Below, piece by piece: positions 1 to 48,037 of a DNA stretch of 48,037 nucleotides. Made by a program: the position numbers and the translations under genes. The notes under the pieces were generated by a model. That model saw only the letters and a list, made by a program, of their open reading frames with translations, was not told where the DNA came from and did not search any database. Source of the stretch: Propionibacteriales bacterium (lineage in GTDB: Bacteria > Actinomycetota > Actinomycetes > Propionibacteriales > Nocardioidaceae); NCBI GenBank assembly GCA_009377795.1, contig WHTJ01000025.1, forward strand, positions 1 through 48,037, in the 5' to 3' direction. The number at the start of each line of letters is the position of its first letter. The stretch's first letter is position 1.

Positions 1-183
1 GAGCACGTCGGCCACGGGCCGCGAACGGGCCGCCACGCATCCCGCGGCGGTGGTGACCAGCAGTACCCGTAGGGATCCGCAGGCGCAACGCGTCCAGACC
101 GTCTCGCCGCCATCCGTACGGTGCCGGGACAGCTCACGGAACGGCCGGTCGTCCGGCCAGCCACAGAACGGACATCGGCTCAC
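1..183 (-). CDS. Partial zinc-ribbon hypothetical protein
   Basis: The reading frame starts at a GTG at 183 and runs off the left edge without a stop, so only about 61 residues are visible. The N-terminus reads VSRCPFCGWPDDRPF and is followed about 25 residues later by TRCACGSL, giving CxxC...CxC cysteine spacing like a small zinc ribbon. The next residues are hydrophobic and alanine-rich. There is no clear Shine-Dalgarno sequence. It faces away from the LysR gene at 305. I do not recognise the family. The zinc ribbon is inferred from the cysteine spacing only, and the rest of the protein is outside the window. Confidence 0.4.
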   Translation of the reverse strand, partial: MSRCPFCGWPDDRPFRELSRHRTDGGETVWTRCACGSLRVLLVTTAAGCVAARSRPVADVL

Positions 184-304
184 CTGAGGCCCCTTACCCT
201 CGCTCCGGACCACGTCGTCGCGCGCGGTTGTGCCTCCAGGATGGCCGGGAATATCGTTTAGGACCAGGTCGAGTTTCTGGAGTTGTCCATGAAGGCAGAG
301 CTAC

Positions 305-1210
305 ATGATTGATCTGCGACGTCTCCAGGTGCTGCGCGCCGTGGCCTATTACGGGACCGTGACCGCCGCCGCCCGGGCGATGCACTTCACGCCTTCGGCG
401 GCGTCGCAGCAGATTCGCCAGCTCGGACGCGACCTCGGCGTCGTACTGCTGGAGCCGCACGGGCGCGGGGTACGCCTCACCGCCGCCGCGCACAACCTGC
501 TCGCCCATGCCGACGCCATCGAGGCGCGGTGGCGGGAGGCCGAGGCCGAGCTGCGCGGCACCTCCGACCGGCTCGCCGGTCTGCTGCGGATCAGTGGGTT
601 CCCGACCGCCATGGCGACCCTGCTCGCCCCGCTCGCGGCGACCCTTCGGCGGGAACACCCCGGGCTGACCGTGCAGCTGCGGGAGGCCGACCCCGCGGTG
701 TGTTTCGACCTGCTCTTCAACGGTGAAACGGATCTCGCGGTGGTCGAGGCCGTACCGGAAAGCCCGGCCGCGGTCGACCGGCGGTTCGACCAGCGGCCTA
801 TGGTCGACGATCCGTTGGACCTGCTCGTGGCGAACGACCATCGGTTCGTCGGCCGCAGGCGGGTGACGCTGGCCGATGCGGCGGGCGAGCCGTGGATCAC
901 CGGATGGCCGGGCACCGCCTGCCGGCAGGAGGTGCTGGCCGCGTGCAGCAGTGCCGGGTTCAGTCCCTCGATCGCGCATGAGGCGCAGGAGTGGCCGGTG
1001 GTCGCGGCGATGGTGGCGCAGGACTTCGGGGTGGCGCTGGTTCCGCACATGGCCCGGTTCCCGCCCGAGCTCCCGGTGACCCGGATCCCGCTCAGCGGGC
1101 GGCCGTCGCCGTGCCGGCAGCTGCTCACCTGTACCCGGCGTGGCAGCCGCGGGGACCTCGCGATCGCGGCGGCGTTGCGCGAGCTCGACGCTCAGGTGGC
1201 GTCGTCGTAG
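305..1210 (+). CDS. LysR-family transcriptional regulator
   Basis: This 301-residue protein has the usual LysR length. Residues 1-60 form the winged helix-turn-helix (MIDLRRLQVLRAVAYYGTVT, then the AARAMHFTPSAASQQIRQL recognition segment). From about residue 90 a periplasmic-binding-protein-like effector domain follows. The ATG is preceded by an AAGGCAG ribosome-binding site. LysR proteins usually control a divergent or adjacent gene and bind a small-molecule co-inducer. Here the left neighbour is the truncated zinc-ribbon gene and the right neighbour is convergent, so the target is unclear. The family call is firm, the effector and regulon are unknown. Confidence 0.93.
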   Translation: MIDLRRLQVLRAVAYYGTVTAAARAMHFTPSAASQQIRQLGRDLGVVLLEPHGRGVRLTAAAHNLLAHADAIEARWREAEAELRGTSDRLAGLLRISGFPTAMATLLAPLAATLRREHPGLTVQLREADPAVCFDLLFNGETDLAVVEAVPESPAAVDRRFDQRPMVDDPLDLLVANDHRFVGRRRVTLADAAGEPWITGWPGTACRQEVLAACSSAGFSPSIAHEAQEWPVVAAMVAQDFGVALVPHMARFPPELPVTRIPLSGRPSPCRQLLTCTRRGSRGDLAIAAALRELDAQVASS

Positions 1211-1255
1211 CTCCGCGCACCTTGGACGGTTCGGGCGCGGCCCGGGCCGAGACGG

Positions 1256-2149
1256 CTAGGACTCCGGTTCCACGTCCAGTTCGGCCAGGCGGGCGGCGGC
1301 ATCCTGGTGCTTGCTCTCGGCCACGCGTACACCGCGACCGGAGTGATCGAGCCGCCGGCGGGCCTGCCGGTCGGCCTCCTGAGCGGCGCCGGCCTCCTCC
1401 TCCGCGGCCCGCAGCGCGGCCCGCAACCGGCCGACCTCCTCCTCGGCGCGCTGCAACCGGCCGGCGGCCTCCTCGCGCTCCCGGGTCGCGGTCTCATGCG
1501 CCGACCGCGCGCTCTCCAGGGCGGCCGCGGCGTCGGCCAGCTTGCGCTCCGCGGTCTCGCGGCGGCGGGCCGCCAGGTCGGCCACCTCGGCGCCGGAGCC
1601 CCGGTCGCCGGCTCCGGCGGACCTGGGCGTACGGGCCGCGGACCGGCGCTGCCTGGGGTGCCAGGCGACTCCCGTGGGTTCGCCGAAGCCCGCGTACTCC
1701 GCGGGCCGGGTGAGCCGACCGGACAGCACCGCGTCGGCGACTTCGGGATCGGCGAGGCTGGCCTCCAGGGTCTGGCGTACCGCCGTGGCCACGTCGTCGC
1801 TCACCCGGTGTCCGGCGGCGGCGCCGAGCCGCCGGACCTGCTGGACGAGCGCGTGCACCACCTGGTGGCGTTGGCGGGTCAAGGCACGCAGCTCGTCGCC
1901 GCTCAGGTTGGCGGTGGCCTCGCGCAGGTCGCGGCCGAGGTCGATCAGCGGCTGGAGCTCCTCGGCCAGCTCGCGGGAGAGCCGGTTGATCAGCCAGGCC
2001 GACGTGCTCGGCTTGGTCAGCTGCTGGATCGCCGCGGCCAGCTCGCGGTCGCCCTCGGCCCGGGCCTCCTTGGCCCGGGCGTTGCGCGTCTTGGTGAACT
2101 CGTCGAGCGGCAGTCCGTACAGCTCGTCGGCGACCGTGTCCAGGTCCAC
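1256..2149 (-). CDS. Conserved actinobacterial coiled-coil protein, function unknown
   Basis: The protein is about 297 residues. The start chosen is GTG at 2149, behind a GGGGG stretch in the leader, giving VDLDTVADELYGLPLDEF. The open frame continues upstream, but that extension would cross the MerR gene on the other strand. The N-terminal ~150 residues are helical, with segments such as KPSTSAWLINRLSRE that recur in a widespread actinobacterial family of unknown role. The C-terminal ~120 residues are rich in E, A and R with heptad-like spacing (AERKLADAAAALESARSAHE), indicating a long coiled coil. There is no signal peptide or membrane segment. It converges on the LysR gene and diverges from the MerR gene. 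No function can be assigned. Confidence 0.75.
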   Translation of the reverse strand: MDLDTVADELYGLPLDEFTKTRNARAKEARAEGDRELAAAIQQLTKPSTSAWLINRLSRELAEELQPLIDLGRDLREATANLSGDELRALTRQRHQVVHALVQQVRRLGAAAGHRVSDDVATAVRQTLEASLADPEVADAVLSGRLTRPAEYAGFGEPTGVAWHPRQRRSAARTPRSAGAGDRGSGAEVADLAARRRETAERKLADAAAALESARSAHETATREREEAAGRLQRAEEEVGRLRAALRAAEEEAGAAQEADRQARRRLDHSGRGVRVAESKHQDAAARLAELDVEPES

Positions 2150-2284
2150 GCCCCCATTCTCACCACACTCGGCGGGTCGGCGCCGCAGGCACGCGAAGGA
2201 CGCGCGACATGCATGGGCGGGCACACTGGTGGAGTGCGACCCGAGCAACGCGAGCGGCTGGTGGCAGAGCCTGCATCCAGCACC

Positions 2285-2695
2285 ATGACGATCGGCGAGC
2301 TGTCGAGACGCACCGGCGTGCCCGTGAAACAGCTCCGCCGCTACGAGGACCTCGGGTTCATCTACACGGTCGGGCGTACTCCCGGCAACTATCGGCTGTT
2401 CGACGAGTCCGCTCTGTGGTGCGTCGGAGTGGTCACGGGCTGGCGGTCGCTGGGCCTGACGCTCGACGAGATCGGGGAGCTCATCGACGTCTACTTGACG
2501 CGACCGGAGAAGAACATCGGTCCGCTGCTCGCCGAGCGGCTGGAGGGGGTGCGGGAGCGGACCGGCGTACGCCTGACCGAGCTGCAGCGGCTTCTGGAGC
2601 GCCTCGATGCCTTCGAGGCCGAGTATCGGGCCGAGCTCGACGGGGATGCGGATATCCGGAGGACCGATCCGCGATTCGGCGGAAACAGCGCTTGA
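2285..2695 (+). CDS. MerR-family transcriptional regulator
   Basis: From the ATG at 2285 the product is 136 residues. Residues 1-70 carry a MerR winged helix (MTIGELSRRTGVPVKQLRRY, then GRTPGNYRLFDESALWCV). A long dimerisation helix follows, with the heptad-like stretch RLTELQRLLERLDAFEAEY. There is no cysteine-rich metal-binding tail, so a metal sensor is unlikely. The ribosome-binding site before 2285 is poor, and an in-frame GTG at 2235 could be the real start, adding 17 residues. The gene is followed after 47 bases by a small membrane-protein gene on the same strand and may be co-transcribed with it. Target and ligand are unknown. Confidence 0.85.
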   Translation: MTIGELSRRTGVPVKQLRRYEDLGFIYTVGRTPGNYRLFDESALWCVGVVTGWRSLGLTLDEIGELIDVYLTRPEKNIGPLLAERLEGVRERTGVRLTELQRLLERLDAFEAEYRAELDGDADIRRTDPRFGGNSA

Positions 2696-2742
2696 CCTTC
2701 CCACCGGTGGGAGATCGTACGGTCCCATTGGAGGTGAGGGGC

Positions 2743-3249
2743 ATGGCTGTGATGGGGGAGAATCGGGCCCGGTTGGCTCGCGCGATCGGCACGTGGGGTA
2801 CTGCGGCGCGGCTGTTGGTCGGCGGATTTCTGGCGGGAAGCGTCGTACTCGGCTCGTTCACCGGCGGCGGGACCTTCGAACCGGAGGCCTGGTTGCTCGG
2901 CCTGGTGGTTTTTCCGGCCGTGATCCTCGGCGGGCAGGCGTGGCGCGCCCACCGGAGCCCCGATCGCCTGGTCGCGCTCAGCGGACCCGTCGGCCATCCG
3001 TTCACGGCGGCGGTCTTTCTGGTGTTGTACGGCACCACCTGGTATGCACCGCCGATCGGGTTCGTCAGCGATGCCGCGCTGCTGTTCTACGGTGGGTCGA
3101 TGCTGCTCTCGGCGTACCGCGGTTACGCCGGATGCGAGGTGTTGGCCATCTCCAACTGGTTGCTCCGCCGTGACGACCAAGTCGGCTGCGTCCTGTTCGA
3201 CCCGGTGGACCGGTTCGAAGGCCGGCAACTGACGAGTCCACGTTCGTGA
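2743..3249 (+). CDS. Small integral membrane protein, conserved hypothetical
   Basis: This 168-residue protein starts at an ATG preceded by a strong GGAGGTGAGG ribosome-binding site. About four hydrophobic segments are visible: LLVGGFLAGSVVLGSF, AWLLGLVVFPAVILGG, FTAAVFLVLYGTTWY and ALLFYGGSMLLSAYRGY. They are followed by a conserved-looking tail, GCEVLAISNWLLRRDDQVGC, which I associate with uncharacterised actinobacterial membrane proteins. The tail holds two cysteines (GC...GC). It follows the MerR gene by 47 bases on the same strand, so the two may form a unit. No transport or catalytic motif is seen. Confidence 0.75.
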   Translation: MAVMGENRARLARAIGTWGTAARLLVGGFLAGSVVLGSFTGGGTFEPEAWLLGLVVFPAVILGGQAWRAHRSPDRLVALSGPVGHPFTAAVFLVLYGTTWYAPPIGFVSDAALLFYGGSMLLSAYRGYAGCEVLAISNWLLRRDDQVGCVLFDPVDRFEGRQLTSPRS

Positions 3250-3268
3250 GGCACGCCTGAGGTCGGCC

Positions 3269-3843
3269 TCATCCCGATGCGCGTCGAGCGGATCGTCGTT
3301 CCGCCTCGGCCTTGACCGCGTCGAGCGACGCCGCCACCGTGGCCTGCCAGCGATCCGCGACCAGGTCGCCCCATGCCCGGCCGGCGGCCCACAGGTCGGT
3401 GCCGAGCTCGCCGGAGTAGTCCAGCCTGGTGCCCGTGCCTCGTACGTCGAGGACGAAGCTCTCGACCACGTGCGGCACCGGCCCGCGCACGAGCCGGAAG
3501 TCGACCCGCTCCGGGCGGGTGAGCCGTACCGTCTCCACCGTGGTCGCCCGCAGCCGTCCGCGGATCGGCGTGTAGTGCGCGGCCAGCATCATGTCGTGAC
3601 CGCGCTCGAGGACACGGACCTTCTCCCGCATCGCGCGGGTGGTGCGTTCGGCGTACGGCGCCGTGACCAACTCGAACACCAGCTCGCGCGGCGCGTCGAT
3701 CTCGACACTCAGCGGCCCGAGCGGGCGGGTACGACGGCCGACCCGAGATCCACCGGTACGGCGCCGGTCACCAGGCCGAGATACGCACCGGCGCCGGTAG
3801 CCGCGACCCCGGCCGCGGCCAAGGCCGCCCTCGCCGTCCGCAT
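3269..3843 (-). pseudogene. SRPBCC/polyketide-cyclase-like protein with a one-base frameshift
   Basis: A good start (ATG at 3843 behind GGGGGGAGG) opens a frame encoding a hydrophobic N-terminal segment, MRTARAALAAAGVAATGAGA then YLGLVTGAVPVDLG, which stops after 45 residues. A second frame, shifted by one base, then encodes GRRTRPLGPLSVEIDAPREL and a 130-residue START/SRPBCC-type hydrophobic-ligand domain to the stop at 3269. Adding one C in the CCC run at 3742-3744 joins the frames as VDLG-VGRRTRPLGP, which looks like an intact membrane-anchored SRPBCC protein. This is either a real inactivating deletion or a sequencing error in a homopolymer. It is the last gene of a minus-strand operon with the methyltransferase (17-base gap) and the flavoprotein. 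Confidence 0.75.
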
Positions 3844-3860
3844 TGCAGCACCTCCCCCCA

Positions 3861-4505
3861 TCAGGCCTTGAGCGCGACGAGCCGCTCGACGATCCCCGCC
3901 CGGTAGCGTTCGTGATCCTGGATCACGAAGCCGTTCTCGACCACGAGCGGGTACGGGCGCCGGGTGAGATGGTCTCCCGCGAACCGCAGGCTCAGGCGTT
4001 CGAGCCCTCGCTGTAACACCGTGATGACGCGGTTCGTGCTCACGACGTGGTCGGCCAGGAGGAGCAGACCGTCCGGCCGGAGAACCCGGTGCATCTCCGC
4101 GATGGCGCGACGCTGGTCCGGAATGTTGCAGAGGGAGAACGTGCAGACGACCGAGTCGAACGACGAGTCGGCGAACGCTAGGTCGTGGGCGTCGCCCTCC
4201 TGGATGGTCGCCGCACGACCGAGCCGGTCGGCACGCTCGCGTCCGATGTCGAGCATCTCGGGGCTCAGATCGACACAGGTCAGCCGGGCATCGGGTGGGT
4301 AGAAGCGCAGGTTCAGGCAGGTACCAGCGGCGACTTCGAGGACGTCGCCGCTCGCCCGCGAGCAGATCCAGATGCGGGCGTCGCCGAACAGCTTGCCCTC
4401 CCAGAACTGCATCTGCCGGTCATAGCGCGGAGCGTTCCGCCGCCACAGCTCCCGCTGCCGCTCCACGGCTCTCGCGATCTCGTGAGCGTCCCGCTCGGCG
4501 TCCAT
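3861..4505 (-). CDS. Class I SAM-dependent methyltransferase (UbiE/PEMT-like)
   Basis: The 214-residue protein starts at ATG 4505 (MDAERDAHEIARAVERQREL), 6 bases behind a GAGGGAG ribosome-binding site. A longer frame exists to 4535 but lacks a good site. The Rossmann methyltransferase motifs are clear. Motif I is DVLEVAAGTCLNLRFYP, motif II is LTCVDLSPEMLDIGRERA, the acidic motif is EGDAHDLAFADSSFDSVVCT, and the post-motif is HRVLRPDGLLLLADHV. The set resembles methyltransferases acting on lipids or quinones (UbiE or phosphatidylethanolamine type), but the substrate cannot be read from sequence. It lies 26 bases downstream of the flavoprotein gene and just upstream of the SRPBCC gene, probably in one transcript. 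Confidence 0.85.
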   Translation of the reverse strand: MDAERDAHEIARAVERQRELWRRNAPRYDRQMQFWEGKLFGDARIWICSRASGDVLEVAAGTCLNLRFYPPDARLTCVDLSPEMLDIGRERADRLGRAATIQEGDAHDLAFADSSFDSVVCTFSLCNIPDQRRAIAEMHRVLRPDGLLLLADHVVSTNRVITVLQRGLERLSLRFAGDHLTRRPYPLVVENGFVIQDHERYRAGIVERLVALKA

Positions 4506-4531
4506 TTCTCGGCTCCCTCGATAGACCGTGC

Positions 4532-5908
4532 TCACGACAGGTCGCGCAGGGCGTCCTCGATGCCGCGATGGAACGTGGGATAGGCGTAGATCATGTGCCG
4601 CAGACTCTTCACCGGCACCTCGGCGTGTACGGCGACCGAGAGCGCGCCGAGCACCTCACCGCCGACCGGGCCCGCCGAGGTCGCGCCGACCAGTACTCCG
4701 TGACCGGCGTCGGCGACCAGCTTGATCACGCCCTCGTTGCCCGCCTTGTGTATCCACCCGCGCGCGGTGGTGGGCACCCGGGCGACGCCCACCTTGACGT
4801 CGGTCCGGTGCTCGCGGGCCTGCCGCTCGGTCTCGCCGACCGCGCCGACCTCCGGATCGGTGAAGGTGACCCGGGGGAGTGCGCGGTAGTCGGCGGGCGG
4901 GCCCTCCTGGCCGAGAATGTCGCGTACGGCGATGGCCGCCTGGTACGCCGCGACGTGCGTGAACGCACCCTGCCCGGTCACGTCGCCGACCGCCCACACG
5001 GCGTGCGCATCGGAGCCTGGGCCGTCCACTCGCATCCGGCCGTCGACGGGGATGGCGTGCGCGGAGGGGTCGAGGCCGATCGACTCGACGCCGAGCCGGT
5101 CCAGCTTGCCGCGCCGCCCGACCGAGACGAGCAGGCGGTGCGCGTGCAGTTGGGTACCGTCGTGGAGCGTGACGGTGAACCGGCCGTCGGCGTGCGACAC
5201 CCGGTCGGCCCGGCTGGACGTGTACACGCCGATGCCGTCCGCCTCGAGCGTCGAACGTACGACGTCGGAGGCCTCCGGCTCCTCCACCGGAAGCAGTCGG
5301 TCGAGCGCCTCGACCACGGTCACGTCGGTGCCGAACCGGGCGAAGGCCTGTGCGACCTCGAGCCCGATCGCGCCGCCGCCGAGGACGAGCATCGACTCCG
5401 GTGGCGTCTCCGCCTCCATCGCGTTCCGGTTGGTCCAGTACGGCGTCCCGGCCAGTCCCTCGATCGGCGGGATCGCCGGGGACTGGCCGGTGCCGATCAC
5501 CACGCCACGATCGGCCTCGTACGTCGTACCGTCGACCTCCACCCGACCGGGGCCGGTCAGCCGGCCCCAGCCGCGGACGAACCGGCCGCCCTTGCCGGTG
5601 AACCGATCCACCGCGATCTGGTCGTCCCAGTCGGTGGTGGCCTCCTCCCGGATCCGGGAGGCGACCGGCGAGAAGTCGGAGGCCACCTCGGAGCTCCCCG
5701 ACATGGCGTTCACCCGGCCGGCCTCGGCGAGGAGGTTGCCGGCACGGATCATCATCTTACTCGGAATGCATCCCCAGTAAGGACATTCGCCGCCGACGAG
5801 ATCCCCCTCGATGCCGACGACGGACAGACCTTCTTCGGCCAGCGCGCCGGCCGCCGCCTCGCCGCCGACGCCCATGCCGAGGACGACGACATCGGCCCGC
5901 TCGTTCAT
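4532..5908 (-). CDS. Pyridine nucleotide-disulfide oxidoreductase (mercuric reductase/Lpd-like)
   Basis: The 458-residue protein starts at ATG 5908 behind GGAGGAATTGCG. It has an N-terminal FAD-binding fold (DVVVLGMGVGGEAAAGAL) and the redox-active disulfide motif GGECPYWGCIPSK, with C42 and C47. It also has an NAD(P)-binding GGGAIGLEVAQAFARFG, the second FAD motif VWAVGDVTGQGAFTHVA, and a C-terminal dimerisation domain. In dihydrolipoamide dehydrogenases the C-terminus carries HPTxxE with a catalytic His. Here the segment is YAYPTFHRGIEDAL, so that His is replaced by Tyr, although another His lies three residues on. The enzyme is therefore probably a flavin reductase related to, but not identical with, Lpd or MerA. 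No mercury-resistance partners are nearby. It is the first gene of a three-gene operon. Confidence 0.88.
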   Translation of the reverse strand: MNERADVVVLGMGVGGEAAAGALAEEGLSVVGIEGDLVGGECPYWGCIPSKMMIRAGNLLAEAGRVNAMSGSSEVASDFSPVASRIREEATTDWDDQIAVDRFTGKGGRFVRGWGRLTGPGRVEVDGTTYEADRGVVIGTGQSPAIPPIEGLAGTPYWTNRNAMEAETPPESMLVLGGGAIGLEVAQAFARFGTDVTVVEALDRLLPVEEPEASDVVRSTLEADGIGVYTSSRADRVSHADGRFTVTLHDGTQLHAHRLLVSVGRRGKLDRLGVESIGLDPSAHAIPVDGRMRVDGPGSDAHAVWAVGDVTGQGAFTHVAAYQAAIAVRDILGQEGPPADYRALPRVTFTDPEVGAVGETERQAREHRTDVKVGVARVPTTARGWIHKAGNEGVIKLVADAGHGVLVGATSAGPVGGEVLGALSVAVHAEVPVKSLRHMIYAYPTFHRGIEDALRDLS

Positions 5909-6101
5909 CGCAATTCCTCCACGTGGTGAGGCGTCGCGATGCGTGGTCGACGCATCGCCCGATGTCTCCGACCTTGGCACAGGTGGTCGCCGTACGCACG
6001 CGAAAGTGTCTGGAAGCGAACGGTGACCGGGCTGGGCGTGCTGAGGCGGTGAGCCGGCGGACAGGGACGCCGTCAGCTTCCGGCGGCGTCCCCTCGCCTC
6101 A

Positions 6102-6506
6102 TCAGAAGAGCGGGTCCGTGATTGCCCAGCCGACCTGGCCCTCGGCATACAACGCGAACATCGTGAGCGCCCCTCCGGCCAGCCCGATGTCCTTCATGAA
6201 CTGGATCATCTCGAGCTGCTTCGCCTGTGCGTCGGTCTCCTGCCAGAAGTTGTGCATCATGAGTGCGGTCGGGACGAGGAAGAGGACGATGAACAGCGCG
6301 CCGAGATCGCCCCAGATTCCCAACAGCACCATCAGGGCACCGACGATGATCAGCGCGCCGGAGCCGAGCACGGTGGGCTTGGCGAACGGAACGCCCTTGG
6401 ACTGCGCGTAGCCGGCCATCCCCTCGGTCTGCGTGAGGTGTGCCATCCCCGAGCCTAGGAATACGAAGACGAACAAGATTCGTCCGATGAGTACGACGAA
6501 GTCCAT
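6102..6506 (-). CDS. DoxX-family membrane protein
   Basis: This 134-residue protein starts at ATG 6506 behind CTGGAGGTAGGC. It begins MDFVVLIGRILFVFVFLGSG with a first membrane helix and the typical DoxX AHLTQTEGMAGYAQSKGVP segment. Three further hydrophobic helices follow (ALIIVGALMVLLGIWGDLGA, LFIVLFLVPTALMM and GLAGGALTMFALYA). Length and layout match the DoxX/SURF4-like family of four-helix inner-membrane proteins. Some members partner with oxidoreductases in thiol or oxidative stress, but most are uncharacterised. It stands alone on the minus strand, 193 bases downstream of the flavoprotein start, so a shared transcript is not evident. Confidence 0.88.
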   Translation of the reverse strand: MDFVVLIGRILFVFVFLGSGMAHLTQTEGMAGYAQSKGVPFAKPTVLGSGALIIVGALMVLLGIWGDLGALFIVLFLVPTALMMHNFWQETDAQAKQLEMIQFMKDIGLAGGALTMFALYAEGQVGWAITDPLF

Positions 6507-6648
6507 GCCTACCTCCAGATGTGCCGCTCACGGGCTGAGCGGAACGGCTACCCCTTGGATGGTTGTGCCTTCAAGGACCCTAGAGCATCTGCACCCGATC
6601 CGCATGCAGTCACGCCGTCCGGCCGGTACCGGGTCGCCCGGCGGACTC

Positions 6649-7518
6649 CTAGAGCGGGACGTCGTACCGGATGACCTGGGAATCCCGGCGGCTGATGCCC
6701 CATAACGCCGATGGCGCCTCGGTGCCTTCCCAGGCGATGCCCTGGCCCTGTATCTCCGGCAGATCGGTCGTGGCGATCCATTCGAGCTCGGACCCGGTCG
6801 CCGGGATCTCCATGACGTAGGCCTCCGGCCGGTCGTGGCCGGTCAGCCAGAGACGTCCGTCCGGGCCCCACGACCCTCCGGAGTTGCTCATGTCGCCGAA
6901 CCTGTCGAGGACCCCCTCGGGAATCGTGCAGGACTGGACGACCCGGAAGTTCTCGCTCATCCGCACTACCCGCGTGTTGTGGGTGTGGCCGTACGGCTCG
7001 GTCTCCCCGCCCGCTCGGGGCATTTCCCTGTCGTAGTTCGCGAACCCCGCCCACCAGGCGCCGTCGTGGAAGTCCAGCCAGGTCAGCGAGCCGCGGTTGA
7101 TGCCGAGGCTGTGACTGGCGACGTGCCTCATCGTCCTGGTGTCGAACACCTCGATGGAGCTCTCCATCGGCCATTCGGGGTAGTTCGAGTGGGCGGCGTA
7201 GAGCCTGCCGTCGACGACGACTCCGCTGTCGAGGTGCGTGATGGGGCCGTCGGGGCGCTCGGCGAACCGCAGCAGCGGCGTGCCGGTGGCCCGGTCGTGC
7301 TTGGTGATGCTGCGGTTGTCCACCGCGTAGAAGAACCACTGGTCGACGGCGACGCTCTGCGTGGCGTCGAAGGCGTCGTACGTCGCGACGACCCGGCCGC
7401 TCAGCTCTTGACCGGCGCCCTCGGGGACGGGCGATGCCTGGGAGCAGCCCGGCACGGTCACCGTGGCGAGCGCGGTCACGGCCGTCACCAGGGCAGGCCC
7501 GGCGCTGCGGTTGCCCAT
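6649..7518 (-). CDS. Secreted lipoprotein, probable beta-propeller-like, function unknown
   Basis: This 289-residue protein starts at ATG 7518, with TTGGGTAACCG-like residues replaced by MGNRSAGPALVTAVTALATV and a lipobox-like VPGCS, suggesting export and lipidation at Cys25. The mature part contains repeated strand-like units ending in phrases such as QWFFYAVDNRSITKHDRATG, SSIEVFDTRTMRHVASHSLG and EAYVMEIPATGSELEWIATT. These resemble the blades of WD40/YVTN-type propellers that follow a value through events. No catalytic motif is recognised. It lies 35 bases downstream of the GntR stop on the same strand, so read-through from the regulator's promoter is possible. A link to the catabolic island is therefore conceivable but unproven. 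Confidence 0.75.
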   Translation of the reverse strand: MGNRSAGPALVTAVTALATVTVPGCSQASPVPEGAGQELSGRVVATYDAFDATQSVAVDQWFFYAVDNRSITKHDRATGTPLLRFAERPDGPITHLDSGVVVDGRLYAAHSNYPEWPMESSIEVFDTRTMRHVASHSLGINRGSLTWLDFHDGAWWAGFANYDREMPRAGGETEPYGHTHNTRVVRMSENFRVVQSCTIPEGVLDRFGDMSNSGGSWGPDGRLWLTGHDRPEAYVMEIPATGSELEWIATTDLPEIQGQGIAWEGTEAPSALWGISRRDSQVIRYDVPL

Positions 7519-7553
7519 CTCGTCCTCCGTGCCGCGTACGCGTGGGGAGTCGG

Positions 7554-8246
7554 TCAGATGCTGTCGCCAAGTATGTTGGCCCGGACGCGTAGTAGGTGGG
7601 CGCGCATGGCCTCGTGGGCCGCCGCGCCGTCACGGTCCAGCAAGGCCTCTGCGATGGTTCGGTGGTCTGTGATGTAGTCGAGCCGCCGCTGGGCGGTGAA
7701 GCTTCGACGCTTGAGCTGACCCCACTGTGGCTGGTGCCGGGCGGCATTGGTCATGTCGCAGATCTGCACCAGCAGGCTGTTGTGCGTGGCGAGCGCGAGG
7801 GATCGGTGGAAGGCGGCATCCCATCGCTCGAACGACTCGTAGCTGGGGTCGATCTCGGAGCCGGCCAAACAGCGCTGTATCTCGGCGATGTCGTCGCGGC
7901 GCGCCGCGGTGACCACGAGCGGCATGCTGGACGGCTCCACCAGCAGCCGGACGGCCATGATTTCGGCGGGGCTGCTGCCGCCGCCATTGGCCAGATCTTG
8001 CTCGTCCGGCTTGGCCGGCGTGAGGAACGTGCCTCGCCCGACGTGCCGGATCACCCGGCCTTGGGCCTCCAGGGTGGCCAGTGATCGTCGTACGACCGTG
8101 CGGCTCAGACCGGTGCGTTCGACCCACTCCCGCTCGGTGGGCAACTTGCTGCCGGGAGCCAACCCGAGCCGTGCGACCTCTCGCTCGATCAACGCCAGCA
8201 TGTGGACCTCCTCGCCCACGGCCGGAGCCGGCGATGGCTGACTCAC
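7554..8246 (-). CDS. GntR-family (FadR/FCD subgroup) transcriptional regulator
   Basis: The chosen start is GTG 8246 (VSQPSPAPAVGEEVHM), five bases behind GCGGAGG, giving 230 residues. A longer frame to 8273 has no better site. Residues ~15-80 form the GntR winged helix (GLAPGSKLPTEREWVERTGL, then SRTVVRRSLATLEAQGRVIR). An all-helical FCD ligand-binding domain follows, with metal and acid-binding-type residues (MAVRLLVEP, DAAFHRSLALATHN, HRTIAEALLDRD). FCD regulators bind organic acids and usually repress a divergent catabolic operon. The gene is divergent from the hydrolase-hydroxylase operon across 150 bases carrying repeated CCAAT elements. It is thus the likely regulator of that operon and of itself. 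Confidence 0.92.
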   Translation of the reverse strand: MSQPSPAPAVGEEVHMLALIEREVARLGLAPGSKLPTEREWVERTGLSRTVVRRSLATLEAQGRVIRHVGRGTFLTPAKPDEQDLANGGGSSPAEIMAVRLLVEPSSMPLVVTAARRDDIAEIQRCLAGSEIDPSYESFERWDAAFHRSLALATHNSLLVQICDMTNAARHQPQWGQLKRRSFTAQRRLDYITDHRTIAEALLDRDGAAAHEAMRAHLLRVRANILGDSI

Positions 8247-8259
8247 GCGAACCTCCGCT

Positions 8260-8277
8260 ACCAATCGCACCAATTGC
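8260..8277. repeat. Tandem 9-base direct repeat in the gntR leader
   Basis: Two adjacent copies, ACCAATCGC and ACCAATTGC, differ at one base. They lie 14-31 bases upstream of the gntR start. Together with the AACCAAT copies at 8326 and 8346 and ATTGGTT at 8359, they put at least five CCAAT-type elements in the divergent intergenic region. A regulator-binding role, possibly autoregulation of gntR, is inferred. Confidence 0.55.
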
Positions 8278-8336
8278 GGGAGGGTTCCAGACCCTTGCTC
8301 CGAAGGATCTTACCCCACTACGCTCAACCAATACGG

Positions 8337-8374
8337 CCCATTCCGAACCAATATTACGATTGGTTGGGAATGGG
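8337..8374. promoter_or_regulatory. 38-base dyad, probable operator of the catabolic operon
   Basis: The left arm is CCCATTCCGAACCAAT, the spacer is ATTACG, and the right arm is ATTGGTTGGGAATGGG. The arms match at 15 of 16 positions. An extra AACCAAT lies at 8326-8332, exactly 20 bases before the left-arm copy, which is about two helical turns. The dyad ends 22 bases before the ATG of the hydrolase gene, so it should overlap the transcription start and the possible -10 TATTAC at 8352. GntR/FadR proteins bind palindromes of TGGT...ACCA type, so this is the natural operator for the divergent regulator. The binding itself is inferred. Confidence 0.75.
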
Positions 8375-8396
8375 TTCAGCCGAGCAGAGAGGCACC

Positions 8397-9275
8397 ATGA
8401 GGTTCGTTCGCTACCGGCACGGGGATCGCAAGTTCGCTGGCGTGCTGGAGGGTGAGCATGTACAGCGCCTGGACACCACCGGTTTGGGCGGTACGGCGGA
8501 CGATCTGCTGGCCGTCATCCGCGTCTGGGAGGACAGCGGTCCCTCCGTGGTACGAACCATCGAGCCCACACTGCAGCTCGAGGACGTTCGACTGCTGGCT
8601 CCCATCGCCGATCCGGGCCGTAACATCTTCTGCGTCGGCAAGAACTACCGCGAACACGCCGACGAGTTCGCCGGCAGTGGTTTCGACGTCACCAGCCGCG
8701 GGGAATCCCTCCCGTCCCATCCGGTCGTCTTCACCAAGCCCGCCAGCAGCATCATCGGCCCCGGGGACCGCATCGACCCTCATCCCGGCCTCACCTCGGC
8801 ACTTGACTACGAGGCAGAGATCGCCGTGATCATCGGGCACGGTGGCCGAGGCATCTCCACCGACGCCGCCTGGCGGCACGTATGGGGATACACGCTCCTC
8901 AATGACGTCACCGCCCGAGACCTGCAGCAGCAGCACCGACAGTGGTTCATCGGCAAGTCGCTGGACACGTTCTGTCCCATGGGGCCGTGGGCGGTCTCCG
9001 CCGACGAGGTCGACGGCACGGATCTGACCATCGAGAGTCACGTCAATGGTGAACTCCGCCAACGGGCGAACACCCGCGATCTCATCTTCGACATCCCCAC
9101 GCTGATTTCCACGCTGTCGGCGGGCATCACCTTGCAGGCCGGGGACATTGTCGCGACAGGTACGCCAGCGGGTGTCGGAATCGGATACGACCCATCCCGA
9201 TTTCTCGTGCCGGGTGACGTGGTCTCGGTGAGCGCGACAGGGCTCGGATCCCTGGTCAACGAGGTGGGTGCATAG
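8397..9275 (+). CDS. Fumarylacetoacetate hydrolase-family protein
   Basis: The 292-residue protein starts at ATG 8397 (MRFVRYRHGDRKFAGVLEGE) behind GAGAGG. Upstream in-frame codons run through the operator region and are unlikely to be used. The FAH catalytic core is clear. It has NIFCVGKNYREHADEF, the metal ligands in DYEAEIAVIIG, VWGYTLLNDVTARDLQ, the lysine in FIGKSLDTFCPMGPW, and IVATGTPAGVGIGYDP. This family hydrolyses, decarboxylates or isomerises acylpyruvate-type and ring-cleavage products. It is the first gene of an operon with a molybdenum hydroxylase, an importer and a class II aldolase, so it probably acts on a late intermediate of the imported compound. The exact reaction cannot be told from sequence. 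Confidence 0.9.
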   Translation: MRFVRYRHGDRKFAGVLEGEHVQRLDTTGLGGTADDLLAVIRVWEDSGPSVVRTIEPTLQLEDVRLLAPIADPGRNIFCVGKNYREHADEFAGSGFDVTSRGESLPSHPVVFTKPASSIIGPGDRIDPHPGLTSALDYEAEIAVIIGHGGRGISTDAAWRHVWGYTLLNDVTARDLQQQHRQWFIGKSLDTFCPMGPWAVSADEVDGTDLTIESHVNGELRQRANTRDLIFDIPTLISTLSAGITLQAGDIVATGTPAGVGIGYDPSRFLVPGDVVSVSATGLGSLVNEVGA

Positions 9276-9325
9276 GTGGAGTTCCGCGACCTAGGGAGGC
9301 TCAGCGACCGAGTGGAGACGGCGGC

Positions 9326-9970
9326 ATGATCATCGAACAGAGCTTCACCGTGAGGGCGTCGCGAGACGACACGGCGGCGTTCCTCCTCGACATCAACCGG
9401 GTGTCCGCCTGCGTTCCCGGTTTCGAGGAGGTCGAGGAGGTCGAGCCCGGGCGGTACCGCGCCGTACTCGGCGTTCGGCTTGGTCCCATCCACGCCGCCT
9501 TCCAGGGGACGATGGCGCTGGACGACAGCGAGGCCCCGCAACGGCTCACGGCCACCGGGGACGGTCGTGACCGGGCGACGGGCAGCGTGGCGAAGGTGTC
9601 GTTCGCCGCCGACCTCACCGAGGAGCAGGCCGGGGAGACGACGGTCACCGCGGTCGTCGACGTCGCGCTGCGCGGGCGGCTGGCGCAGTTCGGCACGGGC
9701 GTCATGCGAGCCGCCGCCGGCGAGATGGTCGAGCAGTTCGCCACCTGCGCCAACGCCAGTCTCGCCGCCGTGCCAGGTACCGCGACCCCGCACGAAGCCG
9801 CCGGTGCCGAGATGCCCACCCTCGGAGCTGCCCCGACATCCACGCCGGCCACACCGGGCATCGCCCGGATCCTCCTCCGCAGCATCTGGAAGGCCCTCCG
9901 TGCGGCTGTGCGCAACCTGCTCTCCCGTCGAGGTCCGAGGGAGTCCACGACCACGGAGCGTCGCCCATGA
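9326..9970 (+). CDS. CoxG-like SRPBCC protein
   Basis: The 214-residue protein has an N-terminal SRPBCC domain of the CoxG type (residues 1-145). Characteristic stretches are DINRVSACVPGFEEVEEVEP and VSFAADLTEEQAGETTVTAV. A Thr/Ala/Pro-rich linker follows, then a basic amphipathic C-terminal helix (IARILLRSIWKALRAAVRNL). In Oligotropha, CoxG helps anchor CO dehydrogenase to the membrane. The same role is plausible here, with the C-terminal helix as the membrane contact. It begins 50 bases after the hydrolase stop, and its stop overlaps the start of the FAD-subunit gene (ATGA), so translation is probably coupled. Confidence 0.85.
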   Translation: MIIEQSFTVRASRDDTAAFLLDINRVSACVPGFEEVEEVEPGRYRAVLGVRLGPIHAAFQGTMALDDSEAPQRLTATGDGRDRATGSVAKVSFAADLTEEQAGETTVTAVVDVALRGRLAQFGTGVMRAAAGEMVEQFATCANASLAAVPGTATPHEAAGAEMPTLGAAPTSTPATPGIARILLRSIWKALRAAVRNLLSRRGPRESTTTERRP

Positions 9971-10851
9971 GCCCGACCGCGTTCCACGAGCCGGCCGATC
10001 TGGCCGACGCGTGTGCCCTGCTGGCGGCCAATCCCTGGGGTGCCAAGGCGATCTCGGGCGGCACCGCAATCGTCCTCATGCTGCGCAACGGACTCATCGC
10101 ACCGGAGTCATTCATCAGCCTGGCGCGCATCGGCGGACTCCGCGGGATCGCCGTGGAGGACGGTGTGCTGCGGATCGGTGCCGGGACCACGCTCGCCGAG
10201 GTGGCGGCGTCCCCGGCAATCCGGGAACACGCCCCCAGCGTCGCCAGCGCGTGCGAGCTCGTCGGCAACCCCCGAGTCCGCAACGTCGCCACGATCGGTG
10301 GCAACCTCGCGGAGGCCGATTACGCGTCCGACCCACCCGCCACGCTCGCCTCGGTCGGGGCGCGGTGCGCGGTCACCGGAACGGCGGGCCGGCGGACCGT
10401 CGAGGTGATCGACCTGATCACCGGCTTCTACGAGACGGTTCTCGAGCCCGATGAGCTGATCACGCACGTCGAGATCCCGCTTCCCGCCGGTCCGCGCGGT
10501 GCCGTGTACCTCAAGTACCGCACCCGCTCCTCCGAGGACCGTGCCTGCGTGGGCGTGGCCGCGCGCGTCGACTTCAGGGACGGAGCCGTCGGCGATCTCG
10601 ACGTCGTGGTGGCGGCGGTCGCCTCGACGCTGCAGCGTGTGCCGGACCCGTTGGCGGCCGCCCGTGGACGCCGGCTGGAACCGCCGGTGATTCGCGAGGT
10701 GGCCCGCGGCTACGCCGATGCCATCGACCCGATGGACGACGCCCGCGGATCCGCCGGCTACCGCCGAAAGATGATCGAGGTCTTCGTCCGACGCGCACTC
10801 GAGCAGGTCGCGGGCCAGCAGCGGGGGAGTGGAGGGGGAGCTCGTGGCTGA
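9967..10851 (+). CDS. Molybdenum hydroxylase FAD-binding (medium) subunit
   Basis: This 294-residue protein matches CoxM/XdhB-type FAD subunits in length. It has the FAD-binding motifs AKAISGGTAIVLMLRNGL (normally AGGxSLxP-like) and RNVATIGGNLAEADYASDPP, plus the CO-dehydrogenase flavoprotein C-terminal domain from about residue 170 (GPRGAVYLKYRTRSSEDRAC). It passes electrons from the Fe-S subunit to an acceptor. It starts inside the coxG-like stop codon and overlaps the next gene by 8 bases, so the subunits are coupled translationally. The order medium-large-small fits this enzyme class. The first FAD motif is slightly divergent but recognisable. Confidence 0.92.
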   Translation: MSPTAFHEPADLADACALLAANPWGAKAISGGTAIVLMLRNGLIAPESFISLARIGGLRGIAVEDGVLRIGAGTTLAEVAASPAIREHAPSVASACELVGNPRVRNVATIGGNLAEADYASDPPATLASVGARCAVTGTAGRRTVEVIDLITGFYETVLEPDELITHVEIPLPAGPRGAVYLKYRTRSSEDRACVGVAARVDFRDGAVGDLDVVVAAVASTLQRVPDPLAAARGRRLEPPVIREVARGYADAIDPMDDARGSAGYRRKMIEVFVRRALEQVAGQQRGSGGGARG

Positions 10852-13114
10852 CGGGATCGGCCGTGACTACCGAATGCCGGACGCCGACCAACGGTTACTC
10901 GGCACCCTGCCGTTCGTGCTCGACCGGCGTGCAGCCGGGATGGTTCACGCCAAGGTGGTGCGAAGCCTCCAGCCACACGCCACCATCCGCGGCATCGACG
11001 CCTCCGAGGCGCTCGCGATGCCGGGAGTGCTCGCGGTGCTGACCGGTCGGCAGATCGCCAACGACCCCGGCATCGAACCGTACTTCGGTGCAATGCGCGT
11101 GGATCAGCCGGTGCTGGCGATCGACAAGGCCCGGTACGCCGGCGACCCGGTGGCGATCGTGATCGCAGAGAAGCCCCAGCAGGCAGCCGCTGCCGCGCCC
11201 TTCGTCGACGTGGACTACGAGGACCTGCCCCACGTCGTCGACGCCGACGATGCCGCCACGCCGGGTGCTCCTGTCATCCATGAAGACTGGCCCGACAACA
11301 ACTGCGGCTCCTGGCGTTCTCGGCTCGGCGACTGCGACGCAGCGTTGCAGGGGGCGGACCACGTCTTCACCGGCGTGTACTACTCCCCGCCGGCCAGCCA
11401 CGTACCCATGGAGCCGTACATCTGCCTCGCGGACTGGACCGGCAACGAGCTCGAGGTGTGGACGTCCACGCAGGCGCCGCACGCTGTGCGGCAGGGGCTG
11501 GAGAAGATGTTCTCCCTGCCGGAGGACCGCGTCCGGGTGCGGACCCTGAACCTCGGCGGCGCATACGGCGCCAAGGGCCAGGTCAAGATCGAGCCGATGG
11601 CGGCCTGTGCCGCGCGTGCCGTGGGACGGCCCGTTCGCATGGAGCTGTCCCGCGACGAGGTGTTCCTGACCATCGGCAAGCACGCCGCGCGTGTGGAGCT
11701 GACGACCGGGGTCAACCGCGACGGCCGCTTCGTCGCCAGGCGCGCGAAGGTGAACTACAACGCGGGCGCCTACGCCGTGACCAGCGTTGGTGCGTCTGGA
11801 CAGGGTCTCACTCGGGCCAATGGACCGTACGCGATCCCGAACATCGCCGTCGACAGCGTCGCCACGTACACGAACACCGTGCCGAGCGGGCCCTTCCGAG
11901 GTGCCATGACCTCGCAGCTCGCCTTCGCCCACGAGCAGCAGATCGACGAGATCGCCGACGCCTTAGGTACGGATCCCGTGGAACTGCGGCGGCTCAACCT
12001 GCTGCGCGACGGAGATGTCTATGCGACGGGTGAGGCTCTGCACGACCTGCACTACGACGAGCTCCTGGACGACCTCGTCGACGCGATCGGGTGGGGGACG
12101 CCATCCGAGCCGGCGTCGCCGGGCAAGGTACGCGGCAAGGGTCTCGCGATCATGCTCAAGAACACCCTGACCCCCTCGCGGTCGGAGGCCCGGCTCCGTG
12201 CCTGCCCCGACGGGACGGTGCACGTCTTCTCCAGCAGCGTCGAGATGGGCCAGGGAGCGCACGCGACGATTCTCCAGCTCGTCTCGGAGTACCTGGGCAT
12301 CTCGATCGACCGGCTCGTGATGGGCTTCCCCGACACGCGTCACACACCGTTCGACACGACCACCAGCTCGAGTCGGACGACGTCATCGATGGGGGAGGCA
12401 GTCCGTAAGGCCGCGGCGGACCTGATGCTGCAGCTCCGCTCGCTCGCCGCCAAGCGGTGGCAGGCATCGGAGGACGACGTCGAGATCAGTGCCGGTTCGG
12501 TGCGCCTGCGGCGCGGAGACGAGCCACGCGAACAGCCCTGGGAGGAGCTCATTGAGCAGGCCGAGGTGCCTGACGTTACGGGGCACGGCGTCATTGAGAG
12601 CGACTTCGGGTTGGCGCTCATGGACGACCCGCACGACGTCAAAGGGCCGGTGAGCGTCCACTGGCACCAGGGCGGTGCCGCGGCGGAGGTGGAGGTGGAC
12701 CTGGAGACCGGCCGTCTCGAGGTGCTGCGAATGCACGCGAACTGCTTCGCCGGCAAGGTCGTCAACCCGCTACGGGTACGCCAGCAGAACCAGGGCTGCG
12801 TCATTTTCGGGCTCGGACCCACGCTGTTCGAGGAGCTGGACTACCAGGACGGCACGCTGACGAACCCGAACCTCTCCGACTACATGATCCCGTCGATCCT
12901 CGACGTCCCGGCCACGATCACCAGCACCGCGGTCGAGTCCGACGACCCTGGGGCCGAGCTCCACGGTGTGGGCGAGATGGCCCTGCCGGCGGTGTCGCCG
13001 GCGGTCGCCAACGCGCTGTTCGCGGCGACCGGCGTCAGATTGCACGAGCTGCCTCTGACCCCCGAGCGGATCCTGCACGCCCTGGAGCAGAACGGCCGCA
13101 ACCAGCAGGAGTGA
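10844..13114 (+). CDS. Molybdenum hydroxylase large (Mo-pterin) subunit, xanthine dehydrogenase family
   Basis: The 756-residue protein starts at GTG 10844 behind GGAGGGGGA. An in-frame GTG at 10829 is less well placed. It has the aldehyde-oxidase N-terminal a/b hammerhead domain (residues ~20-130), then the Mo-pterin-binding domain. The loop at residue ~350 reads PSGPFRGAMTSQ, and the catalytic base is E711 in HGVGEMALPAVSPAVANALF. The form I CO dehydrogenase signature AYxCSFR, which carries the Cys that holds copper, is absent, so CO is not the substrate. The protein probably hydroxylates a carbon next to a ring nitrogen, or an aldehyde. It acts with the FAD and 2Fe-2S subunits encoded on either side. 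No cofactor-sulfuration genes are seen in the window. Confidence 0.92.
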   Translation: MADGIGRDYRMPDADQRLLGTLPFVLDRRAAGMVHAKVVRSLQPHATIRGIDASEALAMPGVLAVLTGRQIANDPGIEPYFGAMRVDQPVLAIDKARYAGDPVAIVIAEKPQQAAAAAPFVDVDYEDLPHVVDADDAATPGAPVIHEDWPDNNCGSWRSRLGDCDAALQGADHVFTGVYYSPPASHVPMEPYICLADWTGNELEVWTSTQAPHAVRQGLEKMFSLPEDRVRVRTLNLGGAYGAKGQVKIEPMAACAARAVGRPVRMELSRDEVFLTIGKHAARVELTTGVNRDGRFVARRAKVNYNAGAYAVTSVGASGQGLTRANGPYAIPNIAVDSVATYTNTVPSGPFRGAMTSQLAFAHEQQIDEIADALGTDPVELRRLNLLRDGDVYATGEALHDLHYDELLDDLVDAIGWGTPSEPASPGKVRGKGLAIMLKNTLTPSRSEARLRACPDGTVHVFSSSVEMGQGAHATILQLVSEYLGISIDRLVMGFPDTRHTPFDTTTSSSRTTSSMGEAVRKAAADLMLQLRSLAAKRWQASEDDVEISAGSVRLRRGDEPREQPWEELIEQAEVPDVTGHGVIESDFGLALMDDPHDVKGPVSVHWHQGGAAAEVEVDLETGRLEVLRMHANCFAGKVVNPLRVRQQNQGCVIFGLGPTLFEELDYQDGTLTNPNLSDYMIPSILDVPATITSTAVESDDPGAELHGVGEMALPAVSPAVANALFAATGVRLHELPLTPERILHALEQNGRNQQE

Positions 13115-13123
13115 GGACGCACG

Positions 13124-13645
13124 ATGACCGACCAGACCGCCCCGAGCGGGCAGGTTGACGTCAGGCTCATCGTGAACGGCGATGCCCACACGGTCGCCGT
13201 CGACGTCGACGAGACGCTCCTCGACACACTGCGGGACCGCTTCGATGTGACCAGTGCCCGGGGGACCTGCGGTATCGGGCTGTGCGGGGCGTGCACCGTG
13301 CTGGTCGACAGCAAGGTCGTCAGCTCCTGCATCATGCTCACCGCCCAGGCGGCCGGGCACGAGATCACCACCGCCGAGAGCCTCGGCGGTGGTGACGGGA
13401 GGCTGGCCCGCGTCCAGGAGGCGTTCGTCCAGCGGGGCGCGTACCAGTGCTCCTTCTGCATCCCGGCCATGGCGCTGACCGTCCACGCAGCGCTCGCGGA
13501 CGACGAGGCGGGACGCAGCCGCGACAGCGTGCGCGAGTACCTGGCAGGAAACCTCTGCCGCTGTGGCACCTATCCAGAGATCCTCGAGGCCGTCACCGAC
13601 CTGGTCGATGAGGCAGGGGACCGAGCGACCGGGAGCGATGCATGA
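13124..13645 (+). CDS. Molybdenum hydroxylase 2Fe-2S (small) subunit
   Basis: The 173-residue protein carries two 2Fe-2S clusters. The plant-ferredoxin-like N-terminal cluster has GTCGIGLCGACTVLVD with a further cysteine at VVSSCIML. The C-terminal four-helix domain has QCSFCIPAMALTVHAAL and GNLCRCGTYPEI. Most relatives read QCGFCTPGM, so the Gly-to-Ser and TPG-to-IPA changes are small departures near the cluster. It relays electrons from molybdenum to FAD. It follows the large-subunit gene by nine bases, and its stop overlaps the ATPase start, so the enzyme and importer belong to one transcript. Confidence 0.93.
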   Translation: MTDQTAPSGQVDVRLIVNGDAHTVAVDVDETLLDTLRDRFDVTSARGTCGIGLCGACTVLVDSKVVSSCIMLTAQAAGHEITTAESLGGGDGRLARVQEAFVQRGAYQCSFCIPAMALTVHAALADDEAGRSRDSVREYLAGNLCRCGTYPEILEAVTDLVDEAGDRATGSDA

Positions 13646-14475
13646 CCGGCACTGCGGCTGTTGTCCAGCCCAAGATCGCACTGAGGGACATCCGGAAGAC
13701 CTTCCGCTGGACCGCGAAGGGCAAGGAGCACGTCGTGCCTGCGCTGGGGGGCGTCGACTTCGACATCAGGCCGAACGAGTTCCTGACGGTCATCGGCCCC
13801 AGCGGCTGCGGCAAGACCACGCTGCTGCGCATCCTCGCCAACCTGGCCACGCCGGACACCGGTTCGGTGCTGATCGACGGGCAGGAGGTCACCAAGCCGG
13901 GCCCGGAGCGCGCCATGGTCTTCCAGGCGTTCGGCCTGTTCCCGTGGAAGACCGTGCTGGACAACGTGACGTTTCCCCTGACGCTTCGCAAGATGCCGGA
14001 GAAGGAGGCCAAGGACCGCGCGCGCGAGCAGCTCAAGCGCGTGGGTCTGGAGCACTTCGAATCGTCCCACCCGCACCAGCTCTCGGGTGGCATGCAGCAG
14101 CGGGTCGGTCTCGCGCGGGCGCTGGTGACCGAGCCGGACATCCTCCTCATGGACGAGCCCTTCGGCGCGATCGACGCGCAGACGCGCGAGTTCATGCAGG
14201 AGGAGTTGATGAAGATCTGGGCGGACACGAACAAGACCGTCGTCTTCATCACGCACGATCTGGACGAGGCCGTCCTGCTCTCTGACCGAATTCTCGTACT
14301 CTCCCGGGGCCCGGGCACTGTCCGCCGGGTCGTCGACGTCGACCTGCCCCGTCCGCGGTGGGAGTACGACGTCCGCTCGCACGCGACCTTCGCCACGGTG
14401 CGCCACGACATCTGGCAGCTGTTGCGCGGCGACCTGCAGGCCCAGACGGAGGAGGAGGCTCGGGGTGGCCACTGA
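13642..14475 (+). CDS. ABC importer ATP-binding protein (nitrate/sulfonate/taurine type)
   Basis: The 277-residue ATPase has Walker A GPSGCGKTT (residues 52-60), the Q-loop FQAFGLFPWKT, signature LSGGMQQRVGLARALV, Walker B DILLMDEPFGAID and the H-loop FITHDLDEAVLLSDRI. The fold and the DEAVLLSDRI segment place it with SsuB/TauB/NrtD proteins that energise import of small anions. It starts by ATGA overlap with the 2Fe-2S gene and ends overlapping the permease. It is the only ATPase in the operon, and probably serves both permeases. Confidence 0.94.
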   Translation: MTGTAAVVQPKIALRDIRKTFRWTAKGKEHVVPALGGVDFDIRPNEFLTVIGPSGCGKTTLLRILANLATPDTGSVLIDGQEVTKPGPERAMVFQAFGLFPWKTVLDNVTFPLTLRKMPEKEAKDRAREQLKRVGLEHFESSHPHQLSGGMQQRVGLARALVTEPDILLMDEPFGAIDAQTREFMQEELMKIWADTNKTVVFITHDLDEAVLLSDRILVLSRGPGTVRRVVDVDLPRPRWEYDVRSHATFATVRHDIWQLLRGDLQAQTEEEARGGH

Positions 14476-15250
14476 CGTAGCCGTCGGCCGCGCGCGCAGG
14501 TTCAAGACCATCCCTGCCGGCCCGCACTTGCTGGCCGCGTCGGTCTTCTTCGGTTCCTGGGAGCTGTACGGCCACCTGGGCAACCCCCTCCTGCTACCAC
14601 CGGTGTCGGCGGTGGTAGCAGGTCTCTTCGAGATCACCTTCGGCGGACCATTGCTCCCGGCCCTCTTCAGCAGCTTGCAGTTACTGTTCGTGGGCTTCGG
14701 TACGGCGTTGCTCGTGGGAACGTTGCTCGGGATCCTCATCGGCCGGTACCAGCTGGCCAACCGGGTGTTCGGACCCTTCCTCAACGCGATGTACGCGACA
14801 CCCGACATCGCACTTCTGCCTCTGATCCTGCTGTGGTTCGGCTTCGGGATGACGGGGCGGGTCGTTGTCGTGTTCCTGGCGGCGTTCTTCCCCATCATGA
14901 TCAACACCTATGCCGGTGTCCGCGATGCACCTCGAGAACTCCTCGAGGTCGCCTCGTCGTTCGGTGTCGACACGGAGGTCGGCCGGCTCCGCCGCGTCAT
15001 CCTTCCGGCGGCTCTGCCGCTCATCATGGCCGGTTATCGCCTCGGCATCGGTCGCGCCGTCGTCGGCATGGCAGTCGCTGAGGTTTATCTACGCCTGGGC
15101 GGCTTGGGCACGCTCATCGTGCAGTACGGAGCAGCGTTCCGCACCGATCTGCTGATCGCCTCCATCCTGCCCCTACCCCTGCTCGGCGTTGGCCTCACCA
15201 AGGTCTTCGAGCGGATTGAGAACCGTTTCCAGTACTGGCGCAAGCTTTGA
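14465..15250 (+). CDS. ABC importer permease (first of two)
   Basis: This 261-residue permease starts at GTG 14465, overlapping the ATPase gene by 11 bases. About six hydrophobic helices are visible. The cytoplasmic EAA loop reads EVASSFGVDTEVGRLRRVIL followed by PAALPLIMAGYRLGIGRAVV. This is the SsuC/TauC-type BPD_transp_1 pattern that docks onto the ATPase. It is a paralogue of the permease at 16439, but the two differ throughout. Together they suggest a heterodimeric membrane channel, which is less common than the homodimer of well-studied SsuC systems. Confidence 0.92.
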   Translation: MATDVAVGRARRFKTIPAGPHLLAASVFFGSWELYGHLGNPLLLPPVSAVVAGLFEITFGGPLLPALFSSLQLLFVGFGTALLVGTLLGILIGRYQLANRVFGPFLNAMYATPDIALLPLILLWFGFGMTGRVVVVFLAAFFPIMINTYAGVRDAPRELLEVASSFGVDTEVGRLRRVILPAALPLIMAGYRLGIGRAVVGMAVAEVYLRLGGLGTLIVQYGAAFRTDLLIASILPLPLLGVGLTKVFERIENRFQYWRKL

Positions 15251-15277
15251 CCACCCCTTCCCACCTAGGAGCTACTC

Positions 15278-16393
15278 GTGAACAGTCCACCTTTAATCCG
15301 CAAGAGCGCGGCACTCGTCACGGCGGCACTCATATTGGCCGCCTGCGGTGGCAATACTGACTCCGGCGACGCACCGGAACCGGCCGGAGGGGCTCCCGCT
15401 GGGGGCGACGACACCGAACAACTCGAGGAGGGTGCTGTCCCGCCGACCGGCGTCGAGGGTGGTCCCGAGTTCGACCTGTCCGGCACTGAGGTCGTGGCGA
15501 CGACGTCGCCCCCCGGCGCCATCAACATGGGGACCTTCTTCGTATATAAGCGTCTCGAGGAGTGGGGTGCGGACATCGAGACGGTCATTGTGACGACGAC
15601 GAGCGGTGTCCAGACGATCATGGCCGGTCGGGCGGACATCGCGTCGCAGGGGTCGGACGAGGTCGTCCTCGGGGCGGCCGAGGGCGCTGACATGGTGGCG
15701 GTCGGAGCACCGTCCACGGCGATGGACTACGTGCTCGTGGCGACCGAGGACATCGAGAGCGTCGAGGCGCTCGAGGGCAAGACGATCGGCATGTCGGGAC
15801 CATCGGGCTTCGACGCGCTGCTGTCGCGGTTCTCCCTGGAGGACGTCGGGCTCTCCGGCAATGACGTGAACTTCGTCCAGATCGGCGGAAGCCCGGACCG
15901 CGCGGCCGCGCTGCTGTCCGGCCAGGTGGACGCGGCCACGGTCTTCCTGGAGGACTGGGAGGAGCTGAGCCGCAAGACCGACGAGCTTCGCCTCGTCCAG
16001 TACATGGCCGAGATCGTTCCGGAATTCCCTGCCACTGCGTACTTCGGCCAGGCGAGCTTCTGGGAGGAGAACCCGGACCTCCCGCTGGCCCTCGCCTGCG
16101 CCAACCTCCAGGCCAATGCCTGGATCAACTCCAGCGAGGACGAGTACGTCGAGTACGTGCTTCAGGTGGTCCCTGGAGCCACGGAGGAGGCCGCTCGGGC
16201 CATCTACCAGGGTGGTCAGGAGGTCAACATGTGGCCGACCAACCCGGACGAGGTGTTCTCCGTGGACGGCCTCGGTGGTCTCGTGGACGCGATGGTTGAG
16301 ACCGGCGATATCAGTGAGCCGGTGGACCCGGAGCAGATCGCCGACGTGAGCTACCTGCAAGAGGCGGCCGACATGGGTTGTAACGAGCTCTGA
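15278..16393 (+). CDS. ABC importer substrate-binding lipoprotein (SsuA/NMT1 type)
   Basis: The 371-residue protein starts at GTG 15278, behind CTAGGAGCTACTC. The signal peptide ends in the lipobox LILAACGG, so the protein should be lipid-anchored at the cytoplasmic membrane. A Gly/Asp/Pro-rich linker to about residue 65 is followed by a two-lobe periplasmic-type binding fold. It has features of the NMT1/SsuA group (VQTIMAGRADIASQGSDEVV, VEALEGKTIGMSGPSGFDAL and GQVDAATVFLEDW). This group binds nitrate, sulfonates, pyrimidine precursors or aromatic acids. It sits between the two permease genes. The ligand probably equals the substrate of the molybdenum hydroxylase, but it is unknown. Confidence 0.92.
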   Translation: MNSPPLIRKSAALVTAALILAACGGNTDSGDAPEPAGGAPAGGDDTEQLEEGAVPPTGVEGGPEFDLSGTEVVATTSPPGAINMGTFFVYKRLEEWGADIETVIVTTTSGVQTIMAGRADIASQGSDEVVLGAAEGADMVAVGAPSTAMDYVLVATEDIESVEALEGKTIGMSGPSGFDALLSRFSLEDVGLSGNDVNFVQIGGSPDRAAALLSGQVDAATVFLEDWEELSRKTDELRLVQYMAEIVPEFPATAYFGQASFWEENPDLPLALACANLQANAWINSSEDEYVEYVLQVVPGATEEAARAIYQGGQEVNMWPTNPDEVFSVDGLGGLVDAMVETGDISEPVDPEQIADVSYLQEAADMGCNEL

Positions 16394-16438
16394 CGCAGCC
16401 CCTGTGACCCGGACCCCGACTGGAGAGAGTGAGCTCGG

Positions 16439-17263
16439 ATGGCGATGACGACGCAGCGCACGGAGAAAGCGGCTACGTCTGCAGGGACGCCCGCGGGTCG
16501 CCGGGTCAAGGCCCTGCTGGTCACATCGCTGCCGCTGATCGCGCTCGTCGTTCTCCTCGTCGTGTGGGAGGTAGCGGGCAGGATGGCGAACCCCATCCTG
16601 TTCGCCCCTCCCTCGCGCGTGGCCGACGCCTTCGTGGAGCTGACGGCGTCCGGCCGGCTCCCGCAGGCGCTGTTCGTCTCGCTGCAGTCCCTGGCGGCGG
16701 GCTTCCTGCTCGCCTTGGTGACCGGTCTCGCGATCGGTGTCCTGCTGGGGCTCCACCCGACTCTGGCCCGGGGAGTGGAGCCGTACATCGACGCGATCTA
16801 TGCCACGCCGCGCGTGGTGATGATCCCGCTGGTCATTCTGTGGTTCGGTGTTGGGTTCTGGGGTCGCCTGTTCATCATCTGGATCGGCGGCGTCGTGCCG
16901 ATCATCCTGAACACCGCCATCGGTGTGCGGAACGTGCGACAGGATCTGGTCGAGGTGGCTGAGTCGTTCGGCGCCAGTGAGCGCCAGCTCGTCCGCCACG
17001 TCATACTTCCTGGTGCGGTGCCGTACGTGATGGCAGGCCTGCGCATCGCCGCCGGCCGGTTGCTCCTCGGCGTCGTGATCGCCGAGATCTTCCTGGACCT
17101 GACCGGCGTCGGTGGGATCATCCAGACGGAGTCGGCGTACTTCCGAACCGACAACATGCTCGTCGGCGTCCTCGTCTTCGCGGCCCTGGGTGTCGTTATG
17201 ATGTGGGCATTCGACCTCCTGGAGAAGGCGTTCTCCGGCTGGAAGGAGCGTGGCGCCGAGTGA
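16439..17263 (+). CDS. ABC importer permease (second of two)
   Basis: The 274-residue protein starts at ATG 16439, behind GGAGAGAGTGAG. It has the same six-helix layout as the first permease and the EAA loop EVAESFGASERQLVRHVIL followed by PGAVPYVMAGLRIAAGRLL. Its N-terminus is longer and basic (MAMTTQRTEKAATSAGTPAG). It lies directly after the binding-protein gene, and its stop overlaps the GTG of the aldolase gene. Alignment by eye of the EAA loops shows clear kinship with the permease at 14465, but they are not a recent duplication. Confidence 0.92.
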   Translation: MAMTTQRTEKAATSAGTPAGRRVKALLVTSLPLIALVVLLVVWEVAGRMANPILFAPPSRVADAFVELTASGRLPQALFVSLQSLAAGFLLALVTGLAIGVLLGLHPTLARGVEPYIDAIYATPRVVMIPLVILWFGVGFWGRLFIIWIGGVVPIILNTAIGVRNVRQDLVEVAESFGASERQLVRHVILPGAVPYVMAGLRIAAGRLLLGVVIAEIFLDLTGVGGIIQTESAYFRTDNMLVGVLVFAALGVVMMWAFDLLEKAFSGWKERGAE

Positions 17264-17961
17264 CAAGTGCCGAGGACCTGCGGCGCGAGGTCGCGCTCGG
17301 ATGCCGCGTTCTGGACCGCGAAGGGCAGGGTGACTTCATCTGGGGCCACGTCAGCGCTCGGGATCCGCAGGGGCGTGGTGCATGGCTGAAGGGGGCCGGC
17401 CTCGGCTTCGACGAGATCACCTCGGACGACGTCATCCTGGTGGACCGCGACGGTGGCCTTCTCGAGGGGGAGGGGCGTGTTCACTTCGAGTACCCGATCC
17501 ACACGGAGGTCCTGGCGGCCAGGCCGGACGTCGGCGCGGTCGTGCACACTCACGCCGAGGCCGCCGTGGCGTTCGCTGCGACAGGCATGCCGCTACGGCC
17601 CATCGGACACGAGGGCACGCTATTCACACCACCGGACATCGCTCGCTACACCAAGACGTCGGATCTCATCATGAACGCCGAGCTCGGTGCCTCGGTGGCG
17701 CAGGCACTCGACGCTCGCAACGCGGTGCTCCTCGTCAACCACGGCATCGTCACCGTTGGCGCGGACGTTGCGACGGCTGTGATGACCGCGGTGATACTCG
17801 AGCGAGCCTGCCGGTCGCAGCTCCTGGCCTCCGCTTCGGGCCTGCCGCTGACGTGGACCCACGACGACGAGGCGCTGCGGAAACGCGAGGGGGTCTACGG
17901 CGAGCACCAGATCGGCGCTGCGTGGGTCTACCTCCGCCGACGCCTGGACCCCGACTCCTAG
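17260..17961 (+). CDS. Class II aldolase/adducin-family protein
   Basis: The start is GTG 17260, overlapping the permease stop, giving 233 residues (VTSAEDLRREVALGCRVLDR). The AraD/FucA zinc site is seen in AVVHTHAEAAVAFAATGMPL, with a third His in LLVNHGIVTVG. The E in HFEYPIHTE may contribute acid-base catalysis. Members are sugar-phosphate aldolases or epimerases, but some are decarboxylases of hydroxy-aromatic or pyridine carboxylates. Given a molybdenum hydroxylase and an anion importer in the same operon, a decarboxylase or retro-aldol step in catabolism is the better guess. No sugar kinase is nearby. It is the last gene of the island. Confidence 0.9.
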   Translation: MTSAEDLRREVALGCRVLDREGQGDFIWGHVSARDPQGRGAWLKGAGLGFDEITSDDVILVDRDGGLLEGEGRVHFEYPIHTEVLAARPDVGAVVHTHAEAAVAFAATGMPLRPIGHEGTLFTPPDIARYTKTSDLIMNAELGASVAQALDARNAVLLVNHGIVTVGADVATAVMTAVILERACRSQLLASASGLPLTWTHDDEALRKREGVYGEHQIGAAWVYLRRRLDPDS

Positions 17962-18118
17962 CCACCTGCTCCCGTACCTGTCCCGCCGCCGTCGACCAGT
18001 GGTGAGTACACCAGAACGTTCTTGATCGACTGGACGGGTTCACATCACGTTGGCCTGTGGAACAGGCAACGTTCCTAGGGTCCAGATCGTTCATGCCGCC
18101 CACCCACTGGGAGTCTCC

Positions 18119-19272
18119 GTGCGCCAGCACCCGTCCCTGCGCAAATGCCCTGCGCATCATTGCCGTGGCCGCGACCGCCGCGGCCACGATCGCCGTCGGG
18201 GCCGGACCGGCTCAGGCCGACCGCTCGAGCGAGAACCTGTTCCCGTACCCCGACTCGGACCTCACGCTCATCAACCATCGCGGCTGTCGCCGGGCTTCCC
18301 GGAGAACACGCTCGCGGCGTTCCGGAACTCGATCGCCATGGACGTCGACGTCATCGAGATCGACCTGCGCCCGACGAAGGACCGTGAGATCGTCATCCTC
18401 CACGACGGCACCGTCGACCGGACCACCGACGGCACCGGCCCGGTCAGCGAGCTCACCCTCGAACAGGTGAAGGGCCTCGACGCGGGCAGCTACGTATCCT
18501 CCGAGTTCGCCGGCGAACGGATCCCGACGTACGAGGAGACCCTCGAGCTGGTCAAGGGCACCGGCGTACGGCTGCTGCTCGACATCAAGGACGCATCGCA
18601 GGTCGAGGACATCGTGCGCACTACCGAGGCGTACGACATGGTCGACCAGGTCATCGTGGGACCGCGTACGGTCCAGGCGCTCAACGACTTCAGGGCGCTC
18701 AACCCCGACCTGACCTCCCTCGGTTTCATTGCCACCCTGGGCGACGCCGATGCCTTCATCGCCGCCGGAGTGGACTACATCCGCCTCTGGCCGGACTGGA
18801 TCACCGGTTCGCGAGACAGCGAAGCCTGCCAGGCCGACTACGCCGCTCGGGTCGCCGCGTACGAGAACGGAGAGCGGGCACACCCCGGCTCGGCCTCGTG
18901 CATGCTCGAGCACATCGTGTCCCAGGGCACGCCGGTGTGGTCGACCACGAACGACCTGGGTTACGCCGCGATGGATGAATGCTTCCGCCTCGGAGCCACC
19001 GGTCTGCTCTCCGACCTGCCGGTCGTCCTCGACCAGCTCCTCGACGACATCGAGGACCAGCGCTTCGCGACGCCATCGACGACACCCGGCTGGCCGGCGA
19101 GGTGGATCGGGTCCGCAAGGACATCGGCAAGCGCGACGCCCAGAAGGCGTGCCGCAGGCTGGACCGTGTCATCGAGCAAATCTCTGCCGCCGACATGCCG
19201 TCGGCAACCGCCTCCGACCACATCGCGTCGGCCCGGGAGGTCAAGGCGATCCTGGCCTGGTCACGGTTCTGA
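18119..19272 (+). pseudogene. Secreted glycerophosphodiester phosphodiesterase, three frameshifts
   Basis: The likely start is GTG 18119 (VRQHPSLRK) behind GGGAG. After an extra T near 18146 the frame continues as ALRIIAVAATAAATIAVGAG, a signal peptide ending AQA. It then runs to LINHRG, the GDPD entry motif. A missing C near 18284 moves the frame to LSPGFPENTLAAF and the rest of the GDPD barrel (DVIEIDLRPTKDREIVILHD, DIKDASQVED, GFIATLGDADAFIAAGVDYI). A further base is missing near 19062-19068, after which a helical tail (LDRVIEQISAADMPSATASD) runs to TGA 19272. Each shift is judged from the best protein continuation. Three frameshifts argue for a decayed gene rather than one sequencing error. 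Confidence 0.8.
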
Positions 19273-19364
19273 CCCGCTGACAGCCCACCTTCGCAGCGGG
19301 GTGTCGCCTCCCTGCGTAGATCCACACGCGCGTAGCGCTGTCCTTTGACCCTGACTTGCCCCTG

Positions 19365-19381
19365 CTAATCGCACGCAGATC
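19365..19381. repeat. Direct repeat copy A (17 bases)
   Basis: CTAATCGCACGCAGATC matches copy B at 21471-21487 at 16 of 17 positions. The pair encloses 2.1 kb, including the DinB and MarR genes and the recombinase remnant. The 219 bases from 19273 to 19491 that hold this copy contain no gene I can support. The stretch GGTCAAGTCCCGTGGCGTGG nearby looks like a degenerate insertion-sequence end, but I cannot confirm that. Confidence 0.5.
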
Positions 19382-19491
19382 CCACGGGCTGGTGATGTCA
19401 CGGTCAAGTCCCGTGGCGTGGTGTACGGGGTGTGATCCTTCGTCGTTGGTTGGGTATGTCTTGGTGGTCATTGGTGAGTCGGGTCTGGTGA

Positions 19492-20067
19492 TCATTGGCC
19501 TGTTCGGCCGTCGACTCGCTCGCGAAGGAGGTCGGCGTGGCCGCAGTGCCGCGCGTACTCCGCGATCTGCGCCACCAGGATGTCGCGAAGCTGCAAGTCC
19601 GCCCCGTCGGGGCCGAGGTCGGAGACGCCGGCGTTCCACGTGCCGAGGTCGGCGATGCCGGCCACGAACTGGTCGGTGAGCTCTACCTCGGCCCGCCACC
19701 GTCGCCAGGCGTCGTCCACGACTGCTGGGTCGGCGATCGCGCCGTTCCAGTCGCCGTCAGGGTCTTCGTCGGTGCAGTACAACTTCGGCGCGTCCTCGCC
19801 GGCCATGACCCGGCGAAGGTGTCGCTCCCCCTCGGCCAGGTGCCGCACCAGCCCGAGTAGGGACATCGTGGACGGTGGTACGGATCGTCGGGCGAGCTGC
19901 TCGGCATCCAGGCCCGCGCATTTCATTTCGATGGTGAGGCGGTAGTGGCGCAGATAGTCGAGCAGTATGCCGCGTTCGTCGACGGTCTCGACATCGGTTT
20001 CGCGCGGGTCGTCGTCCGGGTCGACCCACATGTCGGGATAGATGGTCGACTGCGTCCACCGAGTCAT
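19492..20067 (-). CDS. DinB/DUF664-like four-helix metalloprotein
   Basis: From ATG 20067 (MTRWTQSTIYPDMWVDPDDD) the product is 191 residues, the usual size of this actinobacterial group. The longer frame to 20136 has no better start. The three-His metal site expected of DinB-like proteins can be seen as LVRHLAEGERHLRRVMAGED and, at the end, EYARHCGHADLLRERVDG, giving one His in helix 2 and HxxH in the last helix. Relatives include mycothiol-dependent enzymes and stress-induced proteins of unknown substrate. It stands alone on the minus strand inside the direct-repeat-bounded stretch. The family is likely, the reaction unknown. Confidence 0.85.
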   Translation of the reverse strand: MTRWTQSTIYPDMWVDPDDDPRETDVETVDERGILLDYLRHYRLTIEMKCAGLDAEQLARRSVPPSTMSLLGLVRHLAEGERHLRRVMAGEDAPKLYCTDEDPDGDWNGAIADPAVVDDAWRRWRAEVELTDQFVAGIADLGTWNAGVSDLGPDGADLQLRDILVAQIAEYARHCGHADLLRERVDGRTGQ

Positions 20068-20346
20068 CGCTGGTTCACTGATGTGCTCACCTGAGACCAT
20101 GTGAGCATGGTGGACCGCGCCGGAACCGTCCGCCACTGAATATTGGGCATCTTCTGTCGGGTTGTTAGGCGCTGATGGCGTCGGGGTGTAGGCCTTGGCA
20201 GTGTCCTTGCGGGCTGGCTAGCTGGCCGTGCTGCTGATCGCGGCAGGAGCGGGCTGTGAGCGAGGCTATCGCGAACCATACTGAGCCCGTCGTGAACGGT
20301 CGTCGCCGGCCATAGACGTCGCCGAGCACGCGCGGGCTGAGATCGT
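20068..20346. other. Intergenic stretch, possible decayed coding remnant
   Basis: No supported gene lies in these 279 bases. One minus-strand frame without stops (about 20165-20346) reads VLGDVYGRRRPFTTGSVWF and then CRDQQHGQLASPQGHC. It has no start of its own and would be a C-terminal fragment of something I do not recognise, possibly a transposase. I note it without calling a gene. Confidence 0.25.
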
Positions 20347-20784
20347 CTACGCCCCGGCGTGCCCGGCGAGGCGCATGCCGTCGCGGATGTTGAGCGACAT
20401 GAGCGCGAGGTTGACCAGCCCAGCGACGAGTTCGATCGATTGCACGGTGACAAACGTGGTGCCGAAGTCCCCCCGCGAGGCGAGGCGGTCCAGGTAGATG
20501 ACGGCAGGGACCAGAATGAGAATTCCGTTGCCGGCGATGAAGGGCATGCGGTGCTTCTTCGCGAGGATTCTTTGGTCGGTCGTACCTCGACCCATGTACG
20601 CTCCGGTCGCTCCGGCGACGGCGAGAGCTGGGACCAGGAGGAACAAGCCGAACGCGATCGCCTCTTTGATGAGAGCGATCTGCGACTCGGTGCCCAGTAA
20701 CTCGATGCTGACCGTCGAGAGCCAGAAGGTGAGGATCGCGAGGAAGGCCGTCAGGGCGGCGGCCACATGGAGCCGTCTGATCAT
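20347..20784 (-). CDS. Small four-helix membrane protein, function unknown
   Basis: The 145-residue protein starts at ATG 20784, overlapping the MarR stop by four bases (ATGA). Four hydrophobic stretches are visible: VAAALTAFLAILTFWLS, EAIAFGLFLLVPALAVAGAT, FIAGNGILILVPAVIYLD and SIELVAGLVNLALMSLNI. The loop between helices 2 and 3 is basic (DQRILAKKHRMP). I do not recognise a family with a known role. Its place directly behind a MarR regulator with twin operators suggests it is the regulated output, perhaps for efflux or tolerance to the MarR ligand. Confidence 0.8.
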   Translation of the reverse strand: MIRRLHVAAALTAFLAILTFWLSTVSIELLGTESQIALIKEAIAFGLFLLVPALAVAGATGAYMGRGTTDQRILAKKHRMPFIAGNGILILVPAVIYLDRLASRGDFGTTFVTVQSIELVAGLVNLALMSLNIRDGMRLAGHAGA

Positions 20785-21239
20785 GAGCCCTGCTCTTTGT
20801 TGGGAGCACCCGTTTGGGCTGCTTCCAGGTTCGTGATGGCGCGAGCGATTAGCCCCATCAGCGTTTGCTTCTCAGCATCGGTGAAGTGAGCTGTGGCAAT
20901 GGCGTTGGTCTCCTCGGCAGCCTGCACAAGCACGTCCTCCAGTGCCCGTGCCCGTGGAGTCAGAACGATGAGGGCACGGCGGCCGTCGTCGGGATCTGGG
21001 ATGCGTTCGACGAGTTCGTCCCGCTCCATCCGCTTCAGCGTGTGGGCCATCGTCGACTGATCGATGCGGACCTGCTCCCGCAGTTCGGACTGCGTCACCC
21101 GGTCACGTTCGAACAGTGCCAGCAGTTGGGCGAACTGACCCGGAACCACTCCGTGCGGGAGGGTGCGTGTCCGTAGCTCCTGGGCCAACGAACGCGCCAG
21201 GTGATTGACCTGATAGCCGAACGACTCTTGACGCTTCAC
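20781..21239 (-). CDS. MarR-family transcriptional regulator
   Basis: The preferred start is GTG 21239 (VKRQESFGYQVNHLARSLAQ), 4 bases behind GGGAGG, giving 152 residues. The ATG at 21257 lies inside an operator palindrome and has no ribosome-binding site. The winged helix is clear (QFAQLLALFERDRVTQSELR, then EQVRIDQSTMAHTLKRMERD) with the wing DGRRALIVLT. N- and C-terminal helices give the MarR dimer interface. It is co-transcribed with the membrane protein gene by ATGA overlap. Twin palindromes just upstream suggest autorepression. Confidence 0.92.
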   Translation of the reverse strand: MKRQESFGYQVNHLARSLAQELRTRTLPHGVVPGQFAQLLALFERDRVTQSELREQVRIDQSTMAHTLKRMERDELVERIPDPDDGRRALIVLTPRARALEDVLVQAAEETNAIATAHFTDAEKQTLMGLIARAITNLEAAQTGAPNKEQGS

Positions 21240-21255
21240 ACTGCCTCCCAGATAC

Positions 21256-21288
21256 ATGGCTTGCCATTCACATTACATGGCTAGCCAT
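21256..21288. promoter_or_regulatory. Twin palindromic operators of the MarR operon
   Basis: ATGGCTTGCCAT (21256-21267) and ATGGCTAGCCAT (21277-21288) share the pattern ATGGCNNGCCAT. The second is a perfect palindrome. Their centres are 21 bases apart, i.e. two helical turns, on one DNA face. A possible minus-strand promoter fits between them: -35 TTGAGT (21298-21293) and -10 TGTAAT (21277-21272). This would let MarR dimers block both promoter elements and the start point. Binding is inferred. Confidence 0.75.
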
Positions 21289-21297
21289 ATAAACTCA

Positions 21298-21474
21298 ATG
21301 GCGCGTATGGGTCATGACAGCGAACGGGCCGCGCTGATCTACCAGCACGCGACCTCGGAGGCGGATCGGCTGGTGGCGAAGCGGCTCAACGACTATCTGT
21401 TGCGGGAGCGCGAGGATGCCGACGATGACGAGCCGGATGATGGTGCGGCGAGAGTGCCGGCGAGGGTCTCCTAA
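21298..21474 (+). pseudogene. C-terminal remnant of a tyrosine recombinase (integrase)
   Basis: A frame of 58 codons reads MARMGHDSERAALIYQHATS and ends REREDADDDEPDDGAARVPA followed by RVS. This is the end of an actinobacterial phage-type integrase. It contains the LGH/MGH-type motif and the nucleophilic Tyr in ALIYQHAT, but the core-binding domain and the catalytic Arg boxes are missing. The break falls in the MarR promoter region, suggesting an old deletion or recombination. It could not act alone. It lies 95 bases upstream of a tRNA-Gly gene, the kind of place where such elements integrate. Confidence 0.8.
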
Positions 21475-21487
21475 TCGCCCGCAGATC
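21471..21487. repeat. Direct repeat copy B (17 bases)
   Basis: CTAATCGCCCGCAGATC, beginning inside the stop of the recombinase remnant, pairs with copy A at 19365-19381 (one mismatch). It may be an attachment-site scar or a duplicated integrase tail. The spacing is 2.1 kb. Confidence 0.5.
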
Positions 21488-21519
21488 GCCCGCCCGGGAT
21501 CTTTGTCCGTTCGACAACG

Positions 21520-21558
21520 AAGCCCCAGGCGGAGAAAGTGTTCTCTGGCCTGGGGCTT
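21520..21558 (-). terminator. Rho-independent terminator after tRNA-Gly
   Basis: AAGCCCCAGGC at 21520-21530 pairs with GCCTGGGGCTT at 21548-21558, an 11-base perfect stem with a 17-base loop. On the minus strand it follows the tRNA-Gly gene by about ten bases, and is the expected end of that transcript. A short T run is present only on the plus strand, so it may also stop transcription from the left. Confidence 0.75.
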
Positions 21559-21568
21559 TGCCGTGTGG

Positions 21569-21639
21569 AGCGGGTGACGGGAATCGAACCCGCACCATCA
21601 GCTTGGAAGGCTGAGGCTCTGCCGTTGAGCTACACCCGC
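21569..21639 (-). tRNA. tRNA-Gly (anticodon TCC)
   Basis: On the minus strand a 71-base cloverleaf runs from GCGGGTGTAGCTCAACGGC to CACCCGC plus the discriminator T. The acceptor stem is perfect (GCGGGTG/CACCCGC), the anticodon loop reads CTTCCAA giving TCC, and the T-arm holds GGTTCGATTCC. No CCA is encoded. Confidence 0.96.
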
Positions 21640-21739
21640 GTGGCCGGGCGCCGTTTCGACGCTAGCGTGGGCCGCCGCCTATGATGACATGGCCAGGGCC
21701 GGATGGCCGATTCTGGTCCGCTAGACTCACCCGGCGCCG

Positions 21740-21812
21740 CGGGGCGTAGCGTAGTGGCTAGCGCGCCTGCTTTGGGAGCAGGAGATCGCAGGTTCGAGTC
21801 CTGTCGCCCCGA
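21740..21812 (+). tRNA. tRNA-Pro (anticodon TGG)
   Basis: A 73-base cloverleaf begins CGGGGCGTAGCGTAGTGGC and ends CGCCCCG plus the discriminator A. The acceptor stem CGGGGCG/CGCCCCG is perfect. The anticodon stem-loop CTGCTTTGGGAGCAG gives TGG, and the T-arm holds GGTTCGAGTCC. It precedes tig, as in many Actinomycetota. Confidence 0.96.
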
Positions 21813-21893
21813 CCGACGACCCGATCAGGTCGAGCATCCGGGCGATGCCACGCGTCGACAACCAGCCATGTGACCGAGGAGAGAGTCATCACC

Positions 21894-23342
21894 GTGCAGA
21901 GCGCCGTCGAAGAACTGAGCCCGACCAGCGTGCGGCTCACCGTCGAGGTGCCGTTTGAGGAACTCAAACCGAGCCTCGACGCGGCGTACAAGAAGATCGC
22001 CGGTCAGATCACCGTGCCCGGCTTCCGCAAGGGACGCGTCCCTCCCCAGATCATCGACCAGAGGCTGGGACGCGGCGTGGTGCTGGACGAGGCGGTCAAC
22101 GACGCGATCCCGCGCTACTACACAGAGGCCCTGCGGGAGAACGACCTGACTCCGCTGGGCCAACCCGAGCTGGATGTCAAGGAGTTCGAGGACGGGGAGA
22201 AGCTGACGTTCACCGCCGAGCTCGACGTGCGGCCACACATCGAGCTGCCGGAGTACAACGGCGTCACGGCCGAGGTGGACGGCATCGAGATCGCCGACGC
22301 CGAGGTCGAGGAGCAGCTGCAGGCCCTGCGGGAGCGGTTCGGCACCCTCACGGAGGTGGACCGGTCGGCGGCCGACGGTGATTTCGTGACGATCGACCTG
22401 GCGGCGACCAAGGACGGCGAACCGATCGAGGACGCCCAGGCAGCGGGCCTCAGCTACCAGATCGGCAGCGGCAACATGCTCGACGGCCTGGACGAGGCGC
22501 TGACCGGCATGACCGCGGGCAAGGAGAACACCTTCACCAGCACGCTTGTCGGCGGCGAGCTGGTGGGCGAGGAGGTCCAGGTCCAGGTCACTCTGCAGGC
22601 GGTGAAGGAACAGCAGCTGCCCGACGTCGACGAGGAGTTCGCCCAGATGGCGTCCGAGTTCGACACCGTGGAGGAGCTGACCGCCGATCTGCGCGACCGG
22701 CTCCTTCGCGGCAAGCGGCTGGAGCAGGCGGCGGCCGCGCGTGACGCCGTACTCGAGAAGCTCCTGGACCTCACCGAGGTGCCGCTGCCCGAGCGGGTGG
22801 TGGCGGACGAGGTGGAGTCGCGCCGCGAGCAGATCCGTCAGCAGCTCGCGTACGCCGGCATGACCGAGCAGCAGTACCTCGACTCCGAGCAGCAGACCGA
22901 GGACGAGTTCAGCGGGGAGCTGGAGAAGCGGGCCACGGACGCACTGGCCGCGCAGTTCGTGCTGGAGGAGATCGCGAAGAAGGAGGAGCTCGGAGTCGAG
23001 GAGTCCGAGCTCACCGAGCACATCCAGCGGCGGGCCCAGGGAGTCGGGATGCAGCCGGCCGAGTACGCCGACCAGATGATGAAGGCCGGTCAGGTGCCCG
23101 CACTGGTGTCCGAGGTCGTCCGTGGCAAGGCACTGGCTCTGGTGGTGGAGTCCGCGGAGGTCACCGACGGCTCCGGGGACCGGGTCGACCTCAAGAACCT
23201 CCGGCCGGACGGAACGTACGGCGAGCCCGAGGCGCAGACCGAGGCGCAGGTCGAGCCCGCAGCCGAGCCCGCGGGCCAACCCGAGGAGCAGGCCGAGGAG
23301 CAGGCCGAGCCCGGGTCCGAAGACGAGCCGAAGGACGCATAG
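21894..23342 (+). CDS. tig: Trigger factor (ribosome-associated chaperone and prolyl isomerase)
   Basis: The start is taken as GTG 21894 (VQSAVEELSPTSVRLTVEVP), which matches the family N-terminus, behind GAGGAGAG. A GTG at 21870 would add eight residues. The 482-residue product has the ribosome-binding domain with signature GFRKGRVPPQ (about residue 43), an FKBP-type isomerase domain (ADGDFVTIDLAATKDGEPIE onward) and the helical C-terminal chaperone domain. The last ~45 residues are an acidic, low-complexity tail (AEPAGQPEEQAEEQAEP), common in actinobacterial trigger factors. It binds nascent chains at the ribosome exit. It precedes clpP1 as in most bacteria. Confidence 0.97.
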   Translation: MQSAVEELSPTSVRLTVEVPFEELKPSLDAAYKKIAGQITVPGFRKGRVPPQIIDQRLGRGVVLDEAVNDAIPRYYTEALRENDLTPLGQPELDVKEFEDGEKLTFTAELDVRPHIELPEYNGVTAEVDGIEIADAEVEEQLQALRERFGTLTEVDRSAADGDFVTIDLAATKDGEPIEDAQAAGLSYQIGSGNMLDGLDEALTGMTAGKENTFTSTLVGGELVGEEVQVQVTLQAVKEQQLPDVDEEFAQMASEFDTVEELTADLRDRLLRGKRLEQAAAARDAVLEKLLDLTEVPLPERVVADEVESRREQIRQQLAYAGMTEQQYLDSEQQTEDEFSGELEKRATDALAAQFVLEEIAKKEELGVEESELTEHIQRRAQGVGMQPAEYADQMMKAGQVPALVSEVVRGKALALVVESAEVTDGSGDRVDLKNLRPDGTYGEPEAQTEAQVEPAAEPAGQPEEQAEEQAEPGSEDEPKDA

Positions 23343-23430
23343 CCGGCTGTCCGCCGACGTCGCGGGTGGACCGCTATCGGGACCCTGGGCACCGAGCGCG
23401 CCGGTAACCGGGCGTGTGGCCGCGGGAACC

Positions 23431-23447
23431 TTGCGCTGTGGGCGAAC
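23431..23447 (+). promoter_or_regulatory. ClgR-like box before clpP1
   Basis: TTGCGCTGTGGGCGAAC resembles the ClgR operator (WNNWCGCYNANRGCGWWS as I recall it), matching the CGCY...RGCGWWS core but not every outer position. It lies about 50 bases upstream of the clpP1 start. ClgR activates clpP1P2 in Streptomyces and Corynebacterium, so this is the expected place. It is called from the motif only. Confidence 0.5.
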
Positions 23448-23497
23448 AAGCCGGTGCACCTCTGGTATTGGCCGGGCTGGCCGCTAGGGTCGAGTAC

Positions 23498-24151
23498 GTG
23501 AACCAGATTGAGATGAACGGCGGCGACTCGAGGCTTGGCCTGGATGATCACATCTACCGGCGGCTGCTCGGTGAGCGGATCATCTTCCTCGGCTCGGAGG
23601 TCCGAGACGAGAACGCCAACGCGATCTGCGCCCAGATGCTGCTCCTGAACGCGGAGAACCCCAAGCAGGACATCTACCTCTACATCAACTCGCCCGGTGG
23701 CTCGGTCGACTCGGGCATGGCGATCTACGACACCATGCAGTTCATTTCGAACGACGTGTCGACGTTCGGCATCGGGCTGTCCGCGTCGATGGGCCAGTTC
23801 CTGCTGTGCGCGGGGGCCAAGGGCAAGCGGTACGCCCTGCCGCACGCGCGGATCATGATGCACCAACCCACCGGAGGGCTCGGCGGCACGGCGTCCGACA
23901 TCAAGATCCAGGCCGAGCAGTCCCTGCACATCAAGAAGACCATGTTCGGCCTGATCGCCCAGCACACCGGCCAGCCGGTCGAGCAGATCGAGCGGGACGC
24001 AGACCGCGATCGCTGGTTCACCGCCGAGGAGGCCAAGGAGTACGGTTTCATCGACCACGTCGTCCAGACCGCCGACGACGTCAACGGCGCGGCTTCGGCG
24101 GGCGACGTCGGCTACCACGCGAGCTCCGAGAAGGGGTCGACCAATGCCTGA
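23498..24151 (+). CDS. clpP1: ATP-dependent Clp protease proteolytic subunit 1
   Basis: The start is taken as GTG 23498 ([20 protein letters not shown]), giving 217 residues. ATG 23513 is possible. The serine-protease triad is S97 (GLSASMGQF), H122 (MMHQPTGG) and D171 (in RDADRDRWF), the same numbering as E. coli. The conserved [11 protein letters not shown] and the C-terminal EYGFIDHV are present. With ClpP2 it forms the hetero-tetradecameric peptidase that ClpX or ClpC1 feeds. It overlaps clpP2 by eight bases, so the two are coupled. A likely ClgR site lies upstream. Confidence 0.97.
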
Positions 24152-24827
24152 GATTCTCCCCAACCTCGGGAGCGCCGCAGAGCTTCCCCTGCACCAGCGC
24201 ACGGCTCCGTCGATGGACTACTACATCCCGCAGTGGGAGGAGCGAACCTCCTACGGCTACCGGCGGATCGACCCGTACGCCAAGCTGTTCGAGGACCGCA
24301 TCATCTTCCTCGGCACACCGATCTCCGACGACATCTCGAACGCCGTGATGGCGCAGCTGCTCTGCCTGCAGTCGATGGACGCCGACCGCGACATCAGCAT
24401 GTACATCAACTCGCCGGGTGGTTCGTTCACCGCGTTGACCGCGATCTACGACACCATGAATTACCTCAAGCCCGACATCCAGACGGTGTGCCTCGGCCAG
24501 GCCGCCTCGGCGGCGGCGATCCTGCTGGCGGCGGGTACGCCTGGCAAGCGGCTCGCCCTGCCGAACAGCCGGATCATCATCCACCAGCCGGCGCTCGAAC
24601 AGGGCGCCTACGGCCAGGCCGCGGACATCGAGATCCACGCGAACGAGATCCTGCGGATGCGCGCCCTGCTGGAGCAGATGATCGCCGACAACACGGGCAA
24701 GAACGTCCGGGAGGTCAGCCGGGACATCGAGCGCGACAAGATCCTGACGGCAGAGGAAGCCATCGAATACGGTCTGATCGACCAGGTGCTGTCCTCCCGG
24801 AAGGCGCTCGAGAAAAAGACGGCCTGA
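24144..24827 (+). CDS. clpP2: ATP-dependent Clp protease proteolytic subunit 2
   Basis: The 227-residue paralogue of ClpP1 has a longer N-terminus ([20 protein letters not shown]), perhaps processed on assembly. The catalytic Ser is S122 ([16 protein letters not shown]) and the His is H147 ([11 protein letters not shown]). It has the conserved [14 protein letters not shown] and [13 protein letters not shown]. In Actinobacteria, ClpP1 and ClpP2 rings stack into one mixed particle, and ClpX docks on the ClpP2 face. The ATG overlaps the end of clpP1. The clpX gene follows after 174 bases with its own likely promoter. Confidence 0.97.
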
Positions 24828-24861
24828 CGCATGCCGATCGCCACGGGCTCGACACGCCGCG

Positions 24862-24879
24862 TGTTCGCCGACGGCGTAC
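24862..24879 (+). promoter_or_regulatory. ClgR-like box before clpX
   Basis: TGTTCGCCGACGGCGTAC fits every position of the ClgR operator pattern WNNWCGCYNANRGCGWWS as I recall it. It is also nested in an inverted repeat, CCGCGT...ACGCGG (24857-24883), which could alternatively be a terminator stem for clpP2. It lies about 125 bases upstream of clpX. clpX is not a standard ClgR target, so this is of interest. Confidence 0.5.
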
Positions 24880-25001
24880 GCGGGAGGCGAGGCTCGCCGG
24901 GGGGAGTGTGCTTCCTTGACCCTGTCGAGGGGGTACCGTCAGCATTGGAAGCTCGCCCGGTTCGCGGCCAGACCGGGCCCTGACCAAAGGAGACCCCGCA
25001 G

Positions 25002-26279
<1,278 letters not shown>

Positions 26280-26325
26280 GCGGCCCAACCCGGCGCGCCG
26301 TTCCTTCAGTGGTGCCGTTCTCCGG

Positions 26326-26374
26326 TGGCGCGTTCTGGTCGGCGCCAGTCCGGTTTGTCCGCCAGAACGCGCCA
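26326..26374. terminator. Inverted repeat at the clpX-valS convergence
   Basis: TGGCGCGTTCTGG (26326-26338) and CCAGAACGCGCCA (26362-26374) form a perfect 13-base stem with a 23-base loop. It lies 47 bases after the clpX stop, and could stop both converging transcripts. There is no strong T run, as is common in high-GC genomes. Confidence 0.6.
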
Positions 26375-26429
26375 TGCAACGCGATGGGCACGGGCGGCGC
26401 TCGAGGCTCTGGCCGGTTGCCCCAACCGT

Positions 26430-26477
26430 CGCGCCGAGATTGCACATCTGGTCGACCAGAAGTGCAATCTCGGCGCG
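26430..26477. repeat. 48-base near-perfect palindrome
   Basis: The left half runs from CGCGCCGAGATTGCAC through ATCTGGTC at the centre, and the right half mirrors it, with 23 of 24 positions matching. There is no loop other than the central GTCGAC. Its lower GC core (AGATTGCAC) is unlike the surroundings. It may be a mobile or genome-wide repeat, or a second terminator for the clpX-valS junction. Confidence 0.7.
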
Positions 26478-26537
26478 AACGGAGGGTCCGGGCGCGAACG
26501 GAGGGTCCGGGCGCGAACGGAGGGTCCGGGCGCGAAC
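26472..26537. repeat. 19-base tandem repeat, about 3.5 copies
   Basis: GGCGCGAACGGAGGGTCCG is repeated exactly three times from 26472 to 26528, followed by a partial copy GGCGCGAAC to 26537. It overlaps the end of the palindrome by six bases, and ends just before the valS stop at 26564. No gene spans it. Confidence 0.85.
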
Positions 26538-26563
26538 TAAGGGGGTCGGCGCTAGGGGAGCGG

Positions 26564-29155
26564 CTACGACGCGGTGGCGAGCTCGGCGTCGACGGTGACC
26601 TTCTCCGCGGCGTCGTCGGGGGTGAAGGTCAGCTCGCCGGTGACCCGGCCCGCCGCTCGCAGGTCATCCAGTGCGCGTTGCGCGAGCGTGAGCACGGCGT
26701 CCGTGCCGTGCACCTGCGCGCTGGTGACGTCGGTCCGCATCGAGACCTTGGCCTCCGACTTCGCTCCGCGCAGGCCGGCGAGCACGGCACCCACGGCGTC
26801 CAGCAGGCCCGGGTCGGTCGCGGCCGCCGAGCCCAGTTCGTCCGCGGTCGGCCACGGCTGAAGGTGGATCGAGCCCTCCTGCCACCACGACCACACCTCC
26901 TCGGTGACGAACGGCAGGAATGGCGCGAGGGCGCGCAGCTGCACCGAGAGCGCGATCGCGAGCGCGGCCTTGGCTGAGGTGGCGGGGCGGTCTCCGCGGC
27001 CGCCGTACGCGCGCTCCTTGACCAGCTCCACGTAGTTGTCGCAGAACTCCCAGAACGTCGCCTCGATGGCCTCCAGCGCGGTGGTGTACTCGTACCGCTC
27101 TAAGGCCTCGGTGGCGACGCGGAGGGTCACCTCCAGCCGGCCCATCAGCGCGCAGTCCACCGGGTCGCTGACCGCCGACGGCGAGACGTCGACGGCGCCG
27201 AGGCCGAGGACGAACCGGCTGACGTTCAGCACCTTAATGGCCAGCCGCCGGCCCACCTTCATCTGCTTCTCGTCGAACGGCGAGTCGGTACCCGGCCGGG
27301 CCATCGCGGCCCGCCAGCGCACCGCGTCCGAGCCGTACTTCTCGAGGATGTCGCTGGGCACCACAACGTTGCCCTTGGACTTGCTCATCTTCTTGCGGTC
27401 CGGGTCGACCACGAAACCGGAGATCGCGGCGTTCGACCACGGCGCGGTCTCGTGCTCGAAGTGCGACCGGACCACGGTGGAGAACAGCCAGGTGCGGATG
27501 ATGTCGTGCGCCTGCGGGCGGAGATCCATCGGGAACACCCGCTCGAAGAGATCCGGGTCGCGCTCCCAGCCGCCGGCGATCTGCGGGGTGAGGGAGGACG
27601 TCGCCCAGGTGTCCATGACGTCCGGGTCGCCCATGAACCCGCCGGGCTTGCCACGCTGGTCCTCGTCGTAACCCTCCGGAGACTCGGAGGACGGGTCCAC
27701 CGGCAGCGCCGACTCCTTGGGCACGATCGGCTGGTCGTAGTCCGGCTCGCCGTCGGCGTCCAGCGGGTACCAGACCGGAAGCGGTACGCCGAAGAACCGC
27801 TGCCGGCTGATCAGCCAGTCGCCGTTCAGCCCGCTCACCCAGTTCTCGTACCGGTGCAGCATGAAGTCGGGGATCCAGTTGATCTCGCCGCCCCGGTCGA
27901 TCAGCGCCTTGCCCAGCTCCTTGTCCCGGCCGCCGTTGCGGATGTACCACTGTCGGGTCGAGACGATCTCCAGGGGCTTGGTTCCGCGCTCGTAGAACTT
28001 CACCGCATGGGTGATCGGTCGCGGATCGCCGACCAGCTCGCCCGACTCCCGCAACGCCTCGACGACCGCTTCGCGCGCGCCCAGGACCCGCTTGCCGGCC
28101 AACTTGGCGTAGGCTTGCTGCGCCCGCTCGGTGTCCAGCCAGGGCGGCGTCTCCCGGTGGAACCGGCCGTCCCGCCCGATCACGGTGCGGGTCGGCAGGT
28201 CGAGCTCGCGCCACCAGGTGACGTCCGTGGTGTCGCCGAAGGTGCAGATCATGGCGATTCCGGTGCCCTTGTCGGGCTCGGCCAGCGGATGGCTGACGAC
28301 CGGCACCTCGACGCCGAACAGCGGGGTGCGCACCGTCGACCCGAACAGCGACCGGTGCCGCTCGTCGGCCGGGTGCGCGACCAGGGCGACGCACGACGTG
28401 ATCAGCTCCGGCCGCGTGGTCTCGACGTGAACCGGCTCGTCGCCGTCCCGGTGGAAGGACAGCCGGTGGAAGGCGCCCGGCTGCTCGCGGTCCTCCATCT
28501 CCGCCTGGGCGATCGCGGTCTGGTCGGTGACGTCCCACAGTGTGGGGGCCTCGGCCTGGTACGCCTCACCGCGGGCGAGGTTGCGGAGGAACGCCCGCTG
28601 AGCAACGGCCCGGGAGTCGTCGCTGATCGTGGTGTACGTGTGTGACCAGTCGACGGAGAGACCGACCCTGCGCCACAGGTCCTCGAACACCCTCTCGTCC
28701 TCGGCCGCGAGGGTCTCGCACAGCTCGATGAAGTTGCCCCGGCTGATCGGGAGCTGGCTCTTCGGGTCCGGCTTCTCCGGCGGCTTGAACTCGGCGTCGT
28801 ACGGCAAGGAGGGGTCGCAGCGCACGCCGTAGTAGTTCTGCACCCGGCGCTCGGTGGGGAGTCCGTTGTCGTCCCAGCCCATCGGGTAGAACACGTGCTT
28901 GCCGCGCATCCGCTGGAAACGCGCGATCGTGTCGGTGTGGGTGTAGGAGAACACGTGGCCTACGTGGAGGGAGCCGGAGACCGTGGGCGGTGGCGTGTCG
29001 ATGGCGAACACGTCGGCTCGCTCGACGTCGCGGTCGAACTTGTGGACCGCCTGCTCGTCCCAGGTCCGGAGCCATTTCTCCTCGAGCCCTTCGAGGGCCG
29101 GCTTTTCCGGCAGCCTGATCCGCGGGCGCGGCGCGCTGTCGTCGGGGTCGCTCAT
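26564..29155 (-). CDS. valS: Valyl-tRNA synthetase
   Basis: The 863-residue enzyme starts at ATG 29155 ([20 protein letters not shown]). The open frame extends to 29563, but that would cross the folC start on the other strand. The class I signature HIGH is HVGH at residues 64-67, and KMSKS is KKMSKSKGN near residue 590. The stretch [20 protein letters not shown] and an editing (CP1) domain are present. A C-terminal anticodon-binding domain follows. The type is the compact actinobacterial/archaeal-like ValS. No T-box is seen upstream. It is divergent from folC across 136 bases. Confidence 0.97.
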
Positions 29156-29291
29156 GTTGCCTGATCCTACGGTGCATGCACCGAGCAGTTCGAGCAGGTT
29201 TGTGCATATCATCTCGCGAACCAGCCAACCGTCCACCAGGCGCGCCGACGTCGAGATGATCGCCTGCGGTTGCAGTGCGATACTTTTCGCG

Positions 29292-30659
29292 ATGGCTGAC
29301 CGCGCCCCGCAATCCCGCCCCGGACCCGCCGTGCCGTCGTACGCCGAGGTGGAGGCGACCCTGCTCGGTCGGTGGCCGGAGACCCGGATCGAGCCCTCGC
29401 TGGACCGTATCCAGGCACTGTGCGACCTGCTCGGCGACCCACAGCGCAGCGCGCCGGTCGTCCATCTGACCGGGACCAACGGCAAGACCTCGACCGCGCG
29501 GATGATCGACGCCCTGCTGCGCGGCCGGGGCCTGCGGACCGGACGGTTCACCAGCCCGCACATCGAGTCGATGCGGGAGCGGATCTGCGTCGACGGCGAG
29601 CCGGTCAGCGAGGAACGCTTCGCCGAGGTCTATTCCGAGGTTGCGCCGTACGTCGAGGTGGTGGACCGGTCGGGACCGCATCCAGTGTCGTTCTTCGAGT
29701 TCATCACCGCGATGGCGTTCGCGACGTTCGCGGACGCGCCGGTCGACGTGATCGTGCTCGAGGTGGGGATGGGCGGCGTATGGGACGCGACCAATGTGGC
29801 CGATGCCGCGGTCGCGGTCGTGACGCCGATCGCGGTCGACCACTCGGCGTACCTCGGTGCGGAGCCCGAGGTGATCGCGACCGAGAAGAGCGGGATCCTG
29901 AAGCCGGGCACGTTCGCCGTGTTCGCCCAGCAGCTGGTGGAGGTGGCGGAGGTGCTGCTGCGGCGCGCGGTCGATGTGGAGGCCACGGTGGCGCGGGAGG
30001 GCCTGGAGTTCGGCGTGCTCGAGCGCACCACCGGGGTGGGCGGGCAGATGGTGACCCTCAAGGGTCTGTCCGGCGAGTACTCGGCAGTGTTCCTGCCGTT
30101 GCACGGCGCCCACCAGGCGCACAACGCGGCGTGCGCGGTCGCCGCGGTCGAGGGGCTGGCCGGAGGTGCGGGCATCGAACCCGACGTCGTACGGGAGTCC
30201 CTCGGTCAGGCGGACTCGCCCGCCCGGTTGGAGGTGGTACGCCGCAGCCCGACCGTCCTGCTCGACGCCGCGCACAACCCCCAGGGCGCGCGGGCCACCG
30301 CGGAGGCCGTCCAGGAGGCGTTCGCGTTCAGCCCGCTCGTGGGGGTCCTCGGGGTAATGGGGGACAAGGACACCGTCGGCATCCTGGAGGAGTTCGAGCC
30401 CGTGATCGCGACCGTGGTCTGCACGCAGAACTCCACGCACCGGGCGATGCCGGCCGAGGCGCTCGGCGAGCTCGCGCGGGGCGTCTTCGGGCCGGACCGG
30501 GTCGAGGTGGTGCCCAGGCTGGACGACGCGCTGGACCGTGCCGTCGGACTGGCCGAGGAGGGCGGGATGCTCGGCGAGGCGCTCGGCTCAGGTGGGGTGA
30601 TCGTCACCGGATCGGTGATCACCGCCGGTGAGGCCCGACTGCTGTTGAAGGTGCGTTGA
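29292..30659 (+). CDS. folC: Bifunctional folylpolyglutamate/dihydrofolate synthase
   Basis: The 455-residue protein begins at ATG 29292 ([20 protein letters not shown]). The P-loop is GTNGKTST at residues 61-68. Other Mur-ligase-family features are [44 protein letters not shown] and [16 protein letters not shown]. It adds glutamate to dihydropteroate and to folates. No good ribosome-binding site precedes the ATG, and GATACT lies close upstream, so a leaderless transcript is possible. The DUF4233 gene follows by six bases. Confidence 0.96.
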
Positions 30660-30665
30660 TCCGGC

Positions 30666-30995
30666 GTGCGTACGATGGCCGCCGCCGTCCTCGGCCTGGA
30701 GTCGATCGTGCTCTTCCTGACGACTCCGGTGATGATCCAGATCTCCGACGTGCGCACCGGGCTCGCGCTGACCGTCGGCGTCGGCATGGCCCTGCTCGCG
30801 GTCCTGTTGTGTGCGATGCTGCGGTTCCGCTGGGCCTATGTGGCCGGGACTGTGCTCCAGGCGGGCGCCATCGGGATGGGGTTCATTGTGCCGATGATGT
30901 TCGTGCTGGGGGCGGTCTTCGCGGCGCTGTGGGCCGTGGCATTGGTGTTCGGGCAGCGGATCGAGCGGCTCAAGGCCGAGCGGGGTGCCGGATGA
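30666..30995 (+). CDS. DUF4233-family membrane protein
   Basis: The 109-residue protein starts at GTG 30666. ATG 30675 is also possible. Four short membrane helices can be seen: AAAVLGLESIVLFLTTPVMI, GLALTVGVGMALLAVLLCAM, AYVAGTVLQAGAIGMGFIVP and VLGAVFAALWAVALVFG. A conserved actinobacterial protein of this type nearly always follows folC. The role is unknown. It is in the folC transcript. Confidence 0.9.
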   Translation: MRTMAAAVLGLESIVLFLTTPVMIQISDVRTGLALTVGVGMALLAVLLCAMLRFRWAYVAGTVLQAGAIGMGFIVPMMFVLGAVFAALWAVALVFGQRIERLKAERGAG

Positions 30996-31014
30996 GCGGG
31001 TACGAGGTGGTCAG

Positions 31015-31695
31015 GTGAATCTGCACGACAACGCGGGCCGCGGGCCCGGGGTGATCGCGCCGGACGGCTGCGCGGTCGACGTGTACGCGATGATCGGCGA
31101 CACACCCGAGCGGGCGGCCGTCGTCGCCGGCGTCTGCCCACCGGGCGGTTCGGTGCTCGACCTGGGTTGTGGCGCGGGTGCGATCGCGAACCCACTGGCC
31201 CGGGACGGGTTCCGGGTGGTGGCCGTGGACGAGTCCGCGGCGATGCTGGCGCGGGTCACCGGTGCCGAGACCGTGCACGCCGACATCGTGGAGCTGGCGC
31301 TGGGCGAGCGGTTCGACGTGGTGCTGCTGGCCAGCTTCCTGTTCAGCCTGGCCGGCGACGAGCTGCGTCGCGGCTTCCTGGCCTCGTGTCGGCGTCATGT
31401 GGCCGACGGTGGCCGGGTGGTCCTCGAATGGCGGAACGCGGACTGGTGGGACGCAGTCGGGCCGCGCCTGGGCGAGCGGGCCGGCGTGCAGCAGGTCCAT
31501 CGAGGCATCGTGCGGGACGGGGATGTGCTGACGCTGACCGAGAAGTACATCCACGGGGACCGGGAGTGGGAGCACCGGTACGCCGTACACCGGATCACCG
31601 ACGAACGGCTCGGGGACGAGCTCTCCGCGGCCGGACTGGAGTTCGACTCCTGGCTCACCGACGACCGCAGGTGGCTGTCCGCGCGACCTCACTAA
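31015..31695 (+). CDS. Class I SAM-dependent methyltransferase
   Basis: The start is GTG 31015 ([20 protein letters not shown]), behind GAGGTGG, giving 226 residues. A frame start at 30985 would overlap the preceding gene. SAM motif I is [20 protein letters not shown], motif [16 protein letters not shown], and the acidic motif [20 protein letters not shown]. The C-terminal half resembles small-molecule methyltransferases ([20 protein letters not shown]). The substrate is unknown. It lies between the folate gene pair and the ndk block on the same strand. Confidence 0.85.
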
Positions 31696-31721
31696 CGACC
31701 CATCGCGGATACGGTGTGGTC

Positions 31722-32225
31722 ATGCAACGGCGTGGCGCCGCGGTTATCTCCGCGATCTGGTTCGTGCTGGCTCCCGGCGTGGTCGCCGGGCTGGTGCCGT
31801 GGCTGCTGACCGCGTGGGAGGTCCGGAACCTGCCGGCGTACTGGATGCCGGTCCGGCTGATCGGCGGCCTGGCGGTGCTGGCGGGGGTCGCGGTGCTCGC
31901 GCACTCCTTCGTGCGGTTCGTGGTCGAGGGGTTCGGGACGCCGGTGCCGGTCGCGCCGACCCGGCGTCTCGTGGTGGGCGGGCTCTACCGGTACGTCCGC
32001 AACCCGATGTACGTCGCGGTGCTCGCGGCGATCGGCGGCCAGGTGCTCGTGCTGGGACAGCTTCAGCTCCTGGTCTACGGGGCGGTGGTGGCGGTCGTGG
32101 TCGCGGCCTTCGTCCACGGCTACGAGGAGCCCGCGCTGCGGCGGCGGTTCGGCGAGGAGTACGCCGAGTATCGCCGGGCGGTGCCGGCGTGGCGGCCGCG
32201 GTCGCGTCCGTGGGCGCCACGATAG
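31722..32225 (+). CDS. Isoprenylcysteine/phospholipid methyltransferase-like membrane protein
   Basis: The 167-residue protein starts at ATG 31722 ([20 protein letters not shown]). It has four or five hydrophobic helices. The cofactor-binding motif of the ICMT/PEMT fold is clear: [14 protein letters not shown], and [20 protein letters not shown] at the C-terminus. Such enzymes methylate lipids or prenyl groups at the membrane. The substrate is unknown. It lies 26 bases after the methyltransferase and 11 bases before ndk. Confidence 0.87.
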
Positions 32226-32236
32226 GCTGCGGGGCC

Positions 32237-32647
32237 ATGACCGAGCGCACTCTTCTCCTGATCAAGCCGGACGCGGTACGGCGCGGACTCGTGGGCGAGA
32301 TCCTTCGCCGGTTCGAGGCCAAGGGACTGTCGATCGTGGCCATGGACCTTCGCCGCATCGACGGCGCGCTCGCCGACCAGCATTACGCCGAGCACCTCGA
32401 GCGGGACTTCTACCCGCCGCTGCGCGAGTTCATCACCAGCGGACCGCTGGTGGCCGCCGTACTCGAAGGGGATCAGGCAGTCGACGTCGTGCGGCTGATG
32501 AACGGCGCCACCGACGCGCGGAAGGCCCAGCCCGGCACCATCCGGGGCGACCTGGCGTTGTCGAATCGGGACAACCTCGTGCACGGCTCGGATTCGACGG
32601 ACTCGGCCAAGCGGGAGATCGTCCTCTTCTTCCCCGAACACGCGTAG
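32237..32647 (+). CDS. ndk: Nucleoside diphosphate kinase
   Basis: The 136-residue enzyme starts at ATG 32237. The family signature is [16 protein letters not shown], with the phosphorylated His at residue 116. The N-terminus [19 protein letters not shown] and RNDSA-type residues ([20 protein letters not shown]) match. It balances NTP pools. It lies just upstream of mreB, as in Streptomyces. No ribosome-binding site is strong. Confidence 0.97.
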
Positions 32648-32793
32648 TACGTCGGTCAGCGGTGGGGCTGAGCGAGTACCCGGTGGGGTGGATGTGACGC
32701 GGGGGACTCGCGTGTCGTGAGCGTCTCGAGGGCCGGCGAAATCTAAGCTGAGAACGACTGCGTGGCACTCGGCGCGAGGGGACCTCCTCGAGC

Positions 32794-33819
32794 ATGGCGA
32801 ACAGCTTCATCGGCCGCGACATGGCCGTCGACCTGGGCACGGCGAACACGCTGGTGTACGTGCGCGGGCGCGGGGTCATGCTCAACGAGCCGTCGGTGGT
32901 GGCGCTCAACACGCAGACCCTCGAGATCGTCGCGGTGGGCGCCGAGGCCAAGAAGATGATCGGCCGTACCCCGGACAGCATCACGGCCATCCGCCCGCTC
33001 AAGGACGGCGTGATCGCCGACTTCGAGTCCACCGAGCAGATGCTGCGGTTCTTCATCCGCCGCGTGCACCGTCGGCAGTACCTCATCAAGCCGCGGATCG
33101 TGGTCTGCGTCCCGTCCGGCATCACCGCGGTCGAGCAGCGAGCCGTGAAGGAGGCCGGCTACCAGGCCGGTGCGCGCCGGGTGTACATCATCGAGGAGCC
33201 GATGGCCGCCGCCATCGGCTCCGGCCTGCCGGTACACGAGGCCACCGGAAACATGGTGGTCGACATCGGGGGAGGTACGACGGAGGTCGCCGTCATCTCG
33301 CTCGGCGGGGTCGTGACCAGCCAGTCGATCCGTACGGCGGGGGACGACCTCGACCTCGCGATCATCAACTGGATGAAGAAGGAGTACTCCCTGATGCTCG
33401 GGGAGCGCACCGCCGAGGAGATCAAGGTCGCGCTGGGCTCGGCGTTCCCCTTGCCCACCGAGGCCGAGGCGGAGATCCGCGGCCGCGACCTGATCAGCGG
33501 CCTGCCCAAGACCGTGACCATCTCGTCGGCGGAGGTACGCCAGGCGCTCGAGGAGTCGCTGCACGCGATCATCGACGCCGTACGCATCACGCTGGACAAG
33601 ACGCCGCCCGAGCTGGCCGGCGACCTCATGGACCGCGGCGTCGTGCTGACCGGCGGGGGCGCGCTGCTGCGCGGCCTCGACGAACGGCTGCGCCACGAGA
33701 CCGGGATGCCGATGCATGTCGCTCCCGACCCGCTCGACTCGGTCGCCATGGGCGCCGGCAAGTGCGTCGAGGAGTTCGAGGCCCTGCAGCAGGTCCTGGT
33801 CTCCGAGCCACGCAGGTGA
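32794..33819 (+). CDS. mreB: Rod-shape-determining protein MreB
   Basis: The 341-residue actin homologue begins [20 protein letters not shown], with phosphate-1 motif [13 protein letters not shown], connect-1/phosphate-2 [18 protein letters not shown] and the adenosine motif [16 protein letters not shown]. It polymerises under the membrane and directs the elongasome (MreC, MreD, PBP2, RodA encoded next). The 146-base gap from ndk should contain its promoter. The AAATCTAAGCT stretch near 32740 is a weak candidate -10. Confidence 0.98.
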
Positions 33820-33822
33820 GTG

Positions 33823-34722
33823 ATGCGGCCGGATGAGAGGCGAGGAGCCCGCCGCCCGCACACGGTGGTCGCGCTGCTGGTGCTCGCGTCGTTCACCGTG
33901 ATCACGCTCGACGCCCGGCCGTCCGGCGATTCGCCGGTCGACCCGCTGCGTTCCACCGCCGGTGCGGTGTTCGGCCCGATGGAGACCGGGGCGTCGGCGG
34001 CGGTGAGCCCGCTCACGGCGATCCCGCGCTACTTCGGCGACGTCTCCGACCTCCGTACCCGAAACACCGAGCTGGAGGACGCGAACGCCCGGCTCGAGTC
34101 GGAGCTGCGCACCAGTGCGCTCGCCCGGCAGCGGGCCGGCGAGCTCGACGACCTGCTCGGCGTCACCGAGGACGAGGGGTATCGGCTGGTCCCTGCACAG
34201 GTGGTCGCGATCGGCGCCGCCCAGGCGTTCTCCCGGACGGTCACCATCGACGCCGGACGCGGCGACGGTGTGCGTCCGGACATGACGGTGCTCAACGGCC
34301 AGGGCCTCGTCGGCCGGGTGATCGACGCGAGCCGGTCGACGGCGACCGTGCTGCTCGCCATCGACCCCGACTCGGTCGTGGGCGGCCGGCTGGGCCGCAC
34401 CATGGAGCTCGGCTTCGTCTCCGGCGACGGAGAGATCGGTGAGGACGGCCGGCTGACCCTCGAGCTGGTCGACGACGTCGTCGAGCCGCGGATCGGGGAC
34501 ACCGTCGCCACCTGGGGTTCGCGCGGCGGCGCCCCGTACGTCGCCGGGGTGCCGATCGGCGAGGTCACGAAGATCGAGAGCAGCCCGCGGGAGCTCTCCA
34601 AGTCGGTGGTCCTGACGCCGTACGTCGACTACTCCTCGCTCGACCTCGTCGGCGTGGTCGTCGGCACGGATTCCGCCGATGGACGCGTGCCCGTCGACAC
34701 AGCGGCGAGGAGCGCGCGATGA
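33823..34722 (+). CDS. mreC: Cell-shape protein MreC
   Basis: The start may be ATG 33823 or GTG 33820, directly after the mreB stop, giving 299-300 residues. One N-terminal membrane helix (HTVVALLVLASFTVITLD) precedes an extracellular coiled coil (RTRNTELEDANARLESELRT) and two beta-barrel domains (VTIDAGRGDGVRPDMTVLNG, GLVGRVIDASRSTATVLLAI). It links MreB and MreD to PBP2 outside the membrane. It overlaps mreD by four bases. Confidence 0.96.
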   Translation: MRPDERRGARRPHTVVALLVLASFTVITLDARPSGDSPVDPLRSTAGAVFGPMETGASAAVSPLTAIPRYFGDVSDLRTRNTELEDANARLESELRTSALARQRAGELDDLLGVTEDEGYRLVPAQVVAIGAAQAFSRTVTIDAGRGDGVRPDMTVLNGQGLVGRVIDASRSTATVLLAIDPDSVVGGRLGRTMELGFVSGDGEIGEDGRLTLELVDDVVEPRIGDTVATWGSRGGAPYVAGVPIGEVTKIESSPRELSKSVVLTPYVDYSSLDLVGVVVGTDSADGRVPVDTAARSAR

Positions 34723-35231
34723 CCACGGTGCGCGTCCTGGCGGTGACAGGGCTGGTGATGGTCGCGGTCACCCTGCAGCTCGGTGTGCTCCCGACCCTCG
34801 TGCTCACGGACGTCGTGCCCAACCTGGTGCTCGTCGTCGTGATCGCGATGGCGATGTCGCGGGGTCCGGAGTTCGGCGCGCTGGTGGGATTCGCTGCCGG
34901 GCTGGCGCTGGACCTCGCCCCGCCCGCGGACCACACGGCGGGTCGTTGGGCGCTCGCGTTCGTGGTCGTGGGCTACCTGGTCGGGATGGCCCGCCGGGAC
35001 GTGCGGACGTCCGTGCTGGCGACCGTGGTGCTGGTGGCGGCGGGCTCGTTCATCGGTACGTCGTTGTTCGCGCTCTCCGGACTCGTCCTCGGCGACCAGG
35101 GCGTCACCGTCGGCGGGGTGGCGCACGTCGTGCCGCTCGCGCTGCTGTACGACGTGCTGCTCACCCCGCTGGTCGTGCCGCTCGTGCTGGCGATGATGCG
35201 CCGCCTCGAGCCGGCCGTGGCCCGACTCTAG
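34719..35231 (+). CDS. mreD: Rod-shape-determining membrane protein MreD
   Basis: The 170-residue protein has five or so hydrophobic helices (LVMVAVTLQLGVLPTLVL, VVPNLVLVVVIAMAMSRGPE, GALVGFAAGLALDLAPP, VVGYLVGMARRD, VPLALLYDVLLTPLVVPLVL). Length and helix pattern fit MreD. It starts in ATGA overlap with mreC and ends nine bases before mrdA. Confidence 0.95.
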   Translation: MTTVRVLAVTGLVMVAVTLQLGVLPTLVLTDVVPNLVLVVVIAMAMSRGPEFGALVGFAAGLALDLAPPADHTAGRWALAFVVVGYLVGMARRDVRTSVLATVVLVAAGSFIGTSLFALSGLVLGDQGVTVGGVAHVVPLALLYDVLLTPLVVPLVLAMMRRLEPAVARL

Positions 35232-35239
35232 GGGCGGGG

Positions 35240-37348
35240 ATGGACGAGTCCCGGCGACGACTGGTCGTGGTGCAGGTCCTGGTGGTGTCGCTGTTCCTCA
35301 CGCTGTTCGCGAGGCTGTGGTACGTCCAGGTGGTCGGCGGCGACGACTACCAGGCTCAGGCGGCGGAGAACGCCGTACGAGAGGTCATCACGCCCGCCGA
35401 GCGCGGGATGATCGTCGACGCACAGGGGAGGCCCCTGGTCGCGAGCCGTCCCTCGTGGGTCGTCACCGTGGACCGCGACGTCACCGACGAAATGCCGGCG
35501 GCGGCCCGCCGCCGGGTGCTGCAACGGGTCGCGCTCACCGTGGGCATGAGCTACGAGGAGGTCGAGGCGCGCAGCCTCCGGTGCGGCGAGGACGGCGCGG
35601 CCCGTCCGCCGATGTGCTGGAACGGCTCGCCGTACCAGCCGGTGCCCGTCGCCGAGGACGTCAGCCAGCAGGTCGCGGTCTCGATCCAGGAGCAGGGCGA
35701 GGACTTCCCCGGCGTAGAGGTCGAGAAGTGGCAGGTCCGGGCCTATCCCCGCCCGATGGGCGTCAACGCCGCGCACCTTCTCGGCTACCTGTCACCCATC
35801 ACCGAGGCCGAGCTGACCGAGGCCGAGAGCACGGGTGAGGAGACGTTGAACCGCACCTCGCAGGTCGGCCGTGCCGGGGTGGAGCGCACGTACGACTGGT
35901 GGCTGCGGGGCGTGCCCGGCGTACAGCGGAAGGCCGTCGACAGCATGGGCGGGGTGCTCGACACCGTGAGCGTGCAGAGGCCGCGGCCGGGGAACACCCT
36001 GGTCACCAGCATCGACGCCCGGGTCCAGTCGGTGGTCGAGCGGCAGCTGCGGCAGACGATCCTCACCGCGCGGCGGACCGTCGACGAGGTCACCGGGCGG
36101 CGCTTCGTGGCGGACTCCGGTGCCGCGGTCGTGATGGACGCCAACGACGGCAGGGTGGTGGCGATGGCCAGCTACCCGAGGTACGACCCGGCGACCTGGG
36201 TCGGCGGCATCACCAGCCCGGAGCTCGCCCGGCTGTACTCCGAGCGGGCCGGAGCCCCGCTGCTGTCCCGGGCGATGCAGGGGCAGCTCGCGCCGGGGTC
36301 GACGTTCAAGCCGATCGTCGCCTCGGCCGCGCTGACCCACGGCTACACCCCGGACTCCAAGCTGAACTGCTCGAACTCGCTCGCGGTGGGCGGCCTGGAC
36401 TTCCAGAACTACGAGTCGACCGCGTACGGCTACATCGACATCGCCCGCGCGCTGCAGGTCTCCTGCAACACGGTCTTCTACCGGATCGGCTACGGCTACT
36501 GGCTGCGTTCCGGTGCCGACAGCGGCGACGTCGAGGCGGCGGATCCGGTCGTGGACATGGCCGCGGCGTACGGTCTCGGACGCAAGACCGGCATCGACAT
36601 CCCCGGTGAGGCGTCCGGGCGGATCGCCGACCGACGCTGGAAGCGGGCCTACTGGGAGTCGCAGAAGGACACCTACTGCAAGCTGGGCAGGGAGGAGGGC
36701 GACGACTACCGGCATCGCCTCGCCCGGGAGTTCTGCGCCGACGGGTGGCGCTACCGCGCCGGCGACGCGGTCAACTTCGCCATCGGTCAGGGTGACACCC
36801 TCGTCACCCCGTTGCAGCTCGCCACGGTCTACGCCGCGCTGTCCAACGGCGGCACGCTGTGGGAGCCGCGCGTCGGCAAGGCCGTGGTGTCGCCCGGCGG
36901 CGAGGTCGTGAAGCGGATCCGGCCGGAACGCTCCGGAAGGGTTCCGGTGCCGCGCCGGGTGGTCGACTACATCGACCGGGCGCTGGCGGGCACGACGCGG
37001 GTCGGCACCACCGCATGGCGGTTCGGCGGGTTCCCGCTGGACGACGTGCCGATCCGGACGAAGACCGGCAGCGCCGAGGTGTACGGGAAGCAGAGCACGT
37101 CGTGGCTCGCGAGCTACGACGACCGGTACGTCGTCGTGATGATGGTGCGTCAGGGCGGTACCGGATCCGGGACGTCCGGTCCGGCCGTCCGCCGGATCTG
37201 GGAATCGCTGTACGGCGTACAGAAGGGCGCCGTACACCCTGATCGGGCCGCCCAGCCCGGTGCGCGGCCACCCGCTCGGCTGCCGGTGTTCCGGCCGGAC
37301 GGCTCCATCGAGCCGCCGGTCACCCCGGAACGGAACGGAAGCCGCTGA
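35240..37348 (+). CDS. mrdA: Penicillin-binding protein 2 (elongasome transpeptidase)
   Basis: The 702-residue protein starts at ATG 35240, behind GGGGCGGGG. One N-terminal membrane helix (VVVQVLVVSLFLTLFARLWY) anchors the class B PBP. The transpeptidase motifs are SxxK at S354 (GSTFK), SxN at S408 (VSCNT) and KTG at K608 (KTGSAEVYGK). Extra cysteines are present in a pedestal-domain loop (LRCGEDGAARPPMCW) and a transpeptidase insertion (DTYCKLGREEG... and REFCADGW), which could form disulfides outside the cell. It cross-links peptidoglycan with RodA. It ends by overlapping the rodA start by one base. Confidence 0.97.
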   Translation: MDESRRRLVVVQVLVVSLFLTLFARLWYVQVVGGDDYQAQAAENAVREVITPAERGMIVDAQGRPLVASRPSWVVTVDRDVTDEMPAAARRRVLQRVALTVGMSYEEVEARSLRCGEDGAARPPMCWNGSPYQPVPVAEDVSQQVAVSIQEQGEDFPGVEVEKWQVRAYPRPMGVNAAHLLGYLSPITEAELTEAESTGEETLNRTSQVGRAGVERTYDWWLRGVPGVQRKAVDSMGGVLDTVSVQRPRPGNTLVTSIDARVQSVVERQLRQTILTARRTVDEVTGRRFVADSGAAVVMDANDGRVVAMASYPRYDPATWVGGITSPELARLYSERAGAPLLSRAMQGQLAPGSTFKPIVASAALTHGYTPDSKLNCSNSLAVGGLDFQNYESTAYGYIDIARALQVSCNTVFYRIGYGYWLRSGADSGDVEAADPVVDMAAAYGLGRKTGIDIPGEASGRIADRRWKRAYWESQKDTYCKLGREEGDDYRHRLAREFCADGWRYRAGDAVNFAIGQGDTLVTPLQLATVYAALSNGGTLWEPRVGKAVVSPGGEVVKRIRPERSGRVPVPRRVVDYIDRALAGTTRVGTTAWRFGGFPLDDVPIRTKTGSAEVYGKQSTSWLASYDDRYVVVMMVRQGGTGSGTSGPAVRRIWESLYGVQKGAVHPDRAAQPGARPPARLPVFRPDGSIEPPVTPERNGSR

Positions 37349-38580
37349 TGGCGCTCAGCTCGCCCACCCGTCCGTCCGCGACCCGGCGCGTGGTCGTCAC
37401 ACCGGCCGGGCCGTCGTTGTGGACCCGCCTGGACTGGACGCTTCTGCTGCCGACGGTCGCGCTGCTGAGCCTTGGCGCTCTGCTCGTGTGGTCGGCGACG
37501 GCCCACAACGATGCGCTGACGGACGGCGATTCGACCGGCTACGTCGTCCGGCACCTCGTCAACATCGGCATCGGCGGCGTGCTCTGTTGTCTGGTCGCCG
37601 CGACCGACCACCGCTGGGTGCGGATCTGGAGCCCGGCGGTTTACCTCGCCTCGTTGATCGGGCTGGCGCTGGTGTTCGTGCCCGGAGTCGGCACGTCGAT
37701 CAACGGCTCCCGGTCCTGGATCGACCTCGCGGGTCTGACCCTGCAGCCCGCGGAGTTCGCCAAGCTGGCGGTGATCGTGAGCATCGCCCTGGTGGTGGCC
37801 GAGCGGGCCGAGCGGCGGCGTACACCGACGTTCCTCCGCCACCGGGACGTCCTGCTCCTGCTGCTGATCGCGGCGCTTCCCGCGGTGCTGATCACGCTGC
37901 AGCCGGACCTCGGCACGATGCTGGTGTTCAGCGCGATGGTGTTCGGCGTGCTGGCGCTCGCCGGACTGTCCAAGCGGTGGCTCGCCGCGCTGGTTCTGGG
38001 GACGGTCGCGGCGGGCTTTGCCGCCCTCCAGTCCGGGTTGCTCGAGGAGTACCAGCTGGACCGGTTCGCGGCGTTCACCGACCCATCCCTGGACCCGCTG
38101 GGCGCGGGCTACAACACGACGCAGGCCCGGATCGCGATCGGCAACGGCGGGCTGTTCGGACAGGGGCTGCTCGACGGCTCGCAGACCCAGTCGGGGTTCG
38201 TGCCCGAGCAGCACACCGACTTCGTGTTCACCGTCGCCGGTGAGGAGCTTGGACTGGTCGGAGCGACCGCGGTGGTCGGCCTGCTCGGGTTGCTGCTGTG
38301 GCGCGGGCTGCGGATCGCATTGCATGCTCCGGACCTGTTCGGCCGGGTGGCGGCCGGGGGAATCGTGTGCTGGCTGGGTTTCCAGGCGTTCCAGAACATC
38401 GGGATGTGCCTCGGCATCATGCCCGTGACCGGGGTGCCGCTGCCGCTGGTGTCGTACGGCGGTACGTCGATGTTCGCGACCATGGTGGCGATCGGGATGC
38501 TGCTCAACATTCACCTGCGTACGGAGAACAGCCTGGGGCTGGGTGTCGTACGGTCGCGCCTCGCCCGGTCCCGCTTCTAG
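37348..38580 (+). CDS. rodA: Rod-shape SEDS glycosyltransferase RodA
   Basis: The 410-residue protein starts at ATG 37348 in a TGATG overlap with mrdA. About ten membrane helices are present. The SEDS-family signatures include FVPGVGTSINGSRSWIDLAG, LQPAEFAKLAVIVSIALVV, LQPDLGTMLVFSAMVFGVLA and, near the end, GMCLGIMPVTGVPLPLVSYG. It polymerises lipid II glycan strands with PBP2. It is the last gene of the mre operon, and is followed by a hairpin. Confidence 0.97.
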   Translation: MALSSPTRPSATRRVVVTPAGPSLWTRLDWTLLLPTVALLSLGALLVWSATAHNDALTDGDSTGYVVRHLVNIGIGGVLCCLVAATDHRWVRIWSPAVYLASLIGLALVFVPGVGTSINGSRSWIDLAGLTLQPAEFAKLAVIVSIALVVAERAERRRTPTFLRHRDVLLLLLIAALPAVLITLQPDLGTMLVFSAMVFGVLALAGLSKRWLAALVLGTVAAGFAALQSGLLEEYQLDRFAAFTDPSLDPLGAGYNTTQARIAIGNGGLFGQGLLDGSQTQSGFVPEQHTDFVFTVAGEELGLVGATAVVGLLGLLLWRGLRIALHAPDLFGRVAAGGIVCWLGFQAFQNIGMCLGIMPVTGVPLPLVSYGGTSMFATMVAIGMLLNIHLRTENSLGLGVVRSRLARSRF

Positions 38581-38603
38581 GCGGAGTCAGCCCTGATTCC
38601 GCC
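38580..38603 (+). terminator. Hairpin after rodA
   Basis: GGCGGAGTCAG and CTGATTCCGCC form an 11-base stem (one G-T wobble position) with a two-base loop, beginning at the last base of the rodA stop. There is no T run. It may end the mre operon transcript. Confidence 0.6.
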
Positions 38604-38849
38604 GGCGGAGGGGGCGAGCCTTCACGCGTTGAACCGTGCTTCGCTCGCCTGACGACGGTGAGGTGCCGAGTTTGCGGCAAATGTGGAGCGGTGCAACGCG
38701 CGAAGAGCGGTCCGGCGAGTGATGTCGCATGCGCGGGCGAGGCGGCGACATCCGACCCGGGCAGGACGGCGCCTCCGACCCCTGAGCAGGATGTCCGCGC
38801 GGGCCACGGCTGCGAAGATGGCGGCGTACCCCTGAGGTCAGGAGGCAGC

Positions 38850-39500
38850 ATGGCCACCCCGAAGCCGGACACGACCTACTGGCGGTCACCCGCCCTCGGC
38901 GACGCGAAGGAGCTGGAGCTTCCCCAGGGACGCCTGCGCTACTTCGACGCCGGCTCCGGCCCGCCGATCGTCTTCGTGCACGGGGCCCTGGTGAACCCGA
39001 ACCTGTGGCGCAAGGTGGTTCCCCGGCTTGCGCCCGATCACCGCTGCGTCTCCCTGGAGCTGCCGTTCGGTGCGCACGAGTACGGGATGCCGGACGCGGA
39101 CTTCGGCCCGACCGGGCTGGCCGACCTGATCGCAGACGCGATCGACGCGAGCGGCTCGTGCTGATGTCGTCCGACGCGTACGAGATGACGCTCCCGCTGC
39201 GCCTCATGCTGCTCGCGTTCAGCCCGGCCCGGGTCCCCGCGCTGGCCAGGATCCTGTTCGCCCCGATCCGCCTCCCGGTGCTGCGCGGACCGTTCCTGGC
39301 GCCGGTGATGCACGCTCAGCACCTGGAGCCGGAGGTGAGCGACTCCTACACGCTGCCGATCCTGACCAGCCACGCGGTCGGCTGGGACGCGAAGCGCCCG
39401 CCTGGAGTGGATCGACAACGCGCGGACGTTCGCGGCCGAGGACGCTCCGGAGCGGCTGTCCGCGCTGATCGGAGACTTCGTGCCGGCGACGCCGTCCTGA
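38850..39500 (+). pseudogene. Alpha/beta-hydrolase with internal deletions
   Basis: ATG 38850 has an ideal GGAGGCAGC ribosome-binding site and opens an alpha/beta-hydrolase N-terminus with the oxyanion HGALVNPNLW motif. It runs to GLADLIADAIDAS and then goes out of frame to a stop at 39164. The sequence resumes in another frame as ERLVLMSSDAYEMTLPLRLM, lacking the nucleophile-elbow segment (GxSxG type). It shifts once more near 39395 to ARLEWIDNARTFAAEDAPER and ends DFVPATPS at 39500, without the usual acid-residue strand. Two deletions thus removed the nucleophile and probably the acid. It cannot be an active hydrolase. Confidence 0.8.
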
Positions 39501-39607
39501 CGCCGTAGGGCCGGGTTGCCCGGTACGGTCCGGCGGGTTGCGGTACGGCGGACCGGGCGTCGTACCCTGGAATGTCCCCAACCAACCCATGTGGAGCGAA
39601 CTGAACC

Positions 39608-41578
39608 ATGCCTGCCGAGTCCGTCTTCCCGCAACTGGAGCCGTTGCTGCCCTCGGTGCAGAAGCCGATCCAGTACATCGGTGGTGAGCTGAACTCCGTC
39701 GACAAGGCCTGGGATTCGGTCGACGTCCGATGGGCGCTGATGTATCCGGACGCGTACGAGGTCGGTCTTCCCAACCAGGGCGTGCAAATCCTCTACGAGA
39801 TCCTGAACGAGCGAGACTGGATCCTCGCCGAGCGGACGTACGCCGTCTGGCCGGACATGGAGAAGGTGATGCGGGAGCACAAGATCCCGCAGTTCACCGT
39901 CGACGCCCACCGGCCGGTGGGGGAGTTCGACGTACTCGGGGTGTCGTTCGCCACCGAGCTCGGCTACACCAACCTGCTCACCGCGCTCGACCTCGCCGGA
40001 ATGCCGCTGGACGCCGCCGACCGCGACGACTCCGACCCGATCGTGCTCGCCGGTGGCCACTCCGCGTTCAACCCGGAGCCGATCGCGGACTTCATCGACG
40101 CCGCCGTGCTCGGCGACGGCGAGGAGATCGTGCTCGCGATCAGCGACGTCATCCGGGAATGGAAGGCCGAGGGCCGTCCGGCGTACGAGGGTAGGACGGC
40201 GCGCGACGAGCTGCTCTACCGGCTCGCGGTCTCCGGTGGCGTGTACGTGCCGAAGTTCTACACCGTCGACTACCTCGCCGACGGCCGGATCAAGCGGGTG
40301 GCGCCGAACCGTTCCGGCGTACCGTGGCGGATCCACAAGCACACCCTGATGGATCTCGACCAGTGGCCGTACCCGAAGCAGCCGCTCGTGCCCCTGGCCG
40401 AGACGGTGCACGAGCGGTACTCCGTGGAGATCTTCCGCGGGTGCACGCGCGGCTGTCGGTTCTGCCAGGCCGGGATGGTCACCCGGCCGGTCCGTGAGCG
40501 CTCGATCACGACGATCGGCGACATGGTCCAGAAGGGGGTCGAGAAGTCCGGCTTCGAAGAGGTCGGGCTGCTCTCGCTGTCCAGCGCGGACCACTCCGAG
40601 ATCGGTGACGTCGCACACGGGCTGGCCGACCGCTACGAGGGGTCCAACGTCTCGCTCTCCCTGCCGTCGACGCGGGTCGACGCGTTCAACGTGACGCTGG
40701 CCGACGAGCTCACCCGCAACGGGCGCCGGTCCGGGCTCACGTTCGCCCCGGAGGGCGGCTCGGAGCGGATCCGCAAGGTGATCAACAAGATGGTCTCCGA
40801 GGAGGACCTGATCCGGACCGTCTCGACGGCGTACGAGCACGGCTGGCGACAGGTCAAGCTGTACTTCATGTGCGGCCTCCCGACCGAGACCGACGAGGAC
40901 GTGCTGGCGATCGCGGACATGGCGAAGCGGGTGATCGAGACCGGCCGGGAGGTTTCCGGACGCCGCGACATCCGGTGCACGGTGTCCATCGGCGGCTTCA
41001 TCCCGAAGCCGCACACGCCGTTCCAGTGGGCCGCGCAGCTCGACCACGAGTCGACCGATGCGCGGCTGGCGAAGCTGCGCGACGCGTTGCGGTCGGACAA
41101 GCGGTACCGCCGGGCGATCGGATTCCGATACCACGATGGGAAACCCGGCATCATCGAGGGTCTGCTGTCACGCGGTGACCGCCGGGTCGGCCGGGTCATC
41201 GAGGCCGTGTGGCGTGAGGGTGCGCGGTTCGACGGCTGGAGCGAGCACTTCTCGTACGACGCCTGGGTGGACGCGTGCGACTCGGCGTTGGCCGGCGAGC
41301 CGGTCGATCTCGACTGGTACACCGTCCGCGAGCGGGAGTACTCCGAGGTGCTTCCGTGGGACCACCTCGACTCCGGGCTCGACCGCGACTGGTTGTGGGA
41401 GGACTGGCAGGACGCCATCGACCTCGATGGAGCGATCGAGGTCGACGACTGCCGTTGGACGCCCTGCTACGACTGCGGGGTGTGTCCGCAGATGGACACC
41501 GAGATCCAGATCGGCCCGACCGGCAAGAAGCTGTTGCCGATCGCCGGCGTCAGCCAGCCGGTCACCGCCGCGCGCTGA
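39608..41578 (+). CDS. TIGR03960-type radical SAM protein
   Basis: The 656-residue protein starts at ATG 39608. The N-terminal domain (MPAESVFPQLEPLLPSVQKP onward) has a B12-binding-like fold. The radical SAM cluster is CTRGCRFC, with C279, C283 and C286 (CxxxCxxC). The barrel motifs include LTFAPEGGSERIRKVINKMV and LYFMCGLPTETDEDVLAIAD. A C-terminal segment ends in CYDCGVCPQMDTEIQIGPTG, a possible second metal site. In Actinobacteria this gene lies between rodA and a DUF2344 partner gene and rne. The partner is missing here. It may take part in tRNA or RNA modification, but the function is unknown. Confidence 0.93.
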   Translation: MPAESVFPQLEPLLPSVQKPIQYIGGELNSVDKAWDSVDVRWALMYPDAYEVGLPNQGVQILYEILNERDWILAERTYAVWPDMEKVMREHKIPQFTVDAHRPVGEFDVLGVSFATELGYTNLLTALDLAGMPLDAADRDDSDPIVLAGGHSAFNPEPIADFIDAAVLGDGEEIVLAISDVIREWKAEGRPAYEGRTARDELLYRLAVSGGVYVPKFYTVDYLADGRIKRVAPNRSGVPWRIHKHTLMDLDQWPYPKQPLVPLAETVHERYSVEIFRGCTRGCRFCQAGMVTRPVRERSITTIGDMVQKGVEKSGFEEVGLLSLSSADHSEIGDVAHGLADRYEGSNVSLSLPSTRVDAFNVTLADELTRNGRRSGLTFAPEGGSERIRKVINKMVSEEDLIRTVSTAYEHGWRQVKLYFMCGLPTETDEDVLAIADMAKRVIETGREVSGRRDIRCTVSIGGFIPKPHTPFQWAAQLDHESTDARLAKLRDALRSDKRYRRAIGFRYHDGKPGIIEGLLSRGDRRVGRVIEAVWREGARFDGWSEHFSYDAWVDACDSALAGEPVDLDWYTVREREYSEVLPWDHLDSGLDRDWLWEDWQDAIDLDGAIEVDDCRWTPCYDCGVCPQMDTEIQIGPTGKKLLPIAGVSQPVTAAR

Positions 41579-41597
41579 CCTCGTCCTGGCGCTGGCC

Positions 41598-42017
41598 CTA
41601 CGTCGGGCCGGGTCCGAGCACGGCGGCCAGCGCGTCCCAGCGGGTGATCTCGCAGCCGTCGGTGCGTTCGTACGACGCGTTCACCGTCCGGCCGTTCCAC
41701 TCGCCCTCGATGCTGGCGGTCTGCGGGCCGCCGTACTGCTCGGTGCACATCATGTCGGCCGAGACCGGCCCGAACGGGTCGTTCGCCTTGTCCAGCGCCC
41801 GGCATGCCGCCGCGGGGTCGGGATGGTCGCCGCCGGCCGGGTCGCACGTGAGCGTCCACGTGCTGCCGGTGGAGTCCGCGGACTCCCGCACCGTGATGGT
41901 GAGCCGGGACGACGGCTCGGCGGACGCCGTGCCTCCCGAGGCCGTGGTTTCGTCGCCGCAGGAGGCCGCCACCAGCAGCGCGAACGCGAGTGCAAGTCCG
42001 CTCGTCATCCGTCTCAT
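41598..42017 (-). CDS. Subtilisin-inhibitor-like (SSI family) lipoprotein
   Basis: From ATG 42017 the product is 139 residues. A signal peptide (MRRMTSGLALAFALLVAASC) ends in a lipobox-like AASC. An SSI-type domain follows. It has four cysteines in the SSI arrangement (LTCDP...AAACRAL and DMMCTEQYGG...TDGCEI) and the conserved PFGPVSADMMCTEQYGGPQT. By analogy with Streptomyces SSI the reactive site would be near the E-Q in CTEQYGG. SSI proteins inhibit subtilisins and trypsins. The gene is divergent, 242 bases away, from a secreted subtilase. The Cys20 anchor is inferred, and there is no clear ribosome-binding site. Confidence 0.8.
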   Translation of the reverse strand: MRRMTSGLALAFALLVAASCGDETTASGGTASAEPSSRLTITVRESADSTGSTWTLTCDPAGGDHPDPAAACRALDKANDPFGPVSADMMCTEQYGGPQTASIEGEWNGRTVNASYERTDGCEITRWDALAAVLGPGPT

Positions 42018-42259
42018 GTCGATGGGACGCGGCCGGGCCGAGCCAGGTTCCGGTGGGACCATCCCGGCAGCGTAGTGCCGGGCGGACGGCGCGTCGCGTG
42101 GCTGTCCGGACCGTGACTGGGCCTTGTCAAGCGGTGACTACCCGGCGATGATGGTGTCCGATTGCGACAAGTGTTGGGGAGTCTCTCGGGGGGACCCGCC
42201 GTGCAGTGCCGAGGTGCGGTCCGCGCGCTCCCGCGGATATCGAGGTATGGGGAGCGTCA

Positions 42260-45200
42260 ATGAAGTCACGTGTCCGCGCACGGATCGTCTTGACCGGCCT
42301 GATCGTCCCGCTGCTGCTCCTGGGCGCGACCGCGGTACCGGGGGCGGCCAATCCCGAACCGGCCGCCCCGCCCGAGGTCTCGGCCGAGGACCTCGAGGCC
42401 GAACCCCTCAGCCCCACCGGCCGGGTGGAGGCGGGGAAGTCGGCATCCAGCCGGCTTGCGCGGACCAGTCAGGCGCTCCTGCGGCGCGACGACGCCAACC
42501 CGGTGCGCGTGATGGTGAAGCTCGACTACGACGCGCTCGCCAGCTATCAGGGTGGTGTGGGCGGCCTTCGGCCGACCAGCCCCAGCGTCACCGAGAGGTC
42601 GTTCTCCCTCCGGTCGCCGGCCGCACGGGAGTACCGGTCGTATCTCGTCTCCCAGGAGAAGACGTTCGTCCAGGCGCTGAGCGATGCGGTGCCCGAGGCG
42701 GACGTGACCCGGCGATACCGCGTGGTGTACGGCGGGGTCGCGGCGACCATCCCGGCCAACAGTGCGGAGCGCATCCTGGCGCTCGACGGCGTGGCCGCCG
42801 TACAGCTCGACCGGGTCAGGAAGCCGCTCACCGACGCGAGCCCGGCGTTCGTGAACGCACCACCCGTCTACGACGAGCTGGGCACGACCGAGAACGCCGG
42901 TGAGGGAACCATTCTCGGCAATCTCGACACCGGCATCTGGCCCGAGCACCCGTCGTTCGAGGACCAGGGGAACCTGCAGGCGCCACCCGGCCCCGCTCGG
43001 GAGTGCAACTACGGCGACAACCCGCTGACCGAGGCCGAGGATCCGTTCCAGTGCCAGAACAAGCTGATCGGCGGTGCGCACTTCACCGATTCGTACGACG
43101 CGTGTGCCGCCGCGGGCGACTGTCTTCCCGACCCGTATATCGGCACGGCCCGCGACGGTGACGGCCACGGGACGCACACCTCCTCGACGTCGGCCGGGAA
43201 CGCCCTCGACTCGGCCCCGGTGTTCGGCGTCGACCGCGGCCCGCTGCACGGCCTGGCACCCGGCGCATGGGTGATGGAGTACAAGGTGTGCGGTCCGGAG
43301 GGCTGCTTCGCCTCCGACTCCGCGGCCGCAGTCGGACAGGCGATCCTCGACGGGGTCGACGCGATCAACTTCTCGATCTCGGGCGGTACCCAGCCGTTCA
43401 GCGACCCGGTCGAGCTGGCGTTCCTCGACGCGTACGCCGCGAACGTCTTCGTGTCGACCTCCGCCGGAAACGAGGGCCCGGGCGCGGCGACGGCCAACCA
43501 CCTGAGCCCGTGGGTCACCACGGTCGGCGCGTCGACGCAGACCCGCGAGTTCAGCTCGACGCTGAGTCTCACCGCGGCCAACGGCGACGAGTTCACCGCC
43601 TCGGGTGTTTCGATCACCCAGGGAATCGACTCGCCGCTGCCCGTCGTACGGGCCGAGGACATCCGCCGCTACGGGGACCCGCTGTGCGGCACGGCGCCGC
43701 GGTCCGACTCCGTCTTCGACGGCATGATCGTGGCCTGCCAGCGCGGCGAGCAGGCGCGGGTGTTCAAGGGGTTCAACGTGTTCCAGGGCGGCGGCGAGGG
43801 CATGATCCTCTACAACCCCGAGCTGATGGACGTCGAGACCGACAACCACTGGCTGCCGACGGTCCATCTCGCCGACGGCACGGACTTCGTCGCCTTCATG
43901 CAGGGCCACGGCTCCGTGACCGGCTCGTTCACCGCCGGCGAGGCGCGGGACGGCCAGGGCGACGTGATGGCGGCGTTCTCGTCCCGTGGTCCGGCCGGGA
44001 GGTTCATCAAGCCCGACGTGACGGCACCGGGGGTGCAGATCCTCGCCGGTGCCTCGCCCACTCCGGCGCCACCGGAGGTCGGCGGAGGACCGCCGGGCGA
44101 GTTCTTCCAGGCCATCGCCGGTACGTCGATGTCGTCCCCGCATGTGGCCGGGGCGGGCCTGCTGGTGCGGGCCGTGCACCCCGACTGGACGCCGGGCCAG
44201 ATCAAGTCGGCGCTCATGACCACCTCGATCACCGACGTCGTAAAGGAGGACCTCACCACGCCGGCCGACCCGTTCGACATGGGTGCCGGCCGGATCGACC
44301 TCGGTGCGTCGGTCCGCGCTGGGATCGCGTTCGACGAGACCGCGGAGAACTTCTTCGCCATGGGCGACGATCCGGTGCAGTCGACGCATCTGAACGTCCC
44401 GTCGATCAACGCCCCGGTGATGCCGGGTCGCCTGACGACCACCCGGGTGGCGACCAACCCGAGCGGTGGGACGGAGCGGTTCACCGTGACCACGGACGCT
44501 CCGGAGGGCTCGACCATCACGGTCAGCCCGGGCACGTTCCGGGTCGACCCGGGGGAGTCGGTGACCCTCACCATCACCATCGAGTCGGAGGCGCCGCTCG
44601 GCGAGCAGCAGTTCGGCTCCGTCGAGCTGGTGCCGGGTGGGGGCGGCTCACCGTTGCACCTGCCGGTGGCGTTCGTGCACACGCAGGGCGAGGTTAACCT
44701 CACTCAGAGCTGCTCGCCGGAGACCGTGCAGCGGGGCGAGCTTTCGAGATGTGACGTCGAGGCGGCGAACAACTCGCTCGAGGAGCAGACAGTCGACCTC
44801 GACACGTTCACCACCAAGGGTCTGCCGATCGTCGAGACCGAGGGGGCGGAGCTTGTCGGTCGGAGGCACGCGCAGTTGCACGACGTCACGCTGGCCGGGT
44901 TCGATCCCGGAATACCGGCCGTCGACCCGGGTGCCAGCCCCGCCGGCTACCTACCGCTCGACGAGCTCGGCGTCGCCCCGGTTCCGATCGGGGACGAGCA
45001 GATCATCAACTTCAATCTGACCGGCGCGACGTTCGAGTACGCCGGCCAGAGCTGGAACCGGATCGGGGTCGACTCCAACGGGTACCTCGTCGTAGGCGGC
45101 GGCACCGCGGAGGACAACGACTGCTGCAACCTTCCGGCAGGGCCGGACCCCGTGAGACCCAACAACATGCTGGCGCCGCTGTGGAGCGACCTCGACGGCA

Positions 45201-45628
45201 CCGACGCCGAGGGAATCTTCCCCGCGGTCCTCTCCGACGAGGCGGGCAACTCGTGGCTGGTGATCGAGTTCCGGCTCAACGACTTCGGCGGTGACGTGCC
45301 ACGGGTGTTCCAGGTCTGGATGGGTCTCAACGGGACCGAGGACATCTCGTACGCCTACGATCCCGACAACCTGCCGACCGATCTGGCCTGGCCGTTCCTC
45401 GTCGGAGCCGAGAACATACGCGGAGAGGGTGACATGGAGGCGGTCCTTCCGACCGGGGACCTCCGGGTTGTGTCGTCGGATCTGGTCCCGGGTGACCGGG
45501 TGAGTTATGCGGTCGTCGTGCGCGGGCGGCAGCCCGGCGTACACGAGGTTCGCACGGAGATGGAGGCGTCGCTGACTCCCGGCGTCACGATCGAGCGAGA
45601 CGAGATCCGGGTGGCTGGACGCCGGTAG
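42260..45628 (+). CDS. Secreted S8 (subtilisin-like) serine protease with C-terminal domains
   Basis: The 1,122-residue protein starts at ATG 42260 behind GGGGAG. It has a signal peptide (MKSRVRARIVLTGLIVPLLL ... GAANPEP) and an inhibitor I9-like propeptide (residues ~85-190). The S8 catalytic domain has D223 (LDTGIWPEHPSF), H303 (GHGTHTSS), oxyanion N404 (SAGNEGPG) and S623 (GTSMSSPHVAGA). A PA domain is inserted between H and S (residues ~430-560). Beyond the catalytic domain lie fibronectin-type or beta-sandwich domains to the end. No LPxTG anchor is seen, so it is secreted. It is like plant and actinobacterial large subtilases. Confidence 0.94.
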   Translation: MKSRVRARIVLTGLIVPLLLLGATAVPGAANPEPAAPPEVSAEDLEAEPLSPTGRVEAGKSASSRLARTSQALLRRDDANPVRVMVKLDYDALASYQGGVGGLRPTSPSVTERSFSLRSPAAREYRSYLVSQEKTFVQALSDAVPEADVTRRYRVVYGGVAATIPANSAERILALDGVAAVQLDRVRKPLTDASPAFVNAPPVYDELGTTENAGEGTILGNLDTGIWPEHPSFEDQGNLQAPPGPARECNYGDNPLTEAEDPFQCQNKLIGGAHFTDSYDACAAAGDCLPDPYIGTARDGDGHGTHTSSTSAGNALDSAPVFGVDRGPLHGLAPGAWVMEYKVCGPEGCFASDSAAAVGQAILDGVDAINFSISGGTQPFSDPVELAFLDAYAANVFVSTSAGNEGPGAATANHLSPWVTTVGASTQTREFSSTLSLTAANGDEFTASGVSITQGIDSPLPVVRAEDIRRYGDPLCGTAPRSDSVFDGMIVACQRGEQARVFKGFNVFQGGGEGMILYNPELMDVETDNHWLPTVHLADGTDFVAFMQGHGSVTGSFTAGEARDGQGDVMAAFSSRGPAGRFIKPDVTAPGVQILAGASPTPAPPEVGGGPPGEFFQAIAGTSMSSPHVAGAGLLVRAVHPDWTPGQIKSALMTTSITDVVKEDLTTPADPFDMGAGRIDLGASVRAGIAFDETAENFFAMGDDPVQSTHLNVPSINAPVMPGRLTTTRVATNPSGGTERFTVTTDAPEGSTITVSPGTFRVDPGESVTLTITIESEAPLGEQQFGSVELVPGGGGSPLHLPVAFVHTQGEVNLTQSCSPETVQRGELSRCDVEAANNSLEEQTVDLDTFTTKGLPIVETEGAELVGRRHAQLHDVTLAGFDPGIPAVDPGASPAGYLPLDELGVAPVPIGDEQIINFNLTGATFEYAGQSWNRIGVDSNGYLVVGGGTAEDNDCCNLPAGPDPVRPNNMLAPLWSDLDGTDAEGIFPAVLSDEAGNSWLVIEFRLNDFGGDVPRVFQVWMGLNGTEDISYAYDPDNLPTDLAWPFLVGAENIRGEGDMEAVLPTGDLRVVSSDLVPGDRVSYAVVVRGRQPGVHEVRTEMEASLTPGVTIERDEIRVAGRR

Positions 45629-45693
45629 CCGGGCGATCGCGCGAACCGTCCACCGCTTCGCGCCGCGGGGGCCCGGCTGATTAGGGTGAGGCC

Positions 45694-47097
<1,404 letters not shown>

Positions 47098-47126
47098 CGC
47101 TACAACGCTCTGACCTGCAGCGGAGC

Positions 47127-48037
47127 CTATTTCGCGGCCTCTCTGGGCACAATCGGGGCACAAGAGCTGAGGGCGGCGTCGACAGCCTTGCGGGTTCGCT
47201 CGGCGCTGCTGGGCATCAGGTGTGTGTACGTCCGGAGCGTGAACCCGGGGTCAGTGTGCCCGAGGTATTCGCTCACCGCTTTGATGCTCTCGCCCGCATC
47301 GAGGAGCACGCTCGCGTAGTAATGCCTTAGCGCATGCATGCCATCCGCCCGGCTCGTTCGTTCCACCTTCGCCTCTTCGAGCGTGGGTCCCCAGACGTAG
47401 CGGTTGAAGTCGTTGCGGCTCAGCGCTTTCCCGTCTGGCGTGGTGACGATCAGCTCGACCGTCAACGGCTTGCCTTCGGGTGTATCCCACGGAAGCGTCA
47501 CCGCGACCGGCGGGAACTTCTGGATGTGCGCGGACAGGGCGAGCGCCACCGACTGAGGCAGCGGCACGGTGCGGGACTTGCCGCCTTTGGGAAGCCGGAA
47601 CGCCATGCTCCCGTTCGTGAACAACCGGACCTGGCGACGTATCGCGACGCTTCGACCCAGGAAGTCGACGTCATCAGGGGATAGCCCGAAGATCTCACCC
47701 TGCCTCAGCCCGAGTCCCGCGCCCTGAATCGCGGTGATCTTGTACCTCTCGGGCAATGCATCCGTGACTGCCTCAACCCGTTCGGCTGTCCACGGTACGA
47801 CCTTGGGTGTGTCTTTCTTGGGGGCACGCACGGACCTGGCGCGGCATGGATTCTTGATCACAAAGTCATCGTCGACGGCAGCGTTGAAGATGCTCGACAC
47901 GTTGCCGAAGATCATTCGCTGGTAGGTGAGGTTCCCCCGGTTCTCCGGTGACTGGATTATCTGGTTTCGGTTGGGGGTTCGGGGGTCGTAGCTGACTCGT
48001 GGTGGGTGTGCTGTCTGTGCCACGTCTCCTCGTACTC
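47127..48037 (-). CDS. Tyrosine recombinase (integrase), cut off at the window edge
   Basis: The catalytic domain is complete at the C-terminus, with Arg I in GAGLGLRQGEIFGLSPDDVD, the HxxR box in MHALRHYYASVLLDAG, the LGH box in SEYLGHTDPGF and the nucleophilic Tyr in TYTHLMPS. The stop is at 47127. The frame is open to 48037 and could start at GTG 48023. Bases 48037-47960 in another minus frame read EYEETWHRQHTHHESATTPE, which looks like the start of an integrase core-binding domain. The frame used (QTAHPPRVSYDPRTPNRN) does not. A deletion plus frameshift near 47955-47985 is therefore likely, so the gene may be a pseudogene. No tRNA lies next to it. Confidence 0.8.
   Translation of the reverse strand, partial: VRGDVAQTAHPPRVSYDPRTPNRNQIIQSPENRGNLTYQRMIFGNVSSIFNAAVDDDFVIKNPCRARSVRAPKKDTPKVVPWTAERVEAVTDALPERYKITAIQGAGLGLRQGEIFGLSPDDVDFLGRSVAIRRQVRLFTNGSMAFRLPKGGKSRTVPLPQSVALALSAHIQKFPPVAVTLPWDTPEGKPLTVELIVTTPDGKALSRNDFNRYVWGPTLEEAKVERTSRADGMHALRHYYASVLLDAGESIKAVSEYLGHTDPGFTLRTYTHLMPSSAERTRKAVDAALSSCAPIVPREAAK

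Follow-up and report, generated by a model that had tools for sequence, protein, structure and literature searches.

Described systems with related gene content

The lum cluster of Nocardioides simplex resembles the locus studied here in being actinobacterial and in using a xanthine-oxidase-type hydroxylase, LumJ, on an N-heterocycle, and it further encodes a heterocyclic-acid decarboxylase, a retro-aldolase, the fumarylacetoacetate hydrolase-family (FAH) protein LumV of unassigned role, and four transport genes (PMC12746152). Our operon region spans positions 7554-17961 of a window of 48,037 nt, the whole stretch of DNA that was analysed, on contig WHTJ01000025.1 of assembly GCA_009377795.1 (Propionibacteriales bacterium). 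In contrast to the operon in this region, lum is a 25-gene cluster with a P450, a Rieske protein, a catechol dioxygenase, and hydrolases, its LumJ is a single 140-kDa chain, and its decarboxylase LumK/L is ThDP-dependent (PMC12746152). Membership in a lumichrome/riboflavin (lum) pathway was rejected, as no single-chain LumJ, LumK/L, Rieske protein, or catechol dioxygenase is encoded at 7554-17961.

The phthalate and 2,3-dihydroxybenzoate pathways share with the operon a decarboxylase of the class II aldolase fold (PhtC and DhbB, respectively) that acts on aromatic acids, but there the ring is hydroxylated by Rieske dioxygenases and not by a Mo enzyme. Class II aldolase and ACMSD-type decarboxylases are interchangeable in such pathways, with DhbB, of the former kind, and OpaD, of the latter, reported to carry out the same decarboxylation in different strains (PMC6362003). 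A class II aldolase-fold enzyme acting on a pyridine carboxylate also matches the window aldolase in the PDB (7.5e-21), although it is not the closest relative. We know of no Mo hydroxylase partner of that enzyme. A Mo enzyme hydroxylates the N-ring in the pathways for picolinate (pic), nicotinate (nic), and quinoline, with decarboxylation or ring opening later on, but to our knowledge these pathways use other decarboxylases, dioxygenases, and transporters and have no ordered match to the window operon.

A similar gene order was seen in Frankia (loci L028, L031, and L122-L125), where a class II aldolase gene precedes the genes for the FAD, large, and Fe-S subunits of a Mo hydroxylase, with FAH near. 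These clusters, of which we know no description, differ in having two paralogues of the large subunit (MoL), a carbazole/2-oxoquinoline-oxygenase-like Rieske protein, VOC proteins, and an isochorismatase-type hydrolase. We found no NMT1 importer in them, and identity to the window proteins is about 40-43%. The literature search yielded no described pathway with the gene combination of the window and nothing usable on isonicotinate or citrazinate genes. As no curated equivalog cut-off was reached either, the view of the preliminary description that the set matches no nameable pathway stands.

Gene content and layout of the operon

A divergent FCD-type GntR gene lies opposite ten co-directed genes for an FAH protein, a CoxG-like protein, a Mo hydroxylase of three subunits, an NMT1-type importer with two permeases, and a class II aldolase:

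7554-8273, minus strand: FCD-type GntR regulator, divergent (Pfam FCD 6e-20, GntR 4e-13)
8337-8352 and 8359-8374, no strand: arms of a 16-bp inverted repeat between regulator and operon, candidate operator
8397-9275, plus strand: FAH-family protein (Pfam 4.5e-72, 242.6 bits)
9326-9970, plus strand: CoxG-like SRPBCC protein (Pfam COXG 2.6e-19)
9967-10851, plus strand: Mo hydroxylase FAD subunit (FAD_binding_5 and CO_deh_flav_C)
10829-13114, plus strand: Mo hydroxylase large (molybdopterin) subunit, MoL (MoCoBD_1/2, Ald_Xan_dh_C)
13124-13645, plus strand: Mo hydroxylase 2x[2Fe-2S] subunit (Fer2_2 and Fer2)
13642-14475, plus strand: importer ATPase, nitrate/taurine type (ABC_tran 4.3e-36; ntrCD and Sao-like)
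14465-15250, plus strand: ABC permease 1 (BPD_transp_1 5e-22)
15278-16393, plus strand: NMT1/THI5-type substrate-binding lipoprotein, SBP (NMT1 2.4e-21; lipobox LAAC)
16439-17263, plus strand: ABC permease 2 (BPD_transp_1 5e-27)
17260-17961 (GTG start), plus strand: class II aldolase-fold enzyme (Aldolase_II 4e-42)

The ORF list and profile matches returned the positions and families that had been given earlier for all eleven genes, and chance is no concern for this observation, as the matches are full-length and to curated domains. Neighbouring genes overlap at five of the nine operon junctions (by 4, 23, 4, 11, and 4 bp), so that the earlier wording of "mostly overlapping" starts holds narrowly; the other four junctions have gaps of 50, 9, 27, and 45 bp (maximum 50 bp). 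The claim of one unit is sustained as regards a single co-directed set, but not as regards all ten genes serving one pathway. G+C content and codon usage of the region are like those of the flanks, and no integrase or transposase was seen; given this ordinary composition without any foreign mark, the term "island" is unproven. No complete copy was retrieved when other genomes were searched for the whole operon, and the grouping therefore rests on one genome and on partial relatives. As the preliminary description had stated, a ring-cleaving dioxygenase is absent from the operon; two LigB-type genes are located elsewhere in the same genome, on other contigs. The operon also contains no amidase or imidase, which counts against an N-ring model because such a pathway needs one of them.

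The FAH gene likely starts with the ATG at 8397, and the listed ORF opens further upstream. Its product has the FAA_hydrolase domain and the DYE...E / ND metal motif (at 137 and 169) of the FAH superfamily, and it stays below the cut-offs of the curated equivalogs HpaG, rhamnonate hydrolase, and fumarylacetoacetase (165.9/500 and 153.3/276.4 bits). The CoxG-like protein probably serves in Mo-enzyme maturation.

A predicted lipoprotein SBP, BPD permeases, and an adjacent ATPase identify the importer as NMT1/SsuA type, and the sulfonate, taurine, and nitrate importer cut-offs were missed (SsuA_fam 77.3/163.5, ntrCD 248.9/291.8, and taurine ATPase 239.8/357 bits). Relatives of the SBP are 78, 43, and 41% identical, and in a search across 148 genomes of relatives, 395 of the class, and 392 of the order, matches were confined to two genomes (G009 and G407). 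The importer of G009 (75% identical), which probably has the same cargo, neighbours FAH and asparaginase genes, in agreement with the model proposed below; its contig has no Mo hydroxylase or aldolase, which counts against that model. The importer of G407 (45% identical) neighbours PhtC-like and Pht5-like genes and has no Mo enzyme beside it.

A putative import, hydroxylation, and decarboxylation module

The Mo enzyme has the MoCo, FAD, and 2x[2Fe-2S] subunits of a three-subunit hydroxylase of the xanthine oxidase family, including the GVGE motif with the catalytic Glu at MoL 713-716 and all eight cluster Cys residues in the Fe-S subunit, and hydroxylase activity is predicted from these features. 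It reached none of the curated cut-offs of XDH, 4-HBCR, CODH, glyceraldehyde DH, and PaoC, the best score being 414.6/994.6 bits (4-HBCR alpha). In a scan of 84,980 species, the closest MoL proteins were at most 50% identical. In the tree, MoL pairs with its sister from Acidothermales (L011; 50% identity, support 100/100) inside a 38-row clade, and among the clade proteins placed there, none is characterised. With only 42-50% identity, the Mo relatives are too distant for substrate transfer.

Loci of this clade repeatedly carry C-C bond-cleaving enzymes of unrelated families: 4,5-dihydroxyphthalate-decarboxylase-type proteins directly downstream in L011 (best PDB match 9jp7, 1.5e-61), UbiD and UbiX together with an NMT1-type importer in L032, ACMSD-type Amidohydro_2 and DHPON-hydrolase-like (dihydroxypseudooxynicotine) genes in Chloroflexota, and the class II aldolase of the Frankia loci, which have the Rieske protein, the isochorismatase-type hydrolase, and FAH nearby; another group has PuuE-like proteins, an asparaginase, and a ligase.

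The window aldolase has the catalytic Glu (E77) and the metal-binding His triad (H96, H98, and H161) of the class II aldolase superfamily, all invariant across 13 sequences, and we infer that it is a decarboxylase. Its identity to a PhtC is 31%, and it missed the cut-off of the model for PhtC, the 3,4-dihydroxyphthalate decarboxylase (NF053537; 99.9 bits, cut-off 200). In addition, locus L076 encodes both a true PhtC (385 bits) and a window-type aldolase, so that the reaction of the window aldolase may differ. Relatives with 46-63% identity lie in HyuAB-LigB-hydrolase-aldolase-HOA-aldolase clusters of six genomes and in four further loci with gentisate dioxygenase, FAH, and/or a 3HB6H-like monooxygenase, and one relative adjoins PhtC on a Microbacterium plasmid.

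We therefore favour, with a probability of roughly 55%, the view that the regulator and the ten genes would form one GntR-controlled transcription unit, a module that imports, hydroxylates, and decarboxylates a (hetero)aromatic carboxylate whose ring most likely contains nitrogen. The SBP and the two-permease ABC importer would take up the acid, and the Mo hydroxylase, assembled with the help of CoxG, would add a water-derived hydroxyl group, typically at the carbon adjoining the ring N. The aldolase-fold enzyme, with a metal at His96/98/161 and with Glu77, would then decarboxylate the hydroxylated ring (compare HMPDdc and PhtC) or a ring-opened product (compare DhbB). Ring opening would fall to an enzyme encoded elsewhere, and FAH, acting late, may cleave or decarboxylate the resulting acylpyruvate-type or oxaloacetate-type acid. 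The substrate, reaction order, and activities in this scheme are predictions from sequence. Neighbourhood surveys of the Mo, aldolase, and importer relatives, made without a formal background rate, independently support the earlier scheme of import, hydroxylation, and decarboxylation or splitting; they speak neither for a particular substrate nor for the ring, as opposed to its cleavage product, as the target of the aldolase. More tentatively, the operon could belong to an undescribed route for an N-heteroaromatic carboxylate, built on this uncharacterised clade of Actinomycetota and Chloroflexota, in which the Mo hydroxylase acts first and the carboxyl group or side chain is then removed by one of several non-homologous enzymes (of class II aldolase, Pht5, UbiD, ACMSD, or DHPON-hydrolase type).

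It is unlikely that the operon serves an aliphatic or sugar-acid pathway, with a glyceraldehyde-type aldehyde oxidoreductase, a 2,4-diketo-3-deoxy-acid hydrolase/dehydratase (FAH), and a true aldolase for a sugar-acid derivative. The top families are glyceraldehyde dehydrogenase beta subunit for the FAD subunit, 2,4-didehydro-3-deoxy-L-rhamnonate hydrolase for FAH, and UxuR and ExuR for GntR, and the Glu and His triad of the aldolase is intact; but all these scores are far under the curated cut-offs, the operon has no sugar kinase or dehydratase, and aromatic and heterocycle enzymes neighbour the close aldolase relatives and the Mo clade. Similarly doubtful is a composite operon, in which importer, Mo hydroxylase, and aldolase would act on one compound while GntR-FAH, a separate older module for instance for housekeeping as oxaloacetate tautomerase/decarboxylase, would lend only its promoter. 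In agreement with such a composite, GntR(FCD) and FAH (39 and 53% identical) occur without the rest on Cupriavidus pMOL30, next to genes for an alpha/beta hydrolase and for an amidohydrolase, FAH (57%) and GntR are adjacent in Corynebacterium, and the best PDB chain for FAH is 8sky (4.9e-73), which we take to be YisK with oxaloacetate activity. However, FAH also accompanies the aldolase relatives, and Mo-subunit relatives in Thermomicrobium and Frankia.

Least probable in our view is an operon for purine/xanthine dehydrogenase or for CO dehydrogenase: the subunit families broadly fit XDH and Cox models and CoxG is present, but the xdh, puc, and CODH equivalog cut-offs were missed (407/780 and 298/950 bits), purine-pathway genes are absent, and the loop reads PSGPFRGAM instead of the CoxL active-site Cys motif. 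Scarcely more probable is that the aldolase-fold protein acts as a non-heme Fe(II) oxygenase like pyruvic oxime dioxygenase (POD), NovR/CloR, or TqaM and fills the seemingly missing oxygenase step by oxidative decarboxylation or by ring or C-N cleavage. Its closest solved chains by sequence, 8ix6, 8iqa, and 8il8, are treated as PODs (PMC11841055), and NovR and TqaM are among the top matches. PODs, however, need an N-terminal helix and conserve Gln53 and Phe103 (PMC11841055), whereas the window aldolase lacks this helix and has His30 and Ile80 at these positions; it and its close relatives have little sequence ahead of the domain. It also keeps the lyase-type Glu77, which is Ala in the POD alignment.

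If the favoured reading is correct, it provides a first functional frame for a Mo-hydroxylase clade without a characterised member among those placed, and the working rule "hydroxylate, then cleave a C-C bond" would predict the function of dozens of loci from neighbour genes. It would also widen the view of actinobacterial recycling of pyridine-type acids, compounds found as residues of spores, plants, pesticides, and drugs. The operon would be a small complete test set that runs from regulator and operator through the binding protein to hydroxylase and decarboxylase, and its substrate might be learned from the binding protein alone.

Regulator and candidate operator

The FCD regulator would repress from the ACCAAT-N6-ATTGGT palindrome until the substrate or an intermediate binds. 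The arms of the inverted repeat are 94% complementary, and the core AACCAAT-N6-ATTGGTT occurs once in the window and in none of 100 shuffles. Extra ACCAAT half-sites are located at 8260, 8269, and 8327, and the same half-site occurs three times in the gap between GntR and FAH of pMOL30. The repeat is a good operator candidate. The scan for sigma-70 promoters gave no match, which is the expected outcome in a G+C-rich genome. A single terminator-like match overlaps the palindrome.

Gene content and regulation

Family and domain searches of the window (contig C148 of a source assembly of 4.58 Mb and 182 contigs, 97% complete) found exactly the genes that the preliminary description had claimed for positions 7554-17961. 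The GntR regulator carries an FCD ligand domain and is transcribed away from ten co-directed genes, for which a single transcript would be the natural reading, as overlaps occur at five of the nine junctions and no gap is wider than 50 bp. The base and codon composition of the operon matches that of its flanks and does not mark it as an island in the genetic sense. The region is chromosomal, since tRNA-Gly, tRNA-Pro, and conserved chromosomal genes, assigned by inspection as tig, clpP, clpX, mreB, and rodA, begin 3.6 kb past the operon (window 21566-21814 and onward).

Sequence inspection identified the GVGE catalytic glutamate in the Mo-hydroxylase large subunit (MoL); the Fe-S subunit has all eight cysteines (8/8), the substrate-binding protein has a lipobox, and the nearest solved chain of the FAH protein is 8sky. 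The class II aldolase aligns with retention of the His triad and of a catalytic Glu equivalent to FucA Glu73. With curated family models, none of the operon proteins scored high enough to be assigned to a particular named enzyme, and therefore no substrate can be read from the families. An inverted-repeat search detected a putative operator:

Between regulator and FAH genes: 16-bp inverted repeat CCCATTCCGAACCAAT-N6-ATTGGTTGGGAATGGG, candidate operator

Its core occurs once in the window and never in shuffled sequences, and additional ACCAAT half-sites lie close by. On Cupriavidus plasmid pMOL30, which encodes relatives of the window proteins (GntR, 39%; FAH, 53%), the GntR/FAH gap contains three ACCAAT half-sites. 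The recurrence of the FCD-type GntR/FAH pair with this half-site (window 8271-8396; pMOL30 locus L145, 5835-6003) suggests an old regulatory module.

The Mo-hydroxylase clade

A scan of 84,980 species returned no large subunit with more than 50% identity to the window MoL. In a maximum-likelihood tree, it pairs with an Acidothermales protein (L011; support 100/100) within a clade of 38 rows (100/100), apart from same-genome paralogues. To our knowledge, no member of this clade has been characterised. Downstream of the Acidothermales gene are 4,5-dihydroxyphthalate-decarboxylase-type proteins (best PDB match 9jp7, 1.5e-61). At locus L032, the neighbours include UbiD, UbiX, and an importer of the NMT1 type. 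Chloroflexota members are accompanied by ACMSD-type amidohydrolases (7 loci) and by hydrolases nearest to dihydroxypseudooxynicotine hydrolase 2jbw (10 loci). In Frankia, the gene immediately upstream encodes a class II aldolase, and a Rieske protein nearest to carbazole and 2-oxoquinoline oxygenases, an isochorismatase-type hydrolase, and FAH are close by; the Thermomicrobium operon includes FAH, and PuuE-like proteins, asparaginase, and a CoA-ligase-like gene occur in Arthrobacter, Pseudonocardia, Nocardioides, and others. From these neighbourhoods, we infer a shared theme in which hydroxylation precedes the cleavage of a C-C or C-N bond, often on N-rings.

The source genome has a dozen or so further MoL (L001-L010; matches in 22 stretches altogether), which is a high number for 4.6 Mb; most of them fall in other clades. 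Loci L016, L020-L022, L024, L029, and L079 share a conserved cluster in which Mo-hydroxylase genes are joined by those for two PuuE-like proteins, an asparaginase, a CoA-ligase-like protein, and a quinone oxidoreductase. The copy on Arthrobacter crystallopoietes pLDW-10 lies near a gene for tricarballylate dehydrogenase, consistent with an isonicotinate/citrazinate-type route. The Frankia cluster (L123, L125, L028, L031), with two MoL, class II aldolase, the carbazole/2-oxoquinoline-oxygenase-like Rieske protein, two VOC proteins, isochorismatase-type hydrolase, FAH, and a 427-aa protein without Pfam or NCBIfam match, looks like an undescribed N-heterocycle pathway.

The class II aldolase

Among the other genomes sampled, 12 encode relatives of the window aldolase (46-63% identity), and the source genome itself has a second one (59%). 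Six loci show the order HyuA-HyuB-LigB-hydrolase-hydrolase-aldolase, and in most of them genes for acetaldehyde dehydrogenase and 4-hydroxy-2-oxovalerate aldolase are also present; this conserved actinobacterial cluster (L107, L109-L112, L115), in which both hydrolases are of the alpha/beta type, belongs to a pathway that we cannot name. In four others, a gene resembling 3-hydroxybenzoate-6-hydroxylase is present; two of these also encode gentisate dioxygenase, and three encode FAH. A Microbacterium plasmid relative (54.6%) lies within a Rieske dioxygenase cluster and adjoins a true PhtC (3,4-dihydroxyphthalate decarboxylase), so that this type is not simply PhtC. On Sinorhizobium, Caballeronia, and Microbacterium plasmids (L142, L143, L076), window-type aldolase genes adjoin 4,5-dihydroxyphthalate-decarboxylase-type genes, as if the two acted in sequence.

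The solved structures nearest to the window aldolase are pyruvic oxime dioxygenases (PMC11841055), which would favor an oxygenase role; however, we rank this role low because their signature residues and N-terminal helix are absent and the lyase Glu is kept. Decarboxylation has a precedent in DhbB (class II aldolase) and OpaD (ACMSD-type), which act in different strains but remove a carboxyl group from one and the same ring-cleavage product (PMC6362003), an exchange that resembles the swapping of decarboxylase types across the MoL clade.

Proposed route and nearest described cluster

Most likely, the substrate would be imported and hydroxylated by the Mo enzyme, the aldolase-fold enzyme would decarboxylate it, an enzyme whose gene lies outside the operon would open the ring either before or after that step, and FAH would act last. 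Elsewhere, the genome has two LigB-type and seven further FAH genes. Our confidence in this route is only moderate, because no complete second operon copy was found with which to test co-inheritance and because genome G009 has the importer separated from the Mo enzyme. There, the importer relative (75%) neighbours FAH, GntR, asparaginase, and a second NMT1 importer, with no Mo genes on its contig; in genome G407, the relative (45%) neighbours PhtC-like, Amidohydro_2, and Pht5-like (4,5-dihydroxyphthalate-decarboxylase-type) genes. Both settings fit an aromatic acid cargo, possibly nitrogen-containing. The importer is rare, as it is absent from every other sampled genome of the order.

The nearest described cluster found in the literature, the lumichrome cluster of Nocardioides simplex (PMC12746152), likewise combines Mo hydroxylase, decarboxylase, aldolase, FAH, and transport, but its enzyme types, among those comparable, are unlike those of the window. 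With the same ingredients and other enzyme types, the window set is therefore a variant on a known theme, by its gene content a predicted GntR-controlled aromatic-acid operon with Mo hydroxylation.
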